NCBI RefSeq assembly: GCF_017982655.1
Contig: NZ_JABXYX010000072.1
Location: forward strand, 1 to 39,023
DNA from: Brasilonema sp. CT11
GTDB lineage: Bacteria > Cyanobacteriota > Cyanobacteriia > Cyanobacteriales > Nostocaceae
Direction: 5' to 3'
Length of the DNA: 39,023 nt
Part shown: positions 1 to 39,023 of the stretch, piece by piece
How the letters are laid out: each line of letters opens with the position of its first letter
Numbering within the stretch: position 1 is the stretch's first letter
Position numbers and translations under genes: made by a program
Notes under the pieces: model-generated
Told to the model about the DNA's origin: nothing
Databases searched by the model: none
The model's input: the letters and a program-made list of their open reading frames with translations, nothing else

Positions 1-125
1 CCGCCCGAACCTATCAAGAATTAGATGATGCCATTACAAATGCTTTAAACGCAGTGACGAAAAAAGACATTATTGGATGGTTTACCCACTGCTGCTACTA
101 TATTGCACCCAACTGAGAACCGCTA
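1..125 (+). mobile_element. Right end of an IS630-type insertion sequence (partial)
   Basis: The window opens inside an IS630-type element. The transposase stop is at 114-116, and a few bases later the DNA switches to the coding sense of an unrelated minus-strand reading frame. The segment GCACCCAACTGAGAACCGC at 106-124 resembles a terminal inverted repeat that I recall from cyanobacterial IS630 elements. It is followed by TATA, which fits the TA target preference of the family. The left end lies outside the window, so the exact boundary is an inference. Confidence 0.55.
3..116 (+). CDS. IS630 family transposase, C-terminal fragment (cut by window edge)
   Basis: The frame open from base 3 to the TGA at 114-116 encodes 37 residues beginning ARTYQELDDAITNALN and ending GWFTHCCYYIAPN. 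This matches the usual C-terminus of cyanobacterial IS630/Tc1-type DDE transposases (short acidic helix, then a WFxHCGY-like tail). The catalytic DDE residues would lie upstream, outside the window. The family call rests on this short tail only. Whether the element is active cannot be told from here. Confidence 0.6.
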   Translation, partial: ARTYQELDDAITNALNAVTKKDIIGWFTHCCYYIAPN

Positions 126-426
126 TATAAACAGTATATTGAGGAATAAAATTACCGGGAGTAGCTTCGACATTCCGAACGATGAAATAAGGATTCGGTC
201 CACCTGGATATGCGCGAGGATAAAAACCAAATCCTGTCAGTTGTGGATCATCATAATCAATATTTGGGAATTGGAATGATGCGTGTATTGGAGCAGACCT
301 TACCTGCCTAAATTTTGGGGAAGGCGAACTAACCAAGGACGAAACCAACGCTACAACAGGCGGAACACCTGATGGTGGTGGTTCTAAAGAAACTTGAGCT
401 ATCGGAGAGGGTGGAAGAAAGAGCAT
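82..426 (-). pseudogene. Proline-rich hypothetical protein, 3' end apparently replaced by the IS630 element
   Basis: A minus-strand frame of 114 codons starts MLFLPPSPIAQVSLEPPPSG, is Pro/Ser-rich to about residue 45, and then has a more ordered stretch (FPNIDYDDPQLTGFGFYPRA, then YPGGPNPYFIVRNVEATPG). From about residue 100 the codons fall inside the terminal sequence of the IS630 element, so the last 14 or so residues and the stop belong to the IS. The natural end of the gene is therefore missing. No Shine-Dalgarno site is visible before the ATG at 426, and the frame is open upstream only to a TGA at 457-459. I do not recognise the family. It may be the N-terminal part of an exported protein, or a non-coding frame. 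Confidence 0.35.
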
Positions 427-562
427 AGGAAAATTCCATGATTTAATTACCTGTACTCATTCTCATTTTTCTTTTTTAGTTTAATTTATTCACAAAACAG
501 GCATTCTGCTTTACAAACAATTCATTGTGATGATACGGGCATATACGGTGATCAGCATCATA

Positions 563-624
563 GTTGATTACACTAAAAATAGAACCGTCAAATTAAATTG
601 GCGGTTCGGGCTTGTGTAATCAAC
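563..624 (+). promoter_or_regulatory. Nested palindrome ending 7 bases before the ParA-nuclease start codon
   Basis: GTTGATTACAC at 563-573 is the exact reverse complement of GTGTAATCAAC at 614-624. Inside it, GAACCGTCAA (582-591) pairs with TTGGCGGTTC (598-607) with one G-T pair. The two stems are concentric and together span 62 bases. The structure ends 7 bases before the ATG at 632, and no separate ribosome-binding site is visible. It could be an operator for autoregulation (common in par operons), a parS-like site, or an RNA hairpin controlling translation. Only the symmetry is observed; the role is inferred. Confidence 0.6.
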
Positions 625-631
625 TTATTTT

Positions 632-1984
632 ATGGAATATTCCCAGCTTCAACAAGTGTTGCTTAGCCTACCGGGTAATGCACAGGAATCAATCGTAGGT
701 AGTATATTTGTTCCCGAATTCTTAAAAACATTAGGGTATGGCATAACTGAAATAGTTCCCCAGTTCGCGACTAGGAATGGTGCGGATACAGTTGACTACG
801 CTGTTAGAAAGAATACTGACAACGACATATTTATCAATACCAAATCTAATCCTTACCTGCTTCTTGAGTTAAAAGGCAGAGATATTAACTTGAGTGAAAA
901 TTCCACACAGTACAAGTCTACCGTTTCTCAACTAAAACGCTATCTGCTAGCGTCGAACAGTAAATCAGCCCAATGGGGAATCATTACCAACTCAAACCAC
1001 ATACAACTATTCAGGAAGCATGGTAAGGTGGTTCACCCATCTTCGCGTTGCCTGGAAATTACTCCGGACAATCTTTACGAGATTGTGGAAACTATCAAAA
1101 CCAAAATCGACACTCCTCAAAAAGCGCTCACTGTTGCCATTTACAACAATAAAGGTGGCGTGGGAAAAACTACGACTACGGTAAACTTGGCTGCAACGTT
1201 GGCAAATCTGGGAAAGCGAGTATTAATTCTCGACTTCGACCCGAACCAGCAGGACTTAACCAACTCCCTAGACATAAAACCACCAAATGAAGACGCACTA
1301 TATTCCTGGCTAAACAGTAAGCCGAGTCCGTCATTTCCTTCAGGGGTAATGTTCAGGTTTAGCTATTTAATGAAAACTGGTAACACAGTAACGTTTGATG
1401 TTATTCCAAGCGACAAAAAGCTGACGGAGCTAGGAGAAGACAAACTGCGGCAAGTCTTCAGGGTAACTAAGCTAAGGCAGGTGATTGACCCGTTTAAAAG
1501 CGCATACGACTACATTCTCATTGACTCTCCTCCCAATTGGATGTTTTTCAGTCAGAGCGCGTTGTATGCGTCGGATGTCATTTTAATTCCTACAAAACAT
1601 AACAACGTCTTTTCTTTGCAGAATGCGGCAATTGTTATTAAACAATTCATTCCAGAGATCCAAAATCTCAGAAAAGATGGAGGACCGGTAGCTCTCCCTA
1701 TTTTCTTCAACGGAGAGAGTATTACCCAAGCAGCACGAATTACAGCGGATTTAGCATTGGATGAAATTATTAAACAGGCAAAGCAGGATAAAACCAATTC
1801 GTTTGATTTAACGCCGTATTTTTACTCCCTTCACAGCAAAGCAAAGCCGAATAGCTACATTTTTAATCTGCCTGGTTACGCCCACATTGCAGGCGCTGCT
1901 TTTACTCGTATACCGTCTGTGTATAAAAATATCACAGCATATAATTACTATCTAGCATTAGCCAAGGAATATTTTTTGCCATGA
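632..1984 (+). CDS. Nuclease-like (HsdR_N / PD-(D/E)xK) domain fused to ParA-type ATPase
   Basis: This 450-residue protein has two parts. Residues 1-160 resemble the N-terminal nuclease domain of type I restriction R subunits (HSDR_N family): D55 in ADTVDYAV, E79-x-K81 in LLLELKGRD, and a QxxxY motif at 100-104, followed by WGIITNSNHIQLF. Residues 166-450 form a ParA/MinD-type ATPase with a deviant Walker A (KGGVGKTTTT, 174-183), a switch segment DFDPNQQDL (201-209) and Walker B YILIDSPP. ParA proteins move cargo such as plasmids with a ParB partner, and the next gene, overlapping by ATGA, encodes a ParB-like protein. Possible roles are plasmid-type partition, DNA surveillance or anti-mobile-element defence. 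The domain assignments are confident; the function is not. The leader carries a large palindrome. Confidence 0.85.
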   Translation: MEYSQLQQVLLSLPGNAQESIVGSIFVPEFLKTLGYGITEIVPQFATRNGADTVDYAVRKNTDNDIFINTKSNPYLLLELKGRDINLSENSTQYKSTVSQLKRYLLASNSKSAQWGIITNSNHIQLFRKHGKVVHPSSRCLEITPDNLYEIVETIKTKIDTPQKALTVAIYNNKGGVGKTTTTVNLAATLANLGKRVLILDFDPNQQDLTNSLDIKPPNEDALYSWLNSKPSPSFPSGVMFRFSYLMKTGNTVTFDVIPSDKKLTELGEDKLRQVFRVTKLRQVIDPFKSAYDYILIDSPPNWMFFSQSALYASDVILIPTKHNNVFSLQNAAIVIKQFIPEIQNLRKDGGPVALPIFFNGESITQAARITADLALDEIIKQAKQDKTNSFDLTPYFYSLHSKAKPNSYIFNLPGYAHIAGAAFTRIPSVYKNITAYNYYLALAKEYFLP

Positions 1985-2682
1985 GCTTAAGTGACGTTGG
2001 GAATTTGATGTGTCTTGACATGGATAGCATTAATCCAGGCAGAGGTACGGATGCACTAGAGTTTTTAATAAAAGCATCTGCAAAAGTGCTCAATGAGGCA
2101 GGTGGGCGCAATTGGGTGCCAGTGATTGTCAAAGAAATCGGAGAAGACCAGTACGAAGTTATCGGCAATTCGTTCATTTTCGCAGTGGTAGAGGAAGCCG
2201 GACTGGAGAAAGTATGGTGTATCATCGCTGATTTCAGCGAGCATACGTCTCAATTAACCAAAATTCTTACTGGAGAATCCGTACCTAAAGTCAACCTATC
2301 GACTGCAACTAGAGATGAAATTCAATCGGCATTGCAGTACTTGATTGAAAAACCAAATAGTGAATTGAAAGGTGTAAAGCTTGCGATCGCTACTAATCGT
2401 ATTGATGAAGCCCTACGCAAGTATTGGAAAAATTTGGAGCCAATTACGACACTTAAATGCGGTATAACTAAAGGAAAAAAGCTAAACGCTCTCAAAGAAG
2501 TTTTTTATCTAAGCCCTCAACCAATGCCGGATGTCATTACAGAGGTCGCTATCTTGGACACTCTAACGCTGACACAATTAAAAGATATGGCGAAAAAGCG
2601 AGGGATTCCCGGCTACAGTAAGAAAAAAAAGCCGGAGTTAGTTGATCTGCTGTCTCAAAAAAATAAACCCTCCTCAGATTGA
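1981..2682 (+). CDS. ParB-like protein with C-terminal Rho_N/SAP-like DNA-binding segment
   Basis: This 233-residue protein starts within the stop of the ParA-nuclease gene (ATGA overlap), so translation is probably coupled. Residues 46-84 read VPVIVKEIGEDQYEVIGNSF then an Ala/Val helix and KVWCIIADF. This is the layout of the ParB/sulfiredoxin fold (VPVxV, YEVIxG, then xVxxIV), although the GERR motif that binds CTP in ParB is replaced by GNSF. Residues about 109-122 (NLSTATRDEIQSAL) look like a helix-hairpin-helix. Residues 193-228 (TLTQLKDMAKKRGIPGYSKK) match the Rho N-terminal/SAP-like fold, which often binds DNA or RNA. It probably serves as the DNA-binding partner of the ATPase. The loss of GERR suggests it does not clamp in the classical ParB manner, which is an inference. 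Confidence 0.75.
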   Translation: MSLSDVGNLMCLDMDSINPGRGTDALEFLIKASAKVLNEAGGRNWVPVIVKEIGEDQYEVIGNSFIFAVVEEAGLEKVWCIIADFSEHTSQLTKILTGESVPKVNLSTATRDEIQSALQYLIEKPNSELKGVKLAIATNRIDEALRKYWKNLEPITTLKCGITKGKKLNALKEVFYLSPQPMPDVITEVAILDTLTLTQLKDMAKKRGIPGYSKKKKPELVDLLSQKNKPSSD

Positions 2683-2694
2683 GGCTAAGGAGGG
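2668..2694 (+). terminator. Hairpin overlapping the 3' end of the ParB-like gene
   Basis: CCCTCCTCAG (2668-2677) pairs with CTAAGGAGGG (2685-2694) at 9 of 10 positions, with a 7-base loop. It covers the last codons and stop of the ParB-like gene. No T-run follows, so it may protect the mRNA 3' end or help the stronger terminator just downstream. Confidence 0.45.
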
Positions 2695-2722
2695 CGGAAT
2701 AAATTCAAATTATGCTTTCCAG

Positions 2723-2767
2723 GGCGATCGCTTATTCGCGAAAAGTCAGGGGGCGATCGCCTTTTTT
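2723..2767 (+). terminator. Rho-independent terminator built from two HIP1 sites
   Basis: GGCGATCGC (2723-2731) and GCGATCGCC (2753-2761) form a perfect 9-bp stem followed directly by six T residues (2762-2767). Each arm is a HIP1 palindrome (GCGATCGC). It closes the two-gene cassette that begins with the palindrome at 563. Confidence 0.75.
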
Positions 2768-2937
2768 ATTTGAACCTGTTACACCTTTGCAACAGCGTTA
2801 ATAATTAGTCTGCATTGATCAAGAAGCTGCTACTTTCCTCCTCGCCAGCATGGACATAATTATCAAGCAAGGTACTAGTACAACGCGGCGGAAATAAAGC
2901 AACCATTTAAAACAGCCAAAAGCCTTGATATATACTA

Positions 2938-2968
2938 CTTTTGACTTTTGACTTTTGACTTTTGACTT
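2938..2968. repeat. Short tandem repeat, heptamer CTTTTGA x4
   Basis: Four exact copies of CTTTTGA run from 2938 to 2965, followed by a partial copy. Heptanucleotide arrays of this kind are typical of intergenic DNA in heterocystous cyanobacteria. This array abuts the decayed recombinase fragment. Confidence 0.85.
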
Positions 2969-2969
2969 C

Positions 2970-3105
2970 CGCGCAGCGGTACTAGCACTAGCGTGTCCGA
3001 GAGTATTCGTAGTTACCTTTATTGGCGCGTTGTTTTTTAATGCATGAGTGGCGTGACTATGTCGTAACCACTGCGGTGACGGAGTTTTGTCGAGTTTAAC
3101 CAGTA
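2970..3105 (-). pseudogene. Tyrosine recombinase (phage-type integrase) remnant
   Basis: On the minus strand the frame encodes KTPSPQWLRHSHATHALKNN followed by APIKVTTNTLGHAS. This matches the C-terminal core of tyrosine recombinases (SPHWLRHxHATHAL, box II HxLR-type residues, then LGHAS). The N-terminal half is missing. The catalytic Tyr segment that normally follows LGHASVATTxRYxH is replaced by the heptamer array. It is therefore a dead fragment, left by a former mobile element next to the ParA-nuclease cassette. The rest of the 2683-3198 gap holds the terminator, the heptamer array and no other gene that I can support. Confidence 0.65.
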
Positions 3106-3198
3106 ACGCAGTGGCTCCCCTCCCGCAGCGCTGCCTCGTCTTGTTGCTAGCCGAAGGTGTCAAATGGTAGCACCTTCAAACATGGGGTTAGAAGCTGT

Positions 3199-3723
3199 TC
3201 AATGATTCTTTGACTGCTCAGATGGTTCGTTAGTTTTTTGTGGTGTTGCTGTCAATCCAATAGTTCTGGAACTATCGCTGAAACTTATTTTTCCTATTGA
3301 ATCGTCTTTTTGTGCCAATTGAATTTGTATTTTAACTGGGATAGCGTTTGCTTGTATTTGAGAATTTGGAGTATTACATAGGATGTGTCTGGGAACTTTT
3401 CCCGATAAACTCAATTGTTGATTTTTCAGTTTACCAGTTAGAGAAGATTTTTCAGATGCTTTTGAACTTATAGTAGAGTTAGCTGGTAGTAAAAAACCAT
3501 TCAAGTAAACTCCTGATTGCTGAATATTTAAGAGCAAAAAATCTGATTTTTCGCAGACGGGCAAATTTTCACTAAATACGAGACGATAATGAGTGTTAAT
3601 TGCAGGCTGTGCTTTGATGCTGTTTTCTCCATAAGCTGTTACAACTTTAAACAAGAGCACAACTATACTTATTGTCACACCATAGAAGGTTAGAGATTTG
3701 AAGGGGAAATGAGGTTTTGTCAT
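3199..3723 (-). CDS. Membrane-anchored hypothetical protein downstream of the antiporter
   Basis: This 174-residue protein has one N-terminal hydrophobic segment (about residues 10-30, SLTFYGVTISIVVLLFKVVT) that would act as an uncleaved anchor or signal. The remaining roughly 140 residues are soluble and probably periplasmic, with two Cys residues (in VCEKSD and ILCNTP) that could form a disulfide. The C-terminus is a polar tail. It lies 83 bases downstream of the antiporter on the same strand, so the two may be co-transcribed. I do not recognise the family. An accessory role for the antiporter is only suggested by position. Confidence 0.6.
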   Translation of the reverse strand: MTKPHFPFKSLTFYGVTISIVVLLFKVVTAYGENSIKAQPAINTHYRLVFSENLPVCEKSDFLLLNIQQSGVYLNGFLLPANSTISSKASEKSSLTGKLKNQQLSLSGKVPRHILCNTPNSQIQANAIPVKIQIQLAQKDDSIGKISFSDSSRTIGLTATPQKTNEPSEQSKNH

Positions 3724-3806
3724 GTTGATAAAAGATCATCGGGAATAAAGGAAAATGATCAATCCTGAATGATGTCAGAAGTCATCATTTAGAATTGATT
3801 ATTTAT

Positions 3807-5987
3807 TTAACTTTTTACTTCTGATTTCTCGTTAGCAAGAACGGAAGTAATATGAGAGCTAATTTGACTGTGGCGACGAGTAATCAGCAGTGAAGAGCGA
3901 CACTCAATAGCTAGTTGATCTGTATATCTTCCCAAGGTTTGACGTTCGATACCCCAAGCGCGACTCGTACCAGCAATGGTGAGATCAACAGCTTCAGAGG
4001 CTGCAACTACAGCTTGAATTGGTTCTATGGCTTCGACTATTTTGATGTCAATGCGATCGCGTACACTTTGAGGCAATTGCTCCATGACGGTGTGAAGCTC
4101 GTAACTCAGTTCATTTCTGACTTGGTTCTCTGCTACAACCTGTAAAAGCTGTAATCGGCAGGTATCACGATTTATTAGCAATCTCAAAGCCAGTATCATT
4201 GCTAAATCGTCATGAATGTTTGCGGAATAAGGAACCAATAACCTTTCTAAACGCTCTTGTCCTCGATCTATAAACACTGCTACATCTACTGGTGCATTGG
4301 TAAGAATTTGACCAACTCGTCCACCTAAGCGATTCTTACTGAAAGCTGGACGATGCCATCCTACTAAAATTAAGTTAGCTTGCTCAAGTAAGGCAATCCG
4401 TGCTGTTTCTCGTGCAACATTGGTGGATGTGCAAACAATAGGATGCATATAGGAGCGTGCTTCTGATGGTTCTAGACGTGAAATCAATTCTTCTAGCTGT
4501 TGGCGACGCTGTGTAATAACTCTATTTGCTTCTTCTGGAGTACTTTCAAAGCCATAGTCTTCTTGCAGTTCAATCAAACTGAGTGGATAAACAACGGCGG
4601 GTTGTTGATAGTTGATTGCGATCGCAACAGCCAACTCCATCAAACCTCTTTGGCTGTTGGGATTTGCGACTGGAACCAAAATTCGGTAAGGACGATTGTA
4701 AAAATCTTCAGCACCAGAGGTGTTTGTTTGTTTCTCTTCTGGTTCTTGCTCAACCACATCCAACTTGATCAGCTTTTTCGGATAAGTTTGCTCTAACAGT
4801 GGCGAAGTCATAAATGTTGTGACTAGTGCCATAATCACCAGCATGGTAAATAGTAGCGGCGAAATGACTCCAAGACTTAAACCAATATTTAGCACTATCA
4901 GCTCAGTTAAGCCGCGAGTATTCATCAACCAACCTAGTGCTGAGGCTTCTCGCTTATTTATACCACTAACACGCGCTGCTACATAAGTGCCAACGTATTT
5001 ACCTATGATTGCCACTGCGAGCACAGCTAAGCACAGTGCCCATAATTCTGGTTTATTCAGCAAACCAATTTCCGTCCGCAAACCACTATAAGCAAAGAAC
5101 ACTGGTAGCAGAAATATCAGCACAAAATCTTCGGTTTTTATTGCTAATTCCCGGACTAAACCTGCATTCTTTGGCATGGCTGCTCCTAGTAAAAAAGCCC
5201 CAAATATGAGGTGAATGCCAATCAGTTCGGTAATCAGAGCAGAAGCAACCACTGCCATGTAAATCAAAGCTAGAACTAGTTGGCTGAGGCGTCCAGTCCG
5301 ACGGTAGTAGTTGGCAAGGCGTTTCAAGACAATTCGCCCTACTGTCATCATCAAGCCGATGTAAATCAGGGAGTATAAAATAGTGGGAATAGCTTTGACA
5401 AAACTACCAGTATGTGCAACGGCAATAGCCACTGCCAACAAGCACCAAGCAGTAACATCATCTACTGCAGCACAAGTCAGCGCCAAAGTTCCCAAACGTG
5501 TTTTTTGCAAATTATTTTCAGTAATAATACGTGCTAATACTGGAAAAGCAGTAATCGACATTGCTGCTCCCAGAAACAGCGCGAAGGCGGTAAACGACAC
5601 ACTAGCATTGGATACTAGAGGATACAGCAGAACTGCTAGCAGCGTTCCTAATGAAAACGGTACTAAAATACTGACGTGAGAAGTTAATATTGCTACCTCT
5701 AAATTACCGCTGAGGTATTTAGGGTTTAACTCTAACCCAATCAAAAACATGAAGAAAATTAACCCTACCTGAGACAACACATTCAGGAAGGGAATTGTTT
5801 CAGGTGGAAATAGGGTAGATGCTAATCCTGGAGCAACCAAACCAAAAAGAGATGGTCCGAGCATTATCCCAGCAACAATCTCTCCAATGACTAATGGTTG
5901 GTTAATCCACCGGAAGGCGAGTCCTACTAGCCGTGACAGTCCGATAACAATAAGCACTTCAACGAGAACGAGAACAACTGTCTGCAT
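3807..5987 (-). CDS. CPA2-type cation:proton antiporter with two C-terminal universal stress (USP) domains
   Basis: This 726-residue protein starts at an ATG preceded by GAGGAAAAC. Residues 1-400 are a Na+/H+ exchanger domain of the Kef/NhaS type, with about 12 hydrophobic helices and family signatures such as GEIVAGIMLGPSLFG near 35-50 and LTCAAVDDVTAWCLLA near 170, where the DD pair corresponds to ion-binding aspartates. After a charged linker (VVEQEPEEKQTNTSGAED) come two UspA-like folds, about 435-575 (starting YRILVPVANPNSQRG) and 585-705 (starting ERLLVPYSANIHDD). USP-tailed CPA2 antiporters are common in cyanobacteria and act in pH and Na+/K+ homeostasis at the plasma or thylakoid membrane. 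The exact ion cannot be read from sequence. The gene is divergent from the PspA-like gene. Confidence 0.9.
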   Translation of the reverse strand: MQTVVLVLVEVLIVIGLSRLVGLAFRWINQPLVIGEIVAGIMLGPSLFGLVAPGLASTLFPPETIPFLNVLSQVGLIFFMFLIGLELNPKYLSGNLEVAILTSHVSILVPFSLGTLLAVLLYPLVSNASVSFTAFALFLGAAMSITAFPVLARIITENNLQKTRLGTLALTCAAVDDVTAWCLLAVAIAVAHTGSFVKAIPTILYSLIYIGLMMTVGRIVLKRLANYYRRTGRLSQLVLALIYMAVVASALITELIGIHLIFGAFLLGAAMPKNAGLVRELAIKTEDFVLIFLLPVFFAYSGLRTEIGLLNKPELWALCLAVLAVAIIGKYVGTYVAARVSGINKREASALGWLMNTRGLTELIVLNIGLSLGVISPLLFTMLVIMALVTTFMTSPLLEQTYPKKLIKLDVVEQEPEEKQTNTSGAEDFYNRPYRILVPVANPNSQRGLMELAVAIAINYQQPAVVYPLSLIELQEDYGFESTPEEANRVITQRRQQLEELISRLEPSEARSYMHPIVCTSTNVARETARIALLEQANLILVGWHRPAFSKNRLGGRVGQILTNAPVDVAVFIDRGQERLERLLVPYSANIHDDLAMILALRLLINRDTCRLQLLQVVAENQVRNELSYELHTVMEQLPQSVRDRIDIKIVEAIEPIQAVVAASEAVDLTIAGTSRAWGIERQTLGRYTDQLAIECRSSLLITRRHSQISSHITSVLANEKSEVKS

Positions 5988-6286
5988 GTTTTCCTCACAA
6001 TCGACTATCCAGTGGTTTAAAGATGATTCTTTATAACCCTTTAATATGTCAAGTCAACGTTATCTAGTTTACTTATAGTAATTCGTGGTGTTAATTGTTG
6101 TTAACAAGCGCTGTTGTATCTTGCAAAGCTCGTTATGGATTAGTATGCATTACCTATTTCTATCAAATGTCTAATTGACCAAGTAACAAAGTGGCATACG
6201 CTTTGCGTAAGTATCAGATATGAGCATGAAGGTTAACAAAGGACAGGGCTACAAAACCTTAAATAAGGTAAAAAGAAAGGAAAACT
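5988..6286. promoter_or_regulatory. Divergent intergenic region between antiporter and PspA-like gene
   Basis: Both flanking genes read away from this stretch, so it should hold two promoters. The palindrome TTGTTAACAA lies at 6098-6107. AAAGAAAGG before 6287 is the likely ribosome-binding site of the PspA-like gene. No gene or RNA was recognised here. Confidence 0.4.
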
Positions 6287-7051
6287 ATGGGATTAGGCGA
6301 ACGCGTCAACCGAGTTATAAAAGCAAACTTGAATGATATTGCAGGCAATTTTAACCGGATAGAAGGAGAAATGTTTATTGCTGGAGGAGCTGTAGCGGGT
6401 GCGGGAATTTCTGCTATGGTTGGCAACATGGGTCTAGCTGGTATGGGCACAGCAGTGGGAATTTATGCGCCTCATTTGATAGCTGCGGGGACGGTTGCTG
6501 GAGCTGCTGCTTATGGAGTCAAAAAAGGAGTGGAAAATCAAGATCCTTTGGCTGTGGGTGCAGCAGTACTCGGCTCAGTTGGCGGTGCGGGTGTTTATGC
6601 AACAATCGGAAATATGGGATTAGTTGTGGCTGGAGGGGGTTTTAGTATAGGGATGGCTCATGTCGTGTCTGCGGGCGCAGTGGTTGGACTTGGGGTTTAC
6701 GGTTTGTCGAAAGTTCTGGACAAATCCGACAATTTTACCGAAATAAAAACCAGCATACAGCAAAGTATTGACAGCGCTACAGCAAACCTTAAGCAATTGG
6801 AATTACAGTACAAGCAAGCTGAAGATGAAATCCAAGCATGGTATAAAGTCGGTGTGCTAGCTCTGAAAAAAGAACGTCCGGATTTGGCTCGTGAGGCTTT
6901 GAATCGCAAGTACATTTATCAAGAAACTGCTAAGAGTCTCAAAAATCAGATTGATCAGCTGTTCAGAGTTATCAACAGTCTGAATAATGATTTGATGGTG
7001 ATTGAACGAGCGATCGCTTCGCTGCTGCGCAAAGCGCAGATCGCCCCATAA
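6287..7051 (+). CDS. PspA/IM30-like protein with a glycine-rich membrane-type segment inserted
   Basis: This protein has 254 residues. Residues 1-19 (MGLGERVNRVIKANLNDIA) closely match the amphipathic N-terminal helix of PspA/Vipp1 (IM30). Residues about 165-245 match the second half of the PspA coiled coil: LELQYKQAEDEIQAWYKVG, then DLAREALNRK and a final coiled coil. Between them, where PspA has the first coiled-coil arm, residues 30-145 are a Gly/Ala/Val-rich hydrophobic stretch with an internal duplication (VGNMGL at 45-50 and IGNMGL at 108-113, each followed by a hydrophobic run ending AAYGVKK or GVYGLSK). PspA/Vipp1 are ESCRT-III-like membrane-remodelling proteins. This form would be membrane-embedded and probably acts in membrane stress or maintenance. 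The chimera is seen directly; the role is inferred. Confidence 0.75.
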   Translation: MGLGERVNRVIKANLNDIAGNFNRIEGEMFIAGGAVAGAGISAMVGNMGLAGMGTAVGIYAPHLIAAGTVAGAAAYGVKKGVENQDPLAVGAAVLGSVGGAGVYATIGNMGLVVAGGGFSIGMAHVVSAGAVVGLGVYGLSKVLDKSDNFTEIKTSIQQSIDSATANLKQLELQYKQAEDEIQAWYKVGVLALKKERPDLAREALNRKYIYQETAKSLKNQIDQLFRVINSLNNDLMVIERAIASLLRKAQIAP

Positions 7052-7087
7052 AAGTGCGTTTTCTGACAATCGCTTCTTTTGGTTAAG

Positions 7088-10000
7088 TTAATCGCTGCGT
7101 CCAACTAAGTTGGAAATGACCTCAACTAATATTGCTGGATCTACTGGTTTGGAAATATGTTGTTGAAAACCTGCTGAAATTGCTTGTTGATAATCAATTT
7201 CCCCAGCATATGCCGTGAGGGCGATCGCCGGAATTTGCCCGCCTTGCTCTGGTGGCAGAGTTCTCACCTGGCGCATGAGTGTGTAGCCATCCATCTCTGG
7301 CATACCAATGTCGCTGAGCAACAGATCTGGCTTGGATTGGGTTAAACTAGTCAAAGCATCGAAGGGTGAGGCGACGGCTGTTACATCTGCTCCATAGATC
7401 TCCAGCAGGTAGGCAACAAAGTCTCGCGTATCAGCATCATCATCCACGACTAAAATTTTGATGCCATGCAAATCTAAGGATTGCTCAGACAATTTACTAT
7501 CCTGGTTCGTCTTGGGTGGAATTGGCATGAGTGGGAGTCTCACGGTAAAAGTTGCCCCCTGAGCTTCGCCTGGGCTTTGTGCCAAAACTGTTCCGCCGTG
7601 CAGCTCCACTAGGTGACGGACGATCGCCAGCCCTAACCCCAGTCCACCAAACTTTCTGGTTGTAGCAGCATCTGCTTGGCGGAAGTATTCAAACACATGG
7701 GGAAGAAAGTCCGGGTGAATGCCTTTACCCGTATCGCTGACGGTGATTTGGGCACAAGATCCAACGCGCTGCAGTCGGATGTCTACTCGTCCGCCTACAT
7801 CGGTGAACTTGACTGCGTTTGAAAGCAGATTCCAAATCACTTGCTGTAATCGGCTTGAGTCTCCCGAAACTTGTCCTACATTCGGTTCCAGCATTGTCTG
7901 AATTTGAATTGATTTGGCTTCGGCCGCCAGCCGCACCGTTTCCATTGCGGCTTGAATCGTCGTTACCAAATCGACCGGGGAAACATTCAAGCTGAGTTTA
8001 CCTTGTAATATCCGCGAGACATCCAGCAAATCTGAAATCAGTTCGGACTGCAATCTGGCATTGCGTTCGATGACACTCAGGGCTTGACTCGTCTGGGCTT
8101 GATCGAGCTTACGGGTTTGAAGTATTTTTGACCAACCGAGGATGGGGTTGAGGGGAGAACGTAGTTCATGGGAGAGGACTGCTAAAAACTCATCCTTGAT
8201 CCGATTTGCTGTTTCTGCTTCGGCGCGTGCGGCTCGCTCACGCTGGAGGAGTTGTTCTCGCTCTGCTTCTGCCTGTTTGCGATTACTGATATCGGTCATC
8301 ATTGCTAAAGCACCGAGGAATTCACCGTTTTCATTCATCATCGGGCTGGTGCTAAAAAGAATCCATACAGGAGTGCCATCTTTACGACGCAGACAAAATT
8401 CAAATTGTCCACCAATTCCCTGCCGCCGTTGCTCTAGCAGTTGTTCTGCTTCCACCCGATCTGTTTGGTAAATAAACTCAAACAAAGAACGACTAATTAT
8501 TTCCTCAGGGGTGTAACCGAGTATTTCAGCCATTTGTGGGTTGACGTAAGTTGTTCGACTGTGTGCGTCAATGATGCAAATGCCTTCGCTGGCGGTTTCC
8601 ACAATGCGACGGTACTTCTGTTCACTTTGCTGCAGCGCTGACTCTGCTCGTTTACGCTCGATAAACTGACCAAGCTGAATGCCGATCGCAGCTACTATCT
8701 GGAGCAAGTCTGCATCCGGTGCTTGGATTTTAGTACTAAAACACTCAATAATGCCTAATACTTGGTTATTCAAAACAATCGGGAAGCCAAATACACCACG
8801 TAGTCCTTCTGTTGCTGCAAACGTTGCGTTGGGAAAATTATCATCTGCTGTGAGATCGTAAATCCAAAGGGGTTGACCACTTGCCCAGACACGACCCGGT
8901 AGCCCTACACCAGGGGTAAAGGTCGTGTGTTGGTTTGCTTGTATAAACGTTTCAACGTTAACGGTGGGTACATGCCAATGATTCACTTGACGCAGGCTAT
9001 TGGACTGACGATCCACACTCCAAAAGATACTCAGTTGCCATCCTAGATTTTCACACAGAGATTGCAGAATCAAACGAACAGCATCAGACCGGGTGGTCGC
9101 CTCGGCGACCACCCTGGCAACGGCATACTGTGCAGCGACACGCCGCGCCGCTTCCTGACGCAACCGAGACATCTTCAGGTTTGATTCAACGCGAGCTAAC
9201 AGATCACGCGCAGAAAACGGCTTGATCAGGTAGTCATCAGATCCTGCTTCCAATCCTTCAATACGAGATTCTTCCCCAGCGCGAGCGGAAAGCAAAATAA
9301 TGGGTAACTCACGAGTTTGCGGATCTGCCCGCAGCGATCGCAACAACTCAAATCCATCCATTTCTGGCATCATAACATCCGTCACAACCAGATCAGGAAT
9401 CTGCTGACGAATGGCAGCCAAGGCAGCAACTCCATCTGCCACTGTTTGAACTTCATAACATTGGCTCAATAGGCGCTTAACGTAGTCGCGCATATCAGCG
9501 TTGTCGTCAGCCAGAAGAATACGGCCAGAGATGGCTGGGCAGACAAGGGATTTGGGGGACGCAGAGGAGGTAGAGTAGAAAAACTCTTTCCCTGTTCCTT
9601 CTGCTTCTGTATTTTCCACGTTTGGTACCAACCCCAACGCTTCTTCTACATAAGCTGCGGTTGTCATTGCTGTTGATGCGAGGGTGCGGCTTGCACCTAG
9701 GCGGTCGCTTGGTAAGTGAGCATATCCTGTGGGAATTGACACGGTGAATCTTGTCCCCTGATTCACAACGCTGCTCACCTCAACCGTACCACCATGCAGC
9801 CGCACCAGTTCCTGGACTAACGACAAACCAATGCCTGATCCTTCGTAACTTCGTCCCTTCGCGCCATGCACCCGATGAAATCGTTCAAAGATATGAGGTA
9901 GCTCGTTAGCTGGAATGCCCGTACCTGTGTCCCGCACTTCTAACTCAACGTGGTCATTGCGAGCGCGCAAAGCAACAGCTATTTCTCCTTCAAAGGTGAA

Positions 10001-11461
10001 TTTGAAGGCGTTGGAGAGCAAGTTCAGCACAATCTTCTCCAACATCTCCCGGTCTACATATACCAATTCCGGCAGGGGGGGACAGTCTACCAACAGGCGC
10101 ATTCCTGCGCGCTCGATCGCCGACCGAAACACTCCTGCCAAATCTGCTGTTAGCAATGCCAGGTCAGTTGGTTCAAAAACTGCCTGAATCCGATCTGCCT
10201 CAATTCGGGAGAAGTCCAGTAGGGTATTCACCAGCTTGAGTAAACGCAGGGAATTGCGATGCACCGTCTCCAGTTGTTCGCGTTCCCTGCTCTGCAGTCC
10301 TGCGGGATTGGCAAGTACATCCTCCAAGGGACCTAGCATCAGCGTCAGGGGAGTGCGAAACTCGTGACTGACATTACTAAAGAAGGTCGTCTTAGCACGG
10401 TCTAACTCAGCCAGCGCCTCTGCGCGTTTGCGTTCTTCTTCGTAGGCACGGGCGTTGGCGATCGCACTAGCGATGTGTCCTGTTGTCATCTCAAAGAAGT
10501 TGCGGTAGTCTTCATCCAGTTCCCGACTCGGATTGACTCCCATCACCAGCATTCCTACCAGTGTGTCCTGCCCTGAAGCGCGAATCGGCAAAACCAATGC
10601 TTGTTGGAGGGGTAGCTGTAATGGTCCTGCGGGCACTTCCCCAAACTGTTGTACTAGGTTTTCGATTAGCACAGCTTGTCCACTTTCTACTACCGAAACC
10701 AGCGACCAGGGGGGGTCACTGCTATATTGAGTCAGATCTACACACTCAGGAGCAGCTATTAACTTGATGTTTGAAACAGTTCGTTCCAGCAGGACTGCCT
10801 GAGATCGCTGAGGATTGAGCAGGTAAAGCTGGGCAAAGGGAATATCTGCCGGATTTTCGCTAAGTGTTTGCATCGCCATTCTACAGGCTTGCTCAGGGGT
10901 TTTTGCCTGGACTACCTGACCGGCGAGATCCCGCAGTGTCTTTGTGCGTCGTTCACCCAACACGCGCTCTGTGGTATCAGCAACGGCTGTGAACACCCCA
11001 CCCACTTCTCCTGTTTCTAAGAAGATGGGGCTATAAGAGTAGGTATAGTATGCTTCTTCAAGATATCCGTGTCGATTAGTTGGCAATCGCAAGTCTTCAG
11101 CCCAGGTTGCCTTTCCAGTCGCCATAACGCCATTGAGCTGCTCCCCAATGATGTCCCAATTCTCCTGCCAGAATTCTTGTCCGCGTCTACCTAACGCTGT
11201 GGGGTGCTTAGTACCTAAAATTGGTCGCCAAGCATCATTATACAGCAGCACCAGTTCCTTTCCCCACCAGATCACCATCGGAAAGCGAGAGTTCAGGCAA
11301 ATGTTTACGGCAGTGCGGAGGCTCCCCGGCCACTGATTAATTGGACCGAGTGGGGAAGCTGACCAGGAGTGCGTTAGCGAAGCGTCTCCGAAGGAGATTC
11401 GCATCAGCATTGCCATCTCGCTGTCGCCAATAAATATGTCTTCCGGAACAGTTGCCTTCAC
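7088..11461 (-). CDS. Double hybrid sensor histidine kinase (PAS-GAF-HK-REC-GAF-PAS-HK-REC)
   Basis: This 1457-residue protein appears soluble, with no clear membrane helix. Domains in order: PAS-like (about 55-165), GAF (180-340), HisKA with H366 in SNVSHEFRTPL, HATPase (470-575; LNLLSNAFKFT, DTGTGIP, GSGIGLSL), receiver 1 with phospho-acceptor D695 (VVTDVMMPEMDG), GAF 2 (785-935), PAS (945-1060), HisKA 2 with H1098 (AVLSHELRSPL), HATPase 2 (1200-1310), and receiver 2 with D1384 (LLSDIGMPEMDG). Two complete kinase-receiver modules in one chain imply an internal phosphorelay. The signal is unknown. The start used is a GTG at 11461, and an ATG 16 codons in is an alternative. A dispersed repeat at 11371-11402 lies in frame in the N-terminus. 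The gene faces the PspA-like gene, 36 bases away. Confidence 0.93.
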   Translation of the reverse strand: MKATVPEDIFIGDSEMAMLMRISFGDASLTHSWSASPLGPINQWPGSLRTAVNICLNSRFPMVIWWGKELVLLYNDAWRPILGTKHPTALGRRGQEFWQENWDIIGEQLNGVMATGKATWAEDLRLPTNRHGYLEEAYYTYSYSPIFLETGEVGGVFTAVADTTERVLGERRTKTLRDLAGQVVQAKTPEQACRMAMQTLSENPADIPFAQLYLLNPQRSQAVLLERTVSNIKLIAAPECVDLTQYSSDPPWSLVSVVESGQAVLIENLVQQFGEVPAGPLQLPLQQALVLPIRASGQDTLVGMLVMGVNPSRELDEDYRNFFEMTTGHIASAIANARAYEEERKRAEALAELDRAKTTFFSNVSHEFRTPLTLMLGPLEDVLANPAGLQSREREQLETVHRNSLRLLKLVNTLLDFSRIEADRIQAVFEPTDLALLTADLAGVFRSAIERAGMRLLVDCPPLPELVYVDREMLEKIVLNLLSNAFKFTFEGEIAVALRARNDHVELEVRDTGTGIPANELPHIFERFHRVHGAKGRSYEGSGIGLSLVQELVRLHGGTVEVSSVVNQGTRFTVSIPTGYAHLPSDRLGASRTLASTAMTTAAYVEEALGLVPNVENTEAEGTGKEFFYSTSSASPKSLVCPAISGRILLADDNADMRDYVKRLLSQCYEVQTVADGVAALAAIRQQIPDLVVTDVMMPEMDGFELLRSLRADPQTRELPIILLSARAGEESRIEGLEAGSDDYLIKPFSARDLLARVESNLKMSRLRQEAARRVAAQYAVARVVAEATTRSDAVRLILQSLCENLGWQLSIFWSVDRQSNSLRQVNHWHVPTVNVETFIQANQHTTFTPGVGLPGRVWASGQPLWIYDLTADDNFPNATFAATEGLRGVFGFPIVLNNQVLGIIECFSTKIQAPDADLLQIVAAIGIQLGQFIERKRAESALQQSEQKYRRIVETASEGICIIDAHSRTTYVNPQMAEILGYTPEEIISRSLFEFIYQTDRVEAEQLLEQRRQGIGGQFEFCLRRKDGTPVWILFSTSPMMNENGEFLGALAMMTDISNRKQAEAEREQLLQRERAARAEAETANRIKDEFLAVLSHELRSPLNPILGWSKILQTRKLDQAQTSQALSVIERNARLQSELISDLLDVSRILQGKLSLNVSPVDLVTTIQAAMETVRLAAEAKSIQIQTMLEPNVGQVSGDSSRLQQVIWNLLSNAVKFTDVGGRVDIRLQRVGSCAQITVSDTGKGIHPDFLPHVFEYFRQADAATTRKFGGLGLGLAIVRHLVELHGGTVLAQSPGEAQGATFTVRLPLMPIPPKTNQDSKLSEQSLDLHGIKILVVDDDADTRDFVAYLLEIYGADVTAVASPFDALTSLTQSKPDLLLSDIGMPEMDGYTLMRQVRTLPPEQGGQIPAIALTAYAGEIDYQQAISAGFQQHISKPVDPAILVEVISNLVGRSD
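11371..11402. repeat. Dispersed palindromic-type repeat inside the kinase 5' coding region
   Basis: The 32-base segment (GCGTTAGCGAAGCGTCTCCG, then AAGGAGATTCGC) belongs to a repeat type I recall as common in cyanobacterial genomes (GCGTTAGCGTAGCGTCTC...). CTCC and GGAG form a small central stem. It is translated in frame as roughly RISFGDASLTH, just before the conserved WSxxPLGPxxxWPxSLRT segment. A related copy lies at 38847-38878. Confidence 0.65.
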
Positions 11462-11641
11462 GTCAGGGGGTGCAGATACTTTTGATTTTTAATAGCGCTC
11501 GAACGATACTACGTGGGATAGTAGCAATTAAATGTAGCATATGTAATAGTCCTTCTTACATCTACCCAAAGGCACAGAAGTTTAAGGCATTGCGCCAGAT
11601 TTCCACAATTGATGCGGTGGACGAGATTGTTGAGTTAGTTC

Positions 11642-12352
11642 TCACTCACACCAACTACAATTGTAAGAAGCAAAAGCTTCCCAATTGATAACATCTTCCA
11701 ACAGAGTTTGATACCCAAGTGTATTTGGATGAAGACCATCTTTGCTCAAACGTTTGAGTCTCCAAGCTTCAGTGCGCTCCATCCATTTTTGGAAAATGTC
11801 GAGATAGGGAATTTTCCTTGTGCTACAAGCAACTCGGATAGCTTCTTTGTAACGGTGCTGGTCGGCATGATTATAGTAAAAGCAATTCATGAATGGCATT
11901 TTAGCTTGATCAACTGGTACCATGCCTACGAATAAAACCGGACATAATTGCTGTGCCTGGTCAAGTAAAAATGTGATGTGTGATTCAAAAACCGCAAAAT
12001 CTGTATAGTTTCGTCCGTTGAGACGACTTAGCCGTGCAGAATCATTGACTCCTACTGAAAGAATAATCAAGTTGGGAACTTGGTTTCGCAGTTCACCCCG
12101 GTGGCGAAATTCAACTCCTAGCCTTTGTGATACTTGCTGAATGCGATCGCCCCGCACCCCCAAATTGTAAAGAACATGACCTGGGCTATCTGCTAACATC
12201 CAACATCGTCGTAGTCGTTCGACCCAGCCGCCTCCTTCTGGATCGCCAAATCCATATACTAAACTATCTCCTAACGCCACAATTTTTAGAGGCTGGCAAC
12301 GTTTTGGTACAACTGACAGATGCATTAGGGAACTTGCTTCAAATGTCTGCAT
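11642..12352 (-). CDS. SGNH/GDSL-family hydrolase (lipase/acylhydrolase-like)
   Basis: This 236-residue protein shows the four SGNH blocks. Block I is KIVALGDSLVYGFGDPEGGG with the nucleophile Ser. Block II is the Gly in NLGVRGDRI. Block III is SVGVNDSARL with the oxyanion Asn. Block V is DGLHPNTLGYQ with catalytic Asp and His near residue 210. Members are TesA-like thioesterases, lysophospholipases or polysaccharide deacylases, and the substrate cannot be assigned here. There is no signal peptide, so it is probably cytoplasmic. The ATG at 12352 is used; a second Met lies 10 codons in. It follows the CPBP protease gene on the same strand with a 66-base AT-rich gap and could be co-transcribed. 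Confidence 0.85.
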   Translation of the reverse strand: MQTFEASSLMHLSVVPKRCQPLKIVALGDSLVYGFGDPEGGGWVERLRRCWMLADSPGHVLYNLGVRGDRIQQVSQRLGVEFRHRGELRNQVPNLIILSVGVNDSARLSRLNGRNYTDFAVFESHITFLLDQAQQLCPVLFVGMVPVDQAKMPFMNCFYYNHADQHRYKEAIRVACSTRKIPYLDIFQKWMERTEAWRLKRLSKDGLHPNTLGYQTLLEDVINWEAFASYNCSWCE

Positions 12353-12418
12353 CTTTAAAATGTGTTTTTTATATTTTTATAAGATTCTATACATTTCTAT
12401 ATCTATTGTGTAATTTTT

Positions 12419-13306
12419 TTATGACTCTTTTTGAGAAGAATTGATGAAGTAAGGGATAGCTGCATCTTTGCGTGGCCAGTTTTGGGAAACAAAGCGTACT
12501 AAAAGAGGTAGCGAGAGAACTATAAACAGGATAGCGAACCACAAGCTATGACGTAATTGTTCTAAGCTGTTCATGGTTGGGGTCGGCATCGAAACAGTGT
12601 TTAACAGGCTCATGACCACTACAAAAGAATTATTCATTGCATGACAGGCAATGGGTACGATCAGTGAGCGTGTCCGGATGTATAACAGCCCTAAAACCAT
12701 TCCTACCATAGACAATCCCAGAAAATTCGCGTGCCCAATGCCGAACAACAGCGATGAACCCAACAATCCTGCTTGAATCCCCCACTTACTTGCCCAGCGT
12801 TGCAAAATAATCCCTCTAAAGAGGAATTCTTCCGTAATTGGGGCGACAACCACTAACACGATCGCTTGCAGCAAATTGAACAATACTGGTGAAGTTGTTA
12901 GAGGTATTGGGGTTTTCGTAACGTCATGTAGGATTCTATCTACAAGTGATGGGGCCGCTAATGACAGTAGGTACAACAAGACTAAGTAGGAACCAATAGA
13001 AAATAAAATCAACAGAATAACTAAGGCTACCTTCGGCAACCACTTATAATTATTTGGCAATCGACCAACAACGTAGTTAAGGTGAATTCCTAAGCGCTTG
13101 AAGTCTGCCAGTATCCAGAGGCAAAGTGACCCAAACACGAAAATGTAAAGCACGAGATTCAAGACTTGAGGGTTGAAATTCAACGGTTTGGTCACTTGAA
13201 TTAGCCCCAGCCCTAAACCAAGGACGAAAGATATGAGGAAAAGTCGCAGCAGCAAAGAGCGAACTTTAAGACGGAGAAATGGATTATTGATTGTTTCAGG
13301 AGTCAT
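12419..13306 (-). CDS. CPBP family intramembrane glutamic endopeptidase
   Basis: This is a polytopic membrane protein of about 295 residues with 7-8 hydrophobic segments. It has the CPBP (CAAX protease and bacteriocin-processing) signatures: EEFLFRGIILQRW (EExxxR), FGIGHANFLG (FxxxH) and a later HAMNNS. The glutamates and histidines form the active site in this family, which contains prenyl-protein proteases and bacteriocin self-immunity proteins. The substrate is unknown. The frame extends to a GTG at 13342, but the first ATG at 13306 (MTPETINNPF) is the likelier start because the hydrophobic core begins soon after. It is probably in one transcription unit with the SGNH hydrolase. Confidence 0.85.
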   Translation of the reverse strand: MTPETINNPFLRLKVRSLLLRLFLISFVLGLGLGLIQVTKPLNFNPQVLNLVLYIFVFGSLCLWILADFKRLGIHLNYVVGRLPNNYKWLPKVALVILLILFSIGSYLVLLYLLSLAAPSLVDRILHDVTKTPIPLTTSPVLFNLLQAIVLVVVAPITEEFLFRGIILQRWASKWGIQAGLLGSSLLFGIGHANFLGLSMVGMVLGLLYIRTRSLIVPIACHAMNNSFVVVMSLLNTVSMPTPTMNSLEQLRHSLWFAILFIVLSLPLLVRFVSQNWPRKDAAIPYFINSSQKES

Positions 13307-13524
13307 AATTTCTAGGATACTTTGCGTAAGGGTATCCAGCACTTGCTAGTTCTGTTGGTCTTACCTATGAAGGTCTGTTGCTGCTGCCAAAAGTCCCAGT
13401 TCGCAAAAAGCTTGGAGTTTTCTAGTCTAAAACAAATATCCACCAATGTAAAAAAATGTAAAATCAGCAAACAGCTTAAGAATAAATCATTCCACAGTTT
13501 TACAAAACTCAACATACATTTGTT

Positions 13525-15585
13525 TTATCGTGCCGACGTACTGACTTGAAATCTGGACACTTGTTCTCGCAAGGTGCCTGTCATTTCATTGAGATCTTGA
13601 ATCGCGATATAGGTATCTTGCAGTGAGTTTTTTATTTGCTGCATTCCTTGACTCAACTCCACGATCAAGTCGTTAATTGTTTTGACGCTTTCAGATTGAT
13701 TTTGCATTGCAGTGTTAACTTCTTCAAAATTGGGTGATAAAGCTTGCACTAGCTCGATAATTTTGGTGAGTTGTACGCTAACATTACTAATGTTGGCAAC
13801 ACCATGATGGACTTTGGTGATAAAGCTGTCCATCTCCGCCATGCCTTCCGAGACTACTAGTTGCATCTGGTCAACCATCTGTTCGATATCTATAGCAGCT
13901 ACAGCAGTTTGGTTAGCTAATCGGCGAACTTCGCTGGCAACGACAGCAAAACCTCGCCCATACTCACCCGCTTTCTCTGCTTCGATTTCAGCATTCAAAG
14001 ACAGAAGATTTGTTTTATCTGCTACCTTGGTAATTTGAGTGACAATTGAAGTTACGTTCTTTGCTGTTTGATTGATAGTTTGGAGTCTAGTAAAAATATT
14101 GTTTGAAGCATTTTCCATCTCTTGCATCGTCTCTTCCATATGAACTAAATCTGATTGACCGTGACTAGCAAATTCAGCGGTTTCGTCTGACATGGAAGCG
14201 ACTTCATCCATCTGATGTACCAGTTTTTTTATCAGGTGCAAAATTTCTTGAACAGAGTTCAGCACATTATCGGTTGATTCCACCTGGTTCGCTGTTACCA
14301 CTTCTTGTTGCCGTGCAGTCGCTAATAACCCTGTAGCTGATGAAGAAACTTGAATTCCAAATTCTTGGGTTTTTCTAATGAGAAAATTCAAGTCTTGAAC
14401 CATGTATTTAATAGCAACCAATAACTGTCCTATTTCATCATGGGAATCGACATGAATATGAGTTGTTAAATTACCTTGAGCCACTTCTTTAGTAATCGCA
14501 ATGACATTGGTAAGGCGAACTCTGATTTCACGTGATATTTGGAACACAAAAAAGCTAGAGATAGCCAAAGCACCCAGACTCAACACAAGATAGATAAACA
14601 GTTGATTTTGATAATACCTAATACGTTGTTCAAGTAGCTTATCCAGTTCTTTTCGTCCAACAGTCGATAGTTCTGAACCGTCACGAAGTACCGCTTCTCC
14701 TAGAGTCAAAGACTCAATGCTTGCGATATTTCCTTGACCTGTTCTAACAAGCTGGATTAAATTTTGCTTAAACTTTGTGACAGAAGCTTTATAAGTACTT
14801 AGAACGGGTGGGAGGTTTTGTTGTAAAGAGGGACTGACACCATAAAAATTTTTATCTTCTCGAAGGGAAGTGGAAACTCCTTGCACAATTTGGTCTAAAT
14901 CTACATCTTGCAGTAATGACGCATAGACTTCTAACTTGAGTTTTTCTTCGCTTGTTAGCTGCGTTTGTAGTTTCGTTGCAACAAACAACAAGATTTCTCC
15001 AACTCGTTGTTGAGCTTGTGGCATAGCTTGAACAACAACATTCATCAAATAATAGGAATCTAGGTCTGGATCTAGAATCAAATTTGAGGTATTGCCAACT
15101 CTATCGATTAGTTTACGTATACTTTGTGTTAAGTAACCGTACTGTTGAGCTAATTGTGCTTGACTGAGGATAGTTTGGCTGCTTTGTAGTACCTTCCATT
15201 GTTCAGCAATTTTTGCCGGTAGTAATCCCTCGAACCCTCCTTCTTTCAAACCAAACGGAGTAACTTTTAGTGCGCTTCCTACACTTTGAGTTTCTTTTTC
15301 AAGACGTTCTAAATTCTCTTGAATTAAGTTGGTTATAGTGCTTAAGTCATTGGAGGATGAACCAACACCGCCACGTGCTGTAACTAATCTTTGCTGCTGA
15401 GGAACAAGTACTAATAGCTGGGTTAGAGGTTCTAAAAGTCTGTTACCAAAGATTTCTAAATGTGCAAAATTAATATTATAATTAATCCCTGAACTAGTAA
15501 AATATAGCAGCATCAATATTGGGATAGAAAAAGATAAGATACTTAGCAAAAGTTTTTGTGATAATTTAAGTGATTTGAAGAACAT
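13525..15585 (-). CDS. Methyl-accepting chemotaxis protein (HAMP + MCP signalling domain)
   Basis: This 686-residue transmembrane receptor has TM1 at about 11-33 (LLLSILSFSIPILMLLYF), a largely helical periplasmic sensor region of about 300 residues, TM2 near 335-357 (LFIYLVLSLGALAISSFFVF), HAMP at 358-412, and a long cytoplasmic coiled coil. The conserved hairpin tip of the MCP domain is recognisable (KTNLLSLNAEIEAEKAGEYG, then RGFAVVASEVRRLANQT). In cyanobacteria such receptors feed pilus-based phototaxis or hormogonium motility through CheA/CheW/PatA-type proteins. No che gene lies nearby, so it is an orphan receptor here. The sensor domain lacks a motif that would reveal its ligand. Confidence 0.93.
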   Translation of the reverse strand: MFFKSLKLSQKLLLSILSFSIPILMLLYFTSSGINYNINFAHLEIFGNRLLEPLTQLLVLVPQQQRLVTARGGVGSSSNDLSTITNLIQENLERLEKETQSVGSALKVTPFGLKEGGFEGLLPAKIAEQWKVLQSSQTILSQAQLAQQYGYLTQSIRKLIDRVGNTSNLILDPDLDSYYLMNVVVQAMPQAQQRVGEILLFVATKLQTQLTSEEKLKLEVYASLLQDVDLDQIVQGVSTSLREDKNFYGVSPSLQQNLPPVLSTYKASVTKFKQNLIQLVRTGQGNIASIESLTLGEAVLRDGSELSTVGRKELDKLLEQRIRYYQNQLFIYLVLSLGALAISSFFVFQISREIRVRLTNVIAITKEVAQGNLTTHIHVDSHDEIGQLLVAIKYMVQDLNFLIRKTQEFGIQVSSSATGLLATARQQEVVTANQVESTDNVLNSVQEILHLIKKLVHQMDEVASMSDETAEFASHGQSDLVHMEETMQEMENASNNIFTRLQTINQTAKNVTSIVTQITKVADKTNLLSLNAEIEAEKAGEYGRGFAVVASEVRRLANQTAVAAIDIEQMVDQMQLVVSEGMAEMDSFITKVHHGVANISNVSVQLTKIIELVQALSPNFEEVNTAMQNQSESVKTINDLIVELSQGMQQIKNSLQDTYIAIQDLNEMTGTLREQVSRFQVSTSAR

Positions 15586-15722
15586 TTGTATAACACCTTA
15601 AAACGTATTAAAAAAATAATATTATGTCGTAACCAGTAATGAACTTATGATACAATAACCTGGAAATCAACTTATATTGACTAGACACAAGATTCCTCAA
15701 CAGACGAGATAAAACTTCTCGC

Positions 15723-16388
15723 TTATTTTGAAGACGCAAGTTTATCAGCAATGCGTGTTGTTTCTGGCAGTCGATATTTTGTGGTACAACGCAATACATA
15801 ATCAATTGCCGTAGGTAAACTAATTCTATGACCGCTAGATATATAAAGTGGTTTTACTTTTGTACGCGTCCGTAAAACAACTCCAATTGTTTCTTCTTTA
15901 TCTATGAGTGGTACGCAACTACCGCGTGTTTCTGACAAGTCTTCATACTTACCAACAAGCAACGATTTAGCGACACCAATTGTCGGTATATCTACAATTA
16001 AACCCAAATGGCAAGCTATACCAAATCTTCGAGGATGGGCAATCCCCTGTCCATCACACAAAATAAGGTCTGGTATTGTTTGAATTTTTTCCAGTGCATC
16101 TAGTACAGCGGGTATTTCACGAAATGAGAGAAACCCAGGTATGTAAGGAAATGTTGTCGGACGGCGTGCTAGGCTTGTTTCTTGTAGCTGTAAATCAGGA
16201 AAACTTAGCACTGCGACAGCTGCACGGCTAATTGTCCCATCCGCTTCAAAACCCATATCTACCCCAGCTACATACTGTATGGGTTGTTTGAGTTTATCTT
16301 CGGTAATGACCTCATATCTAAGCGTTTCTTGAATTTTTCTAGCTTCATCCATTGTTAAAGACCAAGCATGACGTTGGGAAATCTTCAT
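15723..16388 (-). CDS. nfi: Endonuclease V (deoxyinosine 3' endonuclease)
   Basis: The enzyme nicks DNA near deoxyinosine and other deaminated bases and starts alternative excision repair. The family motifs are present: YVAGVDMGFE (first metal-binding Asp), YIPGFLSFREIP (catalytic Glu and wedge region), and LILCDGQGIAHPRRFGIACH (Asp and His of the active site), followed by GVAKSLLVGK. The open frame runs another 99 codons upstream. The ATG at 16388 (MKISQRHAWSLTMDEA) gives 221 residues, the normal family size, and the upstream part has no family similarity, so I use this start. The gene stands alone, 137 bases downstream of the chemoreceptor start. Confidence 0.92.
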   Translation of the reverse strand: MKISQRHAWSLTMDEARKIQETLRYEVITEDKLKQPIQYVAGVDMGFEADGTISRAAVAVLSFPDLQLQETSLARRPTTFPYIPGFLSFREIPAVLDALEKIQTIPDLILCDGQGIAHPRRFGIACHLGLIVDIPTIGVAKSLLVGKYEDLSETRGSCVPLIDKEETIGVVLRTRTKVKPLYISSGHRISLPTAIDYVLRCTTKYRLPETTRIADKLASSK

Positions 16389-16697
16389 ATTTATAGCTTG
16401 AGTTGAAATTTTGGAGTTTGGGAAATTGTTCTGAATCTGGAAGTGTATAACTTTACTCTTTTTTATTTCAAGAATGTAATTCATACTTTGGATAGATGCA
16501 ATAAAATATATTTTAGTATGAAACTCTATCGGTTGCTTAGTAGCACACCAGTATTGTTTAATGCAACAAAAGTTTGCTGTCGATATGTTACAGTCTAATG
16601 TTGCAATGATCAGGTCGAGCAACAACCAGCACTCCCATACCCTGTCTTTTGGAAATGTAGACATTTGTCCATTTAAGTCAAGCAAAGTAGGTGTGAG
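16389..16697. promoter_or_regulatory. Divergent intergenic region (endonuclease V / membrane protein)
   Basis: This AT-rich stretch of about 309 bases separates two genes that read away from each other, so it should carry both promoters. No tRNA, repeat array or conserved RNA was recognised. The open minus-strand frame here lacks protein-like character. Confidence 0.35.
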
Positions 16698-17783
16698 ATG
16701 AAAAAGTTTAAATTACCCAGATGGTTTCCTTACCCCAGTTCTTGGTTAAACGCCTTGATATTATCAATGTTTATGACTGGGTTGGTCGCTTTGATAAGGC
16801 ATAGCAATGGTTTGGACTTTAATTTCGCTAAATGGTCAGACAACCCAGAACTACTTACCATATCGGTAATATTAGTCGCTATATTACCGATACCTGCGAT
16901 CGCCTTTTTTCATCACTTTTTTATTAGTCGCTTCATCAGCGCTATTCCAGGAGAAGGGATAATCAATATCAAAGGATTTGTTCCTGGATTGATAAGTTGG
17001 TGGGAAAGTTTATATAGTTGGCTTGTGTTTGTCCTTTCTACTTTAATTGCAATCTTGCTTTCTAGTCCTTTTTTACCTTTATTTAAACTCAACTACGAAA
17101 CAATCATTAACAGCCACACTCAACCTCACAAAAACATACAAGCAATCTTTGCTATTTTCTGGATCATCAGCGCTGCTATTTTTTACCAAATTGAGTATTC
17201 ATTTAAGTCCCATTTGATGTTTGCTGATATTGATGATGCTGAATCGGGAAGCGCAAAGACAAGAAATGATGCGCCAACCAATGTTAAAACTGATGACAAC
17301 CAGCCAAAGAAAACTGATCCTACAGAAATACAAAAAACTCCTCAAGTACCAACGAAAAAACCAACAATCGTTGATTTTATTGTGAAAAATCGAAAGTTGC
17401 CCAAGAGATTTTTCACCTTTGGTTTAATTTCTATAGTTGCTTTATGGGTATATCTGTTTGCTAACTTACCAGAAGTGAAACAAACTTTCTCATCTGCAAG
17501 TATCTCTTTAGAAAAACCACTAGGAGTTACTCCTGAACCTGCTGCTAAAACTAAAGATAATACTTTTGATAGGGCTATTAGCAAAGGTAAAATCGCAGCA
17601 CAGCTAACAAAGTCAGCGCAAACTAAAGATGAGTGGCAAATTGTTCTTAATCGTTGGGAACAAGCAATTAGACTTTTAGAAAACGTGCCAGCTTCTAGTC
17701 AGGATTACTCAATGGCACAGCAAAAAATTATCCAATATCAAATTCATCGAGAGTTTGCTAGGCAAAATGCCGTATTGAATTAG
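16698..17783 (+). CDS. Multi-pass membrane protein of unknown function
   Basis: This 361-residue protein has about four N-terminal membrane segments (near 17-37, 52-76, 106-130 and 146-166). A Pro/Lys/Asp/Thr-rich flexible linker follows (about 178-228), then a fifth membrane segment (240-258, TFGLISIVALWVYLFANLP) and a C-terminal domain with the pattern AAQLTKSAQTKDEW...W..AI.LL..VP (about 290-335). That C-terminal pattern recurs in cyanobacterial proteins of unknown role and looks like a TPR-type helical pair. The ATG follows AGGTGTGAG, an adequate ribosome-binding site. It may be co-transcribed with the aldo/keto reductase 77 bases downstream. Function not recognised. Confidence 0.75.
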   Translation: MKKFKLPRWFPYPSSWLNALILSMFMTGLVALIRHSNGLDFNFAKWSDNPELLTISVILVAILPIPAIAFFHHFFISRFISAIPGEGIINIKGFVPGLISWWESLYSWLVFVLSTLIAILLSSPFLPLFKLNYETIINSHTQPHKNIQAIFAIFWIISAAIFYQIEYSFKSHLMFADIDDAESGSAKTRNDAPTNVKTDDNQPKKTDPTEIQKTPQVPTKKPTIVDFIVKNRKLPKRFFTFGLISIVALWVYLFANLPEVKQTFSSASISLEKPLGVTPEPAAKTKDNTFDRAISKGKIAAQLTKSAQTKDEWQIVLNRWEQAIRLLENVPASSQDYSMAQQKIIQYQIHREFARQNAVLN

Positions 17784-17860
17784 TTTTTACAATCCACTGC
17801 CCACAGTGACTCTGGGCTAACATACAGAAAGAAAAGCAGATTTATCCCAGTAAGCAAACT

Positions 17861-18826
17861 ATGTCAGGAAACACGACGCGGCGTAACTTCCTTATCACTG
17901 GTGTTGCTCTCACAGGCAGTATTGTAGGAGCATCTACCTTGCAACAACAAGTCGCTGACACAGCTAAACCACCAGCGACTATGCCAGAACGAGTGCTGGG
18001 ACGCACAGGCGTAAAAGTTCCCATTTTTGGCTTAGGAGGAGCAGGTCAAACGCCTCTGTCTTCGGAAGGAAAAGAACGTGATGCTGTGGCTATTATTAAA
18101 AAAGCACTTGATCTTGGCATTCGTTACTTTGATACTGCAGCTGACTACGGACCAAGTGAAGATTATTTAGGGAAAGTACTACCATCTTATCGGTCAAAAA
18201 TTTTTCTGGCAAGCAAGACACATAAAAGAGATCGTGATGGTGCGTGGCGAGAATTAGAAAGAAGTCTTAAACGTTTAAACACAGATCATCTTGACTTGTG
18301 GCAATTGCATCACGTTTCTTCGCGCGAAGAACTCAACACGATCTTTAGTTCATCTGGTGCAGTCAAAGCTTTAGAAGAGGCGATGCAGCAGAAACTCGTC
18401 CGCTTTGTTGGCATAACCGGACACCACGATCCAGAAGTGATTGCTGAAGGATTGCGTCGCTATCCGTTTCATACAACGCTTATCCCCGTTAATGCTGCTG
18501 ACAAACACCATCCGCGTCCATTTCTCCCAGTTGTTCTTCCGATCGCACAACAAAAAAATGTTGGCGTGATTGCGATGAAAGTACCAGCTTATGGTCGGTT
18601 GTTCAAACCAGGTGGTTTAAGTGGGATGCAGCAAGCAATGGGATATAGTTTGTCCCAAGCGGGTGTTCAGTGTTGCGTTATTGCGGCTGAAACGGTCAAG
18701 CAATTGGAAGATAACGTCAATGTCGCTCAAGCTTTCCAACCTCTTAGTGACAAGGAATTAGCTGCAATTGAGCAGCGTAGTGCTGTAGTTTGGAAAGATA
18801 GCACGTTTTTCCGAGCTTGGGCATGA
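17861..18826 (+). CDS. Tat-exported aldo/keto reductase
   Basis: This 321-residue protein begins with a twin-arginine signal (TTRRNFLITGVALTGS, residues 5-20), so the folded enzyme is probably exported to the periplasm or thylakoid lumen. The AKR barrel follows (about 42-300). The catalytic tetrad is visible: D91 and Y96 in YFDTAADYG, K119 in LASKTHKR, and H150 in LWQLHHV. AKRs reduce carbonyls with NAD(P)H. A Tat signal on an AKR is known in some bacteria but leaves the cofactor supply unclear. The substrate is unknown. The gene ends 7 bases before the stop of the convergent methyltransferase. Confidence 0.9.
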   Translation: MSGNTTRRNFLITGVALTGSIVGASTLQQQVADTAKPPATMPERVLGRTGVKVPIFGLGGAGQTPLSSEGKERDAVAIIKKALDLGIRYFDTAADYGPSEDYLGKVLPSYRSKIFLASKTHKRDRDGAWRELERSLKRLNTDHLDLWQLHHVSSREELNTIFSSSGAVKALEEAMQQKLVRFVGITGHHDPEVIAEGLRRYPFHTTLIPVNAADKHHPRPFLPVVLPIAQQKNVGVIAMKVPAYGRLFKPGGLSGMQQAMGYSLSQAGVQCCVIAAETVKQLEDNVNVAQAFQPLSDKELAAIEQRSAVVWKDSTFFRAWA

Positions 18827-18833
18827 TATTTCG

Positions 18834-19648
18834 CTATTCTACTGGCTTACGACCAAATGTAAAAAAGATAGTGATATCGTTCCAAACCCCTTGCTCAGTT
18901 TTTAATGCTTCTAATTCTGTTTCAAACTCAGCCTTGATTTGTGCTAACTGCTGTGATGAAAGTTGCGACAAGGGATTTGGAAATTGTCCTGGTGCTGGAT
19001 GGGAACCTCCTGTCCACATTTGTTTTGCTTGCTCTAAGCTGATGTAGCTACCATATTGCTCAGGCTTGATTTCAATCGCCTCAAATCCTGCTTGTTGGAG
19101 CAAGTCATGGCACTTTTCAACCGTTCCTGTTGGTTTACTCAACGCTAATGAAACGCCATACTTTTCGACAACTTTCTGCACAACAACCCCTCCAACAAAA
19201 GCAGTGTCTGCAAATGCATGAAAGCCAATAAGTCCACCTGGTTTGAGAAATCGCATCCATTGACGCAAGGCGGCTGGAATATCAGCCATCCAAATAAGCG
19301 CAGAAGAACACAAAATTGTGTCAAAACTATTGGTGGGAAAATTCAGTGCTTCCGCATCCGCAAGTTGAAACTCAACATTCTCAAGACCAAATTCTTCAAC
19401 CTTTTGCTTTGCTACCTCAAGCATTCCAGTTGAAATATCCACGCCGACAACCCGACCTTGTGATTCTACAATTTGACCAGCTTCAATCGCGACCATACCT
19501 GTTCCAGTTGCGATATCTAAAACGTGTTGTTCAGGTTTTATTTGTGCTTGCAAAATCAGACGATGAGCAATTTGAGAATGCCAATTAGAATTATCGTAAG
19601 TTTTGCTTCTGCGGCTGTACAGATCCGCTATTTATTTTTTGTAGTCAT
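18834..19648 (-). CDS. Class I SAM-dependent methyltransferase (UbiE/Coq5-like), probable N-terminal frameshift
   Basis: The protein has the SAM-binding motifs VLDIATGTGMVAIEAG (motif I), VVGVDISTGMLEVA (motif post-I), FQLADAEALNFPTNSFDTI (motif II) and LKPGGLIGFHAF (motif III), followed by a C-terminal helical part. The substrate is not identifiable. The longest open frame with a usable codon starts at a poor TTG (19553), but the frame carries plausible protein upstream (IADLYSRRSKTYDNSNWHSQ) to a TAA with no start codon. An ATG at 19648 in a neighbouring frame reads MTTKNK and then TAG. Inserting one A in the AAATAAATAG run joins them as MTTKNKIADLYSRR, a natural N-terminus. I infer a one-base deletion (real or sequencing error), and the coordinates span the reconstructed gene. 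Confidence 0.75.
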
Positions 19649-19707
19649 TTAATTCAAGTGGGTTAATCATCTTGGAATTTTAACAATTACAATGTTATAA
19701 ATATTTT

Positions 19708-20997
19708 CTAATTTCTTTTTCTTAATTCTATAATACGTGAATCAACACCGTAATATTCAGCAGCTTTAGACATATCATACATTAGTAAATATTCATTTCC
19801 TAGTTCTTGTATAATTCTAGGTTTAGATGGATATACACCAAGAAATTTTATAATTTCTGATGCTACAGTCTTAGCTAATAATGGTGGAACTGAATTTCCT
19901 ATTTGTCGAAATCCATGCCATTTTGTGACATGAAATCTGAACCAATCTGGATAAGAATGTAAACGTGCAGCTTCACGCACAGTAATACATCTTGGGGTAG
20001 ATGGGTGAATTGGTCTAGCAGAAGTAAATGCTCCTCTATTACTTGGTGTTCCTGCTCTAAGTGTATTGCATATTCCTTCAGGAGCAAGTTTATAAAAGCG
20101 GCTAATAGGTTCTGTTTTTCCAGGAGGAGTCGCTTGAAACCTTTTGATAGATTGAAAAGTATGCTTTGTTCTTAAACTTGAGGTGAGCATTCTAGAGTCA
20201 TATTTACGCTCATATGAATAATCATTATCTGTATAGCAAAGACCACGAAGTTGTCTACTGTAATCACTTGGTTTACCAAATTGTGCAATCACCGAATCTT
20301 TTTCAAAAAGCTCTATATAATCTTCTACTTCAGGTAAATCGCCAATTGCATCCCAAACTGTTGGACTTAATGGTAGTTGGTTTTGAAAACCTGCTTTATT
20401 TAATTTTGCAAGTCTAGTCAGGGCTGCAGGATAGTTTGGTAATTCTAAATCCTGACGACAACCGAGCAAAAATAATCTTTCACGATTCTGTGGCACTCCG
20501 TATTCAGCAGCATTTAAGACTTTGTAATCTTTGCGAACTTTGTAACCACTTTCCTCAAATTCATTAATGATGACTGAAAGAAAGTCTCTGTGCTTTCCTA
20601 GAGTTATTCCTTTAACATTTTCTAAAACAAAAAACTTTGGCTGCAATTCGAGAACTAAATGTATAAAGTTTTTAACTAGGGAATTACGAGGATCATCAGA
20701 AAGACGCTTACCTATCAAGGAAAAACCTTGACAAGGAGATCCACCAAAGACTACATCTATTTCTCGATCACCAATAGAAGAGTTGCTTCTAATTTCTACT
20801 CCTGTAATATCAACAACACTTTTACAAAAAATAGTCCAAAAAGGAAAATTAAATTCATGTGTTGCACAATGAATTGGATCAATTTCAACAGAAGCAAGCA
20901 CATCAAATCCTGCTTGCTCAAAACCAAGAGTCATGCCACCAGCACCAGCAAATAAATCAACAGCTATAGGTCTTTCTTTGTTATTACTGTCAATCAT
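19708..20997 (-). CDS. DNA (cytosine-5)-methyltransferase, orphan
   Basis: This 429-residue protein has the ordered C5-MTase motifs: I AVDLFAGAGGMTLGFEQAG (13-31), IV GGSPCQGFS with catalytic C89, VI FVLENVKG (123-130), VIII PQNRERLFLLG, IX RCITVREAARLHSYPDWF and X RQIGNSVPPLLAKTVASEI. The target-recognition domain lies between VIII and IX. It methylates C5 of a specific site. No restriction endonuclease gene is adjacent, so it looks solitary. Cyanobacteria carry orphan C5-MTases acting on CGATCG, the core of the HIP1 repeat abundant here, and this may be one; the target cannot be read from sequence. The coding DNA is visibly more AT-rich than its neighbours, which may point to transfer. Confidence 0.92.
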   Translation of the reverse strand: MIDSNNKERPIAVDLFAGAGGMTLGFEQAGFDVLASVEIDPIHCATHEFNFPFWTIFCKSVVDITGVEIRSNSSIGDREIDVVFGGSPCQGFSLIGKRLSDDPRNSLVKNFIHLVLELQPKFFVLENVKGITLGKHRDFLSVIINEFEESGYKVRKDYKVLNAAEYGVPQNRERLFLLGCRQDLELPNYPAALTRLAKLNKAGFQNQLPLSPTVWDAIGDLPEVEDYIELFEKDSVIAQFGKPSDYSRQLRGLCYTDNDYSYERKYDSRMLTSSLRTKHTFQSIKRFQATPPGKTEPISRFYKLAPEGICNTLRAGTPSNRGAFTSARPIHPSTPRCITVREAARLHSYPDWFRFHVTKWHGFRQIGNSVPPLLAKTVASEIIKFLGVYPSKPRIIQELGNEYLLMYDMSKAAEYYGVDSRIIELRKRN

Positions 20998-21048
20998 GTT
21001 GGATGTTTAAGCTACTCACAAATAAATTTTCAATCAAAAACGAATCAG

Positions 21049-21068
21049 GGCGCTGCCTTGGCAGCGCC
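21049..21068. repeat. Perfect GC-rich hairpin
   Basis: GGCGCTGCC (21049-21057) and GGCAGCGCC (21060-21068) are exact reverse complements separated by TT. No T-run follows on either strand, so it is more likely a small palindromic repeat than a classical terminator. Confidence 0.6.
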
Positions 21069-21157
21069 GCTAGCTTAGCTCATTGACTTATAGCGTAACC
21101 TACATTGCACCTGGTAAAACAAATGTCAAAGTTAGTACATATTATTTGACTCCTTTC

Positions 21158-21214
21158 TCGTCCGCCTAGGACTATAAGTCCCAGGCTCATAGACGAAGTC
21201 CATTAAAATGAACT
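21158..21214. repeat. Multi-stem structured element, possible IS200/IS605-type end remnant
   Basis: Three nested or adjacent pairings are visible. TCGTC (21158-21162) pairs with GACGA (21192-21196). CCTAGGACT (21165-21173) pairs with AGTCCCAGG (21177-21185) at 8 of 9. AGTCCATT (21197-21204) pairs with AATGAACT (21207-21214) at 7 of 8. Imperfect subterminal hairpins of this kind occur at IS200/IS605 ends, and the sequence resembles a repeat I recall from other cyanobacteria. The assignment is tentative. Confidence 0.35.
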
Positions 21215-21311
21215 GGAACGGGATATTATTTTTGAATAAATTTAAACACTATTTAATATAAGCATTGGTAGTTTACAAAGTCATGGTGCAAGATATTAGG
21301 TAATTGAAAAT

Positions 21312-22481
21312 CTAATGCTCAAAATTTGGTAGCATTTGCAAAATTTCTTTGGCAGCGCGATCGCACACTCCCAATTCTCCCAAACACTGCCGCATTTCTT
21401 CATAATCTGCCAACATGTGATTTTTACGTTCTGGATTAAGCAGTATTTCCAACGCTGCTTCGGTGATGTTCTCTGGAGTCGCTTTTTCTTGTAAAAACTC
21501 TGGCACGATTGGCTTCATCGCAACTAAATTGGGTGGCGATGCAAAAGGTATAGAACCTTTGAGCACACTACGAGCAATCCAAGCCGTGATTGGATGAAGT
21601 CGGTAGAGGACAACTTGAGGCACTTTCAACAGTGCCAATTCCAGGTTAACTGTACCAGATTTAGTGATTGCTAAATCAGCGGCGGCGATCACTTCCTGAG
21701 TTTTGTCGGATACCACACAAGCTCGTAAATTATACTGCTGTATTGCTTTTTCTATAGGTTTTCGATAGATTTCAAGAGATAGAGGTATCCAAAAGTACAC
21801 ATTAGGTAATTTTGCTTGAATCACCTGAGCCGCCTGAAACATCACAGGCAGAAGATGTTTTAGTTCTTGACGACGAGAAGCGGGGAGAAGAGCAACACTG
21901 ATCACATCTTCCGCAATTCCTAACTTGGTACGAGCTGCTTCTCGACTGGGAAAGTTTTGGACTCTATCTACTAAAGGATGCCCTACCCAGGTCACTTTTG
22001 CTCCTCTTTGTTGGAAGTAACGCGCTTCCTCTGGAAAGATTGCTAATAACTTGTCTGTTATACCAACAACCATATTGGTATTACGTGAATTAAGCGACCA
22101 AACCCATTCTTGTGGTGCAATATAATACACAACACGAAGGTGTGACAAGTTGCGGCGAATATAATTGCCAATTGCCAAATTTGGTCCCATGTAGTCAATC
22201 AGTATCACCAAGTCAGGTGAATTTTGCTTGAGATAGGCGATCGCCCGTCGCTGCATTTGGAGTGTTGGTAATACATAAGGCAGTGATTCCAAAATACCCA
22301 CCGAGCCAATCTCACTGGTATTACCTATAAGGGTGGCTCCAACACTAGCCATTTTTTCGCCACCCAGCGCCACAATCTCTAAATCCAAGCCAGCCGCCGC
22401 AGCTTGGCGCTTGAGTGCAGTAATCAGTAGCGATCCTTGCAGATCGCCAGACACTTCGCCAGTACTGATAAATATACGCAT
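21312..22481 (-). CDS. lpxB: Lipid-A-disaccharide synthase
   Basis: This 389-residue GT19 glycosyltransferase joins 2,3-diacylglucosamine-1-phosphate with UDP-2,3-diacylglucosamine to form the lipid A disaccharide at the inner face of the plasma membrane. The N-terminus IFISTGEVSGDLQGSLL (nucleotide-fold start) is diagnostic. Other family segments are VILIDYMGPNLAIG, YYIAPQEWVW and the C-terminal donor site ITKSGTVNLELALLKVP followed by VVLYRLHP. The length is normal. It is the last gene of the bamA-lpxC-fabZ-lpxA-lpxB run, 132 bases after lpxA, with a purine-rich repeat in the gap. Many cyanobacteria make a simplified lipid A without Kdo, and this gene is part of that conserved core. Confidence 0.96.
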   Translation of the reverse strand: MRIFISTGEVSGDLQGSLLITALKRQAAAAGLDLEIVALGGEKMASVGATLIGNTSEIGSVGILESLPYVLPTLQMQRRAIAYLKQNSPDLVILIDYMGPNLAIGNYIRRNLSHLRVVYYIAPQEWVWSLNSRNTNMVVGITDKLLAIFPEEARYFQQRGAKVTWVGHPLVDRVQNFPSREAARTKLGIAEDVISVALLPASRRQELKHLLPVMFQAAQVIQAKLPNVYFWIPLSLEIYRKPIEKAIQQYNLRACVVSDKTQEVIAAADLAITKSGTVNLELALLKVPQVVLYRLHPITAWIARSVLKGSIPFASPPNLVAMKPIVPEFLQEKATPENITEAALEILLNPERKNHMLADYEEMRQCLGELGVCDRAAKEILQMLPNFEH

Positions 22482-22500
22482 TTATAAATTTAGGAATCGC

Positions 22501-22538
22501 GAGAGAGGGAGGAAGGGAGAGAGGAAGGGAGAGAGGGA
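22501..22538. repeat. Purine-only tract (GGGAGAGAGGAA-type repeats)
   Basis: From 22501 to 22538 the plus strand is almost entirely G and A (GAGAGAGGGAGGAAGGGAGA, then GAGGAAGGGAGAGAGGGA), with a repeated GGGAGAGAGG unit. It lies between lpxA and lpxB. Such tracts can adopt unusual DNA structure, but no function is assigned. Confidence 0.6.
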
Positions 22539-22613
22539 TAATTTCCTTTTCTCATTTCGTTCGCTTTTCCCTCATCTCCCCTTATATATTTTCTTATCCC
22601 CTTGTCTATTGAC

Positions 22614-23432
22614 TTAAGATTCGTCACTTGCGGCGACTTTCCCCTTACCAGGAATTAAGCCACGTCTTCCTGGCATTTGAGAAAGTAACAAAAAGCGACG
22701 TAGATGCTGTAACTGTTGAGTATCCCCTAGGAGTTCTAGCTGTTCTAAGGAGTCTTTAAAAAGCAACTCAGAACGATAAAGAATGCGGAAAGCTTTTTTA
22801 AGGATTTGAAACTCCTCAGTGGTAAAACCACCGCGTTTGAGTCCCACAAGGTTTAGTGAACGAATTCGCGATGGATTCCCTTCTACGAGCATATATGGAG
22901 GGACATCTCGCTCAATGCGGCTCATGCCTCCCACCATTGCGAAGCTACCAATATGAACAAATTGATGAATTCCAAGAACTCCACTAATAACTGATCGTGA
23001 TTCTATGTGGACGTGACCGGCGATCGCTACAGAATTAGAAATCGTCACATTGTCTTCTATCACAGAATTATGACCGACATGGACATAAGCCATCAATAAG
23101 TTAGCGTTTCCGATGCTAGTTTCTTTACCCGCACCAGTTGCGCGGTTAATCGTGACGTATTCGCGAATGCGATTATCATCTCCGATTTTTACCCAGCTCA
23201 ATTCGCCATCATATTTCCGGTCTTGGGGTTCCATGCCAATAACCGCGCCCGGAAAAATTTGATTTCGTGCCCCAATTTCCAAAGGTCCTTCTAGTACAGC
23301 ATGAGCGCCGATGGTGGTTTCAGGACCTACTTTTACATGCCCTCCAATAACAGCATAAGGACCGACTTCCACTGTCGGGTGCAATTGGGCACTAGGATGA
23401 ATAACAGCAGTAGAATGAATGAGGGTTTTCAA
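22614..23432 (-). CDS. lpxA: Acyl-ACP--UDP-N-acetylglucosamine O-acyltransferase
   Basis: The protein catalyses the first step of lipid A synthesis, transferring a 3-hydroxyacyl chain from ACP to UDP-GlcNAc. It has 272 residues. The N-terminal two thirds is a left-handed beta helix made of hexapeptide repeats (IHPSAQLHPTVEVGPYAVIG...). The catalytic His lies in YVHVGHNSVIEDN, and MEPQDRKYDGE and GGMSRIERDVPPYMLVEGNP are family signatures. The C-terminus is a helical bundle. The only in-frame start is a TTG at 23432, preceded by GGAG at a workable distance. An out-of-frame ATG between them encodes just Met-His-Pro and its stop overlaps the TTG. It lies downstream of fabZ in the lipid A cluster. 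Confidence 0.95.
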   Translation of the reverse strand: MKTLIHSTAVIHPSAQLHPTVEVGPYAVIGGHVKVGPETTIGAHAVLEGPLEIGARNQIFPGAVIGMEPQDRKYDGELSWVKIGDDNRIREYVTINRATGAGKETSIGNANLLMAYVHVGHNSVIEDNVTISNSVAIAGHVHIESRSVISGVLGIHQFVHIGSFAMVGGMSRIERDVPPYMLVEGNPSRIRSLNLVGLKRGGFTTEEFQILKKAFRILYRSELLFKDSLEQLELLGDTQQLQHLRRFLLLSQMPGRRGLIPGKGKVAASDES

Positions 23433-23580
23433 GGGTGCATCTCCAGAACAGACTTGAGTGCTGAGAGTTTAGTTAGCTAGTAGCCGAAAGTGTGAGGTAA
23501 GCTACTCAAGTGTGAGGGTGTCGAAAAATATAGAACTCAAATAATAATGCTATTGTGGCTTGTGTCTTTTACTGATATCG

Positions 23581-23638
23581 TTACCAGTTATCAGTTATCA
23601 GTTACCAGTTTTCACTGTTCACTGTTTACTGTTCACTA
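23581..23638. repeat. Short tandem repeat array (TTACCAG/TTATCAG heptamers)
   Basis: TTACCAG, TTATCAG, TTATCAG and TTACCAG follow one another from 23581, then a related TTTTCACTGTTCACTGTT-type run continues to 23638. It fills the gap between lpxA and fabZ. This is another heptamer array of the cyanobacterial intergenic type. Confidence 0.8.
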
Positions 23639-23709
23639 TTGGAATCAGGATTTGATAAAGGCACGTCACGGTCATGCCTTTACCACGCCTTTACCACAAA
23701 AGCAAATTT

Positions 23710-24243
23710 TTAGGATACGAGGGAAAACATCAGTTCGCCTTCAGTAGCGAGTTGACCATCAACTTCGGCGCGAGCTTGCATCTTACCGAAACGACGTTGT
23801 TTTACCCACAACAGTTCCACAGTCATCACCAGTTGATCTCCTGGTACAACTTGACGGCGGAAGCGAGTTTTATCGATACCAGCAAACACAAACAGTCCAC
23901 CTTCCAATTCTGGAAGTTGAGTCAAAACAATACCGCCGACTTGTGCCATTGCTTCTACAATCAGCACTCCTGGCATAATTGGACGCCCTGGAAAATGACC
24001 TTGAAAATGGGGTTCATTGATAGTGACGTTTTTAATACCAACAGCTCGTTTTCCAGGCACATATTCAATAATGCGGTCTACGAGTGCAAAGGGGTAGCGG
24101 TGGGGTAGCAGCTTTTGGATGTCTTCGATAGAGTAAGTGATTTGATTGTCCGACTTGTTTGTGGTCGTATCATCCGCTTGGTCATTGGTAGATGCTGCTG
24201 TGGGAACATCGATGGTATTGGCTTGTTCGGTGACAGTTGACAT
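23710..24243 (-). CDS. fabZ: 3-hydroxyacyl-[acyl-carrier-protein] dehydratase FabZ
   Basis: FabZ dehydrates 3-hydroxyacyl-ACP in fatty acid elongation and competes with LpxA for the same 3-hydroxyacyl-ACP pool. The hot-dog fold signatures are present: [14 protein letters not shown], the catalytic His in [18 protein letters not shown], and the catalytic Glu in [11 protein letters not shown]. The last part reads [20 protein letters not shown]. The first roughly 35 residues (Thr/Asp/Asn-rich) are a poorly ordered extension beyond the usual 140-150 residue core, as in other cyanobacterial FabZ. The frame opens at GTG 24249; the ATG two codons later (24243) is preferred. It is the third gene of the bamA-lpxC-fabZ-lpxA-lpxB run. 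Confidence 0.95.
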
Positions 24244-24307
24244 GGACACTGTTATTTATTTTCTATTTTTGTTTTTCCGTAGGTGCTTGTTTGACCCTCC
24301 CCCTTTT

Positions 24308-24368
24308 GATTTTGGATTTGGGATTTTGGATTTGAGAACCAATCTAAAATCTAAAATCTAAAATCTAA
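24308..24368. repeat. Two opposed heptamer arrays forming a fold-back; includes the lpxC stop codon
   Basis: GATTTTG, GATTTGG, GATTTTG and GATTTGA lie at 24308-24335, and four copies of AATCTAA lie at 24341-24368. The two arrays are near complements, so a long AT-rich hairpin can form between lpxC and fabZ. The last codons of lpxC (LDFRF and stop, 24351-24368) lie within the AATCTAA array. Confidence 0.8.
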
Positions 24369-25202
24369 GATCCTTTGTGCCAGTTGAACGTGTAAATTGT
24401 GGCTGGCTTTGTACGCCAAGAAATGAGCGCAGGGGAAAATTCCAAGTAAACTTAAATCTCCTACTAAATCCAAGATTTTATGACGTACTGGCTCATTTGG
24501 AAATCTTAATGGTGGATTTAGCCAACCTTCTGGTCCACAAACAAGTGCATTATCTAAGCTTCCACCTTTAATTAACCCTGTCTGCTGTAAATGTTCGATT
24601 TGATGCAATAAACCAAAGGTACGGGCAGGAGCTATTTCTGCAACGAAGCTATCATAAGAATTTTGATTTTTCGCATCAGCAGACCAACTGTGCCATTGAT
24701 TACCTATTGCTGCCAAATCGAAATCAATGCCGTAGGTAAAGCGAGTTTCTGGGGCTGGAAGCGCACAGGCAAAAGCATCGCCTTGACGCACCCAAATTGG
24801 CTGGTCAATGACAAGAGGAGCTTTGTCCTCAGTTAAGTTTTGTGACATTAAGCCAACTTGAGCTATCGCATCTGTCCACACCTTTGCCGAACCATCTAAA
24901 AGCGGCACTTCTGGACCGTCAATTTCAATCCGGGCGTTATCTACTCCCATTGCGGCAAGGGACGCCAGCAAATGCTCAACCGTGCGGACATATGCCTCAC
25001 CTTTGCCCAACTGAGTCGAAAGCATAGTTTGATTAACTGCTGCAACTTGGGCTGGAATGATTGGAGTATCAGGCAAATCCACACGTACAAAGTAGCGTCC
25101 ACTTCCAGCTGCGTCTGGTCGTATCCGAACTTGGGTAGTAACTCCGCTATGCAGTCCTACCCCTGTTTGAATTATTTCATCTGCTAATGTGTGTTGTTGC
25201 AT
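24351..25202 (-). CDS. lpxC: UDP-3-O-acyl-N-acetylglucosamine deacetylase
   Basis: LpxC is the zinc amidase that commits lipid A synthesis. The 283-residue protein starts [20 protein letters not shown], the normal N-terminus. The frame extends 10 codons upstream to a TTG, which is not used here. Zinc and catalytic segments are visible: [19 protein letters not shown] (His ligand), [15 protein letters not shown] (His and Asp ligands) and the late [18 protein letters not shown] (catalytic His). The C-terminal five residues and the stop fall in a heptamer repeat array, so the natural end of the gene may have been overwritten by repeat expansion. It is the second gene of the cluster, 69 bases after bamA. 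Confidence 0.96.
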
Positions 25203-25242
25203 ATTGTATTTTTGTCTTTCGTCTCTAATCAATTGTCAAAGA

Positions 25243-25270
25243 ATGACCAATGACCAATGACTAATGACTA
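25243..25270. repeat. Short tandem repeat, heptamer ATGACCA/ATGACTA x4
   Basis: Four heptamers (ATGACCA twice, ATGACTA twice) lie between the bamA stop and the lpxC start. Confidence 0.8.
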
Positions 25271-25271
25271 C

Positions 25272-28109
25272 CTAGAATCTTTCGCCAATACCAAAGTTGA
25301 TACGACTATCTCCATCATCGCTGATACCGTAGTCAATACGAATTGGTCCTAAAGGAGACTGTACGCGTACTCCAAGACCATAGCCGTAGCCAGTTCCGTT
25401 TTTATTGAGCACTTCAGCTGGTCTGGTTCCGCTTCCCAAATCGGTACCAAAATCAAAAAAGACTGCACCACTCACTACTGAGAATACGGGGAAGCGATAC
25501 TCAAGCGATGCTTGTACAAAACTGCGTCCACTACCTAAACCTCCTTCGTCATATCCTCGCACGGAGTTGCTACCACCCAAAGAGAAGGCTTCGTAGGGAG
25601 GTAAGTCACCGAGGACTGTTCCCGCTTGAAGATTGAAAGCAATGGTTTGGGCTCCTTTGCTAAAGTTAATAAAGCTGACAGGGAAGTATTGACTGTAGCT
25701 ACCCCGCAACCTAGTTAGTAAAATACTCCCCAATCCTATGGGTACCGACTGATCAAGACCAACACGGAAGTAAGAACCCTTGGTAGGTTGCAAGGGATTA
25801 TTTCTAAGATCACGTGCAATACCCAGTTGTAATAACAATAAATCGTCTTCACCTTGTCCAGATTGGCTTAACTCAATAAGATTATTCGTGGTTTCATCGC
25901 CTTCGAGACGTCCCTGCTTTCTAATATTGCCATCAGCATCTTTGATAGCAACTCGTTGATACTGCAAACCAGCCGAAGCTGTCCATTGCGACCTCTCGAA
26001 GGGATTTTTGGACAAGGGACGGGTGAAGTTAACACCACCTCCTAGACGCGTAATGCGGGGACGATCTTTATTAGCCGTAGGGTTGTTGGGATTATAAGTC
26101 TCAATGTTTTTATCCTGACCTTCAAAAATCAAGGAAATCGACCGACGACGGAAGAGATTTGCTGTGTAAGAAGTTCGGTATGGATCACCTCCTATCCAGG
26201 GGTCTGTGTAGCGCAGGTCAAACAAAAATTCATCTCGTGTTCCGATTTGTACCTCTGCCCCTAATTTTTGATTTCTGCCATTGAGGTTTTGCTGCTGATA
26301 GCTGACCGAACCAAACAAACCACTAGCAGAACTAATACCAGCACCAGCTCCAATTGAACCGCTGTTGCGCTCAACCACGTTGACGACCACATCTACCCTA
26401 CTGGGATCTGCTGCGCCCGTAGTGGGGTCTTTACTGGGATCAAGGGAAACATTCACATCTTCAAAAAGCCCTAGTCCAAAGACCCTTTGTAAGTCTTTTT
26501 GGACTGTGTTTTTGTTAAAGATTTTCCCTGGCTTCAATTCCAGTTCTCTTGTCACGATATAAGGTTGTGTGCGTCCCCGGATTGGTTGTCCCTTATCGTT
26601 TGTTACCTGACCTTCTTTATTGCGGAACTGTACTCGGATATTTCCTACGACTCCTTCTGCTACTTGCAAGGTGACAACGCCGTTGTCAGAAACTTGCGGT
26701 GCTCCGATCACGTTTGCCAGTGCATAACCTTGGTCTTGATAGCGCTTGGTTAATTGCTTGATGCCTTCTTGTAAGTCACGCAAATTGAGTATTTTACCAT
26801 ACTGGTCTTTGAATATTTGATCCGCAGTATTAGTAGGTAGTACGGAGGAAACGTTTGTCCCAGGATTTGCCTGTACCTGCACTTTAGTCAAAACGGGGTT
26901 GGGTCGTACAATAAAGCTCACCCGCACTCCCAAGGGGCTATCTTCGGGTACTGCTTGGACGTTGGAGAAGAAACCAGTGGCGAAGATGGAGTTGATATCT
27001 TCTTGTAATTGGGAACGGGTTGTTGTTCGTCCTGGCTGGGTGCGAATGACTCGAAAAATTTGATCTTCGAGTTCTTGTGGTAGTTGTTGGTTCGTTTCAG
27101 ATCTAATGAACACTTCAGAAACCAGTACGCGGGGTTCTGATGCTTCTGGGGATTGCTGTGGTTGGGGACTTCCTGGAGTTTGTGGAGATGTGGGTTGAGT
27201 CCCTGGTTGATTGGTTCCGTCTGGTGTGGTGGGAGTACCGGGAGTTTGGGGAAATGTCTGCTGCTGTTGATTGTTAGGAGCAGGTGTTTGTGGAGAATTT
27301 TGTCCAGGTTGAGTTCCTGGTTGATTAATTTGGTTTGGCGTGGTGGGAGTACTAGGAGTTAAAAGAGGTGTCTGCTGCTGTTGATTGTTAGGAGCAGGTG
27401 TTTGTTGTTGAATGCTTGGAAGCTGATTATTATTTTCTGGTGCGGGAGTGGTAGTAGGAGTTTGCGGGGATATTTGATCTTGTTGAGTGTTGGGAGTAGG
27501 CGTTTGCTCAAGACTTTGTGCAGTTTTTGAGGCAGTGCGTTGGGGAGGCAGTACTGCAAGAGGCTTTCCTTCCGGTTGCAAGAGCGTCTGTGCGGGAGTT
27601 AGCACCTGCTGTGATGATGTGGAACTTCTTTTTGCCACTATCAGCTTTTTTATTAGAGCCGCTGAAGTCGGAAGTTTCTGAGAAACTTTGTACTGTTGAC
27701 TGTTTGAAGGTTTTAAAGCTTCTGCTGTCTGCGAAAAACTTTTGACAGCTTGTGTCGTTTGACTAGTTAAAGGTTTTAAAGCCTCTGCTGTCTGCGAAAA
27801 ATTTTTGACAGCTTGTGTCGTTTGGCTAGTTAAAGGTTTTAAAGCCTCTGCTGTCTGGTGAAAACTGTTGAGGGGTTGTGTCGTTGTTGACTTTTCTGTG
27901 GAATTTGGCACTACAACTTCCGGTTTCGCCACAGCGGCTGTTGCTGGCAAAACCCCGACAACTTTATGCTGCGGATCGGCTGTCGGTTTGACAACCTCTG
28001 CTGTCTGGTTTGAATTTGAACTATTGAGGGTTTGTGCATTTGCACTCACTAAACTACCAAAAGGCGATGAAATCGCCACAACTGTGACTATAACGGGAGA
28101 TAAGCGCAT
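25272..28109 (-). CDS. bamA: Outer membrane protein assembly factor BamA/Omp85
   Basis: This 945-residue protein inserts beta-barrel proteins into the outer membrane and is related to chloroplast Toc75. ATG 28109 begins a clear signal peptide (MRLSPVIVTVVAISSP...SANAQ) and follows GAAGAGGAA; a GTG 9 codons upstream is less likely. Residues about 30-330 are low-complexity, with a 21-residue unit (SQTAEALKPLTSQTTQAVKS) repeated about three times and then Pro/Gln/Thr-rich NNQQQQTP repeats. POTRA domains follow (about 330-610). The C-terminal barrel has the VRGY lid-loop motif (GGSNSVRGYDEGG) and ends in Phe (INFGIGERF), the usual barrel signal. The long disordered N-terminus probably spans the thick cyanobacterial peptidoglycan, which is an inference. 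It heads the lipid A cluster. Confidence 0.95.
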   Translation of the reverse strand: MRLSPVIVTVVAISSPFGSLVSANAQTLNSSNSNQTAEVVKPTADPQHKVVGVLPATAAVAKPEVVVPNSTEKSTTTQPLNSFHQTAEALKPLTSQTTQAVKNFSQTAEALKPLTSQTTQAVKSFSQTAEALKPSNSQQYKVSQKLPTSAALIKKLIVAKRSSTSSQQVLTPAQTLLQPEGKPLAVLPPQRTASKTAQSLEQTPTPNTQQDQISPQTPTTTPAPENNNQLPSIQQQTPAPNNQQQQTPLLTPSTPTTPNQINQPGTQPGQNSPQTPAPNNQQQQTFPQTPGTPTTPDGTNQPGTQPTSPQTPGSPQPQQSPEASEPRVLVSEVFIRSETNQQLPQELEDQIFRVIRTQPGRTTTRSQLQEDINSIFATGFFSNVQAVPEDSPLGVRVSFIVRPNPVLTKVQVQANPGTNVSSVLPTNTADQIFKDQYGKILNLRDLQEGIKQLTKRYQDQGYALANVIGAPQVSDNGVVTLQVAEGVVGNIRVQFRNKEGQVTNDKGQPIRGRTQPYIVTRELELKPGKIFNKNTVQKDLQRVFGLGLFEDVNVSLDPSKDPTTGAADPSRVDVVVNVVERNSGSIGAGAGISSASGLFGSVSYQQQNLNGRNQKLGAEVQIGTRDEFLFDLRYTDPWIGGDPYRTSYTANLFRRRSISLIFEGQDKNIETYNPNNPTANKDRPRITRLGGGVNFTRPLSKNPFERSQWTASAGLQYQRVAIKDADGNIRKQGRLEGDETTNNLIELSQSGQGEDDLLLLQLGIARDLRNNPLQPTKGSYFRVGLDQSVPIGLGSILLTRLRGSYSQYFPVSFINFSKGAQTIAFNLQAGTVLGDLPPYEAFSLGGSNSVRGYDEGGLGSGRSFVQASLEYRFPVFSVVSGAVFFDFGTDLGSGTRPAEVLNKNGTGYGYGLGVRVQSPLGPIRIDYGISDDGDSRINFGIGERF
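27721..27860 (-). repeat. 63-bp in-frame tandem repeat in bamA
   Basis: TCTGCTGTCTG recurs at 27721, 27784 and 27847, exactly 63 bases apart, and the intervening DNA is nearly identical. This encodes a 21-residue unit in the N-terminal region of BamA. Isolated partial copies of the unit recur nearer the signal peptide (for example around 27997). Confidence 0.8.
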
Positions 28110-28280
28110 TTTATTTAGATTCCTCTTCACATCCACACACCATCACGGAAGCAATCATCCTTTCGAGCAAAGGTTATGTAAAATTACATTTCTACTTTTG
28201 CAATGTACCCTCATAAGGCAAATTGCAAAAGACATAAAGTCGATAAAACTCATTTACTTGTCCTTTTTACCAGAAGTATG

Positions 28281-28347
28281 AGGAATTGGAGACCACCGAT
28301 GAAGGGTTGGGGATAACCTAGTTTTCAGTAAAGAGTCTCCAATATCC
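28281..28347 (-). terminator. Long-arm inverted repeat between purC and bamA
   Basis: AGGAATTGGAGAC (28281-28293) pairs with GTCTCCAATATCCT (28334-28347), with one bulged base and about 41 bases of loop. It begins about 10 bases after the purC stop on the minus strand. It may end the purC transcript or form part of the bamA leader. No clear T-run follows. Confidence 0.35.
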
Positions 28348-28356
28348 TCTGTCGCT

Positions 28357-29097
28357 TCAATTGCTGCTTTCTATAGCTTTGAGTACTCGTTGTAAAACCT
28401 CCTGGTAGGCATTTTCTACATTCCCCAAATCCCGACGGAAACGATCTTTGTCCAGTACCCGGAGATTTGGATCACTTTCTTTGGAGTTGTCCCACAATCG
28501 ACTTGTATCTGGACTAATTTCATCGGCTAATAGCAACTGCTGTTGTGCGTCTAAGCCAAACTCCAGTTTGAAGTCTACTAAGGTAATATCGCACCGCCCG
28601 AAAAAGTCACAAAGAGACTTGTTGATTTGTAATGCTAGATGGGCAATAGTATCCACTTGTTCCGGAGTTGCTAGTTCCAACAGGAATAGGCGATCGCTTG
28701 TCAATAATGGATCTCCAAGTTGGTCATTTTTATAATAAAACTCGACCAATGGCTTTTTTAGCACAGTCCCCAGCGTTAATCCCGTTTGTTGGCACAGACT
28801 TCCAGCAGCTATATTCCTAACAACGACTTCTAGGGGTAAAATCTTCAATGCCTTGACCCGCATTTGATCAGGAGCAGGGGTGTCTACATAGTGAGTCCTG
28901 ATACCATGTGCTTCCAGTTGCTGAAAAAGTTTACTGGAAATGCTACAATTCATAATCCCTTTCTTTTCTATGCTACCCCGCTTTTGGGCATTAAAGGCAG
29001 TTGCATCGTCTTTAAACTCAGCTAATAAGATTTCAGGATCATCCGTCGTGTAGAGGATTTTAGCTTTGCCTTCGTATACTCTTGTTTTAACAGACAT
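28357..29097 (-). CDS. purC: Phosphoribosylaminoimidazole-succinocarboxamide synthase
   Basis: SAICAR synthetase condenses CAIR with aspartate using ATP in purine synthesis. The 246-residue length is normal. Family segments are YEGKAKILYTTDDPEILLAE (ATP-binding start), FKDDATAFNAQKRGSIEKKG, PLEVVVRNIAAGSLCQQTG and DFKLEFG with LADEISPDTSRLWD (metal and substrate site). The ATG at 29097 is clear. It precedes bamA on the same strand with a 247-base gap that holds a long inverted repeat, so co-transcription is uncertain. Confidence 0.96.
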   Translation of the reverse strand: MSVKTRVYEGKAKILYTTDDPEILLAEFKDDATAFNAQKRGSIEKKGIMNCSISSKLFQQLEAHGIRTHYVDTPAPDQMRVKALKILPLEVVVRNIAAGSLCQQTGLTLGTVLKKPLVEFYYKNDQLGDPLLTSDRLFLLELATPEQVDTIAHLALQINKSLCDFFGRCDITLVDFKLEFGLDAQQQLLLADEISPDTSRLWDNSKESDPNLRVLDKDRFRRDLGNVENAYQEVLQRVLKAIESSN

Positions 29098-29510
29098 GGC
29101 TAAAGGTAAAGTTTATTGAGCTATGGGCAGCTTTTATGCTTTTAGGCTTAACCATTTTATCTTTAGTCATTAGTTATTAGTCATAAATAACAGAGAAATG
29201 ATGTACACAGCCGGATCAATGCTCACTTTGGGTTAAGGCTTTAGTGTTTAGCTAACAAAAAAGTTTTAAATAAGAGTATAGCTGTTTACATCAACTTGTC
29301 AGAAATTTTAACTGGATAAATTCTTAATGATAAATTCTTAAAGAGTAAAAAATATTACAATATTCGGTGACAACTTTCGGATTAGTTGAATACAATTATT
29401 ATTTGAAGCCAAAAGAAGTTAATGAGTAACCAAAGGAAACTTAACCGAGGTTAGTAATTATTGACTTCAGAGTCGAAAACACAGGGTCGATTTCGTAAAT
29501 GGAGAGAAAA
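29098..29510. promoter_or_regulatory. Divergent intergenic region with heptamer array and 13-bp direct repeat
   Basis: This region lies between purC (minus) and a small plus-strand gene, so both promoters should be here. It contains TTAGTCA/TTAGTTA/TTAGTCA at 29163-29183 and an exact direct repeat GATAAATTCTTAA at 29315-29327 and 29329-29341 (period 14). The tandem spacing suits a regulator binding successive sites, but no known operator is recognised. GGAGAG at 29501-29506 is the ribosome-binding site of the plus-strand gene. Confidence 0.45.
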
Positions 29511-29771
29511 ATGGTAGATAAAAATGATTTTCTCTATCCTCGTGGTCGCTACTACGGTCAGGTCAAGCCAGAAAACCTGGTTTTTAATGCGAACTTACAG
29601 GAATTCGCGCAAAAAGTGAGTTACATTTGTAATTTAGAAACAGCCGGAAAAGTACCACCAGAAGAAGCGTACGATCAAATCAAGGAGCTTTGGAAAAATC
29701 TAAGAAACTCCAAAAAACAACTAGGAATCGGCGAACATCCTTATGATACAGACCAGGGAAGCAGTGAATAA
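29511..29771 (+). CDS. Small conserved cyanobacterial protein (DUF7219-like)
   Basis: This 86-residue soluble protein begins MVDKNDFLYPRGRYYGQVKP and continues ENLVFNANLQEFAQKVSYIC, then NLETAGKVPPEEAYDQIKEL. I recall this pattern as a small cyanobacterial family of unknown role (DUF7219). The frame opens with an ATG at 29499, but GGAGAG at 29501-29506 is placed correctly for the second ATG at 29511, which is used here. It appears to be all-helical with a charged tail. It is transcribed alone, and the next gene is convergent. Confidence 0.75.
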   Translation: MVDKNDFLYPRGRYYGQVKPENLVFNANLQEFAQKVSYICNLETAGKVPPEEAYDQIKELWKNLRNSKKQLGIGEHPYDTDQGSSE

Positions 29772-29806
29772 GTTGTCACCGACCTGTTTACAAAGATTAC
29801 TCAATA

Positions 29807-29837
29807 AATAATTTATGGGTTTTACCAATAAATTATT
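29807..29837. terminator. AT-rich inverted repeat between convergent genes
   Basis: AATAATTTAT (29807-29816) and ATAAATTATT (29828-29837) are exact reverse complements 11 bases apart. The position after the small plus-strand gene and before the convergent cyclase end suggests a weak terminator. Stem stability is low. Confidence 0.3.
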
Positions 29838-30013
29838 ATACAAGCAGTGGCAGCCCATTCTTGTGGTAATTCTTCTTGATAAATAAAAGGGAGTTTTTGA
29901 TGACTCGTCAATTTTGAGCAAGCTTAACCCAACCTCTAGGGCGTAGTTGCGAGTCTGATTTGTCCTTGCAAACACGCCTGCGCCAAATGCAGTCAGCGGC
30001 TATAATACCTTGA

Positions 30014-32575
30014 CTACTTCGTCAGCATAGAGTAAACACCATCCCAGGAATCACTGGGTGGTAAGTTAAGATAATTACAAGATCTTTGTAAGTGAATATC
30101 AACAGCTTGGTCTTTGGGTCGGATTTTTTTGGCAGCTTTAAAGCAGGCAATAGCGTATCGAAAATTGCGTGACAAATAAGCGTTACGTCCATTTTGATAA
30201 TGAAACAAAAACTCCTGAGTGTTGGTATCTAAAGGAGTGTGGCGATCGCCTATCAACTCGTAGATATTGACTGCTTGATATTTTCCTTTTACCCTTATTT
30301 TGTCCAACTCACGCACCCAAATCTGTTTGCTGCACAATTGGTAAGTAAATTCGCTCAAGATAATATCACAGCCGTATTCCTTGGTAACGCCTTCTAGGCG
30401 CGAACTCAAATTCACACCATCTCCGATGACGGTATAGTCCATCCGTCTTCGAGAACCAATATTGCCAGAAACTACTTCTCCGGAACTAATTCCAATTCCA
30501 ACATGTATTTGTGGCTGTTTTAGGACAACTCGCCGCTCATTAAATTCTGTTAGTCGTTGGCGCATTTCCAAAGCCGACTGGATCGCCCTCCAAGCGTGAT
30601 TCTCCGTTAACGGTAGTGGTGCACCAAACACTGCCATCAAGGCATCACCAATAAACTTATCTAGGGTACCTTCATAGTTAAAAACTGCTTCGACCATCGT
30701 TTCAAAATACTGATTCAGCAAAGATACCACTTCCGCAGCACCGAGATTTTCTGTTAAGGTGGTATAACCTCTGATATCAGAAAACAGGATGGTAACGTCT
30801 TTGCGTTCGCCCACCATCAAAGCATCTTCCCCTAGTGCCATAACTTGTTCTGCGACTCGGGGAGTCAGGTAGCGATACATAGTCGTTTTCATGCGTTTTT
30901 CCTGACTTATGTCTTCCAAAACCACCAAACCACCCTTTACTCCACCTTCTGGATTCGTTAAGGGGTTAACGGTGAGATTGATGCTACTTTCAATTTTCTC
31001 AACATTGTCTGCATCAAGCAACGCCAACCTAGCTGTCGGAGGTTGATTCCAAGGAATGAAAATGTCTGGGTTGGTGCGATCGCGTACTGCCAGAATGCAG
31101 ACAGGTGCATCCGGCACAGACTTTACATAATACCGTCCTACTGTTAAACTTTGTTCTGGTACATAATGTCTTGCTCCAGTTTTTAAACTATCTTGTAGTC
31201 GCAGTTGTAAATTATCAATAGGCACAATCTCCCACACTAAGCGACCAATCAAGTTTTGTTCCCAAAGATACTTGTTATTTTTTGCCTTTGCTTCTTTTAA
31301 AGGACAGCCTAATAACTGTAATGCCGCATCATTTATTGTAACTATCTTACCCTGCATATCCGTAGAAATCACTGCATCTGAAAGACTTTGTAGAATATCT
31401 TTTTGATACTGTTTTTCTAATAAAACATTTTCAAATAAGCGGGCATTTTCTAAAGCTATCCCTGCTTGAATATTAAAAGCCCGCATAAATTCTTCATCAG
31501 ATGCGGTAAAAAAATTACCTTGATGCTTATTAATTAACTGCGTTACACCAATTAATTCATTTGCTGAGTTAAAAACAGGCAAACACAGAATATTGCGGGT
31601 GGCATACCCTGTCTTTTGATCTGTCGTGGGGTCAAAACGTGGATCTTTATAAGCATCGGGAATATTCAGTGCTTCACCCGTGGATGCTACGTAGCCTGCA
31701 ATACCTTTATTGTCAGGCATACGGATTTCCATCGTGGTTTTACCATCTGCAGATGCTACCTTAGTCCAAAGTTCCGCCATTTCTTTACGATATAAAAATA
31801 AAGTGCTGCGGTCTGCTTGCATAAGAATTCGGGCTTGTTCCATGACTATTTGCAAAGTTGCTTCAAGATCCAAACTTTGTCCTAAAGTCTGAGTTGCGCG
31901 TAAAAGAGCAGTTGCACCTCGTTGATTGCGAGCTGCAACATAGAAAGATTGGCAACTTTCCAAGATAATACCGATAGAAGAAGCAAAGTCCCGAAAGTGT
32001 ACTTCATCTTCATAATCAAATGGAGTACCCAGAGTTTTATTTGCCAGTTGCACCACAGCTACAACTTGGTTTTTGCTGCTCAAAACTGGCATACATAATA
32101 TATTGCGGAACTTGTAGCCCAATTGTTTTTCTAATTCCGGGCTAAAAAGGGGATGAGTAGAGGTATCAGATATGTTTAAACATTGAGCTGTATTCGCAAC
32201 ATGACCAGGAATACCAGCAGTCATAGAAGTCCGAATTTCTATAGCCTTTTGGGTATTCCCTTGAGGAACTTTTGACCATAACTGACCTTTATCGTAGTCA
32301 ACTAAAAAAATTGTCGTGTGTTCTGCTTGCAAAATTTGACCAATTTTAAGTGTAATCGCCTCCAGTACTTTCTCTAGCATTGTTTCTAAAGCTTCATTGT
32401 TGATTAATTCGATTGCTCTAAGAAACTGCTGAAACTCGGCTGTAATAAAGTCAAGTAAGCAAACAAATTCGTTAACCGAAAGATTTTTGACGCGAGACAG
32501 TAAGGAGTGAGTGCGATTCACTTGAGTCAGTTCAGTTAATGTAGCCAGGACGCTACCAGGATTTAGGAGTGTCAT
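30014..32575 (-). CDS. cyaB: CyaB-type adenylate cyclase (GAF-GAF-PAS-cyclase-TPR-like)
   Basis: This 853-residue soluble class III cyclase makes cAMP. Domains: GAF-A (about 65-210), GAF-B (230-380), PAS (390-520), catalytic domain (590-765) and a TPR-like end (795-840). Both GAFs keep the NKFDE motif (N179 K180 with F187 and DE; NKHQGNFFTASDEE), typical of cyclic-nucleotide-binding GAFs. The catalytic domain has both metal aspartates (D600 in LFSDIRGY, D644 in KFIGDALMAVFG), adenine-selecting K640 and T715 (MDYTVIGDG), and transition-state N722 and R726. The order and length match CyaB1/CyaB2 of Anabaena, whose GAF domains activate the enzyme on binding cAMP. Which paralogue it is cannot be decided here. 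Confidence 0.9.
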   Translation of the reverse strand: MTLLNPGSVLATLTELTQVNRTHSLLSRVKNLSVNEFVCLLDFITAEFQQFLRAIELINNEALETMLEKVLEAITLKIGQILQAEHTTIFLVDYDKGQLWSKVPQGNTQKAIEIRTSMTAGIPGHVANTAQCLNISDTSTHPLFSPELEKQLGYKFRNILCMPVLSSKNQVVAVVQLANKTLGTPFDYEDEVHFRDFASSIGIILESCQSFYVAARNQRGATALLRATQTLGQSLDLEATLQIVMEQARILMQADRSTLFLYRKEMAELWTKVASADGKTTMEIRMPDNKGIAGYVASTGEALNIPDAYKDPRFDPTTDQKTGYATRNILCLPVFNSANELIGVTQLINKHQGNFFTASDEEFMRAFNIQAGIALENARLFENVLLEKQYQKDILQSLSDAVISTDMQGKIVTINDAALQLLGCPLKEAKAKNNKYLWEQNLIGRLVWEIVPIDNLQLRLQDSLKTGARHYVPEQSLTVGRYYVKSVPDAPVCILAVRDRTNPDIFIPWNQPPTARLALLDADNVEKIESSINLTVNPLTNPEGGVKGGLVVLEDISQEKRMKTTMYRYLTPRVAEQVMALGEDALMVGERKDVTILFSDIRGYTTLTENLGAAEVVSLLNQYFETMVEAVFNYEGTLDKFIGDALMAVFGAPLPLTENHAWRAIQSALEMRQRLTEFNERRVVLKQPQIHVGIGISSGEVVSGNIGSRRRMDYTVIGDGVNLSSRLEGVTKEYGCDIILSEFTYQLCSKQIWVRELDKIRVKGKYQAVNIYELIGDRHTPLDTNTQEFLFHYQNGRNAYLSRNFRYAIACFKAAKKIRPKDQAVDIHLQRSCNYLNLPPSDSWDGVYSMLTK

Positions 32576-32601
32576 GGGGATTTTAGATTATATGGTAAAT
32601 C

Positions 32602-32636
32602 GTAGATAGTAGGTAGTAGGTAGTAGGTAGTAGTTA
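32602..32636. repeat. Short tandem repeat, heptamer GTAGGTA and variants x5
   Basis: GTAGATA, three copies of GTAGGTA and GTAGTTA run head to tail just upstream of the cyclase start (minus strand). The location within the likely promoter could affect spacing of regulatory sites. Confidence 0.8.
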
Positions 32637-32785
32637 GTTGGTCGTGGGTAGTAATTAGTCGATCGAGAAACAACCAATATTTAGTTACTAATAACCGATA
32701 ACTAACAACTAAGTAGCCCTGATTAACTGTGTACATTAAAACACATGAAAAGATTTCTCCCAGCCTACGGCTCGTTTGCCCCTAG

Positions 32786-32830
32786 GCGCCAAACAAGCCG
32801 GGGGGTACTCCCCCCGGTAGACTTTGGCGC
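32786..32830. repeat. Compound GC-rich hairpin
   Basis: GCGCCAAA (32786-32793) pairs with TTTGGCGC (32823-32830). Inside it CCGGGGGG (32798-32805) pairs with CCCCCCGG (32810-32817) around a TACT loop. All stems are exact. A second TTTGGCGC lies at about 32961, next to the palindrome GGGGAAGCTTCCCC, so it appears to be one of a local family of palindromic repeats in this 743-base gap. Confidence 0.65.
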
Positions 32831-32935
32831 TGTTGCAACGCGCTTCACTCACTCCTCCCTCTATCCTTGCTTTCAAGTCAGGTTTGCACAATCAAACTAA
32901 AATATGTAACTTTTTGTAAAGGAAAAAGCCTTTGA

Positions 32936-33304
32936 TCAAAAGTATGTAAAACTGGGCAACTTTGGCGCAAACCTCTGCGGGGGAAGCTTCCCCTGCAAGA
33001 CTTTGTAAAAAAGGCGGATTAATTCGTCTTCAAATAGCTTTTTGCTTGTGTGTCGGTCATTCGATTTTTCCTTGTTGAACTTTACGAAGGTTCTGTTGTG
33101 GATGCACCATAGGGACAACCTAGAGCCGCTCATTTTACAGAGTCTGTGATACTTTTCTATATCGAGTTCTATAACTCGTTTTTCTACTCCTGTGGAACTA
33201 TAACTCAGACTTAGGAATAGTTGTTTTTGAGCGTCGTGCGCAGAACGTCCGGGTCTAAAGCCATTTTTACCGTTGGTAACATAGTTCTGTTTATTTGTAC
33301 TTAC
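32936..33304 (-). pseudogene. Group II intron reverse transcriptase remnant
   Basis: The minus-strand frame open from 33304 encodes NGKNGFRPGRSAHDAQKQLF, then about 14 residues later VIELDIEKYHR. This matches the RT domain of group II intron-encoded proteins (SYGFRPGRSxHDA, then V.xxDIxxCFDxI). After DIEK the similarity stops, and the catalytic YADD region and the maturase domain are absent. The rest of the frame is unrelated and ends at 32936. The beginning is also missing (stop TAG at 33305-33307). It is a decayed fragment lying 14 bases past the sqdX stop. Confidence 0.65.
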
Positions 33305-33318
33305 CTACTGAATAATCT

Positions 33319-34452
33319 TTATGCCACTTTTAGTAGTTCAGAATAAATCACCTTTTGATAGTAGCTTTCTAGCTGGCGTGTAGCAGCACCCCATCCCCAA
33401 CGTTGTGCCTCCTGACGCGCACTTTGACGGATAGTTTCTCGTTCCTGTTGCTGTTGCAAAAGACGCTGAGTTGCATCAATGGCACTTTGAACGTCTTGTT
33501 CTGGCTCAAAGAGATATCCATTAACTCCATCTGTGACAATATCAGGAATGCCACCAGAACGTGCAGCAACGACTGGACATCCACCTGCCATTGCTTCTAA
33601 AAGAACTAATCCCAGTGTCTCCGTTCGAGAAGGAAAAATAAACGCATCAGCACTAGCAAAGGCAGAAGCTAATTCTGTACCCACCAAATACCCAACAAAA
33701 TAAGTATTTGTTCCAGCAAAGTATTTTTCCAGTGTTTGACGATGAGGACCATCTCCAACTAATGCTAGCCGTGCCTTGGGAATAGCTTCTAAGATTGGTT
33801 TGATACGTTCAATTTCTTTTTCAGCGGAAAGACGCCCTACGTAAAGTAACAATGGGCTTTCTGGGTGATTTTGCGACAGGCGCGATCGCATTTGCTGAGA
33901 AGCATTGTCAGGATGAAATGATTCAGTATCCACTCCTCTTTGCCACAGATCTACCCTTTCAATACCGTGTGCTATGAGTTCTTGCATCATTGCTGTGGAG
34001 GTACAAAGATTTAAAGCTGCCTGATTGTGAGCTGCTTTTAGTAGTTCCCACAATAATCCTTCCAGCATTGCTAAACCGTAATGCTGAAGGTATTGAGGCA
34101 GATGAGTATGGTAAGATGCGACCAAGGGAACATTTAGATATTTACTATAAAATATACCAGCTAATCCCAGAATTGCTGGGTTAACTACATGAATGATATC
34201 TGGTTTAAATCCCTCCAAAGCTTCACCGATTGCTGGACGAGGTAATGCCATTTTTAACTCTGGATACAGTGGCAGGGGAAAACCCGACACACCATATACT
34301 TTAGCTCCTTTATACTCAAAAATGCCACCATCAGGGGCGATAACTAAGACTTGGTTACCATTACGCTGAAGATGCTCAATGGTATGACGCAGGCGTGTTA
34401 CAATTCCATCAACCTTGGGTAAAAAGGTTTCGGTAAACAGGGCGATTCGCAT
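33319..34452 (-). CDS. sqdX: Sulfoquinovosyltransferase (SqdX-like, GT4)
   Basis: SqdX transfers sulfoquinovose from UDP-sulfoquinovose to diacylglycerol, the last step of sulfolipid (SQDG) synthesis at the thylakoid or plasma membrane. The 377-residue protein is a GT-B fold enzyme. The N-terminal domain starts MRIALFTETFLPKVDGIVTR, followed by FKPDIIHVVNP and SYHTHLPQYLQHYG. The C-terminal donor domain has LLYVGRLSAEKEIE and the E-x7-E motif in PSRTETLGLVLLEAMAGGCP. Similar GT4 enzymes act on other lipids, but sqdB upstream on the same strand supports SqdX. The gap to sqdB is 346 bases and carries a perfect inverted repeat, so the two may have separate transcripts. Confidence 0.9.
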   Translation of the reverse strand: MRIALFTETFLPKVDGIVTRLRHTIEHLQRNGNQVLVIAPDGGIFEYKGAKVYGVSGFPLPLYPELKMALPRPAIGEALEGFKPDIIHVVNPAILGLAGIFYSKYLNVPLVASYHTHLPQYLQHYGLAMLEGLLWELLKAAHNQAALNLCTSTAMMQELIAHGIERVDLWQRGVDTESFHPDNASQQMRSRLSQNHPESPLLLYVGRLSAEKEIERIKPILEAIPKARLALVGDGPHRQTLEKYFAGTNTYFVGYLVGTELASAFASADAFIFPSRTETLGLVLLEAMAGGCPVVAARSGGIPDIVTDGVNGYLFEPEQDVQSAIDATQRLLQQQQERETIRQSARQEAQRWGWGAATRQLESYYQKVIYSELLKVA

Positions 34453-34798
34453 AAAACTTGTATCTAGCCTTATATGAACTATGAAATGAAGGCAAAGGTT
34501 TGAACTCTAAAGCATGTAGTCAAGAATGTTTATTTCATCCTTGATCTTTCTAAAATGACTAGTCGTCATACTGAATAACAATATGACGACTATATTGTAG
34601 ACAGTCAACGTTCCTTCAAAAAGAACTCAGAATAACGTTACAGCATCTACTGGAATATTCAGCATTGAGGAAACTGTTGTGAGATTTTTAGGGACTTGCA
34701 ACCTCAACTCCTCATTGGGTGGTAAGCGACTAATATAAAATTCTGAGTTGGTGAGTTATGACTCTTGTTGTTTGTCACCGGCGGTCTTCAAGATTTAC
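34453..34798. other. Intergenic region between sqdB and sqdX
   Basis: These 346 bases hold no gene. The notable content is the perfect inverted repeat at 34560-34592. A promoter for sqdX is likely in the part nearer 34453, but no consensus can be assigned with confidence. Confidence 0.35.
34560..34592. repeat. Perfect 11-bp inverted repeat between sqdB and sqdX
   Basis: TAGTCGTCATA (34560-34570) and TATGACGACTA (34582-34592) are exact reverse complements separated by 11 bases, so the element is symmetric over 33 bases. It could be an operator or an mRNA hairpin that attenuates sqdX relative to sqdB. No T-run follows on the minus strand. Confidence 0.6.
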
Positions 34799-35965
<1,167 letters not shown>

Positions 35966-36181
35966 TTACTCGCTGATAGCTAAATCTAGCAGGTTTGTGT
36001 CCCCTCTAATCATCAAAGATGGAGCAGGAAGTGAAGGAGTGAAGGTTACCCCGTTCAAAGTAGTCGCGAAGTGCTTACGTACTTCTGCCTTTGTTCAAAT
36101 CAGTTGTCGAATTTTCGACTATTACATTGTGCCAATAGTATTTCTATTACATTTTTGATAAAATTAAGATATGTAACAAAA

Positions 36182-36210
36182 AAAGCGTCAAGACGCTTTG
36201 ATGTCTTGAC
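36182..36210 (+). promoter_or_regulatory. Two mutually exclusive hairpins in the leader of the RHH gene
   Basis: AAAGCGTC (36182-36189) pairs exactly with GACGCTTT (36192-36199). Alternatively GTCAAGAC (36187-36194) pairs exactly with GTCTTGAC (36203-36210). The arms overlap, so only one can form at a time. On the minus strand the first hairpin is followed by a T-run. It lies 61 bases before the ATG at 36271. It may be an operator (the downstream gene encodes a likely DNA-binding protein) or an RNA switch. The remainder of the 35954-36270 gap shows nothing recognisable. Confidence 0.45.
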
Positions 36211-36270
36211 AAGGAATTAAGGTTCCGATATCGTGATATACATACCCGGGTAAGACCGCTAAAAAGTAAT

Positions 36271-36618
36271 ATGCAAGCTAAGCAAAAGGTTACATTGTAT
36301 CTGTCGCCAGAACTGCACAGGAAGTTAAAGATTCGCTCGGCCATTGACTCGGAACCGATGTCAGAACTAGCGGAACGTGCCTTAGACTTCTACCTGGCAA
36401 ATTCGGAATTAGTAGAGGAAGCAGAAGCATCATATGGAAGGACGCACAGAGTTTATTCCTGTCCAACTTGCGATACTTCAGTAGTGCTGCGAGATGCAGA
36501 ATTGGTCAGTCTGGGTCATCAACCTGGAATGATTGGTCATCAGCAAGAGCGTCTTCCAATTGATGAAATGAACCGGAACCAAAATCAAAAGGGTAAGGAA
36601 GAATTAGTTCCTTGTTAA
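36271..36618 (+). CDS. Ribbon-helix-helix (CopG/Arc-type) protein with a CPxC segment
   Basis: This protein has 115 residues. Residues 5-45 (KVTLYLSPELHRKLKIRSAI then SEPMSELAERALDFYL) have the RHH DNA-binding pattern: a beta strand with alternating residues, then two helices. Residues 63-82 (YSCPTCDTSVVLRDAELVSL) contain one CxxC, like half a zinc ribbon, and the last residue is another Cys. It is probably a small regulator, perhaps of the AAA ATPase gene 94 bases downstream or of its own promoter. Its place before a Ycf46-like gene resembles, as I recall, the stress-induced slr0373-slr0374 arrangement of Synechocystis, though homology of this first gene is not established. Confidence 0.75.
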   Translation: MQAKQKVTLYLSPELHRKLKIRSAIDSEPMSELAERALDFYLANSELVEEAEASYGRTHRVYSCPTCDTSVVLRDAELVSLGHQPGMIGHQQERLPIDEMNRNQNQKGKEELVPC

Positions 36619-36712
36619 ATAGGAATCATGAATATCAAATTCATAGTTTCCCTATCCGTACATAGCAAAGCGAAGTCTGTACTGTCTGTAAAGGTCTCAA
36701 GTAGGTCGATGT

Positions 36713-38224
36713 ATGAAAGAAGAGCTCAATATCCTCATTCAAGCTCAATACCCTTTAATCTACCTTGTGACCTCCGAGGAAGAGCGGGCTGAGCAAGCAA
36801 TTTCTACAATCGCTCAATCGTCAAAGCCACAGCGAAGAGTGTATGTTTGGACAGTAACTCACGGCATCGTGGAGTATGGTCAACCCCGGAACGTCACTCA
36901 ACATAACACCGTTTCTCCGGAAGCGGCGGTTGAATGGATTATCCGGCAGAAAGAACCAGGTATATTTATTCTTAAAGATTTACATCCATTTATAGATGCG
37001 CCAGCGACAACAAGGTCATTGCGTGATGCGATCGCCAGCTTTAAGGGGTTGCACAAGAACGTTATCTTGATGTCACCGATGCAGCAAGTCCCAATTGAAC
37101 TGGAAAAGGAAGTTGTCGTTCTTGATTTTCCGCTTCCAGACATGGGAGATTTAAATAAAGTTTTATCTAGTCATTTGGATCAAAACCGTGGACGACGGTT
37201 AGCAACAGAAGCGCGTGAAAAGCTCTTAAGGGCTGCTTTAGGATTAACTAAAGATGAAGCGGAAAAAGTCTACCGTAAGGCACAGGTGACTACAGGGCGT
37301 TTGACGGAAGATGAAGTAGATATAGTTTTATCTGAGAAAAAGCAGCTAATTCGGCGTAATGGTATATTAGAATACATAGAAGAAGACGCAACTATTGATG
37401 CTGTTGGTGGCTTGGAAGAGTTGAAAAGGTGGCTGAAGCAGCGCTCTAACGCTTTTACAGAAAGGGCGCGTGAGTACGGTTTACCTCAACCAAAAGGTAT
37501 GCTAATCTTAGGGGTCCCAGGTTGTGGTAAATCCTTAATTGCCAAAACAACTTCTCGACTGTGGGGTTTGCCACTACTGCGATTAGATATGGGGCGAGTC
37601 TACGATGGCTCAATGGTAGGACGTTCAGAGGCAAACTTACGTAACGCCCTAAAAACAGCAGAATCTATTTCACCAGCAATTCTATTTATTGATGAGTTAG
37701 ATAAATCATTTGCTGGAAGTGGAGGTTCTGGAGATTCTGATGGTGGAACTTCCAGCCGGATATTCGGCTCTTTCCTCACCTGGATGCAAGAAAAGAAATC
37801 ACCAGTATTTGTCATGGCAACAGCCAACCGAGTTGAACGTCTACCTGGTGAATTTTTGAGGAAAGGTCGCTTTGATGAGATTTTCTTTGTAGATCTGCCC
37901 ACCGCGGAAGAGCGCCAAGATATATTCACGATACACTTGTCTAAGCGCCGGGAAGATATCTCGCGATTTGACCTAGAACAACTTTCTAAGATGTCTGACG
38001 GATTTTCTGGAGCAGAAATTGAACAAGCGATTGTTGCGGCAATGTACGAAGCTTTTGCCCAAGATCGGGAGTTCACACAACTAGATATTATTGCGGCTAT
38101 TAAAGCAACACTGCCGTTGTCTCGTACGATGCAAGAACAAGTGACAGCCCTCAGAGATTGGGCTAGACAACGAGCAAGACCAGCCGCATCCTCCGTTGCT
38201 GAGTATCAGCGAATGGAGTTCTAA
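36713..38224 (+). CDS. ycf46: Ycf46-like AAA+ ATPase
   Basis: This 503-residue protein has an N-terminal domain (1-215; ILIQAQYPLIYLVTSEEERA) typical of the Ycf46 family, then a single AAA+ module. Walker A is GVPGCGKS (267-274), Walker B is ILFIDELD (323-330), sensor 1 is MATANRVERLP and the Arg finger region is FLRKGRFDE (381-389). The C-terminal lid reads SDGFSGAEIEQAIVAAMYEA. Ycf46 is conserved in cyanobacteria and red-lineage plastids. In cyanobacteria it has been linked to stress responses and CO2/photosynthesis regulation, but its substrate is not established. A hairpin 3 bases after the stop separates it from ycf35, which suggests a processed operon. Confidence 0.93.
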   Translation: MKEELNILIQAQYPLIYLVTSEEERAEQAISTIAQSSKPQRRVYVWTVTHGIVEYGQPRNVTQHNTVSPEAAVEWIIRQKEPGIFILKDLHPFIDAPATTRSLRDAIASFKGLHKNVILMSPMQQVPIELEKEVVVLDFPLPDMGDLNKVLSSHLDQNRGRRLATEAREKLLRAALGLTKDEAEKVYRKAQVTTGRLTEDEVDIVLSEKKQLIRRNGILEYIEEDATIDAVGGLEELKRWLKQRSNAFTERAREYGLPQPKGMLILGVPGCGKSLIAKTTSRLWGLPLLRLDMGRVYDGSMVGRSEANLRNALKTAESISPAILFIDELDKSFAGSGGSGDSDGGTSSRIFGSFLTWMQEKKSPVFVMATANRVERLPGEFLRKGRFDEIFFVDLPTAEERQDIFTIHLSKRREDISRFDLEQLSKMSDGFSGAEIEQAIVAAMYEAFAQDREFTQLDIIAAIKATLPLSRTMQEQVTALRDWARQRARPAASSVAEYQRMEF

Positions 38225-38227
38225 AAG

Positions 38228-38254
38228 CTTTCTCCTGCTACCACAGGGGGAAAG
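38228..38254 (+). promoter_or_regulatory. Hairpin between ycf46 and ycf35
   Basis: CTTTCTCCTG (38228-38237) pairs with CAGGGGGAAAG (38244-38254) with one bulged G and a 6-base loop. Two smaller stems follow: GCTAGC (38255-38260 with 38269-38274) and CCGCGT/ACGCGG (38288-38293 with 38302-38307). No T-run directly follows the first stem. The tandem stems may stabilise or process the transcript and allow different expression of the two genes. Confidence 0.45.
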
Positions 38255-38364
38255 GCTAGCGCTAAAAAGCTAGCAGTTATGAAAAAACCGCGTCTTGGTA
38301 AACGCGGCTTCGCTTAAAACAAACTGTTGTCTTTTTCTCTACTTTCTCATTGGAGGAAACCCAA

Positions 38365-38715
38365 ATGTCTCACTTTAGCACTCTGCGTACCAAAATCACC
38401 GATGCAGAAATTCTTAAGTCTTCGCTGCGCGATCTAGGCATCTCTGTTAAGACCGAAGCTGATGTTCGTGGTTACAACGGTCAGCGTGTTCGTTCCGACA
38501 TCGTTGCAGTTTTGGAAGGCGAGTATGACCTCGGTTGGTCTCGCAACAGCGATGGTTCCTTCGATCTGATCGCAGACCTGTGGGGTGTTGCTAAGAAGCA
38601 CAACCAAACCGAGCTGATCAACTCCATCAACCAAAAGTATGCCGTTAACAAAACCCTGGCAGAAGTGAAGCAACGCGGTCTGCAAAACGCCAACGTTAAG
38701 TTGGTATTGCAATAG
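38365..38715 (+). CDS. ycf35: Ycf35 family protein (DUF1257)
   Basis: This 116-residue protein starts MSHFSTLRTKITDAEILKSS, the hallmark N-terminus of the Ycf35/DUF1257 family found in cyanobacteria and plastids. It has the central VRGYNGQRVRSDIVAVL and YDLGWSRNSDGSFDLIADLW segments. Its molecular role is unknown. The frame opens 5 codons upstream at a TTG, but TGGAGGAAAC places a strong ribosome-binding site for the ATG at 38365. Codon use is markedly biased towards frequent codons (many GTT, AAC, CTG), as in highly expressed genes. It follows the Ycf46-like gene and ends before two consecutive terminators. Confidence 0.93.
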   Translation: MSHFSTLRTKITDAEILKSSLRDLGISVKTEADVRGYNGQRVRSDIVAVLEGEYDLGWSRNSDGSFDLIADLWGVAKKHNQTELINSINQKYAVNKTLAEVKQRGLQNANVKLVLQ

Positions 38716-38744
38716 TCATATCTCTGCGCGTTCCCAAAGCTGCA

Positions 38745-38783
38745 CGGGTTAACCAGGTTAATAGCGGTTAGCCCGCTTTTTTT
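38745..38783 (+). terminator. Rho-independent terminator of ycf35 (first)
   Basis: CGGGTTAACC (38745-38754) pairs with GGTTAGCCCG (38766-38775) with one G-T pair, followed by C and seven T (38777-38783). This is a classical intrinsic terminator about 30 bases after the ycf35 stop. Confidence 0.8.
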
Positions 38784-38818
38784 ACGGACTAGGAATTATC
38801 CTAGTCCGTAATTTTTTG
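38784..38818 (+). terminator. Second, back-to-back terminator
   Basis: ACGGACTAGGA (38784-38794) pairs perfectly with TCCTAGTCCGT (38799-38809) around ATTA, then AATTTTTT. It begins right after the T-run of the first terminator. It is nearly symmetric and could also stop transcripts arriving from the IS on the right. Confidence 0.8.
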
Positions 38819-38846
38819 GCGTTGCAGAATAGAAATATGAATTAGA

Positions 38847-38878
38847 GCGTTAAGCGTAGCTCTGCCGTAGGCAATCGC
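38847..38878. repeat. Dispersed repeat, second copy, in the IS1 5' region
   Basis: GCGTTAAGCGTAGCTCTGCC then GTAGGCAATCGC is a diverged copy of the repeat type at 11371-11402 (GCGTTAGCGAAGCG... ending ATTCGC). It lies between the IS end and the transposase ATG. Confidence 0.5.
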
Positions 38879-38879
38879 C

Positions 38880-39023
38880 ATGAAATGCCCAAGGTATGCA
38901 TCAAGTCACATTCGTAAGAATGGAAGACAAAGAGGTAAACGCTCATTACATTTGTGTAAACTGTAAACGTCAGTTCATTGAGTCTTATAATCAGAAAGGA
39001 TATACAGAGGATATTAAGCGCGA
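38880..39023 (+). pseudogene. IS1 family transposase, N-terminal part, frameshifted (cut by window edge)
   Basis: The frame from ATG 38880 reads MKCPRYASSHIRKNGRQRG, the normal IS1 InsA-type zinc-finger start (MKCPRCxSxHIxKNGxxRG). It then runs to a stop. The expected continuation, HYICVNCKRQFIESYNQKGY, lies in the frame shifted by +1 beginning at 38938. This lesion is too early to be the programmed InsA/InsB frameshift. In addition the second zinc-ligand Cys is Tyr (CPRY). Both changes indicate a dead copy. Confidence 0.7.

Follow-up and report, generated by a model that had tools for sequence, protein, structure and literature searches.

What would a ParA-type ATPase do with a nuclease domain in its own chain and a ParB-like protein encoded directly behind it? 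The known role of ParA/MinD ATPases is the positioning of DNA and other cargo, and the question is raised by a two-gene unit near one end of the 39,023-nucleotide stretch of Brasilonema sp. CT11 DNA analysed here (contig NZ_JABXYX010000072.1, positions 1 to 39,023 of the forward strand; hereafter, the window). An initial annotation, made from the letters of the window, read the unit as a compact cassette for finding and cutting, or segregating, particular DNA. We approached its function through domain and fold prediction, comparison of relatives across cyanobacteria and analysis of genomic context.

Gene A encodes a fusion of a restriction-type nuclease domain and a ParA ATPase domain

The first gene (gene A; positions 632-1984, forward strand) encodes a protein of 450 amino acids, delineated from the list of open reading frames and by Pfam, AlphaFold2 and Foldseek. 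Its C-terminal part (residues 166-450, positions 1127-1981) was assigned by Pfam (AAA_31, E-value 1.6e-34) and Foldseek as a ParA ATPase domain with a deviant Walker A motif (KGGVGKT, residues 174-181, positions 1151-1174). The N-terminal part (residues 1-160, positions 632-1111) appears to be an HSDR_N-like nuclease domain of the PD-(D/E)xK type, as judged from Pfam, conserved residues and the structural model. The HSDR_N_2 match in the window copy (residues 24-129, 3.3e-5) scored 24.4 bits, 0.6 below the Pfam cut-off of 25, and the same domain was found at E ≤ 0.01 in 49 of 52 A proteins, the window copy counted. No helicase family (SF2 translocase) was matched by Pfam in the window copy or in the 52 A proteins.

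The candidate catalytic residues are D55 (positions 794-796), E79 (866-868) and K81 (872-874), together with Q100 and Y104. Both E79 and K81 are kept in 42 out of 42 aligned A proteins and D55 in 41 of these, the set including two copies that are only 24-26% identical; a wider alignment gave 67/67 for E79, 67/67 for K81, 66/67 for D55 and 58/67 for Y104. Across the aligned sets Q100 and Y104 are mostly retained, and the Walker motifs show little or no change. The AlphaFold2 model of A is confident (pLDDT 92.9, pTM 0.92) and has D55 in one strand (residues 53-58) and E79/K81 where a second one (76-80) ends, with Q100/Y104 in a helix (92-105); we take this to be the usual order of elements in PD-(D/E)xK enzymes. 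The closest structures by Foldseek were those of Soj/ParA (PDB 6iub, 8.8e-16; also 8jmj), one DNA-bound structure among them, and all 50 matches listed out of 1353 were ParA-type folds. A sequence search with the isolated nuclease domain gave no convincing relative of solved structure; the assignment of the nuclease fold therefore rests on Pfam, on residue conservation and on how the elements are ordered in the model. The fusion described in the initial annotation, with the active-site residues as it had placed them, is thus borne out by Pfam, conservation and fold prediction in agreement, and the check by structure prediction that it had proposed returned confident models, with the residues of A in the predicted PD-(D/E)xK order and the putative active site conserved in relatives.

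Both genes are under purifying selection, as observed for one pair of copies (the window copy versus that of the same-genus genome G020), with dN/dS values of about 0.1 (0.093 for the nuclease, 0.110 for ParA and 0.148 for B). Given this low dN/dS and the conservation of its residues, the catalytic domain of A seems to be maintained.

Gene B encodes a ParB-fold partner devoid of the canonical ParB signatures

The start of the second gene (gene B; positions 1981-2682, forward strand) overlaps the end of A by 4 bases. Its 233-residue product, delineated by the same four means, gave a confident AlphaFold2 model (pLDDT 90.4, pTM 0.73), for which the nearest Foldseek matches were Noc/ParB, followed by SerK and sulfiredoxin. 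Three parts can be distinguished on the forward strand. The N-terminal ParB/Noc/Srx-like domain (positions 1981-2280; Pfam, alignment, Foldseek) has GNSF in place of the GERR box, including N63 (2167-2169). A helical middle domain (2281-2526), defined from the alignment, holds a conserved LKCGITKGKKL segment and looks helix-hairpin-helix-like by eye. The C-terminal domain (2554-2643; Pfam, alignment) is Rho_N/SAP-like and optional in the family. In the window protein the Rho_N match is clear (1.2e-6) and the ParB_N match weak (0.0016, below its cut-off); among 52 B proteins including that of the window, Pfam found Rho_N in 46 and ParB_N in 42.

Residues N44, P47, N63, W79 and C80 are invariant in the 52-member alignment, in which not a single protein (0/52) has a GERR-type box. 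The ParA-binding motif of ParB, defined as (L/F/I)G[K/R]G(L/F/I) (PMC12704722), is likewise found in 0/52, and no helix-turn-helix is among the 12 Pfam families matched by any of the 52 members at E 0.01. The overlapping second gene, its ParB-like outline, the GNSF substitution and the Rho_N end were all recognized in the initial annotation and were confirmed by Pfam, Foldseek and the absence of GERR from all 52 proteins.

The C terminus is the variable part of B. Most members have Rho_N; in a clade containing Nostoc (L104-L112) the middle domain is repeated in its place, and the most distant sequences have no such C-terminal domain. By alignment, Rho_N is missing from four loci (L097, L120, L121 and L131). 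Pfam HhH families gave no match in the window B protein. A distant partner (L228) matches HHH_6 at 7e-5, under the Pfam cut-off, and the B family profile aligns to this protein and to that of L227 over the ParB-like part only, so the helix-hairpin-helix of window B is a putative one. Rho itself is reportedly missing from cyanobacteria (PMC13289151), and the Rho_N domain of B is thus best read as a nucleic-acid-binding module.

The two genes occur together, patchily, across cyanobacteria

Within the bacterial family of the host, B-like sequences, some of them fragments, were detected in 61 out of 217 genomes and the nuclease domain of A in 49 out of 217, with a B match in 45 of these 49; the other four have B missing at a contig end (G067) or in a decayed (G212) or broken (G213) copy, or, as in G006, simply have no B match. 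Across the phylum sample, B was found in 52 of 386 genomes (36 of 143 genera, fragments counted) and the nuclease, with a distant query, in 46 of 386 (34 of 142 genera), 39 of these 46 being also on the B list. The pair is therefore present in 12-13% of the phylum samples and absent from most genomes. With the B alignment as query, a collection of species genomes yielded 124 relatives; the best 80 are all titled cyanobacteria except for one metagenome bin called Tatlockia, probably a binning error, as its A groups with cyanobacterial sequences in a quick tree.

The initial annotation had asked whether the two genes are always neighbours. In 65 of these 80 loci, a count biased by their having been found through B, an intact fused A adjoins B, in most cases again overlapping it by 4 bases; another 7/80 are disrupted, cut or widely spaced, and 8/80 have no nuclease match, several of them at a contig end. 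Among full-length A genes in the fetched loci, chosen from both A and B searches, 41 of 42 have B in the same locus, and A adjoins B in 13 of 13 further loci picked from the B matches of the phylum sample. Adjacency is thus the rule for most loci but not for all: six genomes (G006 and five of one other family, f24: G292, G372, G435, G466 and G565) carry A without detectable B in the stretch fetched, and B is therefore not strictly required. The distances of A and B are correlated (r 0.83, 2145 pairs, shared ancestry uncorrected). Decayed or partial copies of the pair also occur. Overall, the scattering across cyanobacteria of relatives with an intact cutting site makes the pair look like a real DNA-handling system, perhaps a defensive one.

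A second, divergent family in the same genome

Another contig of the same genome (C7) encodes a divergent HSDR_N-ParA protein of 459 amino acids followed by a ParB_N protein. Here the Pfam matches of both the nuclease (HSDR_N_2, 2.6e-7) and the partner (ParB_N, 1.4e-8) exceed the Pfam cut-offs, with AAA_31 in the fusion at 3.5e-55. Relatives of this second family, some of them only ParA parts, were detected at E ≤ 1e-40 in 56 of 367 genomes. A ParB_N-like partner is adjacent in 19 of 19 loci (C7 and 18 chosen from the matches), and the nuclease residues D46, E70 and K72 are kept in 17/17. Two loci (L339 and L348) have ParA and the partner without the nuclease; a related partner can therefore sit beside a plain ParA. 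The nuclease and ParA are split in three more (L335, L336 and L338). Natural fission was considered for these and rejected: L335 is broken within the Walker A region and L336 about 25 residues past it, so the split genes look like disrupted copies. In PADLOC the match of the second-family fusion was restricted to residues 162-267.

The pair is gained and lost as a unit

Position 1 of the window is also the first base of its contig (C403). Positions 1-128 recur in six further contigs of the genome, five of which begin with this stretch, and an integrase fragment at 2819-3163 matches Phage_integrase at 1.3e-5, slightly below the Pfam cut-off; mobile-element relics do lie nearby, as the initial annotation had noted. 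That annotation bounded the cassette at 563 and 2767. Pairwise comparison with G020, where the pair sits in a different context, revealed a common stretch from 489 to 2713 (forward strand), 91.4% identical over 2225 bp, with only two short matches beyond it. The unit had also been credited with a leader palindrome and a terminator of its own. Both fold well in the window: the palindrome (562-625, forward strand; outer arms 562-573 and 614-625 enclosing an inner GAACCG hairpin) has a folding z of -7.65 against dinucleotide shuffles (-6.75 in the G020 copy), and the terminator-like hairpin (2748-2765, followed by a T run; 2748-2771 in all, forward strand) a z of -4.6 for 2720-2775. The palindrome is not general in the family, and its role as a conserved element was rejected: over 85 upstream regions, tested with mononucleotide shuffles, the mean z was -0.60, with 28% below -1. 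Another terminator-like hairpin (2667-2695, reverse strand) lies just 3' of B, with z of -1.6 for 2650-2700. Three terminator-like hairpins were found versus 2.1 expected, which makes the hairpin search weak by itself. Rfam gave no match in positions 1-4000.

The right flank of the window is present in five of six congeners (G020, G021, G022, G024 and G025); four of these five have no pair, and that of G020 sits on another contig. Loci L088 and L090 were also compared, one flank of L088 being limited to 1.3 kb. They have 2104 bp in common, in essence just the pair, and beyond it only scattered short matches; the other compared locus pairs have longer syntenic stretches in common. Among 12 genomes of the genus of G297, searched with a query from a Microcystis locus, one (G562) is without 2188 bp spanning the pair, its deletion junction bearing a 4-bp repeat (microhomology), and G563 of the same genus has an internal deletion. 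The 2.2-kb pair has thus moved or been lost alone, as a unit. A quick gene tree places the Nostocales copies in several separate clades. A transposon with defined ends was considered and rejected, since homology between the compared copies ended at the genes or close to them and no common terminal repeats were seen.

Genomic context

Altogether 24 loci are on contigs longer than 1 Mb, five of these with A alone. A near or a distant version is also present in six plasmid records, of which two are twins; many other loci are on draft contigs, for which the replicon type cannot be judged. Nostoc sp. UHCC 0870 has three plasmids (one viewed over 50 of its 55 kb), each with one version of the pair plus other ParA genes, ParB being annotated beside the other ParA on two of them and ParM on two. 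A Pseudanabaena plasmid of 12.6 kb has a distant pair as the sole partition-like module among its annotated genes, most of which are hypothetical. At another site, the host of the window encodes a canonical ParA together with a GERR-type ParB, and a scan for canonical parS gave one site with 2 mismatches, at 4404, with 0.35 expected by chance; a centromere of an unrelated kind may be present.

Neighbours other than A and B do not recur widely: their largest cluster covers 16 loci, versus 54 each for A and B, and in the 80-locus set 10/80, at scattered positions. The remaining neighbour conservation is synteny at the level of genera (Microcystis; Trichodesmium/Okeania; the L104-L112 clade), with a recombinase-like gene in a few loci and an integrase gene or relic near some. 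The nearest neighbours were 107 proteins from 59 of the 80 loci, 21 near-redundant loci having been skipped. Among the 25 commonest of their 157 families, many resemble housekeeping genes and none is HsdM or HsdS.

Defence or plasmid exclusion, as suggested in the initial annotation, is still the likeliest guess, yet defence genes are not enriched beside the pair. A defence island was rejected by comparing the 107 nearest neighbours with 74 more distant proteins at E 1e-10: among the models listed (25 of 45 and 25 of 79), the top one, PDC-S03, was found in 5/107 nearest neighbours, a second PDC-S03 model in 4 and the others in at most 2, and the 74 distant proteins gave similar single matches. 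As for location, plasmid copies do occur, in the six records noted above, and no defence-island signal was found. PADLOC 2.0 gave no full-length model match, residues 146-203 of A (the Walker A region) matching PDC-M28B at 5.7e-10. A phage origin was rejected as well: matches to A were found in just 8 of 50,697 phage records, in no case beyond 80% of its length, and matches to part of B in 2. IMG/VR gave no match with B and, with A, one contig carrying the full pair (L231) among the best 80 of 467.

Possible function of the A/B pair

Our preferred, if tentative, interpretation is that A and B work as one unit: a nuclease gated by ATP and directed by a DNA-binding partner, most likely at foreign or abnormal DNA. 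ATP-dependent dimerization is established for the ParA family. The A protein would bind ATP and dimerize on DNA as ParA/Soj does, and the dimer would pair two HSDR_N-type nuclease domains on the DNA. Its partner would bind particular DNA through the middle and Rho_N parts, while the ParB-like domain may control the ATPase cycle of A, with cleavage presumably occurring where B accumulates. Plasmids, phage genomes and broken or entangled DNA are candidate targets, and the unit may be a small chromosomal system of DNA surveillance or defence. The patchy, unit-wise gain and loss of the pair fits foreign or abnormal DNA as the target. Speaking for the module as a whole are the conserved catalytic residues, the low dN/dS, the confident models, the frequent pairing and correlated distances of A and B, and the recurrence of this architecture in the independent second family; speaking against it are the lack of defence-gene enrichment, the housekeeping-like neighbours, the absence of a full-length PADLOC match, the genomes with A but no B, the two second-family loci with a nuclease-free ParA, the decayed copies and the lack of a solved sequence relative for the nuclease domain. 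Taken more broadly, and more speculatively, the two divergent cyanobacterial families may represent an undescribed class of DNA-surveillance machines, built as stand-alone two-gene units found again and again in the phylum. Their restriction-type nuclease would be gated by a ParA-type ATPase cycle instead of a helicase or SMC motor, and a ParB-fold adaptor would pick the DNA.

Rather unlikely, in our judgement, is a housekeeping role in polyploid cyanobacteria, in which A/B would maintain chromosomal DNA by resolving replication or repair intermediates, or tangled chromosomes, through ATP-gated cleavage. The loci on large contigs, the stability of the pair beside housekeeping genes within some genera, its low dN/dS and the lack of a defence-island signal are all in line with such a role, while its limited presence in the phylum samples, its loss or decay within genera, the spread of Nostocales copies over several clades of the quick tree and its occurrence on some plasmids are not. 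These plasmids are, in turn, among the arguments for a partition or maintenance module of a plasmid or integrated element that has acquired a nuclease, either segregating its replicon or coupling partition to the cutting of competitors: the folds are those of ParA and ParB, three plasmids of one Nostoc strain each have a version, the Pseudanabaena plasmid has no other annotated partition-like module, and an integrase gene or relic is near some loci. We nevertheless consider it improbable, as the 24 loci on contigs above 1 Mb (five with A alone) contrast with six plasmid records including two twins, no third gene is widely recurrent, GERR and the ParA-binding motif are missing from all 52 B proteins, the scan for canonical parS gave none beside the pair, and each of the three Nostoc plasmids has further ParA genes, with annotated ParB on two and ParM on two. 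Ordinary plasmid partition is accordingly disfavoured as the role of A/B, and the partition of an integrated element proposed in the initial annotation fares no better in view of the large-contig loci, the canonical ParA/ParB elsewhere in the host and the additional ParA genes on the Nostoc plasmids.

That just two genes move or vanish, as in the 2104 bp of L088/L090, might also be expected of a selfish homing or addiction cassette, whose nuclease would aid the spread or retention of the pair and whose B would be a specificity factor or antitoxin. We regard this as very improbable: the copies compared have no common insertion site or conserved ends, the junction analysed in one genus has only 4 bp of microhomology, and in six genomes an A with the E-x-K signature but without B speaks against B as a needed antitoxin.

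If the preferred interpretation of A/B as an ATP-gated nuclease with a DNA-binding partner is true, a nuclease-bearing ParA with a ParB-fold partner lacking the CTPase signature would extend the ParA/MinD family into DNA cutting. The pair is a compact, testable two-gene system and, should it restrict incoming DNA, a possible barrier to the transformation of some cyanobacteria.

Comparison with known systems

We found no published description of the A/B pair in the open-licence literature, preprints excluded. With ParABS systems the pair has in common the ATPase fold and deviant Walker A of Soj/ParA (PDB 6iub, 8jmj), from which A differs by its N-terminal nuclease domain, and the partner is not a canonical ParB. 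The ParB/Noc CTPase fold is predicted for the N-terminal domain of B, which departs from these proteins in having GNSF for GERR, no ParA-binding motif and a Rho_N end. In the part of a ParB-fold survey available to us, DUF3850 fusions are the only ones listed as being consistently encoded together with parA, and the A/B pair goes unmentioned (PMC12704722). A ParB/Srx-fold protein working with a nuclease is also known from the type IV restriction system GmrSD, which has DUF262 and HNH domains; no ParA is mentioned in the part of that report available to us (PMC4619093), whereas the A/B pair has one.

With HsdR of type I restriction systems, A shares the HSDR_N nuclease family with its catalytic D, E and K, but it is without the helicase translocase, and neither HsdM nor HsdS is among the families listed for the nearest neighbours. 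In Wadjet/MksBEFG and Lamassu-type plasmid defence, a DNA-binding SMC ATPase is coupled to a nuclease. No SMC-type subunit is present in the A/B operon, nor is there a widely recurrent third gene to provide one, and it is in the idea of joining an ATPase to a nuclease that the A/B pair resembles these systems.

Genomic settings of the nuclease-ParA/ParB-like pair

The pair formed by the HSDR_N-like nuclease-ParA fusion gene (A) and the adjoining gene for its ParB-like/Rho_N partner (B) is found on plasmids, with a different version carried by each of three plasmids of Nostoc sp. UHCC 0870 (loci L127, L128 and L129). A gene for a site-specific integrase lies no more than ∼1.1 kb from the pair on two of these plasmids and no more than ∼2.5 kb from it on the third, and all three also encode other partition genes. 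Among 80 of the 467 IMG/VR matches, a single contig (58 kb) carries a complete pair (L231, 5004–7027). A pair of the cyanobacterial type is likewise present on a contig binned as Tatlockia (Legionellales; L202), an assignment that is probably due to mis-binning. In five genomes of family f24 (L318–L322) the fused A is present, and B was not detected in the fetched stretch.

Inspection by eye revealed a TTACTGAATACACTAA-like box upstream of A in the window (563–576). Several other sequences of the window clade share it, some 50–70 nt 5′ of their A gene, and it is a possible promoter or operator.

The surroundings of the pair in the window include traces of mobile elements. The first 128 nt, a putative transposase-like end, recur in six further contigs of the same genome, five of which begin with this stretch, and the repeat probably accounts for the assembly break at the window start. 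Downstream of the pair, a C-terminal fragment of a tyrosine recombinase is encoded on the minus strand (2819–3163), and a short repeat element containing TGACTTTTGACTT units (about 2874–2986) has many copies in this and related genomes.

A second, divergent family

The same genome harbors a second, divergent HSDR_N-ParA + ParB_N pair on contig C7 (L317, 4814–6939). Relatives of this pair (E 1e-40 or better) were found in 56 of the 367 cyanobacterial genomes sampled, some of these matches comprising ParA parts only. At five of the 19 second-family loci examined (L335, L345, L347, L349 and L350), an extra separate ParA of ∼294–313 aa is encoded in divergent orientation, within ∼2 kb upstream of the pair.
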